From positions 176,812 through 240,811 of the forward strand of contig JAAOYA010000001.1 of the NCBI GenBank assembly GCA_018221105.1: 64,000 nt of DNA, read 5' to 3'. This DNA is from Candidatus Woesearchaeota archaeon. GTDB taxonomy: Archaea > Nanobdellota > Nanobdellia > Woesearchaeales > JAAOYA01. The position numbers and the translations under genes are program-made. The notes under the pieces are model-generated. The model saw nothing but the letters and a program-made list of their open reading frames with translations. It was not told where the DNA came from and did no database searches. Every line of letters starts with the position of its first letter. Position 1 is the first letter of the stretch. Positions 1 to 64,000 of the stretch are shown one piece after another.

Positions 1-299
1 CTGCCCTTGCTAAGTTTTGTTTTATGGCCGTCAAGCTCAATGACTTCTTCTGTAATGTTTGCTGCTTTAAATGTTATTTCAATAACACTTTTTGCATAAT
101 CAGTTAATGGTTTAGGAACTTCAATTTTTAAGTTAATAGTTTTGCCATGCTCTTCTGCAATCTCTTCATGCTTTTTTTCTTCACCATAATAACCTTTATC
201 ATAAATCCAGTCATTGACAACTTTAAAGAGGTCTTGCAAGTTAAACAAACCTTCAAAACTAACAGTTTTTTCGTCAACAACAATTGTTTTTTCAGCCAT
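1..299 (-). CDS. Hypothetical protein, 3' end outside the window
   Basis: The reading frame starts at an ATG (297-299) and runs off the left edge, leaving about 99 residues. I do not recognise a family. The visible part begins MAEKTIVVDEKTVSF and contains an alpha-helical stretch rich in Asp, Lys and Tyr (LFKVVNDWIYDKGYY) followed by beta-like segments. It resembles the N-terminal half of the gene just upstream on the same strand, so the two look like tandem diverged copies. Its ATG overlaps the stop of that gene by 8 nt, which suggests translational coupling. No membrane segment or signal peptide is visible. Confidence 0.7.
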   Translation of the reverse strand, partial: MAEKTIVVDEKTVSFEGLFNLQDLFKVVNDWIYDKGYYGEEKKHEEIAEEHGKTINLKIEVPKPLTDYAKSVIEITFKAANITEEVIELDGHKTKLSKG

Positions 300-768
300 T
301 TTTTAGTCCCATACCGATTTTTGTCTCTATTACTTTTTTTAAATCATTAGTTTCAATCCACAAATTAGTCCAATCTTCTTCATCTAATTTCTTTTTTAAC
401 AATTTATTATCTATAAACTTTTTTAATTTTTGCAATTTTTCACTTTTATCAAACCTTCCTTGATAGTCAGTTTCAACATTATAAGTTAATTTTATTTTAG
501 CGCGAGCCTGCTGCATAGTAGTTTTCTTGCCGTCCTTTACAACGTCAACATTTTTAATATCTAAAATGAACATGTCAAGACCGATAACGAATCGTACGTA
601 TTCACTGACTTTTTTCACAGGCGCCATAGAAATATTAATTTCATTACCTTTATTCTTATAATTTTTTTCAATAAAACGATACTTTTTGGCTTCAAACCAG
701 TTTTTAACACTATTGTATAAATCATTATAATCGAAAACTCCAACACGTTTAATCCAATACGAAGGCAT
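292..768 (-). CDS. Hypothetical protein, paralogue of its downstream neighbour
   Basis: A 158-residue soluble protein of unknown function. It starts MPSYWIKRVGVFDYNDLY and continues with a helix (VKNWFEAKKYRF), a beta region containing VRFVIGLDMFIL, and a Lys-rich C-terminus. The spacing of the DLY..V..WF..K.Y pattern and the following beta segment match the start of the partial gene next to it. The ATG lies about 30 nt after an AT-rich TATA-like element near 795-804. That promoter region is shared divergently with tRNA-Leu. I can assign no function. Confidence 0.75.
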   Translation of the reverse strand: MPSYWIKRVGVFDYNDLYNSVKNWFEAKKYRFIEKNYKNKGNEINISMAPVKKVSEYVRFVIGLDMFILDIKNVDVVKDGKKTTMQQARAKIKLTYNVETDYQGRFDKSEKLQKLKKFIDNKLLKKKLDEEDWTNLWIETNDLKKVIETKIGMGLKNG

Positions 769-848
769 AATATATACTTTGTCGTGTTACGTATTTAAAG
801 GTTTCGTGCAAACCTTTTTAAATATGGCAAAATCACCACAATAATAAT

Positions 849-1000
849 GTGGGGGTAGCAAAGTCTGGCCAAACGCGCAGGACTTAAGAATAAACCACTT
901 GTTGGGATATCCTGTTCCTTAGTGGATCCGCGGGTTCGAATCTATGACGGCTGGCCGGCATGGCCAGGAGCGTCAAGCGAATGTCCCGTCCCCCACACCA
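849..1000 (+). tRNA. tRNA-Leu(TAA) with two introns
   Basis: The acceptor stem GTGGGGG (849-855) pairs with CCCCCAC (990-996), followed by A73 and an encoded CCA (998-1000). The anticodon stem CAGGA/TCCTG encloses CTTAAG, so the anticodon is TAA at 885-887. A 20-nt intron (about 889-908) sits at 37/38. The variable arm is long, as expected for Leu. A second intron, 941-983 (43 nt), splits the T-loop. The T-stem is GCGGG/CCCGT, and TTCG/CGAA forms the 4-bp central helix of a bulge-helix-bulge motif with 3-nt bulges AAT and TGT. Splicing restores the loop TTCGAAT. A TATA-like element lies at about 819-829. Boundaries are inferred from pairing. Confidence 0.9.
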
Positions 1001-1009
1001 CTTTTTAAA

Positions 1010-2101
1010 ATGAGCAAAGTAGCCATTGTAAAATGTTATGATTACGACCAAGTAATGGTCGATCACGCAATAAAAAAAGCAATAGCATTCTTAGGCGGTA
1101 TTGAACATTTTGTAAAAAAAGATTTTCAAGTTCTAATAAAACCAAACATGCTTAGCGCAAAAGAAGCAACTTTTGGCATTAATACTAATCCTGCAGTATT
1201 GAAAGCTGTTGTTAAACTAGTACAAACTGCTGGCGGCATTGCTTTTATTGGCGATAGTTCTGCCTTTAGCAAACAAGAAAAAGCTTACGCGAAAAGCGGG
1301 TTTGCAGATGTTGCAAAAGAAACAGGAGCAAAACTAGTAACATTTATTGCTAAAAAATTCGACAATCTTGACGGAGTAGTCAGCAAGTCATTTGAGCTAC
1401 ACAAAGACGTTTTCGAGTACGACTTGATTATTAACTTGCCTAAATTGAAGACTCACATGCTAACAGATTATACTGGAGCAGTCAAAAACTTGTATGGATT
1501 GATGCCTGGCTTGAAAAAAAGCAATTATCACCTGCGATTTAAAGATAAGTTAGTGTTCACACAAATGCTGGTGGATTTATATCTTATGATAACGCCAGAA
1601 TTAAACATTATGGACGCTATAATTTCAATGGAAGGTGAAGGGCCAGCATCGGGAGACTTAAAAAAAACTAATTTAATACTTGCCTCGCCTGACGCACTAT
1701 GTCTTGATTTAATAGCAACAAAAATCGTTGGATTAGAAAACACTCCTTTGCACACTGTTGCAAAAGAACGTAAGTTAATTTCTGATGTGCAAGTAGTAGG
1801 AGAAAAATTAGACTCTGTGCTAGTCAAAGATTTTAAAAAACCTACAGGTTACAAACCTTCAATTTTACAAGACATTGCAAGCAAAGTATTTACTTTAAAC
1901 CCTTACTTGATTAAAAAGAATTGTATTAGTTGCGCAGGGTGCGAGACTGTTTGCCCAACAAAACCAAAAACCATTAAGATGGAAAAAGATGATAGTGGTA
2001 AGAAATTTCCTGTTTTTGATTATAAGCATTGCATTCACTGTTATTGCTGCCACGAAAGCTGTCCTGCCAAAGCAATAGGGCTCAAACGGAAAATTTTATA
2101 A
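1010..2101 (+). CDS. DUF362 family protein with two 4Fe-4S ferredoxin clusters
   Basis: A protein of 363 residues. Residues 1-300 carry the DUF362 fold, including VLIKPNMLS, GDSSAF and NLPKLKTHMLTDYTGAVKNLYG, typical of this family. The C-terminal 55 residues hold two bacterial-type ferredoxin motifs, CISCAGCETVCP and CIHCYCCHESCP. Family members are cytoplasmic iron-sulphur proteins of unclear physiological role, probably redox. I chose ATG 1010 (MSKVAIVK) because the longer frame starts inside the mature tRNA-Leu. The start is 10 nt after the tRNA CCA, so the two may be co-transcribed. Confidence 0.85.
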   Translation: MSKVAIVKCYDYDQVMVDHAIKKAIAFLGGIEHFVKKDFQVLIKPNMLSAKEATFGINTNPAVLKAVVKLVQTAGGIAFIGDSSAFSKQEKAYAKSGFADVAKETGAKLVTFIAKKFDNLDGVVSKSFELHKDVFEYDLIINLPKLKTHMLTDYTGAVKNLYGLMPGLKKSNYHLRFKDKLVFTQMLVDLYLMITPELNIMDAIISMEGEGPASGDLKKTNLILASPDALCLDLIATKIVGLENTPLHTVAKERKLISDVQVVGEKLDSVLVKDFKKPTGYKPSILQDIASKVFTLNPYLIKKNCISCAGCETVCPTKPKTIKMEKDDSGKKFPVFDYKHCIHCYCCHESCPAKAIGLKRKIL

Positions 2102-2128
2102 AAACCTTCAATCTGCCAACATTAAACT

Positions 2129-2218
2129 GCCCCGCTGGCTTAGTGGTATAGCGCGTGCTTGGTAAACCGCAAGGTAACAAAAAGCACGAGGTCCCGAGTT
2201 CGATTCTCGGGCGGGGCT
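2129..2218 (+). tRNA. tRNA-Thr(GGT) with an 18-nt intron
   Basis: The acceptor stem GCCCCGC (2129-2135) pairs with GCGGGGC (2211-2217). The discriminator is T and CCA is not encoded. The anticodon stem CGTGC/GCACG encloses TTGGTA, placing anticodon GGT at 2161-2163. The intron at 37/38 spans 2165-2182 and contains an ACC-GCAA-GGT hairpin, with a relaxed bulge-helix-bulge around it. The T-arm is CCGAG-TTCGATT-CTCGG. The last 15 bases of the gene region recur at 2908-2922. Confidence 0.92.
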
Positions 2219-2220
2219 TT
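2206..2220 (+). repeat. 15-bp direct repeat, copy 1 (tRNA-Thr 3' end)
   Basis: The sequence ctcgggcggggcttt covers the 3' T-stem and acceptor strand of tRNA-Thr and the first bases after it. An identical copy lies at 2908-2922, beyond the class II aldolase gene. A copied tRNA 3' end flanking foreign DNA is what tyrosine-recombinase integration leaves behind, but no integrase is present between the copies. Confidence 0.8.
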
Positions 2221-2293
2221 AAGCACGAGAAAACGTGTTTTCCAAAGTTTCATTCTCCGAAAAATTAATATATAGTTTACAAATTATATCGTT

Positions 2294-2875
2294 ATGACAT
2301 ATCAAGGTATAAAATTTGTTACAAGGATGATTGGAAGCGAAATTCCTATTCATTCGAATCTTGAAAGGCTTAAGTATTGGTGTAATGTTTTTGATCAGAA
2401 AGGTTTAGCGCCGCCTTATGATGGCGGTTCTTTTGGCAATTTAAGTTTTAGAGTTCAACCAGGTTCTGAGCAGTTTATTATCACTGCCGCTCAAAGCGCA
2501 CTATCTGAATCTTCTGATAACAACAATTTTGTAACAGTTAACAAAGTAGATTTAGAACAAGGAATTGTTTACTCTATAGGATCTAGAGAGCCTTCTTCAG
2601 AGGCCATGGTGCACGCGGCAGTATACAATACAAGACCTAACGTTCAAGCGGTGTTTCACGGACATTGTCAAGTGATCACTGAACGGGCTGCAGATTTAGG
2701 GATCCCTGTCACGTTAGAAGAAGCGCCTTACGGAACTGTAGAACTGGTTAATAGAGTGTTGGAAGTTTTAGAAGATCATAACTTTGTTGAGATGAAAAAT
2801 CATGGTTTTCTAGCACTTGGCAAATCTTTAGATGAAGCAGGAAACATTTCGCTAGATTTTCTTAACAAGTGCTAG
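2294..2875 (+). CDS. Class II aldolase/adducin family protein
   Basis: A protein of 193 residues spanning the class II aldolase head domain. Members such as fuculose-1-phosphate aldolase cleave sugar phosphates using a zinc ion held by three histidines. Visible motifs in order are GGSFGNLSFR, the acidic residue in SSEAMVHAAVY, the paired ligands in FHGHCQ, and a third His in KNHGF. The substrate cannot be read from the sequence. It stands alone between copies of the tRNA-Thr 3' end (2206-2220 and 2908-2922). The length is slightly below the usual 200-230 residues. The start ATG fits a TATA-like run near 2265-2275. Confidence 0.85.
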   Translation: MTYQGIKFVTRMIGSEIPIHSNLERLKYWCNVFDQKGLAPPYDGGSFGNLSFRVQPGSEQFIITAAQSALSESSDNNNFVTVNKVDLEQGIVYSIGSREPSSEAMVHAAVYNTRPNVQAVFHGHCQVITERAADLGIPVTLEEAPYGTVELVNRVLEVLEDHNFVEMKNHGFLALGKSLDEAGNISLDFLNKC

Positions 2876-2907
2876 AATATTCCCAAAACCTGAACTTTAG
2901 TGTAAAA

Positions 2908-2922
2908 CTCGGGCGGGGCTTT
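2908..2922 (+). repeat. 15-bp direct repeat, copy 2 (tRNA-Thr 3'-end remnant)
   Basis: Identical to 2206-2220 but not part of any tRNA: upstream bases do not continue the tRNA sequence. With copy 1 it brackets about 690 bp holding only the aldolase-like gene. It could be an att-site remnant or a chance retained terminator-like GC block; the exact 15-bp match to a tRNA end favours the first. Confidence 0.75.
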
Positions 2923-2968
2923 CTTGTTTTTGAATAACCTTATAAATTGATCTTAATTCGCTACCGTT

Positions 2969-3316
2969 ATGGCGCGATTTGATGGTCCAAGAGAACGAAA
3001 AAGTAGAAGTTTTAGAAGTGATAGTTCATCTAAGAGAGATTTTAGAGAAGACAGCAAGGGTTCTTCGCGAAATAGTAGGAATAGACGTGATTTTGAATTT
3101 ACGGAGGTTACTTGTGCTTCGTGCAGTACTAAATGTAAAGTTCCTTTCAAGCCAACTTCTAACAAACCAGTTTTTTGTGAAGACTGTTTTAAAAAACAAG
3201 ACAAGTCAAAGCCTGTTAGGTCTTCTAGAGAGTCATATAATAAGCCTTCTGAAAGAGATTTAGATATTATCAATGAAAAGCTTAATAAGATAATGAAAGC
3301 GTTGAATATTGAATAA
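2969..3316 (+). CDS. Small zinc-ribbon protein with a basic, Ser/Arg-rich tail
   Basis: A protein of 115 residues. The N-terminal 45 residues are disordered and rich in Arg, Ser and Lys. Two CxxC knuckles follow at about residues 49-73 (CASC and CEDC) with KCKVPFKPTSNKPVFCEDCF between them, a treble-clef/ribbon pattern seen in short zinc proteins of archaea and candidate-phyla bacteria. A short helix ends the protein (INEKLNKIMKALNIE). The basic tail suggests nucleic acid binding, which is inference. The start ATG follows a TATA-like element (cttataaa) by about 25 nt. Confidence 0.8.
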   Translation: MARFDGPRERKSRSFRSDSSSKRDFREDSKGSSRNSRNRRDFEFTEVTCASCSTKCKVPFKPTSNKPVFCEDCFKKQDKSKPVRSSRESYNKPSERDLDIINEKLNKIMKALNIE

Positions 3317-3348
3317 GTTGACTCTATTCATAACAATTTTTTAAGAAT

Positions 3349-4602
3349 TTACTTGTTTTGTTCTTGGACGATGCTTCTCAGTTCTCGTAGGTATTCGCGT
3401 GGTACTTCGTCCCATAGTAGTAATGGTCTTATTTCTTCTGGGTCTTTTTTGAATGCGTCGAAAGCTCTTTTTACTGCTTGTTTGAATGTTTGCACTCTTT
3501 CTAGTTCTTTTAGTGTGTCATATTCCCAGTTTTTGTTATGTGATAATTGTTTGTAATTTTCTATTGCTCTGTGAGCGTATTTTTCGTAGTCTCGTAGTAC
3601 TTGATCGAATTTTTTTTCATCCAAAATATCTCTTCCCATTATAGAGTACATTTTTCTAAGCATTGTTTTTGTTACTTCCTCACTCATTCTGTTTAATCCT
3701 TTGGTAGCGTCGTTTGGACTTTCTGAGCTGTGTTTGTGGTCATAAACTCCTAGGTCTACTTGTGCTATGTTGTAGCGTTTTTCGAATAAACTGTTTAATA
3801 TTCCTATTTCTAGGCCCCAGTCTGGTTGTACTCTTAGGTCTCCTGCTATGTTTGATTGCATTGCGAATTCTCCGCTTAATTGGTAGTGGAAGCTTTGCAC
3901 GAATTCTAGATAATCTTTTATTGTTTTGTTGGTGTAGTCTTCTGTGTCTCTTGAGTGATAGTTTTTCTTTAGTGATTCTATTAATGGTTTTACTAATAGT
4001 CTTTTGACGCGTCCGCGCAGTTCTTGTTTGCCGTTCGGTCCTTGTGTTAAGCGTGTGTAGTAGGCTTTTACAAAGTCAGCGTTGAATTCTGGGTGCACTA
4101 TTGGCGTTACCAGGCTTAATAGTATTGATTCATCGTAGTATTCTGGTAGTATGTCACAATCGTGTATCACGAATGAACTGCCTTTTTGTGTTGCGAAGCG
4201 ATAGCCTAGTCCTGTCCACATGTTGCGTCCTTTTCCTGGTTGCAGGGGCAGGTTTAGATTTTTTTGCATTTGATTGTATAATTTTGTCATTCTTGGGCTG
4301 TTGTTCCACATTACTTCACAACGAGGTATAACTGTGAATTTTTTTTTGACTTCTAAGAATTTTTGTTTTGTGTCTGCTGTGTCCAGTCCTATTATTACTG
4401 CGTCAAAACAATCGTATTTTTCTTGTAGTGTTTTGATGGTGTTTATTATGTTGTTGATTGTTGGTTCGTTTGTGGCGTCCTCAAATGTTGTTGGTAAGAA
4501 TAAGTATATTGGTTGGTCTTGTAAGTACTTGATTGTTTCTTTTTTGATTTTTTCACTTATTAGTCCTAAGTTTGTTGTGAATTTGTCTTGTGTTATTACC
4601 AT
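3349..4602 (-). CDS. GT81-like glucosyl-3-phosphoglycerate synthase
   Basis: A GT-A glycosyltransferase of 417 residues. GT81 enzymes move glucose from an NDP-sugar to 3-phosphoglycerate, the first step to the compatible solute glucosylglycerate. Family features seen are the diphosphate/metal motif HDCDILP, GRVKRLLVKPLI, the acceptor region SGEFAMQSNIAGDLR, PDWGLEIGIL and the late metal-binding YDHKH. I place the start at ATG 4602 (MVITQDKF). The longer frame begins with TTG inside the TATA element (tttatatatt, about 4624-4633), whereas ATG 4602 lies about 27 nt after it. A mannosyl-transferring relative (MPG synthase) is the main alternative. The matching phosphatase is at 12171. Confidence 0.75.
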   Translation of the reverse strand: MVITQDKFTTNLGLISEKIKKETIKYLQDQPIYLFLPTTFEDATNEPTINNIINTIKTLQEKYDCFDAVIIGLDTADTKQKFLEVKKKFTVIPRCEVMWNNSPRMTKLYNQMQKNLNLPLQPGKGRNMWTGLGYRFATQKGSSFVIHDCDILPEYYDESILLSLVTPIVHPEFNADFVKAYYTRLTQGPNGKQELRGRVKRLLVKPLIESLKKNYHSRDTEDYTNKTIKDYLEFVQSFHYQLSGEFAMQSNIAGDLRVQPDWGLEIGILNSLFEKRYNIAQVDLGVYDHKHSSESPNDATKGLNRMSEEVTKTMLRKMYSIMGRDILDEKKFDQVLRDYEKYAHRAIENYKQLSHNKNWEYDTLKELERVQTFKQAVKRAFDAFKKDPEEIRPLLLWDEVPREYLRELRSIVQEQNK

Positions 4603-4704
4603 ATAGGCCAGAAAGAACAACCAATATATAAATGTTACTACTTATAAGTGACTTTAAACTATTTTTTGAGTAGTTTTTTATAATTGATAACATTTTATTA
4701 GTTT

Positions 4705-4920
4705 ATGGCGATGTGTACTACTAATTTAGTTCAACTACTTACGGGTTATGGCCTATCACTGTTCACTCCTGCACTAGTTCATTTTGTCATGCGTAAGTAC
4801 TTAATCAAAAACAAAAAATATTTTTGGGTTATCGGATTAGTGGCAGCAGTCATTTTATTTGCTTCATTATTGATATCAAACGAGTTATCAACTGTTTGTT
4901 TTGATGTAATTGTTCAATAA
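4705..4920 (+). CDS. Small hypothetical membrane protein
   Basis: A protein of 71 residues with two likely membrane segments: a weaker one near residues 10-28 and a strong one at about 41-58 (FWVIGLVAAVILFASLLI), separated by a basic loop (MRKYLIKNKKYF). I recognise no family. A TATA-like tttataattg lies about 25 nt upstream of the ATG. It precedes another tiny membrane protein on the same strand. Confidence 0.55.
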   Translation: MAMCTTNLVQLLTGYGLSLFTPALVHFVMRKYLIKNKKYFWVIGLVAAVILFASLLISNELSTVCFDVIVQ

Positions 4921-4951
4921 GTTTTTTATAGTTTAAAAATAATAATTTTGT

Positions 4952-5110
4952 ATGGTTAAATGGTCGGTTTTTAGTATAGGTGCGCTTTTTGTATTTTCTG
5001 GCTGGCTTGGCCAAGGATGGCTTGCAAGCGTTAACAAGTTAGGCTATGTTATGGCTTTTGGACTTGTTGCTTTTGGCGCTTTGTTTATGGTAACAAGCTT
5101 ATTCGACTAA
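4952..5110 (+). CDS. 52-residue hypothetical membrane protein
   Basis: A short frame from ATG 4952 to TAA 5108-5110. It encodes two hydrophobic segments, VFSIGALFVFSGWLG and YVMAFGLVAFGALFMVTSLF, joined by a short polar loop (WLASVNKLG). A TATA-like tttttatagtttaaa lies just upstream. The size and hydrophobic pattern fit small DPANN membrane proteins, but I cannot name a family and the gene is below common length cut-offs. Confidence 0.5.
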   Translation: MVKWSVFSIGALFVFSGWLGQGWLASVNKLGYVMAFGLVAFGALFMVTSLFD

Positions 5111-5165
5111 TTTTCTACTGCACAGTAAAGAAAGTTTTATAAATAAGTGTGCTTAGCGACCTGTT

Positions 5166-5867
5166 ATGAACTTTAAGCCCATCACAGTACTATTAATGAT
5201 TATTCTACTAGCTGTCAATGCTAGTGCAGTTATTAGTTTTGTCACAACAGCACAATCTATCAACCCTTTTTATTATGGTGGCGATGGCAAAAGAGTTTGG
5301 ATTGCTACGCTAGACGCTAAACAAGTATTAAAAATTGGCAGCGTAGATATTGTAGAATTAGAGTATGACAACAAAAAATATTTCTTAGCTGTTGAAGAAC
5401 GCACAAGCAACAAATTCGAAATAGGCATCAGTCCAGGAAATATAAAGTTCGAACTATTCGAAAGTCAAACAAAAGGAGTTGACCTTGACGGCGACACAGA
5501 AAGCGATATCGACGTCACATTTGTTGATTTTCAAGACCGCAAAGCAAGGCTATCATTTAAACTATCAGAAAGGCCCAAAAAACTACCAGTCTACATCCCT
5601 CCGCCAAAACCAATAATTGAAGAAACAGATGAAGAACCAATAATTTCAACACCAGACATTAAAGACGTAGCACTCAATGATTTTGTTGCAGAAGACGAAT
5701 TCGCACCAACAAACAAAACAAGCATCATAACACAAATTACAGGTTGGTCAGTACTACAAGGCAGAACAAGCGTTACAGGATGGATTATTGCAGGATTAAT
5801 TGTTGGCTTTGGACTAGGACTGTTTTTTCTTATTGAACAAATAATAGTGAAAAAACAACACTATTAA
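5166..5867 (+). CDS. Hypothetical secreted protein anchored by a C-terminal membrane segment
   Basis: A protein of 233 residues. The N-terminus has a signal peptide (PITVLLMIILLAVNASA). A beta-rich extracellular domain follows (residues 30-135), then a Pro/Glu linker (PVYIPPPKPIIEETDEEP). A single C-terminal membrane helix (WIIAGLIVGFGLGLFFLIE) ends in a short basic cytoplasmic tail (KKQHY). The DLDGDTESDIDVTF stretch resembles calcium-binding DxDGD loops. No enzyme motif is visible. The layout suggests a cell-surface protein; the family is unknown. Confidence 0.65.
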   Translation: MNFKPITVLLMIILLAVNASAVISFVTTAQSINPFYYGGDGKRVWIATLDAKQVLKIGSVDIVELEYDNKKYFLAVEERTSNKFEIGISPGNIKFELFESQTKGVDLDGDTESDIDVTFVDFQDRKARLSFKLSERPKKLPVYIPPPKPIIEETDEEPIISTPDIKDVALNDFVAEDEFAPTNKTSIITQITGWSVLQGRTSVTGWIIAGLIVGFGLGLFFLIEQIIVKKQHY

Positions 5868-5908
5868 CAATAATCTTTAAATAATAAACACGTTTCTTCA
5901 CGATAATT

Positions 5909-6009
5909 GGGCCTGTAGTCTAGTGGCTATGACATCGCCTCGACAAAAAAACAATACTGTTTTTTCGAAGCGGCGGGGGTCCCCGGTTCGAGTCCGGGCA
6001 GGCCCACCA
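5909..6009 (+). tRNA. tRNA-Val(GAC) with a 25-nt intron and C33
   Basis: The acceptor stem GGGCCTG pairs with CAGGCCC, then A73 and an encoded CCA (6007-6009). The anticodon stem TCGCC/GGCGG encloses TCGACA, giving anticodon GAC at 5942-5944. A well-formed bulge-helix-bulge defines the intron 5946-5970: central helix TCGA/TCGA, 3-nt bulges CAA and AGC, and an inner AAAAAC/GTTTTT hairpin. The mature loop is TCGACAC, so base 33 is C rather than the near-universal T/U. The T-loop TTCGAGT matches the spliced form of tRNA-Val(TAC). Confidence 0.92.
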
Positions 6010-6068
6010 TCTTTTTTTGGTTAAATTTAAAAAGTAGTAATTGTTTATACTCTAAAAGAGGTCATTAA

Positions 6069-7121
6069 ATGAAAGACTATAAAAAGCACGCTCCAAAAGT
6101 TTTATTGTTAATATCATTTGTATTATCATTTATTATTGTTCTGCCGTACTTGAAAGCTATTCTTGCAAGTTTCGTAATAGCATATATTTTTTATCCTTTA
6201 TACAGATGGTTCTACAAAAAGACAGGTTGGAAGAATCGCTCTGCTTTAATTGTTTCAATAATTATTGTGTTGATTGCGGTCATACCTTTAATATTACTCA
6301 TCAATACTCTATCACAAGAAGTTCGCATTGGTTACTTGCTTGCAAAACAACAGTTTGGTGATGGAATGCTATTTACTTGCCAAGGAGAAAACATATTCTG
6401 CTCTTTTATTGGAAGTGCTGAATCTTTCATGACAGATCTAGAATTAGATTTTTATTTAGGACACGGATTTTCAAATTTTAGTGATTGGCTCTTTGAAAGA
6501 TTATCCGAAACCATTTTAGCAATCCCATCAATAATGCTAAATATTTTCATCAGCATTTTCATAACGTTTTTCTTATTTCGAGATGGCCCAAAATTCTTAT
6601 CAATTATCAAAAACTTATTACACTTAAAAAAATCACACCAACATAAAATTTTCAAGCGTTTAGAAGAAATAACTTTCGCAGTAGTTTATGGAACAATAAT
6701 AGTTGCTCTGATACAAGGCACTATTGCGGCAATAGGCTTTTTGATTTTCGGAATTTCAAACCCTGTACTAGGAGGCATTGCGACAGCCATTGCCGCGCTT
6801 ATACCTTTTATTGGAACTATACTGGTGTGGGGTCCAGTATCATTTTATCAGATTGTTTTCGGTCTTGCTAACGGCGACTCAAGCAGAATCTTTAGGGGTT
6901 TTGGACTGTTACTTTATGGCTTTTTCATAATCAGCACAATCGACAATATAATAAAACCAAAAATTATTGGTGACAGGGCAAAAATACACCCTGTACTAGT
7001 ATTGTTGGGTGTTTTAGGAGGGTTAAGCCTTTTAGGTTTTATTGGCTTGTTTGTAGGGCCTGTAATTTTAGCTTTGATGACAGTGTTCTTGCAGCTTAGC
7101 GAGGAAGACTTTCAAAAATGA
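6069..7121 (+). CDS. AI-2E family transporter (PerM/DUF20)
   Basis: A polytopic membrane protein of 350 residues with about eight predicted helices: a pair at 10-45, one at 60-82, one near 153-172, and a cluster at 205-345. The family signature region IFGISNPVLGGIATAIAALIPFIGTILVWGP and the late NIIKPKIIGDRAKIHPVLVL region are typical. Members export small molecules or act as Na+/H+ antiporters; the substrate here is unknown. A GAGGT Shine-Dalgarno site precedes the ATG. Its stop overlaps the start of the AMP phosphorylase gene by 4 nt. Confidence 0.88.
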   Translation: MKDYKKHAPKVLLLISFVLSFIIVLPYLKAILASFVIAYIFYPLYRWFYKKTGWKNRSALIVSIIIVLIAVIPLILLINTLSQEVRIGYLLAKQQFGDGMLFTCQGENIFCSFIGSAESFMTDLELDFYLGHGFSNFSDWLFERLSETILAIPSIMLNIFISIFITFFLFRDGPKFLSIIKNLLHLKKSHQHKIFKRLEEITFAVVYGTIIVALIQGTIAAIGFLIFGISNPVLGGIATAIAALIPFIGTILVWGPVSFYQIVFGLANGDSSRIFRGFGLLLYGFFIISTIDNIIKPKIIGDRAKIHPVLVLLGVLGGLSLLGFIGLFVGPVILALMTVFLQLSEEDFQK

Positions 7122-8617
7122 AACTTATCGTCAAAGATGTAGACATTTTTTCAGGAGGACCTCCAATAGTAGTCCTCAACGAAGAAGACGCTAGAAAACT
7201 AGACTTGCACACTGGCGACAGGGTAAAATTACATTATGAAAAAAAAGTAGAAACTGGAATTGTTGATATGGCAACTGCAGCTTCTAGAATTTTACCGCCA
7301 GGATCAATAGCATTATTTGATGAATTAATAATTGCTTTGGGCGTTCGCACTGGTGACGTTGTTGAAGTTCGAATGGCGCAAAAACCTGACAGTTTAGGGT
7401 TTATCAAAAAAAAACTTGAAGGCAAAAAATTATTGTATAAAGAAATAAATTCTATAATTGAAGATATTGTAAACAATAACTTGTCAGAAATAGAACTGAC
7501 ATATTTTGTTGCAGCATGCTATATTCACGAACTAGACTTGCAAGAAACTATTGATTTGACTAAAGCCATTTATGAAAACGGAGAACAAATAAATTTTAAA
7601 GGCAAAACAGTTGTTGACAAACATTGTGTTGGAGGGGTAGCCGGCAATAGGACAACGCCCATTGTAGTATCGATTGTTGCAGCTGCTGGTTTGATAATTC
7701 CAAAAACCAGCTCTAGAAGCATCACAAGTCCCGCGGGAACTGCTGATACTATTGAAGTTTTAGCAAATGTTACTTTTTCTGCTGACGCGATGAAAGAAAT
7801 AGTTAGAAAAACAGGCGCTTGCATGATATGGGGTGGTGGCGTTAACATTGCACCAGCAGATGATAAAATAATCAAAGTAGAATATCCTATGAGCTTAGAT
7901 CCTATAGGACAACTTTTAGCAAGTGTTCTCGCTAAAAAGAAAGCTGTTGGAGTTCAAAAATTATTAATAGATATTCCTTACGGTTTAGGCTCAAAAATTC
8001 CAACTCGCAAAAAAGCATTAGACTTAGAGCGCAAGTTCAAAAAAGTTTGCAAAGCACTAAAAATGACTGTTGACGTCGTGCTAACACCAGGCTTTCAACC
8101 AATAGGCAATGGTATAGGCCCAAACCTTGAAGCTCGCGATTCATTATACGTTTTAGAAAATGATGATCGCCAACCAATGGACTTGCGAAGAAAAGCAATA
8201 ACACTTGCCGGCAGAATATTAGAGCTTGGCGGCGTTTCAATAAAAAGTCACGGTAAAAAACTAGCTCGCAGAATACTAGACAGTGGAGCAGCATATCAAA
8301 AGTTTCGCGAAATTATTGCAGCACAAGGCGGCGTTGCAAACATTAGACCAGAACACATAAGAGTTGGAGCTTACAGAGCACACATTAGAGCACCAAAAAA
8401 TGGTGTTGTGAGCATGATTCCAAACAAAGTAATAACAGCTGTAGCGCGAGTTGCAGGAGCACCACAAGACGCTGCAGCAGGAGTGTACCTGTACAAACAC
8501 GTCAGCGACTTTGTAAAAAAAGACGAAATACTATTCACAGTATTCTCTGACAGCAAAGAAAAACTAAAGTACGCAGTAAACCTATACAAAAAACTAGTAG
8601 AAGTACAAATACATTAA
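7118..8617 (+). CDS. deoA: AMP phosphorylase
   Basis: A protein of 499 residues, the length of archaeal AMP phosphorylases (thymidine phosphorylase superfamily with an extra N-terminal domain). The enzyme splits AMP, and also CMP or UMP, with phosphate to give ribose-1,5-bisphosphate plus base. That product feeds R15P isomerase and form III RubisCO in many DPANN archaea. Visible motifs are the phosphate-binding KHCVGGVAGNRTT and the substrate loop KTSSRSITSPAGTADT. The C-terminal domain (about 410-499) carries the pyrimidine phosphorylase tail. The partner enzymes are not in this window. The ATGA overlap with the upstream transporter implies co-translation. Confidence 0.93.
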   Translation: MKLIVKDVDIFSGGPPIVVLNEEDARKLDLHTGDRVKLHYEKKVETGIVDMATAASRILPPGSIALFDELIIALGVRTGDVVEVRMAQKPDSLGFIKKKLEGKKLLYKEINSIIEDIVNNNLSEIELTYFVAACYIHELDLQETIDLTKAIYENGEQINFKGKTVVDKHCVGGVAGNRTTPIVVSIVAAAGLIIPKTSSRSITSPAGTADTIEVLANVTFSADAMKEIVRKTGACMIWGGGVNIAPADDKIIKVEYPMSLDPIGQLLASVLAKKKAVGVQKLLIDIPYGLGSKIPTRKKALDLERKFKKVCKALKMTVDVVLTPGFQPIGNGIGPNLEARDSLYVLENDDRQPMDLRRKAITLAGRILELGGVSIKSHGKKLARRILDSGAAYQKFREIIAAQGGVANIRPEHIRVGAYRAHIRAPKNGVVSMIPNKVITAVARVAGAPQDAAAGVYLYKHVSDFVKKDEILFTVFSDSKEKLKYAVNLYKKLVEVQIH

Positions 8618-8730
8618 TTTTCTTGCTTGCAAGAGAGAGCATCAAATTTTCTCGTAATGATTTCATCTATAAAGTTTAACAACGCTGGATAAATTATTGA
8701 TTAGCCATATATCTACCAAGATCATATTAC

Positions 8731-9084
8731 TTATCGAGTTCTAATATAGTAAGGTATCAATCTTGTTCCAAAGAAAAAACCTATTATTATTAGTACAAGA
8801 ATTTCAAAATTTTTTAAGAATAAAGGATAACACTGCTCATTCATTGTACCCAAAAAACAAATAAATGAAATAATAATTATAAGCAGATAAGTAAATATTA
8901 TGGCTTTGCCAAGTAATGACGCTAAATTATCAAACTTTCCCATTTGTTCTGCAGAATATTTTATGTGATCAAAATCTTTTAGTTGAGGATCAGGAGTGTC
9001 TAGCGCTTCTATATCTTCAACAAGGCTACGAACTTCACTATTTAACACCGCTTTCTTTTTAACTTTCATAATTTCCCTCAACAT
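8731..9084 (-). CDS. Hypothetical membrane protein paired with an RHH regulator
   Basis: A protein of 117 residues. A charged N-terminal half (residues 1-58) is followed by two membrane helices: AIIFTYLLIIIISFICFLG and a second containing FEILVLIIIGFFFGTRLI. I recognise no family. It lies 19 nt downstream of the ribbon-helix-helix gene on the same strand and is probably co-transcribed with it. The start could be the ATG at 9084 or the internal one at 9069 (MKVKKKAV). Confidence 0.6.
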   Translation of the reverse strand: MLREIMKVKKKAVLNSEVRSLVEDIEALDTPDPQLKDFDHIKYSAEQMGKFDNLASLLGKAIIFTYLLIIIISFICFLGTMNEQCYPLFLKNFEILVLIIIGFFFGTRLIPYYIRTR

Positions 9085-9103
9085 AATTAAAATAATTAAA
9101 AAA

Positions 9104-9340
9104 TTAAAAAATAATTTCTTTAATGTTGCCTTTTGAATCTCTCAACAACACCTTAGCACCTTTATCGGACAGTTTTTCTTCAGTAATAAACTTATACAGT
9201 TTTAAACTAGCCTTTATAACTTCAGCTTTTGATGTTGCCTCTAATTCAGTTCTTAACTCTTCTAAATCGTTAAGAGCTTTTTTACTTATATTTACTTGTA
9301 ATTTATGTAGGTCTTTTGCAGCTTTTTGCTTTGCAGCCAT
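9104..9340 (-). CDS. Ribbon-helix-helix type DNA-binding protein
   Basis: A protein of 78 residues. The core LQVNISKKALNDLEELRTEL followed by KAEVIKASLKLYKFI has the strand-helix-helix pattern of Arc/MetJ-like regulators, which dimerise and put a beta ribbon into the DNA major groove. A C-terminal beta hairpin (KVLLRDSKGNIKEIIF) follows. A GAGGTGA Shine-Dalgarno site lies 7 nt before the ATG. It precedes the small membrane-protein gene, forming a two-gene unit. The target is unknown. Confidence 0.75.
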   Translation of the reverse strand: MAAKQKAAKDLHKLQVNISKKALNDLEELRTELEATSKAEVIKASLKLYKFITEEKLSDKGAKVLLRDSKGNIKEIIF

Positions 9341-9510
9341 TATCTTTCACCTCAACGATTAAGTACTCCAGAATGTATCTTTTTTATATAAATGTTACGG
9401 ATAATTTCCATATTAAATAAGTAATTTATCATCATTTATTAAGTAAAATTGCGTCCAAGATATATAAATATATCGGAAAAACTTATAAAAAACTAGTGTC
9501 TGTTAAGTAT

Positions 9511-10284
9511 ATGACGCTAGATTTTAGCTCTTGTAATGTTCTTCTTGACAGTATTGAAAATGAATTAAATATTCCCGTCATTTACTTTGTATTCAACGAA
9601 TTAGAAGAAATTCAGAGAGCCCACATAAAGAAAATAACCAAATTTCTTGATAGCTTAAAAAAGTCTGTAGATTCGGTGTTAGTTATACTTGAAGGCGTGG
9701 GCGGCGATAGCACGGCCGGAAAACAATTCGCTTTAGAACTAAGATGTAGATTCAAAAGAGGTTACTTTGTCGCAGTGCCTTATTTTGTTAAAAGTGCAAT
9801 GGTTTTTTCAATATTTCCGTCTTCGGCTCTTTTGATTGATGATGAAGGTTATATAACCCCTATAGAACCATTAATTAAACAAAACTTAAGGTTAGTAAGC
9901 ACGGTTGAGTTAATAAAAAACAGTCCAAAGCACAAGCCAAAAGCAGTTAAAGAGTGGGAAAAACAAGCTAATCACTTGTTCAATATGTTTCGGGCAGAAG
10001 CATCCATAGTTCACAAAGGTACTGAAGGGTTACATGTAAACGAGCTTAAACCTATAACAAAACTATTTTTATTGTCTCCACACACTAAAAAAATACAAAA
10101 GAATGAATTAAGCGACGTCGGGTTTAAATGTTTAGATTATAGCGGTGAAAAATTCTGGGACAATATAAAATCATTTACCAAAGAATTAAAAGCTCGAATG
10201 ATCCAAAATAAAAAAATAACTTTTGTTATGGGTACTAATAAACAACATATACTTGGTACTAATAAGCAACACATCATAGTTTGA
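9511..10284 (+). CDS. SDH/SppA-like (ClpP-fold) serine protease-related protein
   Basis: A protein of 257 residues. It resembles the serine dehydrogenase proteinase family: VDSVLVILEGVGGDSTAGK matches the first ClpP-fold turn, and VAVPYFVKSAMVFSIF matches the VPxxAKSA motif that carries the nucleophilic Ser. The following ITPIEP matches the family's LGPIDP. Later catalytic positions are hard to identify, and an inactive relative is possible. The C-terminus carries a tandem repeat of GTNKQHI. Start choice: a TATA-like cttataaa at 9482-9489 places ATG 9511 at the leaderless distance; a GTG at 9496 is the alternative, served by a second TATA at 9463-9472. Confidence 0.6.
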   Translation: MTLDFSSCNVLLDSIENELNIPVIYFVFNELEEIQRAHIKKITKFLDSLKKSVDSVLVILEGVGGDSTAGKQFALELRCRFKRGYFVAVPYFVKSAMVFSIFPSSALLIDDEGYITPIEPLIKQNLRLVSTVELIKNSPKHKPKAVKEWEKQANHLFNMFRAEASIVHKGTEGLHVNELKPITKLFLLSPHTKKIQKNELSDVGFKCLDYSGEKFWDNIKSFTKELKARMIQNKKITFVMGTNKQHILGTNKQHIIV

Positions 10285-10327
10285 CTTGAAGTTAATTTTT
10301 TACGCAAAAGGAAAAAATAAATGAAAA

Positions 10328-10522
10328 ATGAGTTATGAATATATGATTAAAGGAATTGTGCACGCAAAAATGCTTAATCCTTGGCCAGTTAATAAAGAAG
10401 GAGTGTTTGAAAAACCAACAGAAGAATTAAATGAACTAGCAAAGCAAGGCTGGGAAGTGGTATCAGTAATCCCATCCGGAAATAATGATAGAGCAATCTA
10501 TATATTGAAAAGAAAAGCTTAA
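10328..10522 (+). CDS. DUF4177 family protein
   Basis: A protein of 64 residues. The pattern YEYMIKG, then EELNELAKQGWEVVSVIPSG, then a final AIYILKRKA strand is the DUF4177 signature, a short beta-alpha-beta module of unknown function in bacteria and archaea. It begins 43 nt after the SDH-like gene. No catalytic residues are evident. Confidence 0.75.
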   Translation: MSYEYMIKGIVHAKMLNPWPVNKEGVFEKPTEELNELAKQGWEVVSVIPSGNNDRAIYILKRKA

Positions 10523-10608
10523 GCGCTTTCTTGTTTGACCTTTTTAACTGCTTTCTACAGTCACTAGTGTCTTTTGAGTATATACGGCTTTATACTCATT
10601 GGAAAAGG

Positions 10609-10743
10609 CGCCGGGGATGGGATTCGAACCCATATATCCTTGCGGACACCAGCTGTTTTGGGCGTAGGTCAAAGCCTCGAAAATCAGTTTGTTGATTTTC
10701 CGCCGCTCAAGGCTGGCGCAATACCGGATTATGCGACCCCGGC
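10609..10743 (-). tRNA. tRNA-Ser(TGA) with a 51-nt intron
   Basis: Read on the minus strand, GCCGGGG pairs with CCCCGGC, followed by G73, the Ser discriminator; CCA is not encoded. The anticodon stem CCAGC/GCTGG encloses CTTGAG, giving anticodon TGA at 10707-10709. The intron at 37/38 spans 10655-10705. Its splice sites fit a relaxed bulge-helix-bulge with central TTG/CAA pairs, a 5' bulge AGC and an inner GGCG/CGCC helix. The variable arm is long (TCC-GCAA-GGA), as expected for Ser. The T-loop is TTCGAAT. Confidence 0.9.
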
Positions 10744-10936
10744 AAGGGTTATTTTTGACAATTGACAATTATTTAAATAGCTTGCGAAAACTATTAAAAA
10801 AGAAACAGTACAATCGAAACCTTTATATATAATGGCTTGATTTCGTTTATAAACATATATTATACTGCAGACTATAAATTGGGGGAAAGCAGGAAAAAAC
10901 ACAAGAAAATTTGATGATTCTACAAAAGGTGATACT

Positions 10937-11869
10937 ATGTCAAGAACAGGATTTATAAAAAAATGCCCTGAATGTGGCGGGATAAACCTCGTACACCATA
11001 AAGACACAGGAGAAATAATCTGTAAAGATTGTGGCTTTGTACTAGAAGATAAAATGGTCGATTTTAGCCAAGAATGGAGAGAATTTGACAGTGACTCCTC
11101 AGAAAAACGCCGAAGAACAGGAGCGCCAACAACTTACACTCAATACGATCAAGGACTAGGGACAGAAGTAGGTCAAAAAGCAGACCTTTACAAGCTTTCA
11201 GGAAAAGATCGCAACAAATTTTTTAGACTGCGAAAATGGCAGTACAGAATATCAACAGCCATTGAGCGAAACTTAAAACTAGCACTAGCAGAATTAAAGC
11301 GTGTTAGTTCATACCTCAAACTACCAAACAGTGTAGAAGAAGAAGCAGCGCGAATATACACCTTAGCAGTACAAAGAGGACTGGTAAGAGGTCGAAGCAT
11401 GGAATCAGTAGTAGCAGGAAGTTTATACGCTGCATGCCGACGCCACGAAGTGCCAAGAACTCTTGATGAATTAAGCGAAGCTAGCGGCATTGAAAAAAAA
11501 GAAATTGGCAGAACCTACCGTTTCGTAACAAGAGAATTAGGCATAAACATCTTGCCAAGCAATCCGGCAGACTACATAGCACGCTTCGCGTCAAGTTTGA
11601 AATTAAGTGCTGAAACGCAATCAAAAGCAGTTGAGATACTAGAACACGCGCAAAGAGTTGAACTGACAAGCGGTCGAGGACCAACAGGTATTGCAGCAGC
11701 AGCATTGTACGTTGCGGCACTAATCTTTGGCGAGAAAAGAACACAACGAGAAGTTGCAGACGTTGCAGGAGTAACAGAAGTAACAATTCGTAATCGTTAC
11801 AAAGAACTGCTCGAAAGACTTGACTTAGAAAAAGACATCAAGAAAATCAAAAAGAAAAAGAAATTATAA
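10937..11869 (+). CDS. tfb: Transcription initiation factor IIB (TFB)
   Basis: A protein of 310 residues, the usual length for archaeal TFB. It bridges TBP-bound promoter DNA and RNA polymerase. The N-terminal zinc ribbon has CPECGG and CKDCGF (residues 11-34). The B-reader/linker follows (SQEWREFDSDSSEKRRRTGAP). Two cyclin-like repeats are at about 110-200 and 205-300, the second ending in the recognition helix region REVADVAGVTEVTIRNRYKEL. An AGGTGAT Shine-Dalgarno site precedes the ATG. A long AT-rich upstream region carries the promoter. Confidence 0.97.
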   Translation: MSRTGFIKKCPECGGINLVHHKDTGEIICKDCGFVLEDKMVDFSQEWREFDSDSSEKRRRTGAPTTYTQYDQGLGTEVGQKADLYKLSGKDRNKFFRLRKWQYRISTAIERNLKLALAELKRVSSYLKLPNSVEEEAARIYTLAVQRGLVRGRSMESVVAGSLYAACRRHEVPRTLDELSEASGIEKKEIGRTYRFVTRELGINILPSNPADYIARFASSLKLSAETQSKAVEILEHAQRVELTSGRGPTGIAAAALYVAALIFGEKRTQREVADVAGVTEVTIRNRYKELLERLDLEKDIKKIKKKKKL

Positions 11870-11873
11870 TTTT

Positions 11874-12092
11874 TTAGTTTTTATCAAATTTTTTCTGCGC
11901 TAACCGAGTATTCACAAAAGCGCCAAGCAAAATAAACACTGTACCCCAAACGATCGACAAATAAGATGCTTTATTGACATAAGCTCCCATTTGCTTTGCA
12001 AAAATCAAGAGTACTATTGCAACTCCTAAACCTGCAACAGTTGCTTTTATGATTTTAGAATAGACAATATTCACTTCTTTTTTTGAAAGCAT
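11874..12092 (-). CDS. Small hypothetical membrane protein
   Basis: A protein of 72 residues with two membrane helices: about residues 15-30 (ATVAGLGVAIVLLIFA) and 40-60 (ASYLSIVWGTVFILLGAFV). Short charged ends flank them. No family recognised. It converges with TFB, whose stop lies 4 nt away, and its ATG faces the HAD phosphatase gene. Confidence 0.6.
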   Translation of the reverse strand: MLSKKEVNIVYSKIIKATVAGLGVAIVLLIFAKQMGAYVNKASYLSIVWGTVFILLGAFVNTRLAQKKFDKN

Positions 12093-12170
12093 AACAACAA
12101 AAGTGCAAAGCTTCTTTAAAAGTTTTATGATTTTAACAAAACTTATAAAAGAGCAAAGAGCAAAAATAGT

Positions 12171-13016
12171 ATGCGAAAAATTTTCTTTACAGACCTTGAC
12201 GGGACATTATTAGATAATGACACTTACTCATACGATAAAGCAAGCAAAGCACTAGCACAATTACAAAAACATCATTATCCACTAATCATTTGCACTAGCA
12301 AAACACGCGCTGAAATAGAGACTGTTAGAGCAGAATTACGAAATGTTCACCCGTTTATTTGCGAAAATGGCGGCGCAATATTCATTCCAAAAAACTATTT
12401 TTCCATACGTTATAATTATGACGCCATAATTGATGATTACCATGTTATTGTTTTAGGAACACCTTACATTCACTTAGTGAACGCGCTAAAATTAATCAAT
12501 GCAGATTATCCCATAACATGTTTTCATGATATGAGCGCTCAAGAATTATCAAATGACACAAGCCTGAGCATTATGCAATCAATACAAGCAAAAAAACGAG
12601 AGTATGACGAAGCCTTCACAATAACAAACCCTGAAGATGAAAAAAAGGTTTTAGCAAAAATAAAAAAATATGGTTTTACACACACCAAAGGCGGAAGGTA
12701 TTATCACATAATGGGCAAGGGAACGGATAAAGGAAAAGCAGTGCAAATCCTAATAAACATTTACAAAAAAGAATATGGCAAGAAAACATGCAGTGTCGGC
12801 ATCGGAGATTCAAAAAATGATTTTTCAATGCTTGACAATGTTGACATTGGATACTTAGTAATGAAAAAGAATAAAAAGTATGAGAGCAACAATTATCATA
12901 AAGCAGGCGCAATTGGCCCTGCAGGTTTTAACAAAACAGTATTAAAAGAGGTGAAGAGTCCTTGCTTGACAAAAAAAAGGCAGAAAAAATTTATAAAAAA
13001 AGCATTGAAGTCCTAA
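12171..13016 (+). CDS. Mannosyl/glucosyl-3-phosphoglycerate phosphatase (HAD-IIB)
   Basis: A protein of 281 residues. HAD motifs: FTDLDGTLLDN (nucleophile Asp near residue 7), TSKTR (motif II), the Lys near KGTDKGKAVQIL, and GIGDSKNDFSML (motifs III/IV). FICENGGAIFIP and the cap domain match the MPG phosphatase family, which removes phosphate from mannosyl- or glucosyl-3-phosphoglycerate to give the compatible solute. The GT81-like synthase at 3349-4602 would supply the substrate, but the two are 7.5 kb apart. The 3' end overlaps the GH15-like gene by 55 nt. Confidence 0.82.
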   Translation: MRKIFFTDLDGTLLDNDTYSYDKASKALAQLQKHHYPLIICTSKTRAEIETVRAELRNVHPFICENGGAIFIPKNYFSIRYNYDAIIDDYHVIVLGTPYIHLVNALKLINADYPITCFHDMSAQELSNDTSLSIMQSIQAKKREYDEAFTITNPEDEKKVLAKIKKYGFTHTKGGRYYHIMGKGTDKGKAVQILINIYKKEYGKKTCSVGIGDSKNDFSMLDNVDIGYLVMKKNKKYESNNYHKAGAIGPAGFNKTVLKEVKSPCLTKKRQKKFIKKALKS

Positions 13017-14134
13017 AAACAGTGCAATTAAAAAATGGTGGTTGCCTGGCAACGCCAGAGGGTGAACGATACCCTTACGTGTACCCACGAGATCACGCGA
13101 TAATACTATTAGGGTTTCTATCAGCAAATCACGCCAAAGAAGCTAAAAAAGGCCTAGAATTTGTTTTTAGCACACAACTAGAAAGCGGCGCTTTCCCACA
13201 AAGAATAGATCAAAAAGGCAATGATGCAAGCTACAAACCAATACAAATTGATGGCACAGGACTAATATTATACGCTCTTGCAGAATACGTAGAAAAAACA
13301 CAAGACTTTCAATACGCCCAAAAAGTTTGGGAACAAGTAAAAAAAGCAGTACAATACATTCTAAATAACATTTACCAAGACCAATACTTAATATTCACTC
13401 CAAACAGCATTCACGAGTTTCCACCAACAGAAAAAGGACTTGAAATCTGGGCCAATTCTGTATGCTGTCAAGCAATCTACAAAATGTACGATTTATGCTA
13501 CAAACTAGGACACATTCACACAGAATGGAAAGAACACGCAGTAAAAATACAAGAAGGAATACTAAAATACATGTACAACAGCCGCGTAAAAGGATTCATA
13601 AAAAACATCAGGGTAAAAGAATCAAGCAGTGTACTAGTAAACGTTGACGCAAGCCAATACGCAGTAGCAGACTACGACCTATTAGACGACAAAGATGAAA
13701 AAATAAAACTAACAGTCAAAAGAATAGAACGAGAACTATGGAACAAAGAACTAGGAGGCATATGCCGTTATCCAAAACACGAAGGACGCCACAACGGAGG
13801 CTGGGGGCCATGGCCACACTTCACACTAATGATAGCACGCCACTACATACGATTAAAAGACAAGAAAAAAAGCGATGAATACCTAAAATGGGTATTAAAA
13901 ATCTCCTACAAAAACCTACTACCAGAACACATAGCAACAGTCAAAGAATTCGAAGAATACATCACAGACTTCACAGAAGCAAGCATTCTTAGAAAAGACC
14001 GTTTGATAATGATAGAAAACGCTCGAAAACACCCACTATTCAAAAAAGGCGTTGCATACATCACCATGCCACTAGCATGGCCGCACGCAGAATACATCCG
14101 CACGTGGAACCTATACAAAAAAACATTCAATTAA
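12962..14134 (+). CDS. GH15-like (alpha/alpha)6-barrel glycosidase
   Basis: A protein of 390 residues covering only the catalytic barrel; classical glucoamylases carry an extra N-terminal beta domain. Typical GH15 segments are PYVYPRDHAI, IQIDGTGLILYALAEY, LEIWANSVCCQAIYKMYDL, the catalytic-base region LGGICRYP, and a late TEASILRKDRL region. It probably hydrolyses a glucoside or trehalose-like sugar. Lying against the MPG-type phosphatase suggests a link to glucosylglycerate or glycogen turnover (inference). The start is TTG at 12962, supported by a GAGGTGA Shine-Dalgarno site 7-8 nt upstream and within the preceding gene. Confidence 0.78.
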   Translation: MLDKKKAEKIYKKSIEVLKTVQLKNGGCLATPEGERYPYVYPRDHAIILLGFLSANHAKEAKKGLEFVFSTQLESGAFPQRIDQKGNDASYKPIQIDGTGLILYALAEYVEKTQDFQYAQKVWEQVKKAVQYILNNIYQDQYLIFTPNSIHEFPPTEKGLEIWANSVCCQAIYKMYDLCYKLGHIHTEWKEHAVKIQEGILKYMYNSRVKGFIKNIRVKESSSVLVNVDASQYAVADYDLLDDKDEKIKLTVKRIERELWNKELGGICRYPKHEGRHNGGWGPWPHFTLMIARHYIRLKDKKKSDEYLKWVLKISYKNLLPEHIATVKEFEEYITDFTEASILRKDRLIMIENARKHPLFKKGVAYITMPLAWPHAEYIRTWNLYKKTFN

Positions 14135-14258
14135 AACATTCTAAAAGCTCTTAGGGCCTTTTTTCTTTAAAACAGTCACGCGAGAATGACCAGGACAACC
14201 ACCAGTCAATCATCATTAAACTTCGTATAATAGATGATTAAATTCAATTGCGAAAAAT
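14135..14258. other. Short intergenic stretch, convergent gene ends
   Basis: It separates the GH15-like stop from the convergent 14259-14570 gene. A T-rich run (cttttttcttt, about 14158-14168) just after the GH15-like gene could serve as an archaeal oligo-T terminator. I see no RNA gene or frame here. Confidence 0.3.
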
Positions 14259-14570
14259 CTAAGTTAAAGAATCATCTATGCTTTTTTGTTCAATTTTTTT
14301 TTGTTCAGCTTCTTTAACAACTCTTGGTATATCTGTAATCAATGTCACTCCAACAACTGCGCCTAAAAATCCTCCAAGCATACCATACATTACACTATTT
14401 GGATTATAGCTATTGAGTCCTGCATACATAGACATCCCTCCAAGAAAGGGTGACATTGCTCCTCCAAACATCCTTAAACCAACGCTTGTATCAATAAACT
14501 CGCTGACATAATCAATTGAGGAGGATAATGCTTGAGTTGTAGCTTCACAAAGAGAAGTATATGTTGCCAT
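14259..14570 (-). CDS. Hypothetical Gly-rich membrane protein
   Basis: A protein of 103 residues. A polar N-terminus is followed by two Gly/Ala-rich hydrophobic stretches, about 32-52 (RMFGGAMSPFLGGMSMYAG) and 62-80 (MYGMLGGFLGAVVGVTLI). A charged C-terminus ends the protein (VVKEAEQKKIEQKS). The ATG is preceded by AT-rich TATA-like sequence. I recognise no family. Confidence 0.55.
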   Translation of the reverse strand: MATYTSLCEATTQALSSSIDYVSEFIDTSVGLRMFGGAMSPFLGGMSMYAGLNSYNPNSVMYGMLGGFLGAVVGVTLITDIPRVVKEAEQKKIEQKSIDDSLT

Positions 14571-14671
14571 TTTAGAATGATTATTGGAGGACTTATTTAT
14601 ATTTTTTTCGCAACTAAAATTTTTATTCTTTACCTAGAAAGCGCCCAACCGTCACCCTCAAAGATAAAACT

Positions 14672-14698
14672 TTCCTTTTTACATTCTGTAAAAAGGAA
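14672..14698. terminator. Perfect 12-bp inverted repeat, candidate terminator
   Basis: The arms ttcctttttaca and tgtaaaaaggaa are exactly complementary around a 3-nt loop. It starts 22 nt beyond the NUDIX stop on the minus strand and is followed there by a T-rich stretch, so a terminator or 3'-end stabiliser for the methyltransferase-NUDIX pair is plausible. It could also be an operator for the divergent 14259-14570 gene. Confidence 0.45.
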
Positions 14699-14720
14699 TT
14701 TAATCAGGAATTAGTTTGTT

Positions 14721-15170
14721 CTATTTAAGTATGTAGAACTTTTCTTGTTTATAATTTCGTAGAACTTTTTCGCTTGGAAAATATAGTGGTGTTGGAAGAT
14801 TGTTTAAATCGAACCATTGCCACTCTGTTATCTCGTCAGGCTCTAAAGCTTGTGGTTCTCCTTCAAAATCATCAGAAAATAATCCTATTGTGATAAAGTG
14901 TGCAGATTCTATGATATCTTGGTTAACGCAAATTACTTCGACTTTGTTGAGTTTTATTCCTGTCTCCTCAAGAGTTTCTCTTATTGCACCTTCTTCGAAT
15001 GTTTCGCCAAAATCTAGTTTCCCACCAGGCATTGTCCAAGCGCCAGCACCTTTTAGCAAACTTGATGCTTTTTCAGGATCTTCATGGCGTTTTCCAAGTA
15101 ATACTTTATTATCTTTTAGCAACATTACCCCAAATCCAACGCCGACTTTTTCTTTCATTTTTTCTTGCAT
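14721..15170 (-). CDS. NUDIX hydrolase
   Basis: A protein of 149 residues. The complete Nudix box GGKLDFGETFEEGAIRETLE continues into ETGI, with REtlEEtG supplying the Mg-binding glutamates. The N-terminal VGVGFGVMLLKDNKVLLGKR strand and W near TEWQWFDLNNLP match ADP-ribose/NTP-sanitising subgroups, and the substrate is probably a nucleoside diphosphate derivative. The 5' end overlaps the methyltransferase 3' end by 16 nt, implying one transcript. Confidence 0.9.
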   Translation of the reverse strand: MQEKMKEKVGVGFGVMLLKDNKVLLGKRHEDPEKASSLLKGAGAWTMPGGKLDFGETFEEGAIRETLEETGIKLNKVEVICVNQDIIESAHFITIGLFSDDFEGEPQALEPDEITEWQWFDLNNLPTPLYFPSEKVLRNYKQEKFYILK

Positions 15171-15871
15171 ATAAAGTTGATTCTTTCTGTTTCTTTGTTG
15201 ACGTTTTTTAGTGTGTAGCTGTCTTGTGTTTGTAGAATGTTAAATCCTGATTGTTTTACTAGGCTGATTAGTTTTTTGACGTTGTGATAGTATTCTATGT
15301 GGTCTTCTTCAAACATCGAATAGTTCTTTCCAGTTTTTATAAAACTTGTAAATGTCCAATGCCAATTGTTGTTTTTTACTGTGTTGTGCCATATGTAATG
15401 GTCTGGTCCTACGCTGCCGGCTTGCACTGGTGTCTCTATGATTTCGTTTATTGCTTTTAGTGTTATCACATCAAAAATAAATATTCCATTTTCAGAGAGT
15501 GTTTTGCGTACTGCTTTGAAAGTTTTTAATAAATCGTTTTCTGTTTTTAAGTTATTAATTGAATCATAAAGACATACTATAGTGTCTGGTTTTTCTGTAA
15601 TGTTTAGTTTTCGCATGTCTTGCTCATAGAATTTGACGTTGTCAACTTTTGTTTTTGCTATTTGAAGCATTGTCTTTGACTTGTCTACTCCAATACAAGA
15701 AAACTTTTTTGTGAAGTGTTCTAAGTGATTGCCTGTGCCACAAGCAAGGTCTAATAATAGTTTTGGTGTGTGATTGTGTTTTTTTAATAGTGTTATTATG
15801 TCTTTGGTCCATTTTGCGTATGGCATCTCGCCAATTACTGCGTCATATAATAGTGCTACTTCTTTGTACAT
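15155..15871 (-). CDS. Class I SAM-dependent methyltransferase
   Basis: A protein of 238 residues. Motif I, LLLDLACGTGNHLEHF (about 37-52), binds SAM. An acidic residue follows in CIGVDKSKTML, and motif IV is DTIVCLYDSINNL. The C-terminal half (ITLKAINEI onward) resembles Methyltransf_25/11 proteins with an added beta sheet. The substrate is unknown. It precedes and overlaps the NUDIX gene. Confidence 0.88.
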   Translation of the reverse strand: MYKEVALLYDAVIGEMPYAKWTKDIITLLKKHNHTPKLLLDLACGTGNHLEHFTKKFSCIGVDKSKTMLQIAKTKVDNVKFYEQDMRKLNITEKPDTIVCLYDSINNLKTENDLLKTFKAVRKTLSENGIFIFDVITLKAINEIIETPVQAGSVGPDHYIWHNTVKNNNWHWTFTSFIKTGKNYSMFEEDHIEYYHNVKKLISLVKQSGFNILQTQDSYTLKNVNKETERINFICKKK

Positions 15872-15955
15872 TTTGTTTATCGAATTATTTTCTAGTTTTT
15901 AAAACTAGCGAAATAGAAACCTTTTTAAAGAACGTACGCGTTTATTGTTTTTAAT

Positions 15956-16180
15956 ATGGCAGATGAAAATCTTACATCAACAGATGCTGCAAAGCCTGCA
16001 GCACAAGCTGAGCCAGTAACACAGCCAACAACACCCGCTGCAGAGCCAACAACAGCGCCTGCAACGCCTAGCACTCCTTCAATTGGAGGCGGCGACAGTA
16101 AAAAACTTTTATGGATTGGTTTGTCAGTCGTAGGAGTTTTACTCATCGGGTTTGCAGCTTACTGGTTCTTTTTACGCTAG
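15956..16180 (+). CDS. Small Pro/Thr/Ala-rich membrane-anchored protein
   Basis: A protein of 74 residues. The first 45 residues are low-complexity (Ala, Pro, Thr), ending in a Gly linker (SIGGGD). One C-terminal membrane helix follows (LLWIGLSVVGVLLIGFAAYW) with FFLR at the end, giving a tail-anchored layout. The ATG follows a TATA-like ctttttaaag by about 27 nt. No family; it may be a surface or tethering protein. Confidence 0.6.
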   Translation: MADENLTSTDAAKPAAQAEPVTQPTTPAAEPTTAPATPSTPSIGGGDSKKLLWIGLSVVGVLLIGFAAYWFFLR

Positions 16181-16194
16181 AGAAGAAATATTTT

Positions 16195-16455
16195 TTATTT
16201 TTTCCATCTTTTTAATTTTGGCAAAGTAGTCATTGCCATCTTGCGAGCTTGATTTTCGCGCATACCTAATTCTGCAACTCCTAATTTTACAAGTTTTTCT
16301 ACTTGTTTTTTCAGTGTTAAAGTTTTATCTAGAAATTTTCCGTTTTTGTAGCAACACTTACAATACTCTGTGTTTGTTGTGCCGTCTTGGTTAGTTCCAA
16401 AGTCTTCGCCTTTTTGCATTGGCATGCCACAACTTTGACAAATTAACCCGTCCAT
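16195..16455 (-). CDS. Putative zinc-ribbon protein
   Basis: A protein of 86 residues. CQSCGMPM near residue 6 and CKCCYKNGKF near residue 32 form a zinc ribbon of the putative zinc ribbon (PF12674-like) family, with the conserved DFGTNQDGTTNTEYC between them. A basic helical C-terminus follows. Function unknown. It converges with the 15956-16180 gene. Confidence 0.8.
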   Translation of the reverse strand: MDGLICQSCGMPMQKGEDFGTNQDGTTNTEYCKCCYKNGKFLDKTLTLKKQVEKLVKLGVAELGMRENQARKMAMTTLPKLKRWKK

Positions 16456-16492
16456 AAAATATTGTGCCCTTTAGAATATAAAAAAGTAGTGT

Positions 16493-18394
<1,902 letters not shown>

Positions 18395-18567
18395 TTATTT
18401 GTAAATTCAACTAGTTTTTGAATGTTTTTTTGTTAATTTTTAAGACAGAAAAACCCTTCATTTCTCGTCTATAAAATGGTTAATTTATTAGTTTATAAAC
18501 CTTTGCAAAAAAAAGCTGTTTTTTAGGCGAGAATTCGGGATAATTTTATAAATAACTTACTTTCTAA

Positions 18568-19122
18568 ATGCTTATGGAACCAACACCTCAGATAAGTCCT
18601 TCGATAGGCTTTTACATGTCTTGTTTGAAGCCTTCATTAATAACTCCCGACCTTAAAGTCAGCAATATAGCTGAAATTGATGTTGACGCGCTTTTAGAGC
18701 TAGGTATCGAAGCAGTAATATTTGATGTTGATAACACTTTATGTCACTATCATGGAACTCAAATTGATCAAAGGGTTGCTAAAAAAGTGGATGAATTAAG
18801 AAGCGAATTCAAAACTTGTATTTTATCAAACGCTAATTCTTCAAGAACTGATGAAGTTGAACAATACTTCAACATTCCAGTTATACGCTCAGATTTTAAG
18901 AAACCCTCTCCTGAAAGTTTTAGACAAGCTCTTAGCACACTAGGTGCTAAACCTTACGAGACCGTGATGATTGGTGATAGACTGCTCACTGATATTGCTG
19001 GTGCTAACAGAGTAGGAATTTACACCATCAAGGTTGATCCTTTACACATGCGATCAGAACCATTACATCACACTGTAGTAAGAGGTGTTGAAAGGTTTCT
19101 GCTAGATTTTTACGAACATTAA
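18568..19122 (+). CDS. YqeG-type HAD phosphatase
   Basis: A protein of 184 residues. Motifs: VIFDVDNTLCHYHG (nucleophile and acid Asp), ILSNANSSRTDEVE (motif II), KKPSPESF (motif III Lys) and IGDRLLTDIAGANRVG (motif IV), all in the YqeG/GEP4 arrangement. Relatives dephosphorylate phosphatidylglycerophosphate in eukaryotes; the bacterial and archaeal substrates are unclear. ATG 18568 and ATG 18574 are both possible. The TATA element tttataaata at 18545-18554 slightly favours 18574. Confidence 0.85.
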   Translation: MLMEPTPQISPSIGFYMSCLKPSLITPDLKVSNIAEIDVDALLELGIEAVIFDVDNTLCHYHGTQIDQRVAKKVDELRSEFKTCILSNANSSRTDEVEQYFNIPVIRSDFKKPSPESFRQALSTLGAKPYETVMIGDRLLTDIAGANRVGIYTIKVDPLHMRSEPLHHTVVRGVERFLLDFYEH

Positions 19123-19124
19123 AA

Positions 19125-19424
19125 CTATTTCTTGATTTGGCTTTCGAGTTTTTGCAATGCTTTATCGAGTGAGAAAAAAAGATTATAATCTACAGCTTCA
19201 GAATTAAAAACTTTGTTTTTGACATTCAAGTCTATTTTGACTTCGTGTTTCGCGCTTTTTTCTTTTTGGTGAACTAGTTTTAATGTTATACTTAATTGTT
19301 CAAAACTTTTCTTGTCAGAAATTTTTCTTGCGTGATTGCCTACTAGTTTGCGAACTATCATCATTGTTGGAGGGTCTAATTCTTTAAAGCCTTTAAGTAC
19401 TATATTGCCCCCTAATTCTATCAT
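19125..19424 (-). CDS. HPF/S30AE-like protein, possible ribosome hibernation factor
   Basis: A protein of 99 residues. A strand (GNIVLKGF), a helix (TMMIVRKLVGNHARKI), three strands (LSITLKLVHQ, KHEVKIDLNV, KVFNSEAVD) and a last helix (LFFSLDKALQKLESQIKK) give the beta-alpha-beta3-alpha order of S30AE/HPF. The ending alDkaLqkLEsQi closely matches HPF proteins, which bind the 30S decoding site in stationary phase. The match is from pattern only. It converges with the YqeG gene, whose stop is 2 nt away. Confidence 0.5.
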   Translation of the reverse strand: MIELGGNIVLKGFKELDPPTMMIVRKLVGNHARKISDKKSFEQLSITLKLVHQKEKSAKHEVKIDLNVKNKVFNSEAVDYNLFFSLDKALQKLESQIKK

Positions 19425-19488
19425 ATTAGTATTATGAAGTCCTATCTTTAAAAACTTTTTTATACTAAACCCTTAACATACTATTCTA

Positions 19489-20196
19489 ATGGTAGAAAAA
19501 GCAATCGATGCCATTGTAAGAGTAGAAAAAGAGGATTCGAAGAAAAAAGTCATTCTTACAATACTAATACTGGTGGCTATAATAAATTTCGTGCTCTTAG
19601 TCTACACAATACACTTTAGGGCTGTTGTGTTTAACAAAGAATTTTATGATAGGCATTTTGATGAATTACGCTACACTTATGAGAATAGAACTATTGCGTA
19701 TAGTACTATTTATTACTTGCAAAATAGTGAAACTGGCTTGCCAGATATTCCAGAATATACTCTGGAAGAACAACAACATCTTTTTGATGTGAAAAAACGT
19801 ATGAGCATATTTTTGTTATTGCCATATATACTGTTGCCTTTAGAGTTAATCATCATAATAGCATTATTTTTTATTAAACGGGAGACTTTTGTGAAACATT
19901 TAGACATGATTGCTATGCATGGCAGCGGAATTACCCTTTTGACTGCAGGATTAATTCTAGTATTGGCCAATAATTTTAGTTTATTGTTTAATGGTTTTCA
20001 CAAATTATTGTTTTTTCCTCCTGGTTCTTGGCAGTTTTCTGCTAACTCACAATTATTAGGGGCTTTTCCAATGCAGTTTTTTTATGAGTTTGCAAAAGAT
20101 TACTTGTTTTTAATAAGTATTTTTTCAATAGTTGTTTTAGGATTATTGATTGGTAGTAGTTTGCTGCGAAAAGAAATGTTCAAAAAAACTTTCTAG
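19489..20196 (+). CDS. DUF1461 integral membrane protein
   Basis: A protein of 235 residues with about five membrane helices: residues 22-44, 105-128, 145-165, around 180-190 and 210-228. HLFDVKKRMSIFLLL and the FNGFHKLLFFPPGSWQF segment match the DUF1461/TIGR01906 pattern (HL.DV and FH..FF...W). Function unknown. The stop overlaps the convergent DUF357 gene by 4 nt. Confidence 0.75.
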   Translation: MVEKAIDAIVRVEKEDSKKKVILTILILVAIINFVLLVYTIHFRAVVFNKEFYDRHFDELRYTYENRTIAYSTIYYLQNSETGLPDIPEYTLEEQQHLFDVKKRMSIFLLLPYILLPLELIIIIALFFIKRETFVKHLDMIAMHGSGITLLTAGLILVLANNFSLLFNGFHKLLFFPPGSWQFSANSQLLGAFPMQFFYEFAKDYLFLISIFSIVVLGLLIGSSLLRKEMFKKTF

Positions 20197-20486
20197 TCGT
20201 CGTCAACTGTGAAGAGTGTTGAGTCTTTTACTTTGAATAATTCGCTGCGCGCTCCTGCATCAAGCCACCCATGAGAATAATTTATCGCAGCAAATGCTGT
20301 AACCCACTCGCCTTTCTCATAATAATGTTTTGCATCACTATAATAGCGTTTTGCCATGTCAAAAAAGTCTAAAGCCATTATTTTTCTATCATTATCAAAT
20401 CCACCTTTCTCTACTGCGTCAATGGCTTTTTGTGTTATTGCAAAGTATTTTTCTAGGTGTTGTTTACTTATCTTATTTTTTGTCAT
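20193..20486 (-). CDS. DUF357 family protein
   Basis: A protein of 97 residues from ATG 20484-20486 (MTKNKISKQHLEKYF). The helical repeat ALDFFDMAKRYYSDAKHYYEKGEWVTAFAAINYSHGWLDAG is the DUF357 signature, a small all-helical archaeal protein resembling HEPN-like helices. A longer in-frame start exists but would lie wholly inside the EamA gene, so I rejected it. The ATG overlaps the EamA stop by 4 nt, implying coupled translation. Confidence 0.85.
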   Translation of the reverse strand: MTKNKISKQHLEKYFAITQKAIDAVEKGGFDNDRKIMALDFFDMAKRYYSDAKHYYEKGEWVTAFAAINYSHGWLDAGARSELFKVKDSTLFTVDDD

Positions 20487-21355
20487 AGTACTATTAGTAT
20501 TGCTCCTACTATCATCACAAAGCAAGCTATTGCTTTTCTGAAAAGCCTGTCTTCGTGAAACAATTCTCCCCCTATTATTGTTGCAAATAATGCAGACATT
20601 CTTTTTATCGCTATTACTAGCCCAACAAAAGTTGTTTTTACAGCTTGCAAATATGCAAGACGATACCCTACAGTTACCACTCCAGCGAGCAGTATCCACC
20701 AACCGGCTTTTTGCAGTCCAATCTTAAAATCTTTGAGCCCGTCATGAAACACGTGCAGCATCACTAAAAAGTTTATGGCTACAAACAATTGTGCCAACGC
20801 AATATAAGTTTGTGGCGGTATTTTGAAAATTCCCACTATAACCCTGTCAATAACTGCTGTTACAGCATATAATACTAGTGCCAAGATTATATAATGAATA
20901 TATTTTGATCGAAAATAAATTTTTAAAGGTTCAAAAATATTTTTTTCATTGCGCGATTCTAACAAGTATAATCCTATTATCAAAAAAATTATTCCGCTAG
21001 CCTGCACCCCTGTCAAACGTTCTCCTAAAAGCAAAAAAGCCAATATTGCAGTAATACCCGGTCCTAACACAAATACTGGAGCGGACTCGCTAACAGGCAT
21101 GTGCCTAATACTCTTTGCGGCCAGCAAAAAAGCAAAGGCTGCTAGCAACGAAGCAAAATATATTAATATTATAGCGTCAAAGTTCAAACTTGTGTAATCT
21201 GCAACCAGCAAAAAAGGCAGTGTTATCATCATATTAACAAAAGCTAAAACTGCGCTGTACTGCATCGCATGCGCTCGAAACAATGTTCTTTTGCCGATTA
21301 GCACTGCAAAACCTGATAGAACTGCTGATATGAAAGCAAAAATTACCCATTGCAT
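20483..21355 (-). CDS. EamA/DMT superfamily transporter
   Basis: A protein of 290 residues with ten predicted helices in two EamA repeats (1-135 and 150-290). Repeat 1 contains AESAPVFVLGPGITAILAFLLLGERLTGVQ-like packing (split here as SESAPVFVLGPG and LLLGERLTGVQASG), and repeat 2 contains LVIAIKRMSALFATIIGGEL. Members move metabolites such as amino acids across the membrane; the substrate is unknown. Confidence 0.88.
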   Translation of the reverse strand: MQWVIFAFISAVLSGFAVLIGKRTLFRAHAMQYSAVLAFVNMMITLPFLLVADYTSLNFDAIILIYFASLLAAFAFLLAAKSIRHMPVSESAPVFVLGPGITAILAFLLLGERLTGVQASGIIFLIIGLYLLESRNEKNIFEPLKIYFRSKYIHYIILALVLYAVTAVIDRVIVGIFKIPPQTYIALAQLFVAINFLVMLHVFHDGLKDFKIGLQKAGWWILLAGVVTVGYRLAYLQAVKTTFVGLVIAIKRMSALFATIIGGELFHEDRLFRKAIACFVMIVGAILIVL

Positions 21356-21438
21356 AAAATATTAATCAACAAAGAAGTTTTTAAGTTTTTTGTATTAACT
21401 AATAATTAAAGAAAAAAGTAAGAAAAAAATAAAAAGTA

Positions 21439-21636
21439 TTATCTTTTTATTGTTATTGGCATGACGTCAGCCGCAAGTTCTAATTTTGCTATTTCTATTG
21501 GGTTGTAGCCTATGTCTTCTAACTGTTTTTTTGACAGTTTGACATGAAACGGTGCACCCATCGCTATTTGTAGTGCTCTTGCGCCGACAAGGCGTGCTTT
21601 TTCGTATTTTGTGTACTTCAACTTGTTTACCCTCAA
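21439..21636 (-). CDS. rpoK: RNA polymerase subunit K (omega/RPB6)
   Basis: A protein of at most 65 residues. [20 protein letters not shown] and the final DVMPITIKR are diagnostic of RpoK, which helps polymerase assembly. There is no ATG in frame. TTG at 21634-21636 overlaps the rrp42 stop. A second TTG at 21621 would give [10 protein letters not shown], sits about 9 nt after GAGGG and matches usual RpoK starts. The start is therefore unresolved. It is the last gene of the exosome superoperon. Confidence 0.92.
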
Positions 21637-22403
21637 AGTTTTTTGCGCAGCTCACTAGCGCGTTTTTGTGCTAGTGTGCACATCTTATCAATTTCTTCTA
21701 TTGTTAGTGGTGCGTCGCCGCCTTTTTGCATTGCGCAAATCTGCCCTTTTTCTGTTGTTGTTACTGTTAAGCGTGCGTCAACACTTTCTTCTTCTTCGCT
21801 TACAGGGTCTACTAGTAAGTTGTCGCCTATTTTGTAGACTGTAACAGGTATTGGCAGTTTTGATAATGGTAGTTTAGTTTTAGTCTTTTTTTTGTAGTCT
21901 ATCTCGCCATCAACATACGTTGGAAATACTGCGTCTTGCAATGCTGCAAGAGTGGCAATTCCTGCCGCGTCAAGTAAGTTTCCATCATCGTTTATTGTTA
22001 TGATGTCTACTGCGACTAACCATATTTTTTCGCCTTTTTTAATGCATAATTTTTTTGTGTCTATTGCTTTGCTTTCTCTGATTCCACGATCTACAACGCG
22101 AGCTATTTCTATTGCCCAAATGCTTGGCGGTCCTGGCTCGAAGTTAGGACTTGACATTGGTAGTAGTTCTGCGCCCACCATTAAACTTCCGTCTTCTGGC
22201 GTGTCAGGGTATGGTTCTCCAACACTCATTTTGACTCCTGCAATGACTTCTGTTTCTCCAAGTATTACTCTTGCACTGCCCTCAGCGGTTTGCGAGACGC
22301 CTTTTTCAATTGTTAAGTCTCTAAACTCGTCTAGTTTTCTGCCGTCAACGCGTGCTTGTTGGTCGAGTGATTGTTTTATGTGGTTTTGTATTTGTAAATT
22401 CAT
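21633..22403 (-). CDS. rrp42: Exosome complex subunit Rrp42
   Basis: A protein of 256 residues in the RNase PH fold. It is the non-catalytic partner of Rrp41 in the hexameric ring that degrades and tails RNA 3' to 5'. Typical segments are [54 protein letters not shown] and [15 protein letters not shown]. An AGGTGG Shine-Dalgarno site precedes the ATG, which overlaps the rrp41 stop by 4 nt. Confidence 0.96.
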
Positions 22404-23143
22404 TTTTTTCCACCTTTTAGGTCACTGTACTTTTCTTTTAAGGCTTTTTTTTGTATTTCATAGATTTTTTCCATTGCAGGTTTTGCAAATTTTAGTGCCT
22501 TAATAAGATCTTCTTTGCTGATATCGCCATCTAATTGTAACAGTGTTATTTCACCTGTTGATGGTATCATAGCAATTGGTATGTCTGCCACTTCTTCATC
22601 GTCAACTTTTGTTGTCGCATACTTAGGGTATTGTTCTTCTTCATAGTCTAAGTCTATTACTATTGACTTGTCTACTTTGCCGACTGCTACAGCGCAAACT
22701 AGGTCTTTCATTGGTATTCCAGCGTCAGCTAATGCCATTGAAGCTGCTACTATTCCAACGCATCTGCTTCCAGCGTCTGTTTGTGGCAGTTCAATAAACA
22801 CGTCTACTACTGCGTTTGGGTAGTCTTTTAAGTCTACTGCTGGCAGTAATGCTTTTGTTGTTACCATGCTTATTTCTTTTGCTCGTCTGTTAGCTCCTGG
22901 TCGTACTCGGTCTCCCATACCACTAAATGGCATCATGTTATAATTGCATCGCAGGCGTCCTTTTTCAGGGTCTTGCAAGAATCTTGGGTGTAGTTCTCTT
23001 GGACCGTATACTGCAGCTAGAGCAGTTGTATTTCCCATTCGAAACTTTGCGCTTCCAGTGGCTCTTTTTATCACGCCAACTTTTGCTTCTGTTTCGCGTA
23101 GCTCGTCGTGTTTTCTGCCGTCTAATCTTTTAGTGTAAGTCAT
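22400..23143 (-). CDS. rrp41: Exosome complex exonuclease Rrp41
   Basis: A protein of 247 residues, the catalytic RNase PH subunit of the archaeal exosome (phosphorolytic 3'-5' exonuclease). It carries KRLDGRKHDELRETEAKVGV, FRMGNTTALAAVYGPRELHP, the RNA-binding RLRCNYNMMPF, and the active-site region DVFIELPQTDAGSRCVGIVA with its conserved Asp. The ATG overlaps the rrp4 stop by 4 nt. Confidence 0.97.
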   Translation of the reverse strand: MTYTKRLDGRKHDELRETEAKVGVIKRATGSAKFRMGNTTALAAVYGPRELHPRFLQDPEKGRLRCNYNMMPFSGMGDRVRPGANRRAKEISMVTTKALLPAVDLKDYPNAVVDVFIELPQTDAGSRCVGIVAASMALADAGIPMKDLVCAVAVGKVDKSIVIDLDYEEEQYPKYATTKVDDEEVADIPIAMIPSTGEITLLQLDGDISKEDLIKALKFAKPAMEKIYEIQKKALKEKYSDLKGGKK

Positions 23144-23895
23144 TGTTTCACTTCCGTATCTTCTTTTTTTGGCTCTTCAACTTTTTTTGTTGTTTTTGGC
23201 ATTGGCACTCTTTTTTCTAAAAATTCTTTTATCCTGTCAGTTAAGCCTCCAACGTGTGCTTGTTGGTTTATTAATTCTATTGCTTGTACTGCTATGGCTT
23301 CTTTTTTTGGTTCTTTGCCATTGATCCACACTATGCCGTTTTGTCCTACTGTTATTTGTGTTTGAGTGTGTTCTTTTATCAGTGTTACCATACTGCCTTG
23401 TTTTCCGATTATTCGCGGCACTTTTGCTGGCGTTACCATTATTATTCTTCCAGGCCCAAGTTTTTTTAGTCCTGGTCCTTTAACTGTTAAGTCTACTAGG
23501 TTTTGACTTGTCACGTTTATGATTTTTGCTACTACATACTCTTGTAGTTTGTAATAACGTGTCAAATCTGCGCCTCTCGCTACGAATTCGTGTGTTCCGT
23601 CTTTCATTGATAGCATTGCAGGATATGCGCTGTTGATGTTAAATCGCCATCCACTAAATGCTATGTCGTCAACTCTTCCGATTATTGTATCGCCTTTTCG
23701 TGGCAGGTAGGCTCCTTTTAGGGGCACTATTTTTAGTGCTCTGCCTTCAACGTTTAATAATCCTAGTCTTGTGCTTTTTATATTGTCGCCGTCACGATAA
23801 GTTCCGTGACCTGGTAAATAATCCATTCCTTGTGCTAGTATTTCTCCTGGCACGACGACTTGTTTGTCTTGTATTAATAATCCCATATTATTCAT
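23140..23895 (-). CDS. rrp4: Exosome RNA-binding cap protein Rrp4
   Basis: A protein of 251 residues with an N-terminal domain (QVVVPGEILAQGMDYLPGHG), an S1 domain (about 65-140, GDTIIGRVDDIAFSGW) and a KH domain with VPRIIGKQGSMVTLIKE. It caps the Rrp41/42 ring and feeds RNA in. A charged tail follows. The start is either ATG 23895 or ATG 23886 (MGLLIQDKQ); an AGGAG site 9 nt before the second favours it. Confidence 0.95.
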   Translation of the reverse strand: MNNMGLLIQDKQVVVPGEILAQGMDYLPGHGTYRDGDNIKSTRLGLLNVEGRALKIVPLKGAYLPRKGDTIIGRVDDIAFSGWRFNINSAYPAMLSMKDGTHEFVARGADLTRYYKLQEYVVAKIINVTSQNLVDLTVKGPGLKKLGPGRIIMVTPAKVPRIIGKQGSMVTLIKEHTQTQITVGQNGIVWINGKEPKKEAIAVQAIELINQQAHVGGLTDRIKEFLEKRVPMPKTTKKVEEPKKEDTEVKQ

Positions 23896-23901
23896 CTCCT
23901 A

Positions 23902-24618
23902 TTATTCTATATTTTTAATTTCTACATTGCCGTGCGTCATAGAATTAAGTTTATCTATTAATTCTGATTGTAGTCCTGCTGGCAATTCTAAGTTGCCTTG
24001 CCAACTGCCATCTGCTAGCCAGTTATCTTTTGTTATTTCTGCTAGGTTTTTGATGGTGCTATAAGCTTTTCCAGCGAATTCTGCGGGCAGGAGTACTTGT
24101 AATTTTTTCTTTTCAAAGTTTATTGGCAGTATGGGTCGTAATGTTTTAATCACGTCTTGTACTTGCTCGTCTGCTTTTTTGTACTCGTCAACTCGCACTT
24201 TTGCTTCTTCAAAAGCTAGTTCTATGCGTTGCACTGGGTGTGGCAGTCCTGTTTTTGGGTCTGCTGCGTTGCGATGTATTAGATTGATTAATTGGCGTTT
24301 TTTTTCTTCGCGTACTTTTGAGCGTATTTCTGCTGTTAGTTGTATTTCTCCTTCTTCTAAGATTTTTTTTGCAACTTGCAGTGGCTCGTCAGTTGAAAAA
24401 ACGCTTTTTAGCCTTTCTTCTGAGGCTAGTAATCCTTTATGTGCGTCAAAAAAGATTTTTTGTGAGTGCACTATTTCTTCTATTGGTATGTCGTTTCCTT
24501 CTTTGTAAGAGACTGCTTTTTCTGGCGTGATTACTATTTCGAAGTTTGTGCCTTCTTTTTTTAATCGTGCTACGTTAAAGCTTACTCTTTCTTTGTCAAA
24601 TGTTGTTGAAGGTTTCAT
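23902..24618 (-). CDS. SBDS/Sdo1 ribosome maturation protein
   Basis: A protein of 238 residues with the three SBDS domains in order: the FYSH domain (1-90, RVSFNVARLKKEGTNFEIVI), a helical domain (about 95-165, QLTAEIRSKVREEKKRQLI then NAADPKTGLPHPVQRIELA) and a ferredoxin-like C-terminal domain. In archaea and eukaryotes it frees anti-association factor 6 from 50S subunits. Its place between psmA and rrp4 is the standard archaeal order. Confidence 0.96.
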   Translation of the reverse strand: MKPSTTFDKERVSFNVARLKKEGTNFEIVITPEKAVSYKEGNDIPIEEIVHSQKIFFDAHKGLLASEERLKSVFSTDEPLQVAKKILEEGEIQLTAEIRSKVREEKKRQLINLIHRNAADPKTGLPHPVQRIELAFEEAKVRVDEYKKADEQVQDVIKTLRPILPINFEKKKLQVLLPAEFAGKAYSTIKNLAEITKDNWLADGSWQGNLELPAGLQSELIDKLNSMTHGNVEIKNIE

Positions 24619-25355
24619 TTTTTCTTTTGTATTTCGTCTAGTACGCTTTTGATTTTTTCTCTTGTTAGCCTTGTTAATTTTTTGTCTGTTGTAGTGATTA
24701 TTGCAGCGTCTAAACGATTAGCGTTGAGGTTTTCCACACTTGTGTTTAAGGCTTTTATTGCTATTTTTAGTCCTTCCTCTATGGTTAGTGTTTCTTTGTA
24801 TTCTTTGTGCAATATTTCTTCTATTTGAGTGTCGTTCTCTCCGATGACTGTTGCTTTGAACTGCCAGTATAATCCTGCTGGGTCGGTTTGGTATAATGCT
24901 GGGCCGTTATCGTCAACTCCTGCAATCAAAAGTGATAATCCGAAAGGTCTTAGTCCTCCTGATTGTGTGGTGACTTGTTTTAGTGAGCAAATGTCTTTGA
25001 CTATTGATAACACGTCTACTGGACTGTCGTAGGTTACCCTGTTTTGTTGTGCTTTTAATTGTGCTCTTTCTACTAGCACTCTGGCGTCAGAGAGTATTCC
25101 TGCTGCTGTCGCGCCTAAGTGATCGTCAATTTTGAATATTTTTTCTACTGACTCGCTTATTACTAGCGGGTCTACTATTCTTTTGTCTGTTACTAGTAGT
25201 ACTCCGTCTTTGCAAACTATTCCTATTGCTGCGCTTCCTTGCTTGACGGTTTTTTTTGCGTATTCTACTTGTAGTAATCGCCCGTCTGGCGAAAACATTG
25301 TTATTGCTCTGTCATAGCCCATCATTTGATGGTTTGTTGTTGATTGTAATGTCAT
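24615..25355 (-). CDS. psmA: Proteasome subunit alpha
   Basis: A protein of 246 residues. MMGYDRAITMFSPDGRLLQ followed by VEYA is the alpha-subunit N-terminal gate signature. GSAAIGIVCKDGVLL and the later GLRPFGLSLLIAGVD are also typical. It forms the outer rings of the 20S proteasome; the beta subunit is not in this window. An AAGGTGGG Shine-Dalgarno site lies inside the pop5 3' end, and the genes overlap by 4 nt. Confidence 0.97.
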   Translation of the reverse strand: MTLQSTTNHQMMGYDRAITMFSPDGRLLQVEYAKKTVKQGSAAIGIVCKDGVLLVTDKRIVDPLVISESVEKIFKIDDHLGATAAGILSDARVLVERAQLKAQQNRVTYDSPVDVLSIVKDICSLKQVTTQSGGLRPFGLSLLIAGVDDNGPALYQTDPAGLYWQFKATVIGENDTQIEEILHKEYKETLTIEEGLKIAIKALNTSVENLNANRLDAAIITTTDKKLTRLTREKIKSVLDEIQKKK

Positions 25356-25726
25356 TTTTTCCCACCTTTGATTAATTTTTTTAGTATTGCACTTGTTTTA
25401 ATGCTTTGAAAGTTTACTTCTTTGTTGTTCATTTTTGTTTTTAGTGTAAGGCTTGCCTTTACATTGTCTGCTTGTTTGTTGTTGACTCGTATTATGAAAG
25501 TTTGCTCTGTTACGTCAAAGCCGTCTTTTACAAATAACAAGCCTGCTTTTGCAGCTCCACTACTCCCTAAATATTCTTGTAGTGCGCCCCTTACAGTGTT
25601 TTGTAACATTTTATTGTCACTTAACGGTTTTTGCGTGTGTATTCGATATTTTATATAGCGTTTTTTCTCCTTTAATGTTGGCATTAATGGTTTCATACGC
25701 TGTTTAACCAATTTTTTCTTGGTCAT
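25352..25726 (-). CDS. rnp2: RNase P protein component Pop5
   Basis: A protein of 124 residues. PTLKEKKRYIKYRI, LQNTVRGALQEYLGSSGAAKAGL and FIIRVNNKQADNVKASLTL match archaeal Pop5/Rpp14-type proteins, which bind the catalytic domain of RNase P RNA in 5' tRNA maturation. It is the first gene of the exosome superoperon here; Rpp30, often adjacent in archaea, is absent from the window. Confidence 0.9.
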   Translation of the reverse strand: MTKKKLVKQRMKPLMPTLKEKKRYIKYRIHTQKPLSDNKMLQNTVRGALQEYLGSSGAAKAGLLFVKDGFDVTEQTFIIRVNNKQADNVKASLTLKTKMNNKEVNFQSIKTSAILKKLIKGGKK

Positions 25727-25842
25727 TTTGGGATTTTTGCCCCGAGAAAGAATGTTTTTTTAATCTCTTTTTTCGTTCTTTCTTTCTCTCTACAAGGCCC
25801 AAGAACAAGTAATTATTTAAAAGCTTTTTGGTCTAAATGGTT

Positions 25843-27171
25843 TTATTTTCCTGTTATTAATTTTTTTAACTCTTTTGTTTTCTCGTCGAGTAATTCTTTG
25901 GTGTTGGCTTCTATTTTCAGTCTTATTAATGGTTCTGTGTTGCTTTGTCGAATGTTTAGCCACCAATCATTGAATGTTATTGTTAGACCGTCAATTTTGG
26001 ATTTTTTTCCTGCAGGATATTTTTTTTCTGTTTTTAGTATTATTCCCGCAGGGTTTGCAGCTCTGAAGTTTAGGTTTACATCAAAGTATTTGTTGAAGTT
26101 TTTTGCTAGTTCACTAAGCGTTGTTTCTTCTTCGTTTAAGGCTTTTATTAGTGTTGCAACTGCTATTGCAGTGCTCTCGCCGTACTCAATGTTTTTGAAG
26201 TAGAAGTGTCCTGATTCTTCAGCGCCAAATAATGCGTTGTTTTCTATTAGTTTTTGATTGATGAAAGTGTGTCCTGTTTTTGAAATTATTACCTTCGCCC
26301 CTTTAGTTTTTAGTGTTTCTTTTAGTGCTTTGCCTGCACGTTCTTCAACAACTATTTTTTGCTCTGGGCTAAAGCCTAGTAAGTACTCTGCTATTATTGC
26401 TATTATCGCGTCACCGAAAACTTTTTGACCTTTGTCGTCAACAAATATTGCTCTGTCTGCGTCACCATCAAAGGCCACTCCGAACATTGCATTATGTTTT
26501 AGAATACTTTCTTTTAAGTCTTTTAAGTTCGATGTCACAGGGTTTGGGCCTCGTGCCGGAAACTCACCATCTATTTTATCATTTATTATTACTTGTTTGC
26601 AATGGTCTTTTAGCGCTTTAGCTTCAAATATTCCCATTCCGTTTCCAACATCGAATATTATTGTTGGCTTGTTTTTTGGAATTGGCACGATTTTAGTTAT
26701 TTGTTCTTTGTACTCTTCAAATAATTCTTTTTTGTAGATTTGTCCTTTGTCTTCTACAGTAAATTGGTTTTCGTTATAGATTTTTTTTATTATTTCCATT
26801 CCAGTGCCTTGACCTACAGGAGTCGCGTTTTCTCGAAATATTTTTATTCCAGCGTACTCTTTTGGGCTGTGCGATGGTGTCACCATAACTGCGCAATCAT
26901 AATGGTACGCTCTTGACGCGAAAAATATCATTGGTGTTGAACACTGTCCAATGTCTACAACGTCAACTCCTCGCTCTACTAATCCTTTGATTACTTCTTT
27001 TGCTAGTGCAGCACTATTTTTTCTTCCGTCACGGCCAACTACTGCTGTTTGACATTTTAGAAAACTTGCTATCGCGCGGCTTATAGTATAAGCAATTTTA
27101 GCGTCTAATTCTTTGTCGTACAATCCCCTAATATCATACGCCTTAAATATTTTGTCAGTGTCTTTTGTCAT
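25843..27171 (-). CDS. Phosphomannomutase/phosphoglucomutase
   Basis: A protein of 442 residues in the alpha-D-phosphohexomutase family. Four-domain motifs are DIRGLYDKEL, the phosphoserine loop VMVTPSHSPKEYAG (usual form TASHNP), the metal loop FDGDADRAIFVD, the sugar-binding GAEESGHFYF, and the phosphate-binding RQSNTEPLIRL. It interconverts 1- and 6-phosphates of mannose or glucose, supplying NDP-sugars for the S-layer glycans or glucosylglycerate. The start overlaps the methylthiotransferase stop by 4 nt. Confidence 0.94.
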   Translation of the reverse strand: MTKDTDKIFKAYDIRGLYDKELDAKIAYTISRAIASFLKCQTAVVGRDGRKNSAALAKEVIKGLVERGVDVVDIGQCSTPMIFFASRAYHYDCAVMVTPSHSPKEYAGIKIFRENATPVGQGTGMEIIKKIYNENQFTVEDKGQIYKKELFEEYKEQITKIVPIPKNKPTIIFDVGNGMGIFEAKALKDHCKQVIINDKIDGEFPARGPNPVTSNLKDLKESILKHNAMFGVAFDGDADRAIFVDDKGQKVFGDAIIAIIAEYLLGFSPEQKIVVEERAGKALKETLKTKGAKVIISKTGHTFINQKLIENNALFGAEESGHFYFKNIEYGESTAIAVATLIKALNEEETTLSELAKNFNKYFDVNLNFRAANPAGIILKTEKKYPAGKKSKIDGLTITFNDWWLNIRQSNTEPLIRLKIEANTKELLDEKTKELKKLITGK

Positions 27172-28436
27172 CTTACCCTTAATGTTCCTATCAAGTGATG
27201 CGTGGCACCGCGATAAACCTTTGCTATAACTGTTTTGCCAAGTGGCAAATCACCTTTTAGTATTACTTGTTTGTAATGATTGTTGCGAGCTACAACACTG
27301 TTTTGTTTTTTCTTATCATCAACTAATACTTTTCCAGTCCAGCCAACCCATAACTTATTTTTTTGTGCTGAAATAGTTTCTGATAGTGTTGTTAGATCGC
27401 GGGCTCTTTTATTGGTTATTTTTTGATCTATCAAATCAAGCGATGACGCAGGAGTACCTGACCTTGGCCAGAACTTGCTAAGGTGTAACATGTCGGGGCG
27501 CAACCAATTAATCAAATCTATTGTTTTTTGGTAGTCCTCGTCGGTTTCTGTCGGGTATCCGCAGATGACATCTGTAGCGATTGTGATTTGTGGAAATGCA
27601 TCTCTAAAAGCTTCAATTATTAGTTTAAAATCATCAAGCATGTAATCACGGCCCATCTCAAGCAGCACTTTATCGCTGCCGCTTTGAACTGGCAAGTGTA
27701 AAAACTTGAATATTTTTTCTTCTTTGTAAGCTTCTATTAATTCATCAAGTATTGGTAGCACGTTGTTAGGGTTCATCATTCCGACGCGCATCATAAAATC
27801 GCCTCTTAAATCAGCAATTTTTTTAAGCAAATCTGGCAGATTATATTCATAGTTTGCATTGTCTTGGCTTGTAATCCAGACTTCTTTAGCTCCTTTGTCA
27901 ACTGCTTTTTTTACTTGTTTTATTATTTTTTCTGGCTCAAAACTGACAAGGTCTCCTTTAGCAAGTCGTACTATGCAATAATTGCATCTTCCGCGACAAC
28001 CTTCGCTTATTTGTACTATTTCAACAATAGGATTTTTGCTAATTTTTGGGTGTCCGACTTTTGATTCATAACGATCGCTTATTGTGGCGCGAGGCTTTTT
28101 CTTTTTTGTAACAGCATCAACAACTCTTGCAATATCTGTTATGTGTCGTGTGCCTACCAGAACAGCATTTTTCGCGTTGACTTTTAATAAGTCAGCTTGG
28201 GCGTCAGCCATACAACCAGCAACAATCAAGTTTTTTCTTTTTTTGTGATACTCTTTGATCTTTTTTAATATTTTATCTTCTGTTGGTCCTTTAACAGTAC
28301 AAGTGTTTATTATAAAAACGTCAGCAGTTGCCGGGCCGCGAGCAAGTTTATAACCGGCAGTTTGTAGTAACCCATTGATAATTTCAGAATTGTTAAGATT
28401 CGCCGTACACCCATAAGTCTCCACAAGAACATTCAT
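27168..28436 (-). CDS. tRNA t6A37 methylthiotransferase (e-MtaB/CDKAL1 type)
   Basis: A protein of 422 residues from ATG 28436. The N-terminal UPF0004 domain binds a 4Fe-4S cluster through Cys in TYGCTANLNNSE, INTCTVKGPTED and VAGCMA. The radical SAM cluster is in SEGCRGRCNYCIVRLAKG. A C-terminal TRAM domain (about 360-420) binds tRNA. It converts t6A at tRNA position 37 to ms2t6A. A longer frame begins with TTG at 28487, but a TATA-like element near 28460-28470 makes ATG 28436 the likely leaderless start. Bud32, needed to make t6A, is also in this window. Confidence 0.93.
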   Translation of the reverse strand: MNVLVETYGCTANLNNSEIINGLLQTAGYKLARGPATADVFIINTCTVKGPTEDKILKKIKEYHKKRKNLIVAGCMADAQADLLKVNAKNAVLVGTRHITDIARVVDAVTKKKKPRATISDRYESKVGHPKISKNPIVEIVQISEGCRGRCNYCIVRLAKGDLVSFEPEKIIKQVKKAVDKGAKEVWITSQDNANYEYNLPDLLKKIADLRGDFMMRVGMMNPNNVLPILDELIEAYKEEKIFKFLHLPVQSGSDKVLLEMGRDYMLDDFKLIIEAFRDAFPQITIATDVICGYPTETDEDYQKTIDLINWLRPDMLHLSKFWPRSGTPASSLDLIDQKITNKRARDLTTLSETISAQKNKLWVGWTGKVLVDDKKKQNSVVARNNHYKQVILKGDLPLGKTVIAKVYRGATHHLIGTLRVR

Positions 28437-28490
28437 ATAAAAAAATGTAATCAAGGGGTTATTTTTAAAGTTTACTACAAAAAACAATCA

Positions 28491-29309
28491 TTAAAAGTCT
28501 AAAATTGAGTCATCAACAGGATTATAAACTCCTCTGGCGTTAAGAATTGGAAAAGTGGAAGGTGTTTCTTTTTCTTTAGATTCTATACCTTGATCAATTC
28601 CTGGATGAGGATATAAGCACAAGTTTCCACCATCAAGGTGTGGTGGCAGATTTTCTGAACAAAGCAATATTGGAGCAATCAATGCCTTGCCATCTTCAAT
28701 TTTAATAGTTGGTTCGCCAGTGTGATACGCTAATAAAGGCAGTTCAATACTTGCTCTTTTTATATCATTAAATTTTAAAAAGTCAGAGTATTGTTCTGCC
28801 CCAACAACACCAAAAATTTTTTGTACTAGTTCATCATTCTCAAAAACTGGCTTGCCATGATTTAAAAAAATAGTATAACTATTTTGCGGGGCTATAATGA
28901 ATCTATCTTCATTTTGAGCTCTCTCTATTGCATCCTTAATTTTATTTCCCATTGGTAAAACTAAATAACGCGATTTTTCAAAAATAGCCTTTTGTATTCT
29001 ACTTGCAAAATTGTGTACTAAATTCTGTTCGATTGAAGGCGAATCATCAATAGCAAGCAGCAAGGTTCCATCAACAGTATCCCTAAAATAAATAGCGGTT
29101 GTCCTAGTAATTTGGCGATCACAAAAATCTTGACAATCGCCGACCAATCCTTGTGCAATCCTAAGAGCTGCAGCTTCTGCAGCGCTTTGCAATACCGCAT
29201 CATCTTCAATTATCGAATTAACAAGTCCTACTAAATTATTCCTTTTAGAAGGAGTAAACTCTAAACCGCTAAACAATGATTCATCATCTAAAACAACTTT
29301 ATAACCCAT
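28491..29309 (-). CDS. Hypothetical protein
   Basis: A soluble protein of 272 residues from ATG 29309 (MGYKVVLDDESLF); a TTG at 29330 would add seven residues. A helical N-terminal part (residues 20-60) leads to mixed alpha/beta with DFCDRQITRTTAIYFRDTVD, FLNHGKPVFENDELVQKIFG and a Pro-rich C-terminus. The TTAIYFRDTVDGTLLLAID stretch looks like a beta hairpin, but I recognise no family or catalytic motif. A TATA-like aagtata lies about 27 nt upstream of the ATG. Confidence 0.65.
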   Translation of the reverse strand: MGYKVVLDDESLFSGLEFTPSKRNNLVGLVNSIIEDDAVLQSAAEAAALRIAQGLVGDCQDFCDRQITRTTAIYFRDTVDGTLLLAIDDSPSIEQNLVHNFASRIQKAIFEKSRYLVLPMGNKIKDAIERAQNEDRFIIAPQNSYTIFLNHGKPVFENDELVQKIFGVVGAEQYSDFLKFNDIKRASIELPLLAYHTGEPTIKIEDGKALIAPILLCSENLPPHLDGGNLCLYPHPGIDQGIESKEKETPSTFPILNARGVYNPVDDSILDF

Positions 29310-29388
29310 ATTATCACTGTGAGTTTTCAAAGAATCTTATACTTAAAGCTTTCGCTAAAACAATTTTTTGTTAAAAAAAAAGAAAATA

Positions 29389-29418
29389 AAAGCCGCGCAC
29401 ATTCAATAGGTAAAACAC
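29389..29418. repeat. Pre-23S processing stem, 3' strand
   Basis: This 30-nt segment is the inverted complement of 32305-32334, on the other side of the 23S gene, with two A-A mismatches and two wobble pairs in the folded RNA. It encloses the whole 23S sequence, as expected for the stem that is cut to release pre-23S. Part of it probably belongs to the mature 23S end helix. Confidence 0.85.
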
Positions 29419-32310
29419 AAAAGAATTATTGGTAACCGCACGCTGAACACCTCGTTGCCTTGGTGCTTACACGCCAGTCCCATCAAACGAGTCTTTTACT
29501 CGTATTCCAAAGAGTCTCTTTTCAAGGCAGGCTTCGAGCTTAGATGCTTTCAGCTCTTATCCCTTGAGGCGTAGCTGCCCGGCGATACCCTGTCGGATAA
29601 CCGGTACACCAGTGGCCTCGAACCATCGTTCCTCTCGTACTAAATGGTCCTTCCTTTCAGACTCCACACACATCCAGCAGATAATAAACATACTGCCTCA
29701 CAGCGTACTGAACCCAGCTCACGATCCCTTTTAATGGGTGAACACCCCCACCCTTGGCCGCTTCTGCACGACCAGGATAGGAAGAGCCGACATCGACGTA
29801 GCAAACCGCGCCGTCGATTTGAGCTCTCGGGCGCGACAACTCTATTATCCCCGGAGTAACTTTTCAGTCAGCACTAACCCCCACCAAGGAGGTATAGTGG
29901 TTCGCTAGACCACGCTTTCGCGTTTGGAACTTATACTGTTAAAGGTCCAATCAGGCAGGCTTTTGCTCTTGCACTCCACACCGGATTTCTGACCCGGTTG
30001 AGCATACCTTTGGGCGCCACTGATACAATTTCAGCGGCGTGCCACCCCAGCCAAACTGTCCACCTACAGGTGTCCAAGCAATGCTTGTGAGTAATGCAAA
30101 CTATGAAGAGCGGTGTCTCATTGGCGTTTACACAAAACCTAGCGACTTTGCTTAAGCAACTCCCGCTTACGCTGCACAACACAAATCACATCACAACTAT
30201 AGGCTACAGTAAAGTTTCACGGGGTCTTCACTTCCCGCTGGATGTCTCTGGACTTTGCACCAGAATGTAATTTTCAGGGGGTTCTAGTTGGGGACAGCGG
30301 ATATCTCGTTACGCCATTCATGCAGGCCGTCAATTAAACGGCAAGGCATTTCGTTACCTTAAGAGAGTTATAGTTACTCCCGCCGTTTACCAGCTCTTCT
30401 CCCCGTTGAACCGGGTTTTCAAGTACTGGCACTGGGCAGACGTCACCAACTATACAAGACCTTACGATTTAGCAGTTGGTTAAGTTTTTGTTAAACAGTC
30501 GGACATCCTTTGTCACTGAGCCCTGTAATCGCAGTCATACAACAACGATTATAGGGACCCCTTATACCGAAGGTACGGGGCCAAATTGCCGAATTCCCTC
30601 AACTAGATTAATCCCTCACGCCTTAGGTTTCTAACCTAGGGGCACCTGTGCTGGTTCTGGGTACGATTAATAATGTTCTTTCCCTGTTCTTTTTTCACGG
30701 GCTCCAGACATCAACAAAATACTACTTGCGTAGTACCATTTTAAGGTTTGTTCAAGTTCTCACCATTACGGTACTCCTTTGAACTGTCCTTATTAGCACA
30801 ACAGACGAGTTGTGTTTATCTAGCCAGAAGCGTCAAAAACAAGGCTTGCGTTGCCGCACATACATTATTAGTACAGGAATATTAACCTGTTGCCCTTTCC
30901 CGAATAGACCAGTTAGGCCTTCGGTTAGGATCGACTTACCCTTGACTGAACTGCATTGTCAAGGAACCCTTGCCCTTTCGGCGGCACTGATTCTCACAGT
31001 GCTTTGCTCCTACTACCACCAGGATTCTTATCTCAACCAGGTCCACCAACCCTCTCGGGCGGGCTTCTGCCCTGGCAAAGCACCTACCTATCACAAGCTT
31101 GTGGCTTGTCTATAGTATCGGTAATTAGTTTAGCCCCGTCCATTTTCCGGGCTCAAAACCTTGACAAGTAAGCTGTTACGCATTTATTATAGGATGGCTG
31201 CTTCTAAGCCAACCTCCTCGCTGTCTTTGGCAATGAACACCGTTTACCCGTTAACACTTAACTAATATTTTGGGACCTTAACTATAGTCTGGGTTGTTCC
31301 CCTCTCGGACGCCAAGCTTACCCCGGCGCCCCGTCTCCCAAAGTCTACAACGTTAAAACATTCGGAGTTGGACAAAAAACCGAGGAATTTCTCCCCCTAA
31401 ATCTTCAATCCGTATCTCTACCTTCTTAACTGTCTCGTTTGAGGCTTGACTACGGCCAACTTCGGTAGGAACCAGCTATCGCCGTTCTCGATTGGCTTTT
31501 CACCCCTAATCCCAGGTTACAAGAACACTTGCACGTAGCACCTCTTCAGGCCTCCACGAAGTCTTACCTCCGCTTCACCTTACCCAGGATTAGATCGAAC
31601 GGTTTCGGGTCGTGCTCAAGTGACTACAGGCACTTTAATACCTTGCCCCTCATAAATTGCGGGCTTATCGATTTCTCTATAAATACACCACGTAATGGTT
31701 TATTTTTGCCACTCAAACACACTCCCTGGCACGTTATTCTAAACGTACGACACACACCCGTAAGTGCGTGTCTAACTATCATTGTTAGGTTTCAGGTCTT
31801 TTAACTCCCTGTCAAGGGTACTTTTCAACATTCCCTCACGGTACTGGTACGCTATCGGTCTTTGGACGTATTTAGGGTTGGAAGTTGGTGCCTCCCACAT
31901 TCATGCGTCATCTCCAAGACACACTACTCTCGAAACGTCGAAATCCAAATAATGGTTTTTTACGGGACTATCACCCTCTATGGTACAACTTTCCAGTTGA
32001 CTTCAAATATAAAATTTGGACTTAAAGACGCTCAACCACATCCCATTATCATTACTGACAATGGTTCAGTTTGCCCTGTGCCGTGTTCAGTCGCTCTTAC
32101 TAACAGCATCTCATTTGATTTCTTTTCCTGCAGGTACTAAGACGCTTCAATTCCCTGCGTTCCCCATCCTTGCGGATTCTAAGAAGAAGTCTTATTCACA
32201 AATCCCTGGTTCAACACTTACGTGCAGCTCGCCAAGGCTTAAAGCAGCTTGTCACTTGCTTCATCGGCGTCCAAAGCCAAGTCATCCACCTAACAATCTA
32301 AGGCGTGTTT
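29415..32310 (-). rRNA. 23S ribosomal RNA
   Basis: Conserved large-subunit landmarks are visible on the minus strand: a 5' region with GGTGGATGACTTGGC near 32275-32290, GTTTCGATCC-like domain blocks, and the sarcin-ricin/peptidyl-transferase region near 29570-29660 (complements of aaccatcgttcctctcgtact). About 2.9 kb, so no large intron is present. Ends are approximate because only the enclosing stem (29389-29418 with 32305-32334) can be seen. No 5S gene is found next to it. Confidence 0.95.
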
Positions 32311-32334
32311 TACCTATTGTTTATGCACGGCTTT
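32305..32334. repeat. Pre-23S processing stem, 5' strand
   Basis: Partner of 29389-29418. The best run is 15 consecutive pairs ending in GTGTTTTACCTATTG; after a small internal loop, GCA and AAAGCCG pairs continue. It sits just upstream of mature 23S on the minus-strand transcript. Confidence 0.85.
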
Positions 32335-32438
32335 CATTAACATGAAATGGGAGTTGCATGTTATATCATGCCCTTCATTCACAATTGTAACAATCGCGAA
32401 TTGCTATTGATTGATGAATATGATTTGTTCCTTACTGA

Positions 32439-32451
32439 AATGGACTCGGCG
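32439..32451. repeat. 13-bp copy of the tRNA-Ala 3' end in the rRNA spacer
   Basis: The sequence aatggactcggcg is identical to 32494-32506, which covers the discriminator and 3' acceptor strand of tRNA-Ala. The copy is 54 bp downstream of the tRNA on the transcript. Between them lie three small hairpins: 32456-32472, 32472-32486 (ggaac-ctcc-gttcc) and 32485-32499. It may be an old integration scar or an alternative pairing partner for the tRNA 5' strand. Confidence 0.7.
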
Positions 32452-32495
32452 ATATCGAAAACATTGTTTTCGGAACCTCCGTTCCATTCTTCGAA

Positions 32496-32600
32496 TGGAC
32501 TCGGCGGGATTTGAACCCGCGGCCTCCGCCTATCATGTGACCGAAGGCTATAGCTTGCAGTCAGTGCAAGGGCGGCGCTCTCCCACTGAGCTACGAGCCC
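32496..32600 (-). tRNA. tRNA-Ala(TGC) in the 16S-23S spacer, with a 33-nt intron
   Basis: The acceptor stem GGGCTCG pairs with CGAGTCC (one G-T), A73; CCA is not encoded. The anticodon stem CCGCC/GGCGG encloses CTTGCA, giving anticodon TGC at 32566-32568. The intron 32532-32564 fits a bulge-helix-bulge with bulges CAC and ATA and an inner TGAC/GTCA helix. tRNA-Ala in the rRNA spacer is the usual archaeal arrangement; an intron in that copy is less common. Confidence 0.93.
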
Positions 32601-32612
32601 GTAAGTGAAAAG

Positions 32613-32633
32613 AGTTGGGTATGGATAATGAAC
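32613..32633. repeat. Pre-16S processing stem, 3' strand
   Basis: Agttgggtat followed by ggataatgaac pairs with 34231-34240 and 34214-34224 across the 16S gene, giving 21 pairs with a 6-nt bulge on the leader side. In archaea this stem is cut by the same endonuclease that splices tRNA introns. The asymmetric 6-nt bulge differs from the standard pair of 3-nt bulges. Confidence 0.85.
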
Positions 32634-32670
32634 ATTATGTAAAAAGTTTTTTTTCATTAAATGAAAAAAA

Positions 32671-34141
<1,471 letters not shown>

Positions 34142-34338
34142 TTGTTACTACGTTTATTATCCTTGTATAGTCATTCTTTCCGAATAAGAATTATTGTTTG
34201 TCACAAGAAATTCGTTCATTATCCTATTTCATACCCAACTGCTTATGATTAGGCATACACATGTAAAAAATTATTTTTTTTGGTGGTGATCGTAAGGTTA
34301 AAGTGTAAGTAGGAATTTTTTTTTGTTTATATACTTAT
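34142..34338 (-). promoter_or_regulatory. rRNA leader and promoter
   Basis: On the minus strand a TATA box GTATATAAAC lies at 34325-34334, predicting a transcript start near 34304 and a leader of about 160 nt before 16S. The leader holds the 5' strand of the processing stem (34214-34240). The TATA box is only 4 bp beyond the stop of the eL41 gene. I see no coding frame here. Confidence 0.7.
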
Positions 34339-34440
34339 CTATCGTTTAGTGCGCTTTTTCTTCTCTTTGCGCATGCGTTTTTTTTGCCATTTCCAACGCA
34401 TCTGGCCTTTTTTCTTCCAACGTCGTGAACTTCGCTTCAT
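34339..34440 (-). CDS. rpl41e: Ribosomal protein eL41
   Basis: A tiny frame of 33 residues, ATG 34440 to TAG 34339. The part from the internal Met, MRWKWQKKRMRKEKKKRTKR, closely follows eukaryotic and archaeal eL41 (about 25 residues, MRxKWRKKRMRxLKRKRRK), a basic helix lying between the ribosomal subunits. Either the protein has a 13-residue basic N-terminal extension, or translation starts at ATG 34401. A TATA box (cctttatata on the minus strand, near 34470-34478) lies about 34 nt before the first ATG. It is easily missed because of its size. Confidence 0.85.
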   Translation of the reverse strand: MKRSSRRWKKKGQMRWKWQKKRMRKEKKKRTKR

Positions 34441-34488
34441 TTTAATAACTGTTTTAGGATTTTGCACCAATATATAAAGGTGCTGGTA

Positions 34489-34584
34489 TGCCCCCGCCGG
34501 GATTCGAACCCGAGTCCTTGCCTGTCTTTCGCGATTACTCGCGTCGAAAGGGCAAGATGATTGGCCGGACTACACCACAGGGGC
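34489..34584 (-). tRNA. tRNA-Glu(TTC) with a 21-nt intron
   Basis: The acceptor stem GCCCCTG pairs with CGGGGGC, A73; CCA not encoded. The anticodon stem TTGCC/GGCAA encloses CTTTCG, anticodon TTC at 34546-34548. The intron 34524-34544 shows a textbook bulge-helix-bulge: central CTTT/AAAG, bulges CGA and ACA, inner CGCGA/TCGCG with a GTAA loop. First of four minus-strand tRNAs between 34489 and 35048. Confidence 0.95.
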
Positions 34585-34596
34585 AAAATAATTTAA

Positions 34597-34716
34597 TGGG
34601 CCTGCCGAGATTTGAACTCGGGACCGCCGACTCTCTTAGAGCCAAGTGTCCGCAACTATCACTGCAAAGCACTGCCATATAAGACCGGTGCTCCAACCAG
34701 GCTAAGCTACAGGCCC
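34597..34716 (-). tRNA. tRNA-Ile(TAT) with a 45-nt intron
   Basis: The acceptor stem GGGCCTG pairs with CAGGCCC, A73; CCA not encoded. Splicing of the intron 34633-34677 (central helix CTTA/TAAG, bulges TAT and AGA, inner CAGTG/CACTTG) gives loop CTTATAA with anticodon TAT at 34679-34681. The anticodon stem CCGGT/GTCGG contains two G-T pairs. This would read AUA directly with U34, rather than through the agmatidine-modified CAT anticodon used by most archaea. Confidence 0.88.
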
Positions 34717-34787
34717 GCGAGCCGATTGTTTGTCGACAATTTGAGGAGAAACCGTATATTTAAAAACGTTTCTAAAAAAAAGATGTA

Positions 34788-34879
34788 TGCGCTGACCGGG
34801 AATTGAACCCGGGCCACAGCCTCATTGCACGATTTGCATCGTTTGGCAAGGCCGTATTGTACCACTCAACCACCAGCGC
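34788..34879 (-). tRNA. tRNA-Gly(GCC) with a 21-nt intron
   Basis: The acceptor stem GCGCTGG pairs with TCAGCGC (one G-T), A73. The anticodon stem CGGCC/GGCTG encloses TTGCCA, anticodon GCC. The intron 34823-34843 forms an ideal bulge-helix-bulge: central TTGC/GCAA, bulges CAA and TGA, inner ACGAT/ATCGT with a GCAA loop. The T-arm is CCGGG-TTCAATT-CCCGG. Confidence 0.94.
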
Positions 34880-34917
34880 ATTATTTGAAAAAATATGTTA
34901 TTTATTTATAAGTTTAA

Positions 34918-35048
34918 TGGGCCCGCCCGGAATTTCGGAACTCTTACTGCTGTTCGAACTTTTGTAAAAGGTCGCTCGAACCGGGGATCAATGCCTTTCT
35001 TCCCGTTAGGATGTAAGGGCACTGTCATAGCCACTAGACCACGGGCCC
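34918..35048 (-). tRNA. tRNA-Val(TAC) with two introns
   Basis: The acceptor stem GGGCCCG pairs with CGGGCCC, A73. The anticodon stem GTGCC/GGCAT encloses CTTACA (anticodon TAC at 35013-35015), with a 15-nt intron at 34997-35011. A second intron of 43 nt, 34932-34974, splits the T-loop: T-stem CCCGG/CCGGG, central helix TTCG/CGAA, 3-nt bulges AGC and ATT. Splicing restores TTCGAGT, the same T-loop as in tRNA-Val(GAC). The position and length match the T-loop intron of tRNA-Leu(TAA). Confidence 0.9.
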
Positions 35049-35128
35049 GTAGTGTACTCAAAGAATTGTGTCTTTTTTATATAGTTTTCGAAAATAACTT
35101 TTTATAATAGTTATGTTTTTGTTCTTTG

Positions 35129-35608
35129 ATGTTTTATCCAAAAGATGAGCAAGAGCAAGAGGCTTTAAAATTTATTATGTTGGCTGCTGATGTTGCTAAG
35201 AGTTCTTTGTGTTTGCGCTCAAAGTGCGGTAGTGTTATTGTAAAAAACGGCGAGGTTATTGGGGAGGGTTTTAATGCTCCGCCAGGCAATAAGAAATTGA
35301 AGCGTTGTTTTAAAGATGATATTCCTAAGAATTTTAAGAGTGATCGTAATTGTTGTATTCATGCTGAAGAGCGCGCTATCATGCATGCACTAAAAACTAA
35401 TGGCGATAAAATTGTTGGTTCTAGATTGTATTTTATTCGCTTAGATAACAATGACACTATTTCGCGCGCAGGTAAACCTTTTTGCACTATTTGCTCTAAG
35501 ATGGCTTTGGACGCTGGCGTTAGCGAGTTTGTTTTGTATCATGATGATGGCGTTTGCGTATATGATACTGAAGAGTATAACAATTTATCGTTTGAGTACA
35601 GAGAATAA
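35129..35608 (+). CDS. dCMP/cytidine deaminase family protein
   Basis: A protein of 159 residues. The zinc site is complete: HAEERA (His plus catalytic Glu) and PFCTICSKMAL (two Cys). An additional CGSVIVKNGEVIGEGFN strand leads to the CCIHAEE motif, as in deoxycytidylate deaminases, which convert dCMP to dUMP for dTMP synthesis. Start ATG 35129 lies about 25 nt after a tttttataat TATA box; a TTG three bases earlier is less likely. Confidence 0.88.
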   Translation: MFYPKDEQEQEALKFIMLAADVAKSSLCLRSKCGSVIVKNGEVIGEGFNAPPGNKKLKRCFKDDIPKNFKSDRNCCIHAEERAIMHALKTNGDKIVGSRLYFIRLDNNDTISRAGKPFCTICSKMALDAGVSEFVLYHDDGVCVYDTEEYNNLSFEYRE

Positions 35609-35611
35609 ACT

Positions 35612-36181
35612 TTATTTTTTCTTTTTTGTTGTTGGCTTGTCTAATACTTTTTTTGTTCCTAGCCATATTAATAGTGTTAGTTCTATTAATAGTATTAAGA
35701 ATCGTGTTATTTTTGAAAGGTCACTGAACGAGCGCATTGTACCATAAGCAATAGTCAACACTCCCCCGAATATGAATCCCGAGGCTATTGGCTCATAGGT
35801 TAGTGGCGCGTACATTCCAATAAGTAGTGCTATTGCGCCTATCACGGCTGTGATCCATAATAGGTTTCTATTGTATAGTTTATTTGCAGTATTATAATCT
35901 CTTTGGCAGTAATCGCATTCTTTGATTGTTTGACATCCGTCAGTGTCTGTGTTGTAGCGTATCATTCCTTCGTCATCATAGCAATTGTCAATAAATGTTT
36001 CATCAAGTTGTGGACAATTTGCTAAATCTTCACGATTCAGGCCTAATGGTTTTGCAGTTATGTCACGTTTGCAATAATCATTGTAGTCTGGTGATTCGTA
36101 GAATGCGTCTATTCCAAAACCTACTAGTAAAGCAAATAATATTGCCACTCCGAATGTTAGCGCGGTTTCTTTTAGTCCCAT
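35612..36181 (-). CDS. Hypothetical membrane protein with a Cys-rich external domain
   Basis: A protein of 189 residues. An N-terminal helix (LTFGVAILFALLVGFGIDAFY) is followed by an 80-residue loop with seven Cys (CKRD, NCPQ, NCYDD, GCQTI, ECDYC), probably extracytoplasmic and disulphide-bonded. Three more helices follow (residues 108-128, 130-150, 160-178) and a Lys-rich tail ends the protein. No family recognised; it converges with the deaminase gene. Confidence 0.65.
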   Translation of the reverse strand: MGLKETALTFGVAILFALLVGFGIDAFYESPDYNDYCKRDITAKPLGLNREDLANCPQLDETFIDNCYDDEGMIRYNTDTDGCQTIKECDYCQRDYNTANKLYNRNLLWITAVIGAIALLIGMYAPLTYEPIASGFIFGGVLTIAYGTMRSFSDLSKITRFLILLIELTLLIWLGTKKVLDKPTTKKKK

Positions 36182-36220
36182 AAAGCTTTTGTAGAAATTA
36201 TATTATAAAAAGTTATTTGT

Positions 36221-36538
36221 TTATATGAATTCTAAACGTTTTGTTCTAACACCACTTCTTTGAGTGTGTATTTTTTTACAAGTTGTGCATTCATAGCGAA
36301 AGTCTGTTCTTTTTGATTGTTTTTTGCCGCTCATCTTACGCTTTTGCACTGGAGGCCGTGATGTTTTTCCCTGGTTTCCTACGCCGCGTCGCTCGCCTCG
36401 AGCTCTCATTCTTGCTACACTGCCGCGAGTTAATGTGTTTGTCGCGTTCAAGCCTTTTCTTTTTGCAGCTGTTACTTTGTGCTCTGTATGCTTTTTGCAA
36501 TAAGGACATAATCGTCTTGTGGTCTTTGGGACTTTCAT
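36221..36538 (-). CDS. rpl44e: Ribosomal protein eL42 (L44e)
   Basis: A protein of 105 residues. MKVPKTTRRLCPYCKKHTEH and the later YECTTCKKIHTQRSGVRTKR provide the four zinc-binding Cys of this 50S E-site protein. The basic middle (RKMSGKKQSKRTDFRYEC) is typical. It is slightly longer than the usual 92-95 residues because of the Ala/Arg-rich central stretch. Confidence 0.96.
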   Translation of the reverse strand: MKVPKTTRRLCPYCKKHTEHKVTAAKRKGLNATNTLTRGSVARMRARGERRGVGNQGKTSRPPVQKRKMSGKKQSKRTDFRYECTTCKKIHTQRSGVRTKRLEFI

Positions 36539-36573
36539 AGAATTGGTGATTTGGCACTAATATATAAAACTAA

Positions 36574-37245
36574 TTATTTTTGTTCTACTGTTTCTGCGCG
36601 TTCTTTTGTGAGTAGTACGTTTGCCACGTCTCGTGGTAGGTTTGCCATGTCGTCTTCTTCGAATGGCCCGTAGTTTTCTAAGTCTTCGCCAACAAATTGT
36701 GGTACTGGTTGTAAAAATCTTACCATTATTGTTGTTAGCTGGCTTGTTTTTTCAACTTGTGGTTCTTGTATCATTGTAGATGTTGGCTCGGGGGTTGTTT
36801 GCTCAACTTGTGTTACTGGTTGCGTTGTTGAAGTGTTAACATTGTTGAGTGTTTGCTCTAATTGTGTTCTGTTTGATTCTAGTAATCGTACCATGTCAGC
36901 GTATAATGTTTTTTCATGTTCTAATAGTGCTGTTGTGTTGACAATGTTTGATTGTGTTTTTGCTTTGTTGAGTGCTAGTATCATTATTTTTCTTTCTCTG
37001 CGATCGTATAGTTCTGATAGTATTTTGTTTGTGTTTGTTAATTGTTTTAGTGTGTTGTCTGTGTCGTCTTTTGAGAATAATGTGTTTTGTTCTTGGTTTT
37101 TTGTTGCAACGTTTTTTTTTGTTTGTAAATAGTTTTTGACGTCTTCTAAGAATGTTTTTGTTAGTGTTTGTAATTCTTCACGGTTTTTTTCACGTCGTAG
37201 TATTTCGAATAGTGTTTCGTATGTTATGTTTACTTCGCCTTGCAT
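36574..37245 (-). CDS. GINS complex subunit Gins51 (replication)
   Basis: A protein of 223 residues. The N-terminal two-thirds is helical (A domain). A variable Thr/Gln-rich linker follows (about 135-170). The C-terminal B domain, VRFLQPVPQFVGEDLENYGP followed by FEEDDMANLPRDVANVLLTK, is the archaeal Gins51 signature. GINS joins MCM and GAN/Cdc45 in the replicative helicase. It lies between eL42 and the S-layer gene on the same strand. Confidence 0.82.
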   Translation of the reverse strand: MQGEVNITYETLFEILRREKNREELQTLTKTFLEDVKNYLQTKKNVATKNQEQNTLFSKDDTDNTLKQLTNTNKILSELYDRRERKIMILALNKAKTQSNIVNTTALLEHEKTLYADMVRLLESNRTQLEQTLNNVNTSTTQPVTQVEQTTPEPTSTMIQEPQVEKTSQLTTIMVRFLQPVPQFVGEDLENYGPFEEDDMANLPRDVANVLLTKERAETVEQK

Positions 37246-37298
37246 AAATGGCAGACTTTTTTTGTTTTTTATAAGATTTGTCGTACTATAGAATTAGT

Positions 37299-37345
37299 GT
37301 TTTAAAAAAAGAAAAAAAAAGAAAAAATAAGGCTGTAGCCTTATT
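37299..37345 (-). terminator. Strong terminator at the end of the S-layer gene
   Basis: A perfect 9-bp stem, AATAAGGCT/AGCCTTATT with a 2-nt loop (37326-37345), overlaps the S-layer stop codon. On the minus-strand transcript it is followed by about 25 nt that are nearly all T. Hairpin plus oligo-T is expected for a highly expressed gene. Confidence 0.75.
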
Positions 37346-39476
37346 CTGACGGTGCGCTTACGCTGATGTCGCTTAAGCTTGTACCTGTTACAACAACTTC
37401 GTCACCTGATAAGCTGTACTTGTCGTAGTCTGCTACAACTCGTGTTGCTCTTCTGGTGTCGCTTGCTGTCCAACCAGCTACTAGCATTGCTACGTTTCCG
37501 TTGCTTTGCTCAAATAGCTTAACTGTTGCTGTGTTTGCGCTTAGTCCGCTTGCTTCACCGCATAGTGGTGAGCTTGAGCCCATTAAGCGTTGTGCGGCTG
37601 TGTTTATGCACGGTCCGCCTACAACAATTAGGTTTTGTGCTGTGACATCACTGATTTCACTGTCTAGCTTTGCTGCGCCAACATTTATTTTTACTGGTGC
37701 GTCAATTGATCCGCCAGCTGAGCTTGCGACTGCTGCTCCTGCACCGTAAACAACTACGTTTGCTTTGAAGTCTGCGGTGTCCCCGTTTACTTCAAATTCA
37801 AACTTGTCGTTTGATGCTGAGCCGTCATAGTCAAACACAACAAGACCTGCGCTTGTTAGCGTGTCTTCTTCCCAACCGCTGATGTCTTTATTGACTGCGC
37901 CGCCAGTGTATACAACGTCGCTTGCTGTTACTGTGTCACCATCGCTGTGGCCTAAGTATATGAAATCACTGCTTGATGTTTCAATGTATATACTTAGCTC
38001 TGAACCGAGTGTCAGATTACCTGATCCGCTTGCCCATCCTTGAAGTCCAATAGCCAAAGCTGTGTCTTGGAAGTCAATTGTTGCAAGTGTACCGCTTGAA
38101 GCGTTTACAATTGCACCTTGGGTTAACTTGTTACCGTTGCTTGAGTCTTCCCAATATACTCCAATGTTACCGCTTGACTCTTCGTACAATGCAACCAGAT
38201 CGGTGTCGTCTGCTGCTCCAGCTCCTGCTGCGAATCCGTTGTCTTCGCCGCCTGCTGCTTCGATGGTTAGCACTTTAGCACTTGTTTGTAGTGTTGTGCT
38301 GCCGTCAGCTGCGTATAGTTCATCAGTTGTTGTATCAATGGTGAACTTTTTGTAGTCGTTTTCTGTAAGGCTGTCTAGGCATACTTTTGCGAATCCTTCT
38401 GGGAATTCGTAGCAGCCGCCGACTGTTACAGGGTTGTCGTCAGGGTCATCAATGTACTGGTCGAATTCAACACCTAATATTGGGGCTGATGTATTAATTC
38501 CACTTAATACCCATACCCAATCAGGGTCGTCTTCATCTTGGCCGATGTATTCGTCGCTGTCTTGGTATGTTTTTGTGGCTTCTGTACCAATAATTAGTGT
38601 TGCTGACCTGTCTTCTTTGTTATCTTCATAGAAGAAGTCATCGATGTCTATTTCAATACCGTTTACGTCTTCTTTGTTGCTGACTGTTTCAACAACTCCG
38701 TCAACGTCTACAACTATGTTTCCGCCTGTTCCAACGTTTAGTAAGGTTACTTCTTTGCCGTTGACTGTTACTGCGTCGCCAACGCCCATGAAGAATTCTT
38801 GACCTACACGTGCTGTAATACCTGTGCCTGTTGCACTGGTAATTTTTAGCTTTCGTCCCATAAACTCAATTTCTACTGGGTCGGTGGTTGATGCGTCACT
38901 TAAGTAGTTGCCGGTTTCTAGTGCGTCATCGAATACGTAGTAGTAGCTTAGTCCGCCTGCTGTTAATGGCATGAATACTCCACTACCGAAGTCTTCGTCT
39001 TGGTTGCTGTAGGTTAGTCCTGTTTCGACTGAAACACCGTTTGTAAAACGTAGTTCGTCGTGGACGTCATACTCGTTGTCAACATCTCCGATGTCAATTG
39101 TTATTCTGCTCTCTTGTAGAGCTGCGACATCATCGTCGTCTAGCGAGTTTCCGAATGCTGCTGTTGCATTTAGTGCGTCTCCAAGAGTGACTTCTTCAGT
39201 CTTTCCCCCTGTTACACTAACTGCTGCGGCTCCGCCTACTGCAATTGGTTGTTTTGTTTCGAATTGTAGGCTTGTTGCAATATCGATTGCTCCTACAATA
39301 TCTTCGGCTGCTGCACTGTTGCCTACTACTAGTAGTGCGTCGAAGTTTCCGTCTGCCACAAATGGCGCTGGGTAATTGGCTAGATCTGCTGCCATTGCTC
39401 CCATTACAGTTGCTCCTAACATACTAACAGCGCTTACGACTGTTGCAATGCCTTTTGCTATTTTTTTTAGTTGCAT
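37341..39476 (-). CDS. S-layer protein
   Basis: A protein of 711 residues from ATG 39476. The N-terminal signal peptide (MQLKKIAKGIATVVSAVSM, then LGATVMGAMA) is cut before ADLANYPAPFV. GNFDALLVVGNSAAAEDIVG is the conserved S-layer N-domain of Methanococcus-type proteins, and near the C-terminus AQNLIVVGGPCINTAAQRLM is the matching C-domain. The mature protein is acidic, rich in Asp, Thr, Ser and Gly, and nearly free of Cys. It should form the cell-surface lattice. A GGAGGTG Shine-Dalgarno site supports this start over the longer frame. Expression is probably high (strong terminator, structured leader). Confidence 0.9.
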   Translation of the reverse strand: MQLKKIAKGIATVVSAVSMLGATVMGAMAADLANYPAPFVADGNFDALLVVGNSAAAEDIVGAIDIATSLQFETKQPIAVGGAAAVSVTGGKTEEVTLGDALNATAAFGNSLDDDDVAALQESRITIDIGDVDNEYDVHDELRFTNGVSVETGLTYSNQDEDFGSGVFMPLTAGGLSYYYVFDDALETGNYLSDASTTDPVEIEFMGRKLKITSATGTGITARVGQEFFMGVGDAVTVNGKEVTLLNVGTGGNIVVDVDGVVETVSNKEDVNGIEIDIDDFFYEDNKEDRSATLIIGTEATKTYQDSDEYIGQDEDDPDWVWVLSGINTSAPILGVEFDQYIDDPDDNPVTVGGCYEFPEGFAKVCLDSLTENDYKKFTIDTTTDELYAADGSTTLQTSAKVLTIEAAGGEDNGFAAGAGAADDTDLVALYEESSGNIGVYWEDSSNGNKLTQGAIVNASSGTLATIDFQDTALAIGLQGWASGSGNLTLGSELSIYIETSSSDFIYLGHSDGDTVTASDVVYTGGAVNKDISGWEEDTLTSAGLVVFDYDGSASNDKFEFEVNGDTADFKANVVVYGAGAAVASSAGGSIDAPVKINVGAAKLDSEISDVTAQNLIVVGGPCINTAAQRLMGSSSPLCGEASGLSANTATVKLFEQSNGNVAMLVAGWTASDTRRATRVVADYDKYSLSGDEVVVTGTSLSDISVSAPSE

Positions 39477-39655
39477 ATTTGCTAACACCTCCGTGTTATA
39501 CGCCAATTATTACTTTTTGTAATAATTGTTGTCCCACTGTTCTCTTGCTGTCGGTAGTCATTGCTGTTAAACACCTGTTAGATGGTGTTTCGTCGTCGCG
39601 GTAATCAGTAGTGTTTGCTAGTAATTGAAAAGTATGAGGTTTTGTTTATAAACAT
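39477..39655 (-). promoter_or_regulatory. Promoter and structured leader of the S-layer gene
   Basis: A palindromic TATA box GTTTATAAAC at 39644-39653 predicts a start near 39623 and a leader of about 147 nt. Three hairpins follow: AAACACC/GGTGTTT (39569-39590), CAATTATTAC/GTAATAATTG (39504-39528) and TAACAC/GTGTTA (39483-39498). The last has the tetraloop GGAG, which is the Shine-Dalgarno core. The first hairpin's AACACC arm can also pair with GGTGTT at the ribosome site, so alternative folds are possible. Confidence 0.65.
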
Positions 39656-39951
39656 TTCGCAAAATTGTGTTTTTTTGCAGTGTTGGTGTACTGCTTTGGG
39701 CTTGTACTGCTTGAATTCGAGCTTTTTGTTCTTTCATCACTTTTTAGGTACAACGTATTTTTTTGTTTTTTTAGTATTTTTTATCGTCGATGGCTTTTTT
39801 CTCGTTTTTGTTTCATTTATAAAGGATTGACCATGTCTAATGTTCTTTTTTGTATACTGAAAGCGTTTTATCATCAATCGTTGAGTCTGGTTATTGACGC
39901 TAAAACAGCACATCGACCATTTTTTGGAACCCTTCCTTCTGTCAGTATAAG
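39656..39951. other. Intergenic region without a recognisable gene
   Basis: About 295 bp, T-rich on the plus strand. A frame from ATG 39833 has a TATA-like element but runs antisense through tRNA-Leu, so I reject it. On the minus strand the last part would be the 3' flank of tRNA-Leu(TAG). No rRNA-like or hairpin-rich RNA stands out. Confidence 0.4.
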
Positions 39952-40098
39952 TGCGGGGGTAGGGATTCGAACCCCAGTAGGCACTAAGCCACTAGGTTTC
40001 CTCGACTCGAGGTCGCCTAAGCCTAGCCCGTTTGACCGCTCCGGACACACCACGTTGTGTTGGAGTACGAACGTTTGTGAGTTCTCCGGCACCCCCGC
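39952..40098 (-). tRNA. tRNA-Leu(TAG) with a D-loop intron and an anticodon-loop intron
   Basis: The acceptor stem GCGGGGG pairs with CCCCCGC, A73. The anticodon stem CTAGG/CCTAG encloses CTTAGG, anticodon TAG at 40017-40019; an 18-nt intron spans 39998-40015. A 45-nt intron (40039-40083) interrupts the D-loop between positions 15 and 16. Its bulge-helix-bulge has central CCGG/CCGG, bulges AGA and AGC, and an inner ACTCAC/GTGTGT helix with one mismatch. Splicing restores D-stem CCG/CGG and loop GAGCGGTCAAA. The variable arm is long, as expected for Leu. Confidence 0.88.
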
Positions 40099-40183
40099 AT
40101 AAATCACTTATTTTGGTGTTTACAATATTATATATAATTATCTATAGATAATATGTGGTTAGTAGAATGTGTTGGTGGAAATT

Positions 40184-40348
40184 TTATTTTTTTGCCCATG
40201 AGTAAGTGCGTAGTTTTGCGGCTTTGCCATAATTGCAGCTTGAACAGACTTTTTTTATCTTATGATAACTAGCATTGCCGCATCGCCTGCAGCGAATGTG
40301 TATCCTTCCTTTATTGTGTTTTCCTTTAGAAGCTGTTCCTTTGCTCAT
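40184..40348 (-). CDS. rpl37e: Ribosomal protein eL37
   Basis: A frame of 54 residues, ATG 40348 to TAA 40184. [14 protein letters not shown], the zinc motif [12 protein letters not shown] and [19 protein letters not shown] match eL37, a 50S protein binding 23S rRNA. It starts 2 nt before the end of the Lsm stop codon, the usual archaeal lsm-rpl37e pair. Confidence 0.95.
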
Positions 40349-40349
40349 T

Positions 40350-40580
40350 TTAGTTTGCTGGAGAAATTGTTACTATTGTGTCTCCTCTGATAAATACTGT
40401 TCCTAGCTTTCTTGTTAGTTCGCCGCCAACGCGCTCTTCTGATTCTTCTAGCACTACGTTGATGTGGATGTCGAAAGCTTTTAGTTTTCCAATTACTTGT
40501 TTTTGATTTTTTAAATCTACTAGGACTCTTTTGCCCCTGCTACTGTTCAATGCGTCTAACGGTCTTGATGTTGTTTCCAT
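40350..40580 (-). CDS. Sm-like archaeal protein (Lsm/SmAP)
   Basis: A protein of 76 residues. Sm1 motif [28 protein letters not shown] (read as two parts) and Sm2 motif [15 protein letters not shown] are complete. It forms a heptameric ring that binds U-rich RNA. A GAGGTGA Shine-Dalgarno site precedes the ATG. Co-transcribed with eL37. Confidence 0.95.
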
Positions 40581-40651
40581 GTGTTTTCACCTCAAATAAA
40601 TTAAAATAGGTTTTTTGTTGATGATTTTGTGTATATATTAAAAGGTTTCTA

Positions 40652-41380
40652 TTATGATTGTGGAGATTCTTCTTTTTTCTCTTCTTTTTCAACAGGTAAT
40701 AATTCATTGATTAATTGTGTTGGTATTTCTGCTTCTTCTAATGCTTTAACTTTGTCTTTGCGATCTTTATTTTCCATTTTTGAAAGTATTGTTTTGGCTG
40801 TTGTTTCAAACTCTTGACGTCTGGCTTCCATTTCTTCTTGTAGTTTTTTCTGTTCTTCTTCTTGTTGTTGTTTTTCTTCTTCGGTCAGCTCTGTTTTTCC
40901 AGACAGTATTTTTTGATCGTATGTTCCTGCTTGCAGGTCTGCTATTGTTTCGCTTGCTGGTTTGCCTTCGATCATGACTCCCATTGACTGGCATGTGCCT
41001 GCGATTTCTTTAACTCTTTGTATTGGATCTTTTCCTAAAAGAGAATCTTCTTTCATTTTTGCAACTTTGACTAATTGTTCAATCTTGAGGTCTGCTACCA
41101 AGTCTGTTTTCGGGCTTCCACTGCCTTTTTTTATTCCTGCTTCTTTAATGATTAATTGTGATGCTGGAGGAGTTCCAATACTTATTGTGTAAGCTTTTGT
41201 GTCTGTGTCAACTTCTACTTTTACTGGAACTTGCATTCCTTTGAAATCTTGAGTTTTAGAATTTATATCTGCGACTACTTGTCCAATATTAACACCTAAT
41301 GGTCCCATCGCAGGTCCCAGTGGTGGTGCCGCTGTTGCTTTGCCACCTTCAATTAATACTTCTACTGTTTGCTTTGCCAT
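40652..41380 (-). CDS. rpl11: Ribosomal protein uL11 with a long C-terminal extension
   Basis: A protein of 242 residues. The uL11 fold occupies residues 1-150 (APPLGPAMGPLGVNIGQVVA, TPPASQLIIKEAG, GTCQSMGVMIEGKPA). About 80 extra residues follow, charged and predicted to be a coiled coil (LTEEEKQQQEEEQKKLQEEM), ending in a helical LNE-type tail. uL11 forms the GTPase-associated centre with 23S rRNA; archaeal versions are normally about 160 residues. The usual partners uL1, uL10 and P1/L12 do not follow here. Confidence 0.93.
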   Translation of the reverse strand: MAKQTVEVLIEGGKATAAPPLGPAMGPLGVNIGQVVADINSKTQDFKGMQVPVKVEVDTDTKAYTISIGTPPASQLIIKEAGIKKGSGSPKTDLVADLKIEQLVKVAKMKEDSLLGKDPIQRVKEIAGTCQSMGVMIEGKPASETIADLQAGTYDQKILSGKTELTEEEKQQQEEEQKKLQEEMEARRQEFETTAKTILSKMENKDRKDKVKALEEAEIPTQLINELLPVEKEEKKEESPQS

Positions 41381-41466
41381 AATCTTGTGAGAGAATTATG
41401 GGATATTTAAAAAGGTGTCGGTTAAACAGGAAAGGTTTTTTATATAACTTGATATGAAAAAACCGA

Positions 41467-41973
41467 ATGACTTCAAAAAATGAACCTGATTGTTTTGATG
41501 CTTTAAGAGAGAAGATTGTTGAAGAGGGCCTATCAACCTATCCTCGTTTTTATGATAAAACTCTTAAGACTATAATTGAAGAGTCAAAAAAGGCCGATTT
41601 AACAACCACTAGTTTTTGGCTTGCAGTTCCAAAAGCAGAAGAAGCTTATCAACGCTTAACAGAAATAGCGCTTACAAGACTATTAATGGCAACTCCTTTT
41701 GAAAATGTTCAAATAGAATCTCATACTGACGAGTGGGATAATAGGGATGCTACTTATACTGGCACAGAAGGAAATGAACAAATCAGCATTACTGTATCCT
41801 ACGGCTCATGTCCTAATCATGATGGTATTCAACCTGTTAGTGTTGCAGTAACCAAACCCTCAAACACTCCATCATTACTTCCAGGAATTATTAATAGAGA
41901 GTTTGAACTTTTAGAAAAAGAAGTTCAAGAACATTTTAAAAGGATGGATGATTATATATCTCAAAAAGATTAA
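41467..41973 (+). CDS. Hypothetical protein between uL11 and Spt5
   Basis: A protein of 168 residues, soluble and acidic. An N-terminal helical region is followed by a central alpha/beta part (VQIESHTDEWDNRDATYTG, then EQISITVSYG) and a C-terminal helix (INREFELLEKEVQEHFKRM). No family recognised. Its ATG is about 26 nt after a ttttttatat TATA box, so it is probably leaderless. It lies opposite to its neighbours and separates two genes that are normally adjacent. Confidence 0.65.
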   Translation: MTSKNEPDCFDALREKIVEEGLSTYPRFYDKTLKTIIEESKKADLTTTSFWLAVPKAEEAYQRLTEIALTRLLMATPFENVQIESHTDEWDNRDATYTGTEGNEQISITVSYGSCPNHDGIQPVSVAVTKPSNTPSLLPGIINREFELLEKEVQEHFKRMDDYISQKD

Positions 41974-41996
41974 AAGTTCATAGCATATATAAAGAA

Positions 41997-42512
41997 CTAG
42001 TCTTCTTCTTCGTCATCAGTGTCGCGCCTTATGACTTTTATGGCATCAATTTTTAGTGTTATTGGTATTGGTACTGCTGCTTCTAATAATTCTACTACTA
42101 CTTCGTTTTTTGTTTTGTCAACGCGTGTGATTTTTGCTTTTTCGCGTTTGAATGGTCCGCTGATGATTTCTGCAATATCATTTTTTTGCATGTTGACTTC
42201 CATTTTTGATTGTTCTAGCATGTGTTCTATTTCTGTGTAATCTACTGGTTTTGGCAGTATTCCCCTGGCGTATGGTACTCCGAAGGCTGCTTGTTCTGCT
42301 TCTGCTTTGCCTGCTGCTTCGACAAAAATGTATCCTCTCATGCCGTGAGGGTTTATTATGGAGTATACTTCTAGTTTTTTCTTTGTCACGTTGCTTGTGA
42401 CAAATTCCATTACTTGTTCTTCACGATTGGCTGTTGTTCGCAAAGCGTAAAGTACTGAAGTGTTTTCTTCACTTTTTTCTGTTTGTTCTGTTTCTTGTTG
42501 TGCTTCTGTCAT
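41997..42512 (-). CDS. spt5: Transcription elongation factor Spt5 (NusG)
   Basis: A protein of 171 residues. A Gln/Glu-rich leader (about 20 residues) is followed by the NGN domain (ALRTTANREEQVMEFVTSNV, then MRGYIFVEAAG) and a KOW domain near 115-160 (VISGPFKREKAKITRVDKTK). It binds the polymerase clamp to keep elongation processive. The ATG is 4 nt after the secE stop. Confidence 0.94.
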   Translation of the reverse strand: MTEAQQETEQTEKSEENTSVLYALRTTANREEQVMEFVTSNVTKKKLEVYSIINPHGMRGYIFVEAAGKAEAEQAAFGVPYARGILPKPVDYTEIEHMLEQSKMEVNMQKNDIAEIISGPFKREKAKITRVDKTKNEVVVELLEAAVPIPITLKIDAIKVIRRDTDDEEED

Positions 42513-42516
42513 TTTA

Positions 42517-42696
42517 TTATATGAATACTAGTTTTAGTAATTGTATCAGAAAACCTATCAGTCCTATTGCTAGCATCCCAAGGGCTGATACTTTAACAAT
42601 TGTTTTAAACTCGCTGCCGCTTGGTTTCTTGGTGACTTTTAATACTCTGAGGCTTTCTTTTGTAAAGTTTATGAATCGTTGTTTATAGTGTTTCAT
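42517..42696 (-). CDS. secE: Preprotein translocase subunit SecE/Sec61-gamma
   Basis: A frame of 59 residues. A basic amphipathic helix (FINFTKESLRVLKVTKKPSG) is followed by one membrane helix (VSALGMLAIGLIGFLIQLLK), the archaeal SecE layout. It clamps SecY. It overlaps ftsZ by 4 nt and precedes spt5, the conserved ftsZ-secE-spt5 order. Confidence 0.93.
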   Translation of the reverse strand: MKHYKQRFINFTKESLRVLKVTKKPSGSEFKTIVKVSALGMLAIGLIGFLIQLLKLVFI

Positions 42697-43811
42697 TGTA
42701 CAAATTCTATTCCTAGTTCGTTTTCTATCTCGCTTTTTCTGGTGTCTTTTATTCTGTGTCCTTGACCGAATATTTGGCTGCTTTTAACACCTGTGATTAT
42801 TAGCATTGTTCTTAGAACGTTTTGCATGTCTTCTGAGATTTGCGCTCCCCAAATAATACGTGCGTCTTCGTCTAATCGTTCACTGACTGTTTCTACAACT
42901 CTCCGTGCTTCTTCTAATGTCATGTCTGTGCCGCCGATAACGTTTATTAGCGCTCCGTTGGCGCCGCTTACGTCAACGTCGAGTAATGGGTTGCTGATGG
43001 CTTTTTCTACTGCTTCTACTGCTCTGTTTTCTGTGTCTGACTCGCCGACTCCTATTAATGCTACTCCGCCTTGTCCCATTACTGCTCTGATGTCTGCAAA
43101 GTCTAAGTTTACAAGTCCTGCTTTTGTTACTAGTTCTGCTATTCCTTTTACAGCGTTTGTTAATATTTCGTCTGCTACTTTGAATGCAGTATGTATTGGC
43201 AGGTCTGGCGCTAGTTCTAATAGTTTGTCGTTTGGAATTACTATTAGTGTGTCTACTGAATGTTCTAGTTTTTCTAAGCCGATGACTGCGTTTTCGTAGC
43301 GTCGATTGCCTTCCATCGTAAAAGGCATTGTCACAATTCCTACTGTTAGAGCTCCTAGTTTTTTCGCGATTTCTGCTATTACTGGTGCTGAACCTGTTCC
43401 TGTTCCACCGCCTAACCCGCAGGTGATAAATACCATGTCTGTCTCGCCTAAAGCTTTTTTGATTTCGTTGTCTGACTCTCGTGCTGCTTCTTCGCCGATT
43501 TTTGGCGTGCTTCCAGCGCCAAGGCCTTTTGTTAGTTCTTTTCCTATCAAGACTTTTTTGTCTGCTGTAGTGTATAATAGGTCTTGTGCGTCAGTATTGA
43601 TTGCGATTGTTTGTGCTCCCATGATTCCAACTTCTGCTATTCTGTTGATTGTGTTATTGCCGGCGCCACCACTTCCAATGACTTTTATTGTAGCTTTTTG
43701 TTTTGATAGTAATTCTTCTAGTTCATTGTCTGTTTGTGTTTTGTTTAACGGTGCTGATTTTATAATATTGTTCGCGGCGTTTTCTTGAGCTGTTCGAATA
43801 ATTGTCTCCAT
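42693..43811 (-). CDS. ftsZ: Cell division protein FtsZ
   Basis: A protein of 372 residues. It has an N-terminal extension of about 35 residues, then the GTPase fold with [16 protein letters not shown], the tubulin signature [12 protein letters not shown] and [11 protein letters not shown] (T7 loop). The C-terminus is short and has no clear membrane-anchor peptide. It polymerises into the division ring. A GGGAGGT Shine-Dalgarno site lies 8-9 nt before the ATG. Confidence 0.97.
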
Positions 43812-43858
43812 TGTTTGACCTCCCTGTCAATTTGCGATATTGTGTTGTATTCTCACTA

Positions 43859-44509
43859 TTATTTAAACTTTACTTCTTTAATAGCAGGCACTAGTTTTGT
43901 TATCCTATCACCTAGTATTTGGTGTAATTCTTTTGGTAGCTTTTCTATTTGTATAATAGCTTGTTTTTTTTCTTTATCAACTTCTACTTTGGCAGTTTTT
44001 ACTCGTAGTTCCATCTCTAATAGTGTGTTGATTTGTTCTTTTGAGTTATTTACTACCTCTACAATTGTGTACTCGTAAGTTATTTCTTGTCCTGATAAAG
44101 GATGATTAAAATCTACTACTGTTCGACCACCACTGACAGTTTTTATTATTCCCGTATGATCGTCAATGTTGACTTGTAATCCTGGTACTGGTTTGATTTG
44201 TTGTTTTGTAAACTGGTTTGTTTGTATTAATTGTATTTTTTTAGGGTCTTTTTTTCCAAAAGCTTTCTCTGCGCTTAATGTTATTGTTTGTTTTTTGTTT
44301 AATGGTTTTGATATGATGTCATCATCAAGTCCTATTACAACGTGTCGCTCTCCAACGCATATTGTTATCGGACCATACTCCATTTCAGGGTTTGCTCCTA
44401 TGCTGTTCGCTAGTGACTTGTCTGTTGTGTCAAAGACTTGGCCTGAACTTACCATTTTTGCTGTGTAGTCTAATTTTATGAAATCTCCTTTGTTAACTGC
44501 TCCGCTCAT
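43859..44509 (-). CDS. FKBP-type peptidyl-prolyl isomerase (SlyD-like)
   Basis: A protein of 216 residues. The FKBP domain with an inserted IF chaperone domain is recognisable: GDFIKLDYTAKMVSSGQVFD, VVIGLDDDII, then the flap with GKKDPKKIQLIQT, and VDFNHPLSGQEITYEYTIVE. A C-terminal charged extension (about 155-216) occurs in archaeal long forms. It speeds proline isomerisation and aids folding. Confidence 0.92.
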   Translation of the reverse strand: MSGAVNKGDFIKLDYTAKMVSSGQVFDTTDKSLANSIGANPEMEYGPITICVGERHVVIGLDDDIISKPLNKKQTITLSAEKAFGKKDPKKIQLIQTNQFTKQQIKPVPGLQVNIDDHTGIIKTVSGGRTVVDFNHPLSGQEITYEYTIVEVVNNSKEQINTLLEMELRVKTAKVEVDKEKKQAIIQIEKLPKELHQILGDRITKLVPAIKEVKFK

Positions 44510-44575
44510 CGTGTTTTTTCCTCGTAGTTATTAGTTGTTAAGAACAAAGTGTTTATAGGTGTTTTGGTTTTATTT

Positions 44576-45148
44576 TTAAACCTTGTGGTTAGCTATAAGT
44601 TTTTCAGAGTGGACTTTTTTGCGTACGAATTCGACTATTTGATTTGTTACTTGATCTATTGTTTTGGTAGTGGTATCTATTACTAGATCGTAATTGGTTT
44701 GATTTGTTGGATCTATATCATAATATTTTTTGTAACGGCGTTTATCACTTGCTGTTCGATCTATATTTTTTTGTTTTAATTCTTCTACGCTGCTTGATTT
44801 TTCTTCGTCTGGACGAACAGCATTAAAAATTCTTTTAGCCCCGACATCTGTTGATACTTTCAAATATACTTTTATTGAATTTGGAATAAAATGGTAACTT
44901 GTACGACCATCTATTACAAAATTGTCTTTTGTTTTTCCGAGTTTTGTTTGGTGATCATCAATTTCTTTATCAGTCCATGCTTCGCGCTCGCCTAGATCGT
45001 TTAATTCTTGTATTGTCATGCCGCGCTCTATTGCCAAACGACCCCTTAGGGCTCCCATGCTGACATGTTCTAAACCTAGTTGATCAGCTATCATTCTTGC
45101 AACTGTTGTCTTGCCACTGCCTGGCATTCCAGAAATTGTTATTATCAT
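44576..45148 (-). CDS. cmk: Cytidylate kinase
   Basis: A protein of 190 residues. P-loop ISGMPGSGKTTVARM at the start, then GLEHVSMGALRGRLAIERGM (CMP-binding), FVIDGRTSYHFIP and the lid RTASDKRRYKKYYDID. Archaeal short Cmk, which phosphorylates CMP/dCMP with ATP. Confidence 0.93.
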   Translation of the reverse strand: MIITISGMPGSGKTTVARMIADQLGLEHVSMGALRGRLAIERGMTIQELNDLGEREAWTDKEIDDHQTKLGKTKDNFVIDGRTSYHFIPNSIKVYLKVSTDVGAKRIFNAVRPDEEKSSSVEELKQKNIDRTASDKRRYKKYYDIDPTNQTNYDLVIDTTTKTIDQVTNQIVEFVRKKVHSEKLIANHKV

Positions 45149-45234
45149 GCGCTAGCAATTCTTGTTTTATTTAAAAAAATATTGTTTTGTAAAAAAACAT
45201 ATTTTAATAAAACACAACATTCTTTGAACTTAGT

Positions 45235-45885
45235 ATGATTGTTGCAGGTGTTGAAGAAGCAGGCCGTGGCCCTGTCATCGGACCTCTTGTGATGGCAGTG
45301 TGCACTATTGAAGATTCTCGCGAAGGAGAACTAGCGCGCATCGGCGTCAAGGACAGTAAGTTGTTAACTCCAAAGCAGCGTGAGCACTTGTTTGAAAAAA
45401 TTAAAAAAATTGTTAAAGAATTTGACATATTGATTGTTTCAGCAGCACAAGTCGACAAAGCATTAGATGATGAAACATTGAATCTTAATTGGCTTGAAGC
45501 AATAACCAGTGCGAAACTAATAAATAATGTTACTTGTGACATGGCAATACTTGATTGTCCTTCTAATAATCTTAAAGATTACGAAAAGTATGTTGCGCGT
45601 TTACTTGATGCTCCAATAAAACTTGTTGTCGAGCACCGCGCGGACGTGAATTATTTGATTGTTGCAGCAGCAAGCATTTTAGCTAAGGTCACTCGTGATC
45701 GCGAGATTGAAAAACTTAAAAAGAAAGTGCGCCACAATTTTGGCAGTGGTTACCCGTCAGACCCTACTACTAAAAAGTTTTTAGAAGACTATTATGATAA
45801 ATATCCTGAGCTTTTTCGAAAAACGTGGGCTTCATACAAAAACGTTGTAAAGCGTAAGGATCAGACTAAGCTTGATGGTTTTTAA
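45235..45885 (+). CDS. rnhB: Ribonuclease HII
   Basis: A protein of 216 residues. The N-terminal catalytic motif reads GVEEAGRGPVIGPL, in place of the usual G[IV]DEAGRGP, so the first metal-binding Asp is Glu. Other acidic residues are in AILDCPSNN and VEHRADVNYLIVAAASILAK, where the last Asp is conserved. FGSGYPSDPTTKKFL is also typical. It removes RNA from RNA-DNA hybrids. Confidence 0.92.
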   Translation: MIVAGVEEAGRGPVIGPLVMAVCTIEDSREGELARIGVKDSKLLTPKQREHLFEKIKKIVKEFDILIVSAAQVDKALDDETLNLNWLEAITSAKLINNVTCDMAILDCPSNNLKDYEKYVARLLDAPIKLVVEHRADVNYLIVAAASILAKVTRDREIEKLKKKVRHNFGSGYPSDPTTKKFLEDYYDKYPELFRKTWASYKNVVKRKDQTKLDGF

Positions 45886-46484
45886 CCTAGTATTATCATT
45901 CTGTTATCGCGGTGTAGTGTTTGTTTGACACTCAAGAATGCTTTGTTCATTAATTCGTCACTAACATTTAAGATTGTTCCCTCGCGTGGGTCTAGGATTG
46001 TGTAATTGTTATTTTTGTAATCTATTATTGGTATGAATTGGCTTTTGGCTTTGGTGCCACGAATTACTCCAGCGTTTAATCGAGCTATTAATTTTTTTGA
46101 TTTGCCAAGTAATTTTTTGATGTATGCTAGTTCAAAGTCTGACTCTAATATTTCTACTCCTTCTTTGACTGCATCCTCATATAATATTTTTGAAGTGTAG
46201 GTTGCGTCGTTGACATCGCTTAACTTGTAGCTTTCAAAGCGATAGTTTGGAAACTTGTAATTTTTATCGCCTACTAACACTTTTACTCTAAGACCTTGTT
46301 TTTTTGCAACTCTCGCTAAACCATATATTGAGCAGCCTTTCATTGGTAGTGCAGCACTCTCGCGCCACACCCGGTTTTCGTTTTCTTTGTTTAGCTTGTA
46401 GCGTGGCAAGTAATAATGTATTAAACTCATAAGCCCTGCTGCTGCTGAAGTGTACTCGCTTGAAGCCTTGTAAGGTTTTATCAT
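45882..46484 (-). CDS. Peptidase C39-like (DUF3335-type) protein, probably inactive
   Basis: A protein of 200 residues. PYKASSEYTSAAAGLMSLIH aligns with the EYTCGPAALMM catalytic block, but the nucleophile Cys is Ser and the Gly-Pro is Ala-Ala. VWRESAALPMKGCSIYGLAR aligns with the WREATT...GC.P.GLA block. SQFIPIIDYKNNNYTILDP aligns with the HWVVV...DP block, but lacks the His. Relatives are linked to RimK-type ligase clusters, and a RimK-like pair lies at 61.4-62.9 kb. It overlaps the RNase HII stop by 4 nt (convergent). Confidence 0.65.
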   Translation of the reverse strand: MIKPYKASSEYTSAAAGLMSLIHYYLPRYKLNKENENRVWRESAALPMKGCSIYGLARVAKKQGLRVKVLVGDKNYKFPNYRFESYKLSDVNDATYTSKILYEDAVKEGVEILESDFELAYIKKLLGKSKKLIARLNAGVIRGTKAKSQFIPIIDYKNNNYTILDPREGTILNVSDELMNKAFLSVKQTLHRDNRMIILG

Positions 46485-46522
46485 TGCGTGAAGAAATTAT
46501 TTTATAGTATAAAAACTTAATC

Positions 46523-46918
46523 CTAAACCAAGTATTTATCGTTAGTATACTCGCGTTGTTCTCGTGCTAAATCGTAAGCTTTTTGTGTTGCTGCATCAAC
46601 TGCGTCGTTTAGTGTGGCGCCAGCATCGTATGCACTTAGCATTGCTCGCAGTGCAGCCTCTACTTTCATAGGTCCTTTATCAGCCAACTCATATATACTT
46701 GTAAGTATCAAATTTTTGTCAGGGTGTTGTTCTAGTTCAACACTTAATAGTCCTCGACCGTTTGTTGGAATATCTAAATAAACTTCTAGCCCTTTTAGGT
46801 TATTAAGTACTAGTTCTTCAATGCTATACTCTCGTGCTTGTTCTCTTAAACTATTTGTTGCATCTTTTGAATTTAGCAATAATTTCTTTATTTTCTCAAT
46901 AAGGTTTTGTTGTTGCAT
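46523..46918 (-). CDS. Hypothetical protein
   Basis: A protein of 131 residues, mostly helical, with a short beta hairpin (LEVYLDIPTNGRGLLSVELE) and a helical C-terminus (VEAALRAMLSAYDAGATLND). No cysteines or membrane segments. I recognise no family. It lies downstream of the 46969-47259 gene on the same strand. Confidence 0.6.
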   Translation of the reverse strand: MQQQNLIEKIKKLLLNSKDATNSLREQAREYSIEELVLNNLKGLEVYLDIPTNGRGLLSVELEQHPDKNLILTSIYELADKGPMKVEAALRAMLSAYDAGATLNDAVDAATQKAYDLAREQREYTNDKYLV

Positions 46919-46968
46919 TTTCTTCTAGTTGTTCACTGGCTTTCTACAAAGAGTTTTTAGAATTGTGA

Positions 46969-47259
46969 TTACGCGTGTCCTGCAACAATTGATAGTTCTG
47001 GTTGTGGAGGGATTTTGGTTTTTGCAACGCTTAATATTTTATCCACTAGCCCGCCAAAAAGATCTTCATCTTCAATTTTTCGTGTTACTTCTCTAATTGA
47101 TTTACCACTGTATGTGAAACTTCCTTCAGGGTATCTAACGTCTAAAATCGCTACTGAAACAGCATTTTTACCTTCGGAAATACTAATATGCTGTCCTTGC
47201 GGCCCGTAAACTGTTCTAGTTGGAGCGTTTTGAAGATGTTGAGGCATATTATAATCCAT
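46969..47259 (-). CDS. Hypothetical protein
   Basis: A protein of 96 residues from ATG 47259 (MDYNMPQHLQNAPT). A beta-rich segment (ISISEGKNAVSVAILDVRY, then SFTYSGKSI) leads to a helix (EVTRKIEDEDLFGGLVDKIL). The longer frame starts within the TATA box (about 47282-47290), whereas ATG 47259 lies 27 nt after it, so the mRNA is probably leaderless. Family unknown. Confidence 0.6.
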   Translation of the reverse strand: MDYNMPQHLQNAPTRTVYGPQGQHISISEGKNAVSVAILDVRYPEGSFTYSGKSIREVTRKIEDEDLFGGLVDKILSVAKTKIPPQPELSIVAGHA

Positions 47260-47471
47260 ACTAATATAATGGAGGCAACCCATATATAAACTTATTGTTT
47301 TTTCCGGTTTTAGGGGTTGTTTTCGCTTTCAAAATTCGAAAAAAAGCCCATTTTACCTTATTTTTTTTAAAAATAAGGTTTTTTAAGTCTTTTTCATTAT
47401 TGTTTTTTATTAGTTATTTTTAAATCGTAAGTTTTAAATAACCCTTACTGCACTCTTTGTTTTGCATTCAA

Positions 47472-50400
47472 ATGACAAAAATTAATAAACTAGTATTGAG
47501 GGGTTTCAAAAGCTTTGCTCGAAAGACAGAGCTTGTTTTTGGCGACAATTTTAATTGTGTTTTAGGGCCTAATGGTTCTGGAAAGAGCAATATTATTGAT
47601 GCTTTGTGTTTTGTTCTTGGGAAAACTAGTGCTAAGGGTTTGCGTGCTGAAAAAAGCGCTAATTTAATATATAATGGAGGCAAGAAAAAGAACCCTGCAA
47701 AAGATGCTGAAGTTAGCATTTACTTTGATAATTCTAAAAAGATTTTTCCAACTGATGATGTTGAAGTTAAGATTTCTCGGATTGTTAAACAGAGCGGTCA
47801 ATCAACTTATAAGATTAATGATAAGACTCGTACTCGTCAGCAAATGCTTGATTTGATGTCTTTAGCAAAGGTTGATCCTGATGGCTATAATATTATTTTG
47901 CAGGGCGATATTGTTCGTTTTGTTGAAATGAGTACTGGCGAGCGCCGCTCTTTAATCGAAGAAATTGCGGGCATTAATGTTTACGAGGATAAGAAGAAGA
48001 AAGCTGTCAACGAGCTTAATAAGGTCGAAGAAAGGCTTAAAGAGGCCGATATTATTTTATCAGAGCGTCAAGTTCACCTTCAAGAATTAAAAAAGGAGCG
48101 TAATCAAGCGTTGAAGTTTAAAGAATTGAAAGATAAGATTAATCAAAACAAGGCAACACAATTGCACATTCAAATAACTAAAAAAAGTGATTCTCTTAAA
48201 AAATTGTCTGATGGTATTAGAAAAGAACAATTAAGTCTTGAGAGTTATGAAAAAGATATTGAACAATTAAAAAAAGTTATTGATGATAAACGAAGTGAAA
48301 TTGACAGTATTAACAAAGAGATTGAACAAAAAGGTGAAAAAGAACAGGTTGAACTTCACAAGATTATTGAGAATTTAAAAGTTGATTTGGCGACTGCAAA
48401 GCAACGTTTGGAAACTGTTATAGAAGAGCAGGAGAAGATTGTTAGGCGTAAAGAAGAATTGCAAAAAAATATTTCTGAAGTTGAAGGTAAAATTAAACGG
48501 TTGAATTCTGAAAAAGAACAAATCGCTAAAACTCTTGAAGTTGATAAAAAGCAAGTTGAACAAATTGAAGAAAAAATTAAAGTTTTCAAGACCAAGAACA
48601 AGTTAGATGATGCTGGCAGTATAGAGCAAAGTATTGAAACAATTGATAAGAGTGCTGAAGAGCAAGAAAGAAATATTTTGTCGCTTCGCCAAGACCAACA
48701 GGAATTGCTTCGCAAAAAAGACAAGTTAGAATTTCAAGTTGAAGGTATTGACGAGAAAATCAATAAGGTTTTAGAGGTTGAAAAAGAAAATAAAGAAGCT
48801 GTAGAAAAGCTTAAAGCTCAAAAGGCTGATTTTAAAAAAACCACTTTAGAACTGTCAAAATCTTTAGAGGAGAGTTCTTCTATGGCTGCACAGCTTGAGA
48901 CTGCGCGCGCAAAAGTGTTGAGTGCTAAAGAAGAGCTTGCGAAACTTACTGCCCGCCAGGCAAGCATTTTAGAGTTTAGCGCTGGCAATAATGCTATTAG
49001 GACAATACTGGATTTGAAAAATAAAATGCGGGGCATTTATGGTACTGTCAGCGAACTTGGAGAAGTTCAATCAAAGTATTCTCAAGCATTGCAAGTTGTT
49101 GCTGCGAGCAAACTGAACAGTATTGTTGTAGAAGATGATAAAGTTGCTGCTGAGTGTATTAAGCATTTGAAAACTAATAGGTTGGGAACTGCTAGTTTTT
49201 TGCCGCTTAACAAGATTCGCTCTCGTCCAATTAGTCCTGAGGCCCTCACTGCTTCTAAAGCTGTTGGCGCTCACGGCTTAGCTATTGACTTGGTAAGCTA
49301 TGATGTTAAGTTTAAAAAAGTTTTCAGTTATGCTTTTGGCTCTGCAATTGTTGTTGACAATATTGATGTTGCAAGGCGTATTGGAATTGGTGTTGCTAAA
49401 ATGGCAACTTTAGAGGGTGACTTGACAGACTTGAGCGGTGCTATGCATGGCGGTTTTAGATCAAAAACTCGGGGTTCTGGTTTTAAAGAAAAAGAATTGA
49501 ATCGTGATATTAAAGAGTATGAGGAAGTCATCAATCAAAAAACTAGTGTTATTGAACGATTACAGAGTAATCAAAAAGCTAATGATGATAGTATTGAGCG
49601 GTTGCGCAATCACAAAGCAAGCCTTGAGGGCGATATTATAACTCTTGAAAAAACTTTACACTTAGACTCTGATGACATGCAAGCGTCAAGAGTTCAAAAA
49701 AGTGAATTGCAAGAAGAAATTGGTAGTGTTGATAAAACACTTAGTGAGTTATCAAACAATATTAGTAGTGCTAATAAAGAAATAGCACAGGTCAAGATAG
49801 AAAAACAACAGTTGCGCAACAAGATTAGTGAATTGCGCAATCCAAGATTGTTAGCAGAACTTAACGCTCTAGAACAAAAAAGAACTGAGTTGCGCGAAAA
49901 GAACATTCGTTACAGTAGCGATATTAAAAACATTGAAGAAAATATAGGTTCTATTTTGAGCAGTGAGGTCGAGAACACTCAAAGGATTATAAAACAGTTA
50001 GAAAAAGAACGCCTTGATTTTACTGATGAACAAAAAGGTTTGAAAGAAAAGATTAAAACTTTGCAAGAAGATGTTAAAATTAAAGAAGCAGCGCAAAAAG
50101 AGTTCTATCAAAAATATAAGGGTTTGTTTACAAAACGACAAGCTACTGACGATGCAATGCGTGCTAGCGAGCAAAAACTTGCAGTAGCGCAAGAAAAAAC
50201 TAAGGATTTAGAGCTTAAAATTAACGGTGTTAGTTTAGAGCAGGCTCGCATTAAAGCAGAAAAAGCAGCACTCGATAAAGAGTTCGAAGAGTACAAGGAT
50301 GTCAAATTGTTAAAGAATGTTAGCGAAGCTGATGTTAATCGTGAAATTAATGCTTTTGAGCGAATGATGGAAAACATTGGCAGTGTTAACATGAAAGCTT

Positions 50401-50966
50401 TAGAAATTTATGATGTTGTAGAGAAAGAGTATAAGGAATTATTAAACAAAAAAGAAACTCTTGGTTTGGAGCGTGAAGACGTGCTGCTTTTGATGAACGA
50501 AATCGAGAGTAAGAAACGTGAATTGTTCTTGCAAACTTTTGACGTGGTAAACCATAATTTTAAAGAAACTTACAAAGAATTGCAAGCTAAGGGAGAAGTC
50601 AACTTGATGCTTGAAGATCCTAATGACCCGTTCAATGGTGGCGTTTTGATAAAGGTTAGAATCGTTGGAAACAAATATTTAGATATTCGCAGTTTAAGTG
50701 GTGGCGAGAAAACAATGGCTGCTCTAGCATTCATTTTTAGTATTCAAGAACATGACCCTGCAAGCTTTTACTTGCTTGATGAAGTTGACGCTGCTCTTGA
50801 CAAGCACAACAGCGAAAAATTATCAAATTTGATAAGAGATTATTCAAAAAAAGCACAGTATATTATGATAAGCCACAATGATGGCATCATTAGTGAAGCA
50901 GACCAACTCTATGGTGTTAGCATGCAAGCAGACAACATAAGCAAAGTAGTGAGCTTGAAAATCTGA
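47472..50966 (+). CDS. smc: Chromosome segregation protein SMC
   Basis: A protein of 1164 residues. The Walker A head (GPNGSGKSNIIDALCFVLG, about 33-51) is followed by a coiled coil (170-500), the hinge (about 520-665, GIYGTVSELGEVQSKYSQAL), a second coiled coil, and the C-terminal head with LSGGEKTMAALAFIF and Walker B FYLLDEVDAALD. It condenses and segregates DNA with kleisin ScpA, not seen here. A TTG five codons upstream exists but ATG 47472 (MTKINKLVLRGFKSF) fits the family start. Confidence 0.97.
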   Translation: MTKINKLVLRGFKSFARKTELVFGDNFNCVLGPNGSGKSNIIDALCFVLGKTSAKGLRAEKSANLIYNGGKKKNPAKDAEVSIYFDNSKKIFPTDDVEVKISRIVKQSGQSTYKINDKTRTRQQMLDLMSLAKVDPDGYNIILQGDIVRFVEMSTGERRSLIEEIAGINVYEDKKKKAVNELNKVEERLKEADIILSERQVHLQELKKERNQALKFKELKDKINQNKATQLHIQITKKSDSLKKLSDGIRKEQLSLESYEKDIEQLKKVIDDKRSEIDSINKEIEQKGEKEQVELHKIIENLKVDLATAKQRLETVIEEQEKIVRRKEELQKNISEVEGKIKRLNSEKEQIAKTLEVDKKQVEQIEEKIKVFKTKNKLDDAGSIEQSIETIDKSAEEQERNILSLRQDQQELLRKKDKLEFQVEGIDEKINKVLEVEKENKEAVEKLKAQKADFKKTTLELSKSLEESSSMAAQLETARAKVLSAKEELAKLTARQASILEFSAGNNAIRTILDLKNKMRGIYGTVSELGEVQSKYSQALQVVAASKLNSIVVEDDKVAAECIKHLKTNRLGTASFLPLNKIRSRPISPEALTASKAVGAHGLAIDLVSYDVKFKKVFSYAFGSAIVVDNIDVARRIGIGVAKMATLEGDLTDLSGAMHGGFRSKTRGSGFKEKELNRDIKEYEEVINQKTSVIERLQSNQKANDDSIERLRNHKASLEGDIITLEKTLHLDSDDMQASRVQKSELQEEIGSVDKTLSELSNNISSANKEIAQVKIEKQQLRNKISELRNPRLLAELNALEQKRTELREKNIRYSSDIKNIEENIGSILSSEVENTQRIIKQLEKERLDFTDEQKGLKEKIKTLQEDVKIKEAAQKEFYQKYKGLFTKRQATDDAMRASEQKLAVAQEKTKDLELKINGVSLEQARIKAEKAALDKEFEEYKDVKLLKNVSEADVNREINAFERMMENIGSVNMKALEIYDVVEKEYKELLNKKETLGLEREDVLLLMNEIESKKRELFLQTFDVVNHNFKETYKELQAKGEVNLMLEDPNDPFNGGVLIKVRIVGNKYLDIRSLSGGEKTMAALAFIFSIQEHDPASFYLLDEVDAALDKHNSEKLSNLIRDYSKKAQYIMISHNDGIISEADQLYGVSMQADNISKVVSLKI

Positions 50967-50999
50967 ACATTTATTAATTCTCAAAACATTTCTTTTTTC

Positions 51000-51692
51000 A
51001 TGACTGATAAAATTGTAATGGTCGATTTTGCAGGCACGTTGGTTAAGGCTTCTGTTATTGAAGAGGCTAACGAGTTTCGCTCAAAAGTCTTAGAGCGTGG
51101 GTTGCCTTCAATTGAAGAGCACGCTCATCCTGACGAATTATACAAAGCTAATCGTGAATTTGTAGAAAAACTTACCGGGTTGACAAAAGACTTAAAAGTT
51201 CAGTATCGAAAAAATGATTTAGAGTTTATGGAGTTAACCGGCGAGCAATTACAAAACCAGGTCGCAACTAATCTTTTTCAGATTGGAATGTACATGAGCG
51301 CAAAAAAACACGGTCTTTCAATTGTGCCCGAAGGTTTTGTAGAACAACTACAAAGAATTCAAAAGGCAGGCTATAAGCTAGCGATTGTTTCTGGTGTACG
51401 GACCGATATTATTTCAGGAATGTTGCAAATCGCGAAGATTCCTGTTGCATTTGATTTTGTTATTGGCCAACCTCCAATTCTTGGAGTTAACAATGAAGAA
51501 AACATCAAATTATTACAAGAAAAAGGAACTGTCACGTTTGTTATTGGTGACAAGCTTAGCGACTTAGAACCTGCAAAAGGAGTTGGTGCTAAGACTGTTT
51601 TTGTAAAATGGGGTCATCCGAGCGGTGGCGAAGAAGAATTTGCTGATTATACAATTGAGAAACCTGAAGAGTTAGAAAAAATAATAAGTTAG
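51000..51692 (+). CDS. HAD superfamily protein with a DxA motif
   Basis: A protein of 230 residues. Motif I is VMVDFAGTLVKAS: the nucleophile Asp is kept, but the second Asp of DxD is Ala, as in phosphonoacetaldehyde hydrolase (DWAGT). A helical cap (20-120) follows, then AIVSGVRTDI (motif II) and FVIGDKLSDLEPAKGVG (motif IV). The substrate is unknown. The loss of the general-acid Asp argues against an ordinary phosphatase. Confidence 0.75.
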   Translation: MTDKIVMVDFAGTLVKASVIEEANEFRSKVLERGLPSIEEHAHPDELYKANREFVEKLTGLTKDLKVQYRKNDLEFMELTGEQLQNQVATNLFQIGMYMSAKKHGLSIVPEGFVEQLQRIQKAGYKLAIVSGVRTDIISGMLQIAKIPVAFDFVIGQPPILGVNNEENIKLLQEKGTVTFVIGDKLSDLEPAKGVGAKTVFVKWGHPSGGEEEFADYTIEKPEELEKIIS

Positions 51693-51732
51693 TTCTGAAT
51701 AATTTTATAAATAAGTTATTTGCCAGTGTTCT

Positions 51733-52668
51733 ATGGAACATGTCAAATTCGATGGTTTTTCTTTTAATAAGAAACCTCTGGCTGTACTACAAGAAGAAGT
51801 TAATTCTCAAGGTTATCAAGTTGAAAAGACTTTTAATGAAGCTGAGCTTTTGTGGTTGCCAAATCTTGATAGGCAAAGACTTGAGCGCGGAGTGAGTGAT
51901 GATCACATGAGAGAGCAATATCTTTTGATGAAGGGCTTGCTCACAGATCCTGATATTCCTGGACAAGCTACTTTGTATGGTGAATTTGTTTATGATTGCG
52001 GCAATAGTTATGAGTGGGTTGAAGACGAGTTTGGCAGGATTGGAATGATTGTAGATGTTGGCGATTTACAATTGGAAGAACTATTAGATGATCTAAGGGA
52101 AGTTGTATTGCATGACACTCACCCACTATGTCCTATGGCTGCTTGTGAAGCTATTGGCAATGTTGGCACTGAAAAAGCTGCTGAGTATTTGTGCGATATT
52201 GCAGAAAGTAGTGGCGAGCATGGTATGTGGGCTGCCGAGCAATTAACTAGACTCTCATACACTTCTGTAGGTCCAAAGTTATGCCATATTCTTGATAAGG
52301 AATTAGAAAAAGTTCCAGATTACGCGCGCTCAGTTAGTTTTGAGTCAGGGGTTAATACTTTAGGTTTTTGTATTAAAGCCCTTGGTGAACTCACAACAGT
52401 TGATGCGCTAGAAGGATTGAAAAAAGGTGTTGTGTTTGATAATGATCATGTTCAAGCGTGGTCCCGCTTAGCTTTAGATAGGTGGATACATAAGTCTTTA
52501 GTTAGTATTGCAGATAATAGTGCAATGTTTAATGTTGAAGAAAGAACGGGCCTAGTTAAAAAAACTATTATTGCTTATGGTATTGAAACAAGAAAAAGTT
52601 TTTATGATACTGGGCGATTGCCTGTTAGTGCTGATATGGTTTTGTCAGTTGTGCAAGGAAAAACATGA
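51733..52668 (+). CDS. HEAT-repeat protein
   Basis: A protein of 311 residues. After an N-terminal 100-residue domain (LWLPNLDRQRLERGVSDDHM and a DCGNSYEWVEDEFGRIGMIV segment), residues 120-290 form HEAT-like repeats (HPLCPMAACEAIGNVGTEKA, LGELTTVDALEGLKKGVVFD). The repeat with HPLCPMAACEAIGN resembles deoxyhypusine hydroxylase repeats, but the His-Glu iron pairs are incomplete. It is probably a binding scaffold. A TATA box (ttttataaat) lies 25 nt before the ATG: leaderless. Confidence 0.65.
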   Translation: MEHVKFDGFSFNKKPLAVLQEEVNSQGYQVEKTFNEAELLWLPNLDRQRLERGVSDDHMREQYLLMKGLLTDPDIPGQATLYGEFVYDCGNSYEWVEDEFGRIGMIVDVGDLQLEELLDDLREVVLHDTHPLCPMAACEAIGNVGTEKAAEYLCDIAESSGEHGMWAAEQLTRLSYTSVGPKLCHILDKELEKVPDYARSVSFESGVNTLGFCIKALGELTTVDALEGLKKGVVFDNDHVQAWSRLALDRWIHKSLVSIADNSAMFNVEERTGLVKKTIIAYGIETRKSFYDTGRLPVSADMVLSVVQGKT

Positions 52669-52744
52669 TATATTAATATCAACAAACCATACAACTTCTA
52701 CAAATTCAACAACTTCTACGAAAAAGCTTTCAATATACAATTAA

Positions 52745-53986
52745 CTATATTAGTTTAGTTATTAATTGCTTTTTTTCTTTGCCGCTAGCAAGATCTCGCA
52801 CTGTGACCTTGTTTTGTTTTAGGTCTTTCTCGCCAACAATAACAGCAAATTTAGCACCGCTCTTTGAAGCAGCACTAAGCATTTTAGAAAGGTTGCGCTC
52901 GCTAATGTCAACTTCAACAGAATACTTTTGTCGCAGCTGCGTTGCAATAGTATTGACTGTTTTTTCACTAACACCGCTAAGTGGCGTGATATAATAATCA
53001 ACGCTGGAAATGTTTGATGGTAGCTTGCCTAATTTTTTCAAAAATAATTCTAGGACTACATCGCCAAAAGCGTAGCCTACACCAGGACATTTTTCTCCGC
53101 CAAAGTCAGTGACTAAGTTGTCGTAGCGCCCACCACCAGCAATCGCGCGAAACTCTCGACGTTTGTCAAAGACTTCAAAAACAGTTGAAGTATAATAGTC
53201 AAAGCCTCGCATTATGCTAAGATCTAATTGTATGAATTTGTTGTAGCCTTTGGCTTTTAGTAAACTAATAACTTCGTCTAATTCGTCGTAGCCATCGTAT
53301 TCTTTTAGTTTTGACAAATCTGTTATTGTTAAAAAATTGTTTAATTCTTTCAATTGTTTATTGTCAAGTCCTAGTTTTTTTGCTTCGCTGTCAAACTCTT
53401 TTTTTGAAATCTTATCTTTTTTGTCGACTAAACGTGATAGTTCTACAATATTTTTTTTGTTTGTGATACTTGTAAAAGCGTTTTCTATTAATTTTCTATT
53501 GCCTAGTCGTATGTAGAAGTCTTTTTCGTTGCAATCATAACTTTTCATTAATTCTATTGCTGTTGCAATGATTTCCGCGTCTGCTTTCATAGAATCTAAC
53601 CCTAGACAGTCAATGTTAAATTGAAAGAATTCTCTGAGGCGTCCGCTTTGTGGTTGTTCGTAGCGCCAAAATCGTCCTATAGAATACCAGCGTAATGGTT
53701 TTGATAGTTCTTTTTGTTTGGCGGCAACCATTCTAGCTAAAGTTGGTGTTAGTTCTGGTCTGATAGCAACTTTGCGCCCTCCTTTGTCTTTGAAAACATA
53801 CATTTGCTGTGGAATCTCGCTGCCGCTTTTTAACTCCCATAATTGTGATGGCTCTAACAGTGGCCCTTCATAGTCGAGGTATCCAAAAGCTTTCGCTACA
53901 TTGATCATTTTTTCAAACAAATAGTTTTGTACTGCTTTGTTTTCGGGATAAAAGTCCCTTGTGCCTTTTAGGCTTTGTACTTTCAT
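52745..53986 (-). CDS. hisS: Histidyl-tRNA synthetase
   Basis: A protein of 413 residues, class II. GTRDFYPENKAVQNYLFEKM opens the catalytic core. Motif 2 lies around IGRFWRYEQPQSGRLREFFQ. The His-specific block is MRGFDYYTSTVFEV, followed by AGGGRYDNL and motif 3 (GVGYAFGDVVLEL). The C-terminal anticodon-binding domain (about 325-413) is complete. It charges tRNA-His. Confidence 0.96.
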   Translation of the reverse strand: MKVQSLKGTRDFYPENKAVQNYLFEKMINVAKAFGYLDYEGPLLEPSQLWELKSGSEIPQQMYVFKDKGGRKVAIRPELTPTLARMVAAKQKELSKPLRWYSIGRFWRYEQPQSGRLREFFQFNIDCLGLDSMKADAEIIATAIELMKSYDCNEKDFYIRLGNRKLIENAFTSITNKKNIVELSRLVDKKDKISKKEFDSEAKKLGLDNKQLKELNNFLTITDLSKLKEYDGYDELDEVISLLKAKGYNKFIQLDLSIMRGFDYYTSTVFEVFDKRREFRAIAGGGRYDNLVTDFGGEKCPGVGYAFGDVVLELFLKKLGKLPSNISSVDYYITPLSGVSEKTVNTIATQLRQKYSVEVDISERNLSKMLSAASKSGAKFAVIVGEKDLKQNKVTVRDLASGKEKKQLITKLI

Positions 53987-54012
53987 AAGAATTAGTGAAC
54001 CAAATTGGTTTT

Positions 54013-54597
54013 TTAAGCCTTTCCTTTATTCTTGCCTCTGGACTCGACAATGACTAAACGTTTTTCAACCTCATCATCATTGTAGGCTTTTAGTACCATC
54101 TTAAAGGCTTTTTTTGATATTGTGTGATGTTTACTCTCTAATGCTTGTCTTAGTAAATGCAGGTCTACTGCTTTGTCTTCGATTTTTGTTGAATTAAAAC
54201 TCAGTCCGTAATCAATAAAATACACTTTGTCTTCACATAATATCATGTTGCTTGTTGTCAGATCACCGTGCATTATGTCATTGTCATGTAATTTTTTTAT
54301 TTGCTCTCCGATAACACTTGCTAATGTTGGGTTTTGTTCAATCACATCACGAACTTTTGGTCCGTCAACATATTCCATTTTGATTAAATGCTTTTTCTCA
54401 TCAACTTCTATTAAGTGTGGTGTTGGAATTAAAGTTGATATTTTTTCTAATACTTTTGCTTCGCGTCGAGTTCTTTTTTTTCGCAGTTCAGAGTCGATTG
54501 TTTCGTGGCGATAACTTTTTTTGACGCGTTCTTTAACAATAATATTGTCAGCTAATGTTATTGTTGCTTCTGCTCCAACAGCAATTATTTTACTCAT
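54013..54597 (-). CDS. bud32: KEOPS kinase/ATPase Bud32
   Basis: A protein of 194 residues. The short kinase fold has an N-lobe (AEATITLADNIIVKERVKKSY with the Lys), RTRREAKVLEKI, the catalytic loop HGDLTTSNMIL, and metal motif FIDYGLSF. In the KEOPS complex it drives t6A37 formation on tRNAs. Kae1, Pcc1 and Cgi121 are not in the window. It stands beside hisS on the minus strand. Confidence 0.95.
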   Translation of the reverse strand: MSKIIAVGAEATITLADNIIVKERVKKSYRHETIDSELRKKRTRREAKVLEKISTLIPTPHLIEVDEKKHLIKMEYVDGPKVRDVIEQNPTLASVIGEQIKKLHDNDIMHGDLTTSNMILCEDKVYFIDYGLSFNSTKIEDKAVDLHLLRQALESKHHTISKKAFKMVLKAYNDDEVEKRLVIVESRGKNKGKA

Positions 54598-54674
54598 AAC
54601 ATAATGGAAAACTGTTTTTTATTAAAAAGATTTGTGAGAAAACTTTTTATATAAGTATCACGCGAGAGTAGAAA

Positions 54675-55379
54675 ATGCTCGAACCTAAGGATAACCCAGA
54701 ATATCAACCCGGAACAATAGTCTGTAGCAATGTTTATGAATTCTCAAAACCTTATTGGGGCATAGTATTACCAAAAGAAGCGTTTGTTACAGCATTCGAA
54801 GAAGAAAAAGGAGCTTGGCCTGCTGGCAGAAAAATTCAAGGAAAAGGTGTTAAAGGTCGAAAAATTACTGAAAGATTTCTCAATAAATATGGTTATTTCA
54901 TGCCTTGTTATGATGACGATAACGTCATATTTAGCTGCGTAACCGGAGGGACCCCTACGGTAGTTGCCGATCCTAAAGAATTTATTGAAGATGCTCGATT
55001 TGTAGGAATTAAATTTCCATCAGATACTTATAATACAACATTAGGGCGAACGATGGGTTTAGAAGTTATAAGTGCTTATCCACCGCCACTAGTAAGCGCA
55101 ACAAATCCCGAAGAACTATTAACTCTTATCAAACATCGCAAAGCCTTTACCCAAGAAGTTGGAGGTGTGCATTATGAAAGCCAACGTGCATCTTCTTGGT
55201 TAGACACCCTCTATGCATTTTTTACAGGTCAATTAAAAGGCCAACCAACACTTCCTGAAGCCGAAGCAGTAGCTAAAGGGTATGACAATCAACGCGTAAA
55301 ATTCATACAATTACTAAGAGCTTGTGATTTTGACGAAGGACAAGGTATTGAAGGAATAGTTAATATAGAATTGGAATAA
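54675..55379 (+). CDS. Hypothetical protein
   Basis: A soluble protein of 234 residues with no recognised family. Notable segments: GTIVCSNVYEFSKPYWGIVL at the start, KYGYFMPCYDDDNVIFSCVT in the middle, and a C-terminal helical part (VAKGYDNQRVKFIQLLRACD). A ttttatataa TATA box lies about 25 nt before the ATG: leaderless. It converges with the eS1 gene. Confidence 0.65.
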   Translation: MLEPKDNPEYQPGTIVCSNVYEFSKPYWGIVLPKEAFVTAFEEEKGAWPAGRKIQGKGVKGRKITERFLNKYGYFMPCYDDDNVIFSCVTGGTPTVVADPKEFIEDARFVGIKFPSDTYNTTLGRTMGLEVISAYPPPLVSATNPEELLTLIKHRKAFTQEVGGVHYESQRASSWLDTLYAFFTGQLKGQPTLPEAEAVAKGYDNQRVKFIQLLRACDFDEGQGIEGIVNIELE

Positions 55380-55382
55380 TAA

Positions 55383-56153
55383 TTATTTAGAAGTATTCTT
55401 AACTGTTGTTTTCTCTATTTTTTTAACATTAACAGCTTTTTTTAGTTCTTCTTTAATAGGTTCTTTTTTCGCTTCTACTTTCTCTACTGTTTTCTCTTCT
55501 GTTTCAACTTCTTCTTTTGTTTCTTCTGTTTTTGGTTGTTCTTTTGCAATTAATGCTTTTTTTTGCATTTTTTGTGTTGTCTCAATTTTGAAAAGTCTTA
55601 CTTCTGAGTTTCTAAGCGGAGTGATTTTTTTTAGTGTGCTTGATAGTTCGCGTTGTAGTTTGTGACGTATTAATTCTTGTATTATGTGCTCGTATGTGTT
55701 GTTTGAAACGTATGATACTAGAAAATCGATTGTTTTTTGTCGTAGCGCTTTTTGTACTGCTCTTGAAACAACACTGTTTGTTATAACTAATGGTTTTACT
55801 CTGACGTGTACTGAATCTTGGGTTTTGCACACGAATGAATCGTCAACTCTTGAGCGTCTCCTGCGAATAAGTCTTTTGACTGATGATGGTGTTAGCTCGT
55901 ACTTAAACAGTCTGGTGTGGCCTTTGTTTTCTTTTACTTGTATTACTTCAAAGGTTGCTTGAATGTTTCGCTGTCGCATGTCGCCTGTCACATTCATTAA
56001 AGTGTCAGTGATTTTTTTACCTACTAATTTGTTGACGTCTATTGTTGGAGTGTGACCTATTACTTTGTTGTTTAAGTAATTTGGCGCTATTAAATCGTAC
56101 CATTTTTTGCGCTTCCACTTGTCAACTGTTTTTGTTTGTCGTAATTTTGCCAT
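55383..56153 (-). CDS. rps3ae: Ribosomal protein eS1 (S3Ae) with a charged tail
   Basis: A protein of 256 residues. KWKRKKWYDLIAPNYLNNKV, the middle GDMRQRNIQATFEVIQV, and SVKRLIRRRRSRVDDSFV are characteristic. The final 50 residues are a Lys/Glu-rich repeat-like tail (TEETKEEVETEEKTVEKVEA) not usual in archaeal eS1 (about 200 residues). eS1 sits at the mRNA exit of the 30S subunit. Confidence 0.95.
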   Translation of the reverse strand: MAKLRQTKTVDKWKRKKWYDLIAPNYLNNKVIGHTPTIDVNKLVGKKITDTLMNVTGDMRQRNIQATFEVIQVKENKGHTRLFKYELTPSSVKRLIRRRRSRVDDSFVCKTQDSVHVRVKPLVITNSVVSRAVQKALRQKTIDFLVSYVSNNTYEHIIQELIRHKLQRELSSTLKKITPLRNSEVRLFKIETTQKMQKKALIAKEQPKTEETKEEVETEEKTVEKVEAKKEPIKEELKKAVNVKKIEKTTVKNTSK

Positions 56154-56184
56154 TTTAGTGAATTTTGAGGAAAAGGTCTCCTAT

Positions 56185-57327
56185 TTATAAAACTTTTGCT
56201 AGTGTAGCGACTAATTTTTTATAGTTTTGTGCTGTTGGTTTGCTCTTATAATTTTTTGCTAGTGAGCGCAAAACATCAATGTTTTTTTTGTCATGAACTA
56301 GCATTCTAATAATGTATTGTGTGAACTGTGTGATGTTTGATGGCTTGACTGTTTTTTTGGAGCGCTCAAAATCTATTAGTACTGGTTCTTGTTTTTTTGT
56401 TATTAATATGTGCTTGTAGGGGTTTGTCAGTTCTTTTTTGTTAAGTCCTAAACTGTCAAGTGTTCTTAATTGTTCTAAGATTTTTTTTATGATTTGATAG
56501 TTTGTTGTTTTATTGTTATTTTTTAAAAATTCCCCGATTAATTCTCCTTCTATAAACCAGTACACGAAATAATTCTTGCCTGAGAATACTATTTTTGGGC
56601 CAATGTTTTTTTTCTTGAGCATTGTTAGCTGCGTTATTTCGTTTGTTATCGTGTCAACCTTGCTAATTGGGTTGTGAAATTTCGCGGCTATTTTTTTGTT
56701 TTTGTAAACTCCTGTGTATATCAATCCTCTGTGGCCTCTTGCGAAAAGCATTACATTGCTGACTTTTTTTTGGTTTAGTGTTTTGAGGTGTTGATTTTTT
56801 GTGAGTTGGTATACGTAGAGTGTTTCAAAAAACTGTGTTTTTTTTGTTAATTGTTTTTTTTCAAACCCGTTCTCTGCTATTATCGATTCTACTTTGTTTT
56901 TTTTTGTTTGATTGCTAAACAAAAATAGTATTTGCCCGTCATCTGCTAGATAATCGCTTGCATTGTCTAAGAATTTTTTGCTTACTTCCCAACCTTTAGG
57001 ACCGCCGTCAAGTGCCACGTCAGGTTCTGCCAATTCGTCGTTTGGCAGGTATGGAGGATTGAAAATTATTGTGTCAAACTGTCCTTTAATGTTTTTGAAC
57101 ATATCACTTTGCGCGTACTCTATTTTTTTGTGGGAGTTGTGTTTTTTTGCGTGGCTTATTGCTTTTTTGTCAATGTCTACTGCTAGCACACTATTGACTG
57201 ATTTGTTTTTTGTGGCGCTTAATGCTTGCACTCCACTTCCTGTGCCCATGTCTAAGACTTTGCCACGTGCTAGAATGTTTACTTGTTGTGCTAGTAGTTC
57301 GCTGTCCTCTAGTGGTTCGTATACCAT
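56185..57327 (-). CDS. HemK2-type methyltransferase fused to a kinase-like (COG2112) domain
   Basis: A protein of 380 residues in two parts. Residues 1-185 form a HemK2/Mtq2-like methyltransferase: YEPLEDSELLA, VLDMGTGSGVQALSAT (motif I) and the Gln-binding FNPPYLPND; relatives methylate the GGQ of release factor aRF1. Residues 190-380 resemble the COG2112 predicted Ser/Thr kinase: GHRGLIYTGVYKNKKIAAKF (Gly loop and Lys), a catalytic-loop region GLNKKELTNPYKHILI and the metal motif VLIDFERSKK. The kinase part also recalls Bud32/RIO kinases. One frame with no stop between the parts supports a real fusion. Confidence 0.8.
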   Translation of the reverse strand: MVYEPLEDSELLAQQVNILARGKVLDMGTGSGVQALSATKNKSVNSVLAVDIDKKAISHAKKHNSHKKIEYAQSDMFKNIKGQFDTIIFNPPYLPNDELAEPDVALDGGPKGWEVSKKFLDNASDYLADDGQILFLFSNQTKKNKVESIIAENGFEKKQLTKKTQFFETLYVYQLTKNQHLKTLNQKKVSNVMLFARGHRGLIYTGVYKNKKIAAKFHNPISKVDTITNEITQLTMLKKKNIGPKIVFSGKNYFVYWFIEGELIGEFLKNNNKTTNYQIIKKILEQLRTLDSLGLNKKELTNPYKHILITKKQEPVLIDFERSKKTVKPSNITQFTQYIIRMLVHDKKNIDVLRSLAKNYKSKPTAQNYKKLVATLAKVL

Positions 57328-57335
57328 TTTTTAGT

Positions 57336-57824
57336 TTAGAAGTAGTCTTTTATTTTATGTTTTACTTGTTCGTGGCCAAGCCAAGCTAAAAGTATTATGG
57401 CGTCAAGTGCTGGCATGAGCTCGTTTGTGAAAAGTCCAGGGCATATTTGACCACTGTAAAATGGAAATAGTGGAGCGTAAGCTCCAAGTATTAAGCAGTC
57501 GAGTGCTATGTGTAATGTCCAACCAAAAGCTATAATGTATAATGCTAATGCGATCTTTTTTTCTTCCCACACACTAAAAAATATTGCGACTGTTAAAATA
57601 ATTAGTGGCAATGCTATTATGTGAGTGAAGCCGCCATGGAAGAAAAATGTTTTACCAGTGAACAATTTTTGAAATCCTCCTAGTACGATGTCAATATCAG
57701 GCAAGAGTCCTGCAATACCTGCTAAAAATATATAATTAGTGCCAAAACGATTGTTTGCAATGTAGTGGCGGTACAAGTCAACCAAGACTATTGCTATTAT
57801 CACGTGTGTTACTGCGTTTGGCAT
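57336..57824 (-). CDS. DUF457/YdjM-type membrane metal-dependent hydrolase
   Basis: A protein of 162 residues with four predicted membrane helices. Conserved metal-ligand motifs are THVIIA near the N-terminus, GLLPDIDIVLGG, HGGFTHIIALP and HIALDCLILG, matching the DUF457 family of inner-membrane hydrolases. The substrate is unknown. Its stop is 8 nt from the methyltransferase-kinase start, so they are likely one transcript. Confidence 0.82.
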   Translation of the reverse strand: MPNAVTHVIIAIVLVDLYRHYIANNRFGTNYIFLAGIAGLLPDIDIVLGGFQKLFTGKTFFFHGGFTHIIALPLIILTVAIFFSVWEEKKIALALYIIAFGWTLHIALDCLILGAYAPLFPFYSGQICPGLFTNELMPALDAIILLAWLGHEQVKHKIKDYF

Positions 57825-57906
57825 ATGACTAGTAAACCAATTGTTGATTTATAAAGGTTGTCAATTAAATAAGTTTATATAACATCGATTTCTTAATAAT
57901 CAAATC

Positions 57907-58311
57907 ATGACTAGGAAAAAAACAACATTATCTGAAGAGATTAACATTTTGGGAGAGGAGTTATCGCAGATTAAAGAATTAGAAGATCTTATTGGTGTTG
58001 ATGATGATCTACTAAGAGCACAGTTTAAAGCAGACACTAGCGCTGGCAGATTACTCAAGAAGATGGAGCATAATATTATTTTGATTCAAGAACAGTTAAA
58101 CCTTAAAAAAGAGGGTGCTGACTTGAATCACGGAGTATTGCAAGAAGCGCACCAAAGCATCAGGTATTGGATGAACAAGCTTACAGACTTGCGTGATAAA
58201 ATGCAAATGCGCCAGAAGATGGAAAGAAGTTTTACTGATCATTTCTTATCACTTTTAGACCAGGCTGAAGAATTGATGAAAGAAGCCTTCGAGCACTTAG
58301 AAGACTCTTGA
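57907..58311 (+). CDS. Hypothetical coiled-coil protein
   Basis: A protein of 134 residues, almost entirely helical with heptad-like Leu spacing (ILGEELSQIKELEDLIGVDD, LRDKMQMRQKMERSFTDHFL). Two long coiled-coil segments flank a polar turn near residue 75. No family recognised. A TATA-like agtttatataa lies about 32 nt before the ATG. Confidence 0.6.
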   Translation: MTRKKTTLSEEINILGEELSQIKELEDLIGVDDDLLRAQFKADTSAGRLLKKMEHNIILIQEQLNLKKEGADLNHGVLQEAHQSIRYWMNKLTDLRDKMQMRQKMERSFTDHFLSLLDQAEELMKEAFEHLEDS

Positions 58312-58361
58312 ATTAAAAATTTTCCAATAATTTTTTAAAAAGCTACAATTGACAATATACA

Positions 58362-59471
58362 ATGTTGAACACTGAAGAATTTCTAGAATGGTTAAACAAG
58401 GAAGGATTGCAAAGCTATGTTGACAAAAATTATTTGTATTTTAAGAGTTTGCTCAATAAATGTTTTGTTCCAAAGTCTAAAGAGAACATTTTGATTTTTA
58501 CTGATCTTGGCTTTCCAGCAAGGCGTATTGCGCCACTACTAGCAGCTAATTATTATAGTGCTGCTAAAGGGTTAGGCCATGATGCTAAGATTATTGTTCA
58601 AAACCCTAAGTTTGGCGGGGAGTTGGCTGATGAGAACGTTAGAAAGGCTTTGATTGACGCTCCTGATGGAAGTATTTTACTTTTGGCTTTTTCTGGAAAG
58701 CTTGGTTTTTTGCAAAAGAATAAGATGAGTTTTCGGTCGTTTATCAAAGAAAACAAACATCATTTCGCGTCAACTATTGGACTTCAAGGATTGGATACTA
58801 AAATGATTGAAAAGTTAGTTCCAATGTTCACTATTGATTATGAACAATTACAGGATAAAGCTTCTAAACTTAAAAAAGTATTGGAAGGCGCTAAAACAAT
58901 GAGCGTGAAAACCGCTAGTGGCACTGACTTGAATTTAGAACTTGACAATAATCCTATGAGCGTTGTTGATGGTAGTTTTTCAAGCCCTGCAAGCGGTGGC
59001 AACCTTCCAGCTGGAGAAATTTATTTTCCGCCAATCACGTCTTCTGTCAATGGAGTGGTAGTTGTTGACGGTTCAGTAAAAGTAAGTGATGGAACCCTTA
59101 AAATAAAAAATCCTATAACACTAACAATAAAAAATGGTAGTGTGATAAAAATTAGTGGTCAAGAAGAAGCAAGAAAGTTTCGTGAAACTATTGATAAAGC
59201 AGTGAAAAATAATGGTGAAGATGCTCGTGTTGTTGGAGAGTTCGGAATTGGTTTAAACCCGGCGGCAAAGATTATTGGCGCTATGATTGCTGATGAGAAA
59301 ACTTTGGGCTCGGCACATATTGGTATTGGTTCGAATTATTGGTTTGGTGGCAGCATCAATATCAAAACGCATTTAGACGCAGTATTTTTAAACCCTCAAA
59401 TATTTATAGATGGAGAAGAATTAACAATAATTAAAAATGGTTTACAAGCAAGCAATACTAATTCGCAATGA
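58362..59471 (+). CDS. Aminopeptidase, M29-related (leucyl aminopeptidase-like)
   Basis: A protein of 369 residues. The C-terminal metal-site motifs are present: GGNLPAGEIYFPP (Glu ligand), RVVGEFGIGLNPAAKI (Glu), GSAHIGIGSN (His) and KTHLDAVFLN (His/Asp). The N-terminal half (1-165) is the alpha/beta part found in thermophilic M29 aminopeptidases. It removes N-terminal residues using two metal ions. The 3' end overlaps pth2 by 35 nt. Confidence 0.85.
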   Translation: MLNTEEFLEWLNKEGLQSYVDKNYLYFKSLLNKCFVPKSKENILIFTDLGFPARRIAPLLAANYYSAAKGLGHDAKIIVQNPKFGGELADENVRKALIDAPDGSILLLAFSGKLGFLQKNKMSFRSFIKENKHHFASTIGLQGLDTKMIEKLVPMFTIDYEQLQDKASKLKKVLEGAKTMSVKTASGTDLNLELDNNPMSVVDGSFSSPASGGNLPAGEIYFPPITSSVNGVVVVDGSVKVSDGTLKIKNPITLTIKNGSVIKISGQEEARKFRETIDKAVKNNGEDARVVGEFGIGLNPAAKIIGAMIADEKTLGSAHIGIGSNYWFGGSINIKTHLDAVFLNPQIFIDGEELTIIKNGLQASNTNSQ

Positions 59472-59781
59472 TTTGAAATTGCCAAAGGGTAAGATGGCGG
59501 CGCAAGCAAGTCACGCGTCAGTTGACGCTGTTCTCAAAGCTGACAAGAAAATTGTTAGTGAGTGGCAATCCTGTGGAATGGCTAAAATAGTCCTAAAAGT
59601 TGCCAGTGAGAAAACTCTTGTGAAATTTTTCCAATTAGCAAAAGATAATGGTTTGGCGGCTTCACTGATTACTGACGCTGGAAAAACTGTTATTGCTCCT
59701 GGGACAAAAACCGCTGTTGGCATTGGCCCTGCCAGCGAAGAAGAGATTGACATTATCACTAAAGACTTGCAATTGATGTGA
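59437..59781 (+). CDS. pth2: Peptidyl-tRNA hydrolase Pth2
   Basis: A protein of 114 residues. KLPKGKMAAQASHASVDAVL, VLKVASEKTL, SLITDAGKTVIAPGTKTAVG and IGPASEEEID are all Pth2 signatures. It frees tRNA from drop-off peptidyl-tRNA. Its ATG lies inside the aminopeptidase gene in another frame, so the two are co-translated. It converges with lysS; stops are adjacent. Confidence 0.96.
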   Translation: MVYKQAILIRNDLKLPKGKMAAQASHASVDAVLKADKKIVSEWQSCGMAKIVLKVASEKTLVKFFQLAKDNGLAASLITDAGKTVIAPGTKTAVGIGPASEEEIDIITKDLQLM

Positions 59782-61359
59782 TTATAAACTATCAAATAAT
59801 TTTGCTACTTTTTCTTGTCCTATTATTAGCACAAAGTTTGCTAGTTGTGGTCCTTTATCTTTTGCTATTAGAGTGTTGTACGCTGCTTTGAAAAAATCTT
59901 TTACTTCCAAATTATTGTTTTTTATTATTTTGTAGAATTCTTCGTGTAATTCTTTGTCAGTCCAAGTTTTTTCTTGTAGTGTTTGCGCTGCTTGTTTTAG
60001 TGCTGTTTTTGTTTTAGTGTCAAGTTTTAAGTCTGTTGGCGCTTTGTCTTGTACTCTGAATTTGTAATCGTCTGGAGCGTGTTTCTCTAGCCATCGCTCT
60101 ACACATTCTGCTCTGTTGAGTAACCGTTTTTTGTCATTGTCATCAGCTAAGTGTTCGCTGTAATGATCTATTATTTTTTCGTTATTGAACGAGTAAATTT
60201 GCACTACAGTGCTCAAGTGTCGAAAGCTTGGTTGAAAGGGTATTTTTTTGCTTGGGGCCTCTACACAGCTTAACTCGTAAATTCTTTTTTGTTTTAGTGT
60301 TTCTTTTTCACTGGCGTCTTCTGCTTTGTAGTATATTCTTTCGCATTTGTCAAAGTCTTCATAGATTTTTATTACGTCAACGTCAAAACTTATTGCGAAT
60401 TCAGCGTTTGGTCTGGTGCCTGCGAACAACCATCTGACAATTGCTGGCTCGTAGACCTCAAGACATTCTGCTAGTGTTATAACATTGCCTGTGGAGCTTG
60501 AGATTTTGCCCCCTACTCCTTTTACTCTGACAAAATCATACATTGTATATGTTGGAGCAGTCCAATCATAAATTTTTACTATTTCTTGCCCTGTAGTGTA
60601 CGAGCTTCCTTGTGTTGAGTGGTCTTTGCCTCCTGGTTCAAAATCGACTTTTTCATAAGCCCAGCGCATTGGCCAGTCAATGCGCCATGGTAGTTTTAGA
60701 ATGCTTGTTGTTAGTATATCGATTTTTTCTTGATAATTGCAAGTTTTGCAGTTGATTGTTATTGTTTGTTTGTTGTCATAGTCGCAAAACGTGACGTCGT
60801 CAGTGCCGCAAGCCGGGCAATAACCGCTTAATGGCAGCCAATCATTGGCTAATGGCTCTTTGCGATACTTGTTGAGAACATCTTTTATTTTTTGAGTGTT
60901 TTGCAATGCCACTATAATATTTTTTGCGTACTCGCCTGCCCTGTACTTTTTTGCCTGGTACAAGTATTCAGGGTTTATGCCAACAATTGCCACGTCACGC
61001 TCTACTTGATTTTCAAAATGCTTAGCATAACTTTCAACTTTTGAGTAAGGGTCTGGTATGTCAACTATTGCTTTTCGCAAAAGTTTTTGCAAATCTTCTT
61101 GTCCTGGCAGGTTGGAGGGTACTTTTCTAAAAACGTCATAATCGTCCCAAGAGTAAATAAAACGAACTTTTTTGCCAGCGTCAATGAACGCTCTGGCTAC
61201 TAAGTCGACTGTGATGATTTCGCGAAAGTTTCCAATGTGGACAGTTCCTGATGGTGTAATGCCTGCTGCCAAAACATAAGTCTTTTTGTTGCCTTTCTGT
61301 GCTATTACTTTATTTACAGTGCTGTCAGCCCAGTGCATTGCAACTTGTTTTTTTGTCAT
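59782..61359 (-). CDS. lysS: Lysyl-tRNA synthetase, class I
   Basis: A protein of 525 residues, class I fold (archaeal type). GITPSGTVHIGNFREIITVD carries the HIGH-like motif and GGKISSSTGNVITL the KMSKS-like loop. The zinc knuckle CPACGTDDVTFCDY plus CKTC sits near residues 175-205. A C-terminal helical domain (370-525) recognises the anticodon. It charges tRNA-Lys. Confidence 0.96.
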   Translation of the reverse strand: MTKKQVAMHWADSTVNKVIAQKGNKKTYVLAAGITPSGTVHIGNFREIITVDLVARAFIDAGKKVRFIYSWDDYDVFRKVPSNLPGQEDLQKLLRKAIVDIPDPYSKVESYAKHFENQVERDVAIVGINPEYLYQAKKYRAGEYAKNIIVALQNTQKIKDVLNKYRKEPLANDWLPLSGYCPACGTDDVTFCDYDNKQTITINCKTCNYQEKIDILTTSILKLPWRIDWPMRWAYEKVDFEPGGKDHSTQGSSYTTGQEIVKIYDWTAPTYTMYDFVRVKGVGGKISSSTGNVITLAECLEVYEPAIVRWLFAGTRPNAEFAISFDVDVIKIYEDFDKCERIYYKAEDASEKETLKQKRIYELSCVEAPSKKIPFQPSFRHLSTVVQIYSFNNEKIIDHYSEHLADDNDKKRLLNRAECVERWLEKHAPDDYKFRVQDKAPTDLKLDTKTKTALKQAAQTLQEKTWTDKELHEEFYKIIKNNNLEVKDFFKAAYNTLIAKDKGPQLANFVLIIGQEKVAKLFDSL

Positions 61360-61446
61360 AGTATGATTTAAGCGTTGTAGTATTTAAAAATTCTTCTATG
61401 AGAAAAAACACTAGTTTTATATAATAATTTGTCATGCTAGTTTTTA

Positions 61447-61779
61447 ATGAGAGAGGTTGTTGGGTTGGTCGAGAAAATAGTTATTTTTGGCGTTACGCAA
61501 AAAAGTGTTAATGCTAAAATTGACACTGGCGCGGTGCGCTCAAGCATCTGCCAATCACTGGTAACTGAATTAAAACTTGGCCCTGTTAACAGAGTGAAAG
61601 TTTATAAGAGTGCTCTTGGAAAACAACAAAGACCTCTTATTAGAATAAAAATCAAGATTAAAAACAATGTTTTGACTGAAGAGTTCAGTGTTAGCAAGCG
61701 TGAAAACCTTACGACTCCTGTGCTGATAGGTCAGAACATACTAAAAAAAGCAAGTTTTATTATTGATCCACTAAAATGA
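61447..61779 (+). CDS. RimB-like ATP-dependent zinc protease (retropepsin-like)
   Basis: A protein of 110 residues. A Gly-rich start (GLVEKIVIFGV) leads to NAKIDTGAVRSSIC, a retropepsin D-T-G motif, and LIGQNILKKASFIIDP near the end, matching PF05618-type proteins encoded beside RimK. Such proteases trim glutamate tails added by RimK. Its stop overlaps the ATG of the next gene (ATGA). Confidence 0.8.
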   Translation: MREVVGLVEKIVIFGVTQKSVNAKIDTGAVRSSICQSLVTELKLGPVNRVKVYKSALGKQQRPLIRIKIKIKNNVLTEEFSVSKRENLTTPVLIGQNILKKASFIIDPLK

Positions 61780-62869
61780 AAGCAGCAATTATTAGTATGG
61801 CAGTGAGAGTTCGAAAAAAACATATGATGCTATGAAAAAAGTTTTCGAAAGTGTTGATTTTTTGGATGTTAGAAAAATCGAGATTCAAATAGGTCGTGAT
61901 AGTGCAAAAGTGTTCCATGATGGAACCTTATTGCCATCGTATGATTGTGTTTACGCTAAAGGATCGCACAATTATAACACTATTTTGCGCTCTTTAACAA
62001 GTATTTTATCAAAAAACACTTATTTGCCGCTCAGCCCTGCAGCTTTCACTATTGGTCATGATAAACTATTATCACAATTAAAATTACAACAGGCTGACTT
62101 GTTAATGCCTAACACTTACTTGGCAGCCAGCATTAAAAGTGCTAAGAATTTGCTTGACAAACTAAACTATCCAATAGTCTTGAAGTTTCCTCGTGGAACA
62201 CAAGGCAAGGGAGTGATGTTTGCTGATTCTAAAAATAGTGCAGTATCTTTATTGGATGCTTTTTCAACTCTTAAACTGCCAGTTTTAATACAAGAGTTCA
62301 TTGACACTGAAGGAAGCGATATTAGAGCTTTTGTTATTGGTGATAAAGTTGTTGGTGCAATGGTGCGCCAGGCAAAAGATGGCGAGCAAAGAGCTAACAT
62401 TCACCTTGGAGGTGTTGGCAAGCAAGTATTGCTTGAGCCAATAGCCAAAAAATTAGCTGTTAGCGCTGCAAAAGCTATTGGAGCGCAAGTTTGTGGTGTT
62501 GACTTGTTGCAAACGCACACTGGCCCAGTGATTTTAGAAGTGAATTTGTCGCCCGGAATAACTGGAATTAGTGGCGCTACAAAAATTGATTTTGCAAAAA
62601 AAATTGCTGAATACTTATTTGAGAAAACTAGAGAGTTCAAAAAAGATTATAATGTTAACGGCTCAAAAAACTTGTTCTCAGACCTTGGCATTAGCAAAGG
62701 AGTTGCATTAATTGACAAAGAATTATTAATGCCCCTACAATTTAAAGGTGACAGTGTACTATTGCCAGAGCACCTTGTGAGAACTGCTGGTTTTGAAGAA
62801 AACACTACCTATCACGTGCTAGTAGAAAAAGGCCGTTTAACAATAAAAACTTCTAAGAGTCCCAATTAA
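61776..62869 (+). pseudogene. rimK: RimK-like ATP-grasp ligase with an N-terminal frameshift
   Basis: The expected N-terminus MKAAIISM starts at ATG 61776, overlapping the RimB-like stop. After eight codons the frame slips: bases 61799 on read GSESSKKTYDAMKKVFESV in another phase, as though one G is missing near 61799. The rest of the gene, 61832 to 62869 (345 residues), is intact: ATP-grasp motifs VLKFPRGTQGKG, VLIQEFIDTEGSDIRAFVIG, and the metal-binding VILEVNLSPG. A C-terminal RimB-like addition follows. RimK enzymes add glutamate to protein or cofactor C-termini. This may be a sequencing error, a programmed shift, or a functional protein begun at 61832. Confidence 0.78.
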
Positions 62870-63863
62870 TAACAGCTTTTGCAATTCTAGTAACATAATT
62901 CTCATAACGCTGCAATTTTTCAAGTATTGAAGAAATTTTAGCGCTGAACTTTTGAGACCCTTTAGGGTGTTGTTTACACGCCAGGCGATGCTCTAATAAT
63001 GCTTCAATATCTTTCATCATCTCACTTTTTTTTGCCAGTGCAGCAAAAGAAGCTGTTTTTTTACGCTTGTAAAACTCATTCAATATATTCAAATAAGTCT
63101 TGTTAATCTCATCAAGCAGCACGATAAATTCTTTGTGACAAGGGTTTTTTGTGTTCTTGCAATCCTCAAACAAAATATATTGTGTTTCAGCAAGCAACCT
63201 AGCAAGTCTTTTTATTTGATCAGCTGTTGACTCTAAAGCTTCAATAACCCTAAAATAGTTTATTGCATCTTTAAAGCGTATTTCTACTTGGCTTGCAAGA
63301 CTCGGGTGTTGCATTACTTTATTGAGTATTTTATGTCCTACAATAAATAATCTGTTGACGTCTTCGTCACGTTTTGCAAAATCTACTGCTTGGCGTTGTC
63401 TTATAGCATCATCCAAATCTTTAATCATTGAACGTATGATAACATCCATTCGTCGTACAATATTAATTATTGAAATGTCGTTCATGTTCAAAAAATCTTT
63501 AATGACAACCTTTTTTTTGCTTTGCTCCATTATCTCCAAAGCAATCATTTCACGAGTCGAATCCTTAATTATGTCTAAGTGTTTTTCGATGTCATGATCG
63601 ATTATTTCTATCACATTATAATTTCTGATGTATGCAGAAATTATGTATTTTCGCAAATATAACGGGTTGACAACTGTCAAATCAATAGTTTTGACCCTGG
63701 GCTGTATTTGTGCTTCAGAATTATTATCCACTACTAATTTGTCACCCTCAAAATGAATATTTACTTCATCGCCTTTTTTTAAATCGTGGTCTGTAATCCA
63801 ATTTTTTGGCAAGCTGATAACAAAACTATTACGACCAAATTTTATTAGTTTTCTTGATACCAT
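62853..63863 (-). CDS. PhoU-like regulator with an AbrB/SpoVT DNA-binding domain
   Basis: A protein of 336 residues from ATG 63863 (MVSRKLIKFGRNSFV). Residues 1-50 form a SpoVT/AbrB swapped-hairpin domain (RKLIKFGRNSFVISLPKNW, then KKGDEVNIHFEG). The rest is the helical PhoU domain (about 80-330) with repeated E/D-rich helices that bind metals. Archaeal fusions of this kind regulate phosphate uptake. A longer frame reaches 63974 but lacks a start site; GGGGGTG before ATG 63863 favours the short form. Confidence 0.85.
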   Translation of the reverse strand: MVSRKLIKFGRNSFVISLPKNWITDHDLKKGDEVNIHFEGDKLVVDNNSEAQIQPRVKTIDLTVVNPLYLRKYIISAYIRNYNVIEIIDHDIEKHLDIIKDSTREMIALEIMEQSKKKVVIKDFLNMNDISIINIVRRMDVIIRSMIKDLDDAIRQRQAVDFAKRDEDVNRLFIVGHKILNKVMQHPSLASQVEIRFKDAINYFRVIEALESTADQIKRLARLLAETQYILFEDCKNTKNPCHKEFIVLLDEINKTYLNILNEFYKRKKTASFAALAKKSEMMKDIEALLEHRLACKQHPKGSQKFSAKISSILEKLQRYENYVTRIAKAVINWDS

Positions 63864-63986
63864 AAACCCTACACCCCCAATAAAAGCATATAGCCAAATG
63901 CAAAACATATTAGCTATATATACTATATCGTAAATGTATATATATTTAAAAGTATCTATAGTATGTATAAACAAGGGGGTGGGTTT
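63864..63986. promoter_or_regulatory. Divergent promoter with an inverted repeat
   Basis: An AT-rich region between the PhoU-like gene and the partial gene at the right edge. It contains TATATATACTATA (63915-63927) and TATAGTATGTATA (63957-63969), complementary at 12 of 13 positions about 30 bp apart; both may also serve as TATA boxes. Each gene has a GGGGGTG-type ribosome site a few bases before its ATG. It could be an operator for the PhoU-like regulator. Confidence 0.5.
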
Positions 63987-64000
63987 ATGACAACCGACTA
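63987..64000 (+). CDS. Start of a gene continuing past the window
   Basis: ATG 63987 followed by ACA ACC GAC (MTTD), with gggggtgggttt immediately upstream acting as a ribosome site like that of the divergent PhoU-like gene. Only four complete codons are visible, so nothing can be said about the product. Confidence 0.5.

Follow-up and report, generated by a model that had tools for sequence, protein, structure and literature searches.

The 43-nt insert in the T-loop of the tRNA-Val(TAC) gene is, with high confidence, an archaeal BHB tRNA intron at position 59/60 that is independent of the intron at the same site in tRNA-Leu(TAA), and this site appears to be interrupted in nearly every isotype among Woesearchaeota, where such introns have been gained, lost and copied. 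The gene lies in a window (the whole 64,000-nucleotide stretch of DNA that was analysed) belonging to a 1.15-Mb archaeal draft genome, 92% complete. The window also contains archaeal 16S and 23S rRNA genes with tRNA-Ala(TGC) between them. The related genomes that were compared all fall in other families of one order, and the named relatives of its splicing endonuclease are nearly all Candidatus Woesearchaeota or Nanoarchaeota.

Structure of the tRNA-Val(TAC) intron and the splicing endonuclease

The Val(TAC) gene is the sole one found for its anticodon, in a draft that could conceivably hold a second copy. Without its 15-nt 37/38 intron and the 43-nt insert (CGACCTTTTACAAAAGTTCGAACAGCAGTAAGAGTTCCGAAAT, between G59 and T60), the gene gives a complete tRNA with all stems intact. 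The original prediction had noted that the spliced T-loop TTCGAGT equals that of tRNA-Val(GAC), which is unsplit in its T-loop and carries its own 37/38 intron; the identity in fact extends to the whole T-arm, CCCGG-TTCGAGT-CCGGG. Bases 54–57 (TTCG) pair with CGAA of the insert in a 4-bp central helix that lies flush with the T stem and is flanked by two 3-nt bulges. RNAfold, given the pre-tRNA without its 37/38 intron, returned the cloverleaf together with this BHB unprompted (z = -3.0). The covariance model R1 also matched the intron with E = 1.5e-5, a value obtained with the Val sequence itself in the training set. Excision of the 43-base intron would almost certainly be required for a working tRNA. 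Both this gene and the Leu(TAA) gene were missed by ARAGORN and by Rfam cmscan (Table 1).

Table 1. Positions of the interrupted tRNA genes, their introns and the proposed splicing elements in the window
Feature	Position	Strand	Basis
tRNA-Val(TAC) gene, two introns; discriminator A at 34918, body 35048-34919	34918..35048	-	7-bp acceptor stem, 5-bp T stem, anticodon TAC
Val(TAC) T-loop intron at 59/60, 43 nt	34932..34974	-	strict BHB; RNAfold; covariance model R1
Val(TAC) central helix, exon strand T54 T55 C56 G57	34977..34980	-	RNAfold
Val(TAC) central helix, intron strand CGAA	34934..34937	-	RNAfold; partner of base 57 covaries in relatives
Val(TAC) 5' bulge A58 G59 / C; predicted 5' splice site 34975/34974	34974..34976	-	RNAfold
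Val(TAC) 3' bulge A T / T60; predicted 3' splice site 34932/34931	34931..34933	-	RNAfold
Val(TAC) canonical 37/38 intron, 15 nt, boundary +/-1 nt	34997..35011	-	anticodon-stem pairing
tRNA-Leu(TAA) gene, two introns, encoded ACCA 3' tail included	849..1000	+	direct reading
Leu(TAA) T-loop intron, 43 nt; homologous to the Met(CAT) intron (G000:C4, L041), not to the Val intron	941..983	+	32/43 identity to Met intron
Leu(TAA) canonical 37/38 intron, 20 nt	889..908	+	anticodon-stem pairing
tRNA-Val(GAC), T-loop TTCGAGT intact, own 37/38 intron	5909..6006	+	direct reading

In the transcript, T54–G57 would pair with the CGAA near the 3' end of the intron and stack on the T stem, and the resulting helix would present one bulge on each side. 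A single alpha-type endonuclease would then cut both bulges, at AG/C and AT/T, and the exons would be ligated, presumably by RtcB, so as to give the normal T-loop TTCGAGT. Since nearly every tRNA reads TTCR at bases 54–57, a spliceable intron at 59/60 could be made from any short hairpin that ends in YGAANN, which would account for the splitting of this site in nearly every isotype.

The candidate enzyme is the one EndA match in the host genome, a 177-aa protein with conserved Y113, H123 and K154 (the catalytic Tyr, His and Lys) whose nearest counterparts are N. equitans alpha and M. jannaschii alpha4. Aligned with A. pernix alpha (3p1z), it has a gap of 9 residues in the N-terminal region, presumably at the position of the Crenarchaea-specific loop, which it would therefore lack. 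No second EndA subunit was found by the EndA profile in the host genome and the relatives checked. Among eleven genomes, nine had one full-length EndA of ~177 aa and one had it split in two, while an incomplete genome gave no match. Judged by its single alpha-size subunit, the host EndA is predicted to be alpha-type. Enzymes of the alpha4 type cut the strict motif only (PMC4033280, PMC6379350), and no exceptional enzyme would be needed here because the Val and Leu introns form the strict BHB motif.

T-loop introns of the same genome and their kinship

The Leu(TAA) intron (TCTATGACGGCTGGCCGGCATGGCCAGGAGCGTCAAGCGAATG, between A59 and T60) has the same TTCG(54–57)/CGAA helix and two 3-nt bulges, and RNAfold again gives BHB geometry unprompted. 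On recomputation, the description of a 43-nt insert at 59/60 with this helix in both genes proved correct. The further 59/60 insertions that had been suggested as a check do occur in the genome, in tRNA-Pro(TGG) (36 nt, L042) and tRNA-Met(CAT) (42 nt, L041, G000:C4:36459 onward), both of which were detected as sub-threshold tRNA matches. When the covariance model was run over the genome, it clearly matched the Val, Pro and Leu introns only, and Met was absent. The Met gene has C54 in place of T54, so that three of the four central pairs can form (C54 stands opposite U), and splicing of its T-loop intron is doubtful because of these three central pairs.

Kinship was found between the Leu and Met introns, which are identical at 32 of 43 positions (74%) and reach a score of 18.5, whereas none of 5000 shuffles exceeded 6.5. 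This value exceeds the similarity of over 70% that Fujishima and co-workers reportedly found in 2010 between introns of different tRNAs, and which serves here to recognise transposed introns. No clear further copy of the Leu/Met sequence was found elsewhere in the host genome. Nothing closely related to the Val intron, and nothing above 70%, turned up among the other introns with which it was compared.

Descent of the Val and Leu introns from one ancestor, which moved between the two genes and whose copies later diverged in their interiors, is very unlikely. Site, helix and 43-nt length all agree, and movement from tRNA to tRNA is known in this genome from the Leu–Met pair. However, the Val and Leu interiors align with a score of -12, which is equalled or bettered by 77% of shuffles (P about 0.77). 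The original remark that these interiors are not obviously alike is therefore borne out, and the comparison suggested as a check for shared ancestry revealed no relation. The agreement in helix and length, which the original prediction had pointed out, comes down to constraint and coincidence: the TTCG exon strand is near-universal and forces CGAA in the intron (TGAA with A57), and the equal length carries no weight because T-loop introns range from 14 to 92 nt. The genome thus appears to hold one related intron pair, Leu–Met, and not a Val–Leu pair. The suggestion that these split genes are mere pseudogenes or arose from faulty assembly, to which their absence from the output of standard tRNA finders might lend some colour, can hardly be right when all stems are intact after excision, the gene is the sole one found for its anticodon, and dozens of independent assemblies show the same arrangement, with covariation. 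Both readings were rejected, and so was that of a permuted tRNA.

Distribution, gain and copying across Woesearchaeota

In the order, 60 genomes were searched with two patterns; once the anticodon, acceptor stem and T stem of each candidate had been examined, 93 tRNAs with 59/60 introns remained. Under strict rules, T-loop introns were verified in 137 unique tRNAs of nearly all isotypes, relatives included, and the same rules gave 0 cases in 2.56 Mb of random sequence (40 random 64-kb sequences). A looser caller made 2 calls in the real window versus 12 and 16 in 40 random or shuffled windows; the strict rule was adopted for counts because of these 12–16 false calls per 40 windows. Since GGTTCGA...CGAA taken by itself occurs no less often than the reversed control pattern, every case needed its tRNA check. 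Isotype counts are approximate, as automatic calls fail for some multi-intron tRNAs (L188 was called Ala(CGC) and reads Glu(CTC)), and several of the relatives' genomes are drafts.

The second pattern left the base opposite position 57 free (C or T), and A57 proved to be paired with TGAA in 54 of 56 cases and with CGAA in 2, while G57 goes with CGAA. At the level of sequence, this covariation is direct evidence for the central helix. T stem and central helix are paired in 100% of 90 sequences, with covariation of 0.468 versus 0.123 when shuffled, in a set partly selected for pairing; the A57 count and the exon comparison between congeners are independent of that selection. A model built from the 90 sequences found at least one match in 137 of 279 genomes of a phylum-wide sample, a lower bound because only 19 candidates were scored in each genome. 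More candidates were scored for 11 genomes belonging to one family, each of which gave 7–19 model matches at E up to 0.1. Of the 137 verified introns, 95 end in AG, and in many relatives the inner helices are imperfect or less regular.

Comparison within one genus indicates gain or loss at a fixed point. Intact tRNAs match the virtually spliced exons of a congener at 68/70 positions for Gly(GCC), 70/72 for Val(CAC), 70/73 for Pro(CGG) and 66/70 for Gly(TCC), and because of this match 59/60 is read as a true insertion site at which presence and absence differ between congeners. When 146 introns from about 42 genomes were compared, 186 pairs surpassed all 4031 shuffled pairs in similarity. Such likeness was seen in 39 of 228 pairs (17%) from the same genome and different isotypes, versus 4 of 234 (1.7%) from different genomes and the same isotype. 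Three families are conspicuous, and the Leu and Met introns of the host belong to the first, T1. Family T2 (CATACTCACTGGCGTTCGTAGCTTTC...) occurs in ten genomes, and in several isotypes within genome G106 alone, while family T3 occurs in G174 and G277. One family is common to at least four isotypes in G106 (Glu, Arg, Gly, Ala).

The same sequences also occur outside T-loops. Modules like T3 lie in 37/38 introns of G174, once beside a T-loop copy in the same tRNA, and in the tRNA-Pro(CGG) of that genome (L243) a long homologous module is common to the canonical and T-loop introns. T2 cores are found in the 37/38 intron of L413 and probably of L412, and also as intergenic, often tandem palindromic repeats within operons of G106 and G085, for example between ATP synthase subunits; a pattern search for T2 cores gave 27 matches versus 1 for the reversed control pattern. 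It had been proposed that T-loop introns spread between tRNAs by means of their shared recognition helix. Reuse of one helix in many tRNAs and the spread of introns between them (Leu and Met here; Glu, Arg, Gly and Ala in G106) both hold up, but the helix as the vehicle does not, given related interiors in 37/38 introns and intergenic repeats.

As a separate observation, the tandem intergenic palindromes of loci L405, L411 and L416 (G106, G085) follow the consensus AAAATGAAAGCATGCTCACTnnCGTTCGYAGCTTTCATTTTGA within operons and share their core with T-loop introns, and the TGAAAG preceding the core corresponds to the 3' end of T-loop introns.

As to the direction and mechanism of copying, the sequences point to mobility, whether of DNA or by way of the excised intron, and do not discriminate between the two. 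It is conceivable, if rather unlikely, that the introns are small mobile palindromes, which would exist as repeats between genes as well as in the form of BHB introns and would move between tRNAs, positions and intergenic DNA, possibly via an excised circle, with the tRNA intron as a domesticated landing state. A circular route is possible because intergenic copies of one family have the intron 5' end directly after TGAAAG, its own 3' end.

A contrasting account, in which each tRNA has inherited an old T-loop intron whose interior alone turns over, with little real transposition, would fit the isotypes that are split in both congeners with different interiors (for example Asp, Lys and Tyr in genus g120), as well as the Leu(TAA) T-loop intron, which is present in five genomes of different families. 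This account seems improbable all the same, in view of the presence/absence between congeners with nearly identical exons, of intron likeness that tracks genome rather than isotype, and of the family spread over at least four isotypes of G106. It has also been asked whether such introns are retained since they destroy the attachment site of tRNA-targeting integrases. Genes for tRNAs are common integration sites, and Randau and Soll reportedly proposed integrase evasion for archaeal tRNA disruption (as cited in PMC3218864, PMC3293823); the idea is nonetheless quite doubtful here, and would explain retention but not origin or copying. The favoured reading remains that Woesearchaeota introns at 59/60 would come and go between congeners, change rapidly and sometimes be copied from one tRNA to another.

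Known systems and other tRNA genes

Three components have precedents: BHB introns occur in T-loops, permuted tRNAs have junctions at 59/60, and introns of Thermoproteales have transposed. The transposed introns of Thermoproteales (Fujishima et al. 2010; PMC4090602, PMC4033280) are, like those here, short BHB introns that are similar in different tRNAs and occupy canonical and non-canonical positions. Thermoproteales belong to the Crenarchaeota, in which broad-specificity (alpha-beta)2 endonucleases predominate, whereas the host is one of the DPANN Woesearchaeota, and the only EndA detected in it is alpha-type and lacks the loop of the crenarchaeal enzymes; many introns here share the single site 59/60, and one family also forms intergenic repeats. 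In the T-loop-permuted tRNAs of Thermofilum pendens and Cyanidioschyzon merolae, exons likewise join at 59/60, but the halves are reversed, while the Woesearchaeota genes are in normal order (PMC3218864). ARMAN, Caldiarchaeum and Asgard Atabeyarchaeia also have BHB introns at non-canonical positions and multi-intron tRNAs, in Caldiarchaeum in the T-arm as well, and the accessible portions of those reports describe no 59/60 family with a covarying base 57 (PMC6379350, PMC3293823, PMC11291895). The epsilon2 endonuclease of ARMAN can cut relaxed motifs (PMC6379350), in contrast to what is predicted for the alpha-type EndA of the host. No earlier report of a T-loop radiation in Woesearchaeota was found among the open-access papers searched.

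If the present reading is true, many essential tRNAs in a large and uncultivated lineage of archaea are interrupted at the same universal site, and the genomes of that lineage would consequently look falsely short of tRNAs. The natural presence/absence pairs at a fixed splice site would make the gain and movement of tRNA introns directly testable, and the findings suggest that a narrow alpha-type endonuclease is compatible with non-canonical positions as long as the motif stays strict.

Other tRNA genes of the host also appear unusual. Those for Asn, Ser(GGA), Gln(TTG), Leu(CAA) and Leu(TAG) (L038, L039, L040, L043, L044) seem to bear introns in or near the D-arm and score under the Rfam cut-off; L044 (G000:C5:216650-216950) lies in the window at about 39839-40139. 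On the minus strand at 34597-34716 there is a tRNA-Ile gene with anticodon TAT and a 45-nt canonical intron. AUA in archaea is usually read by a modified CAU anticodon, and Ile(TAT) genes recur in several relatives.
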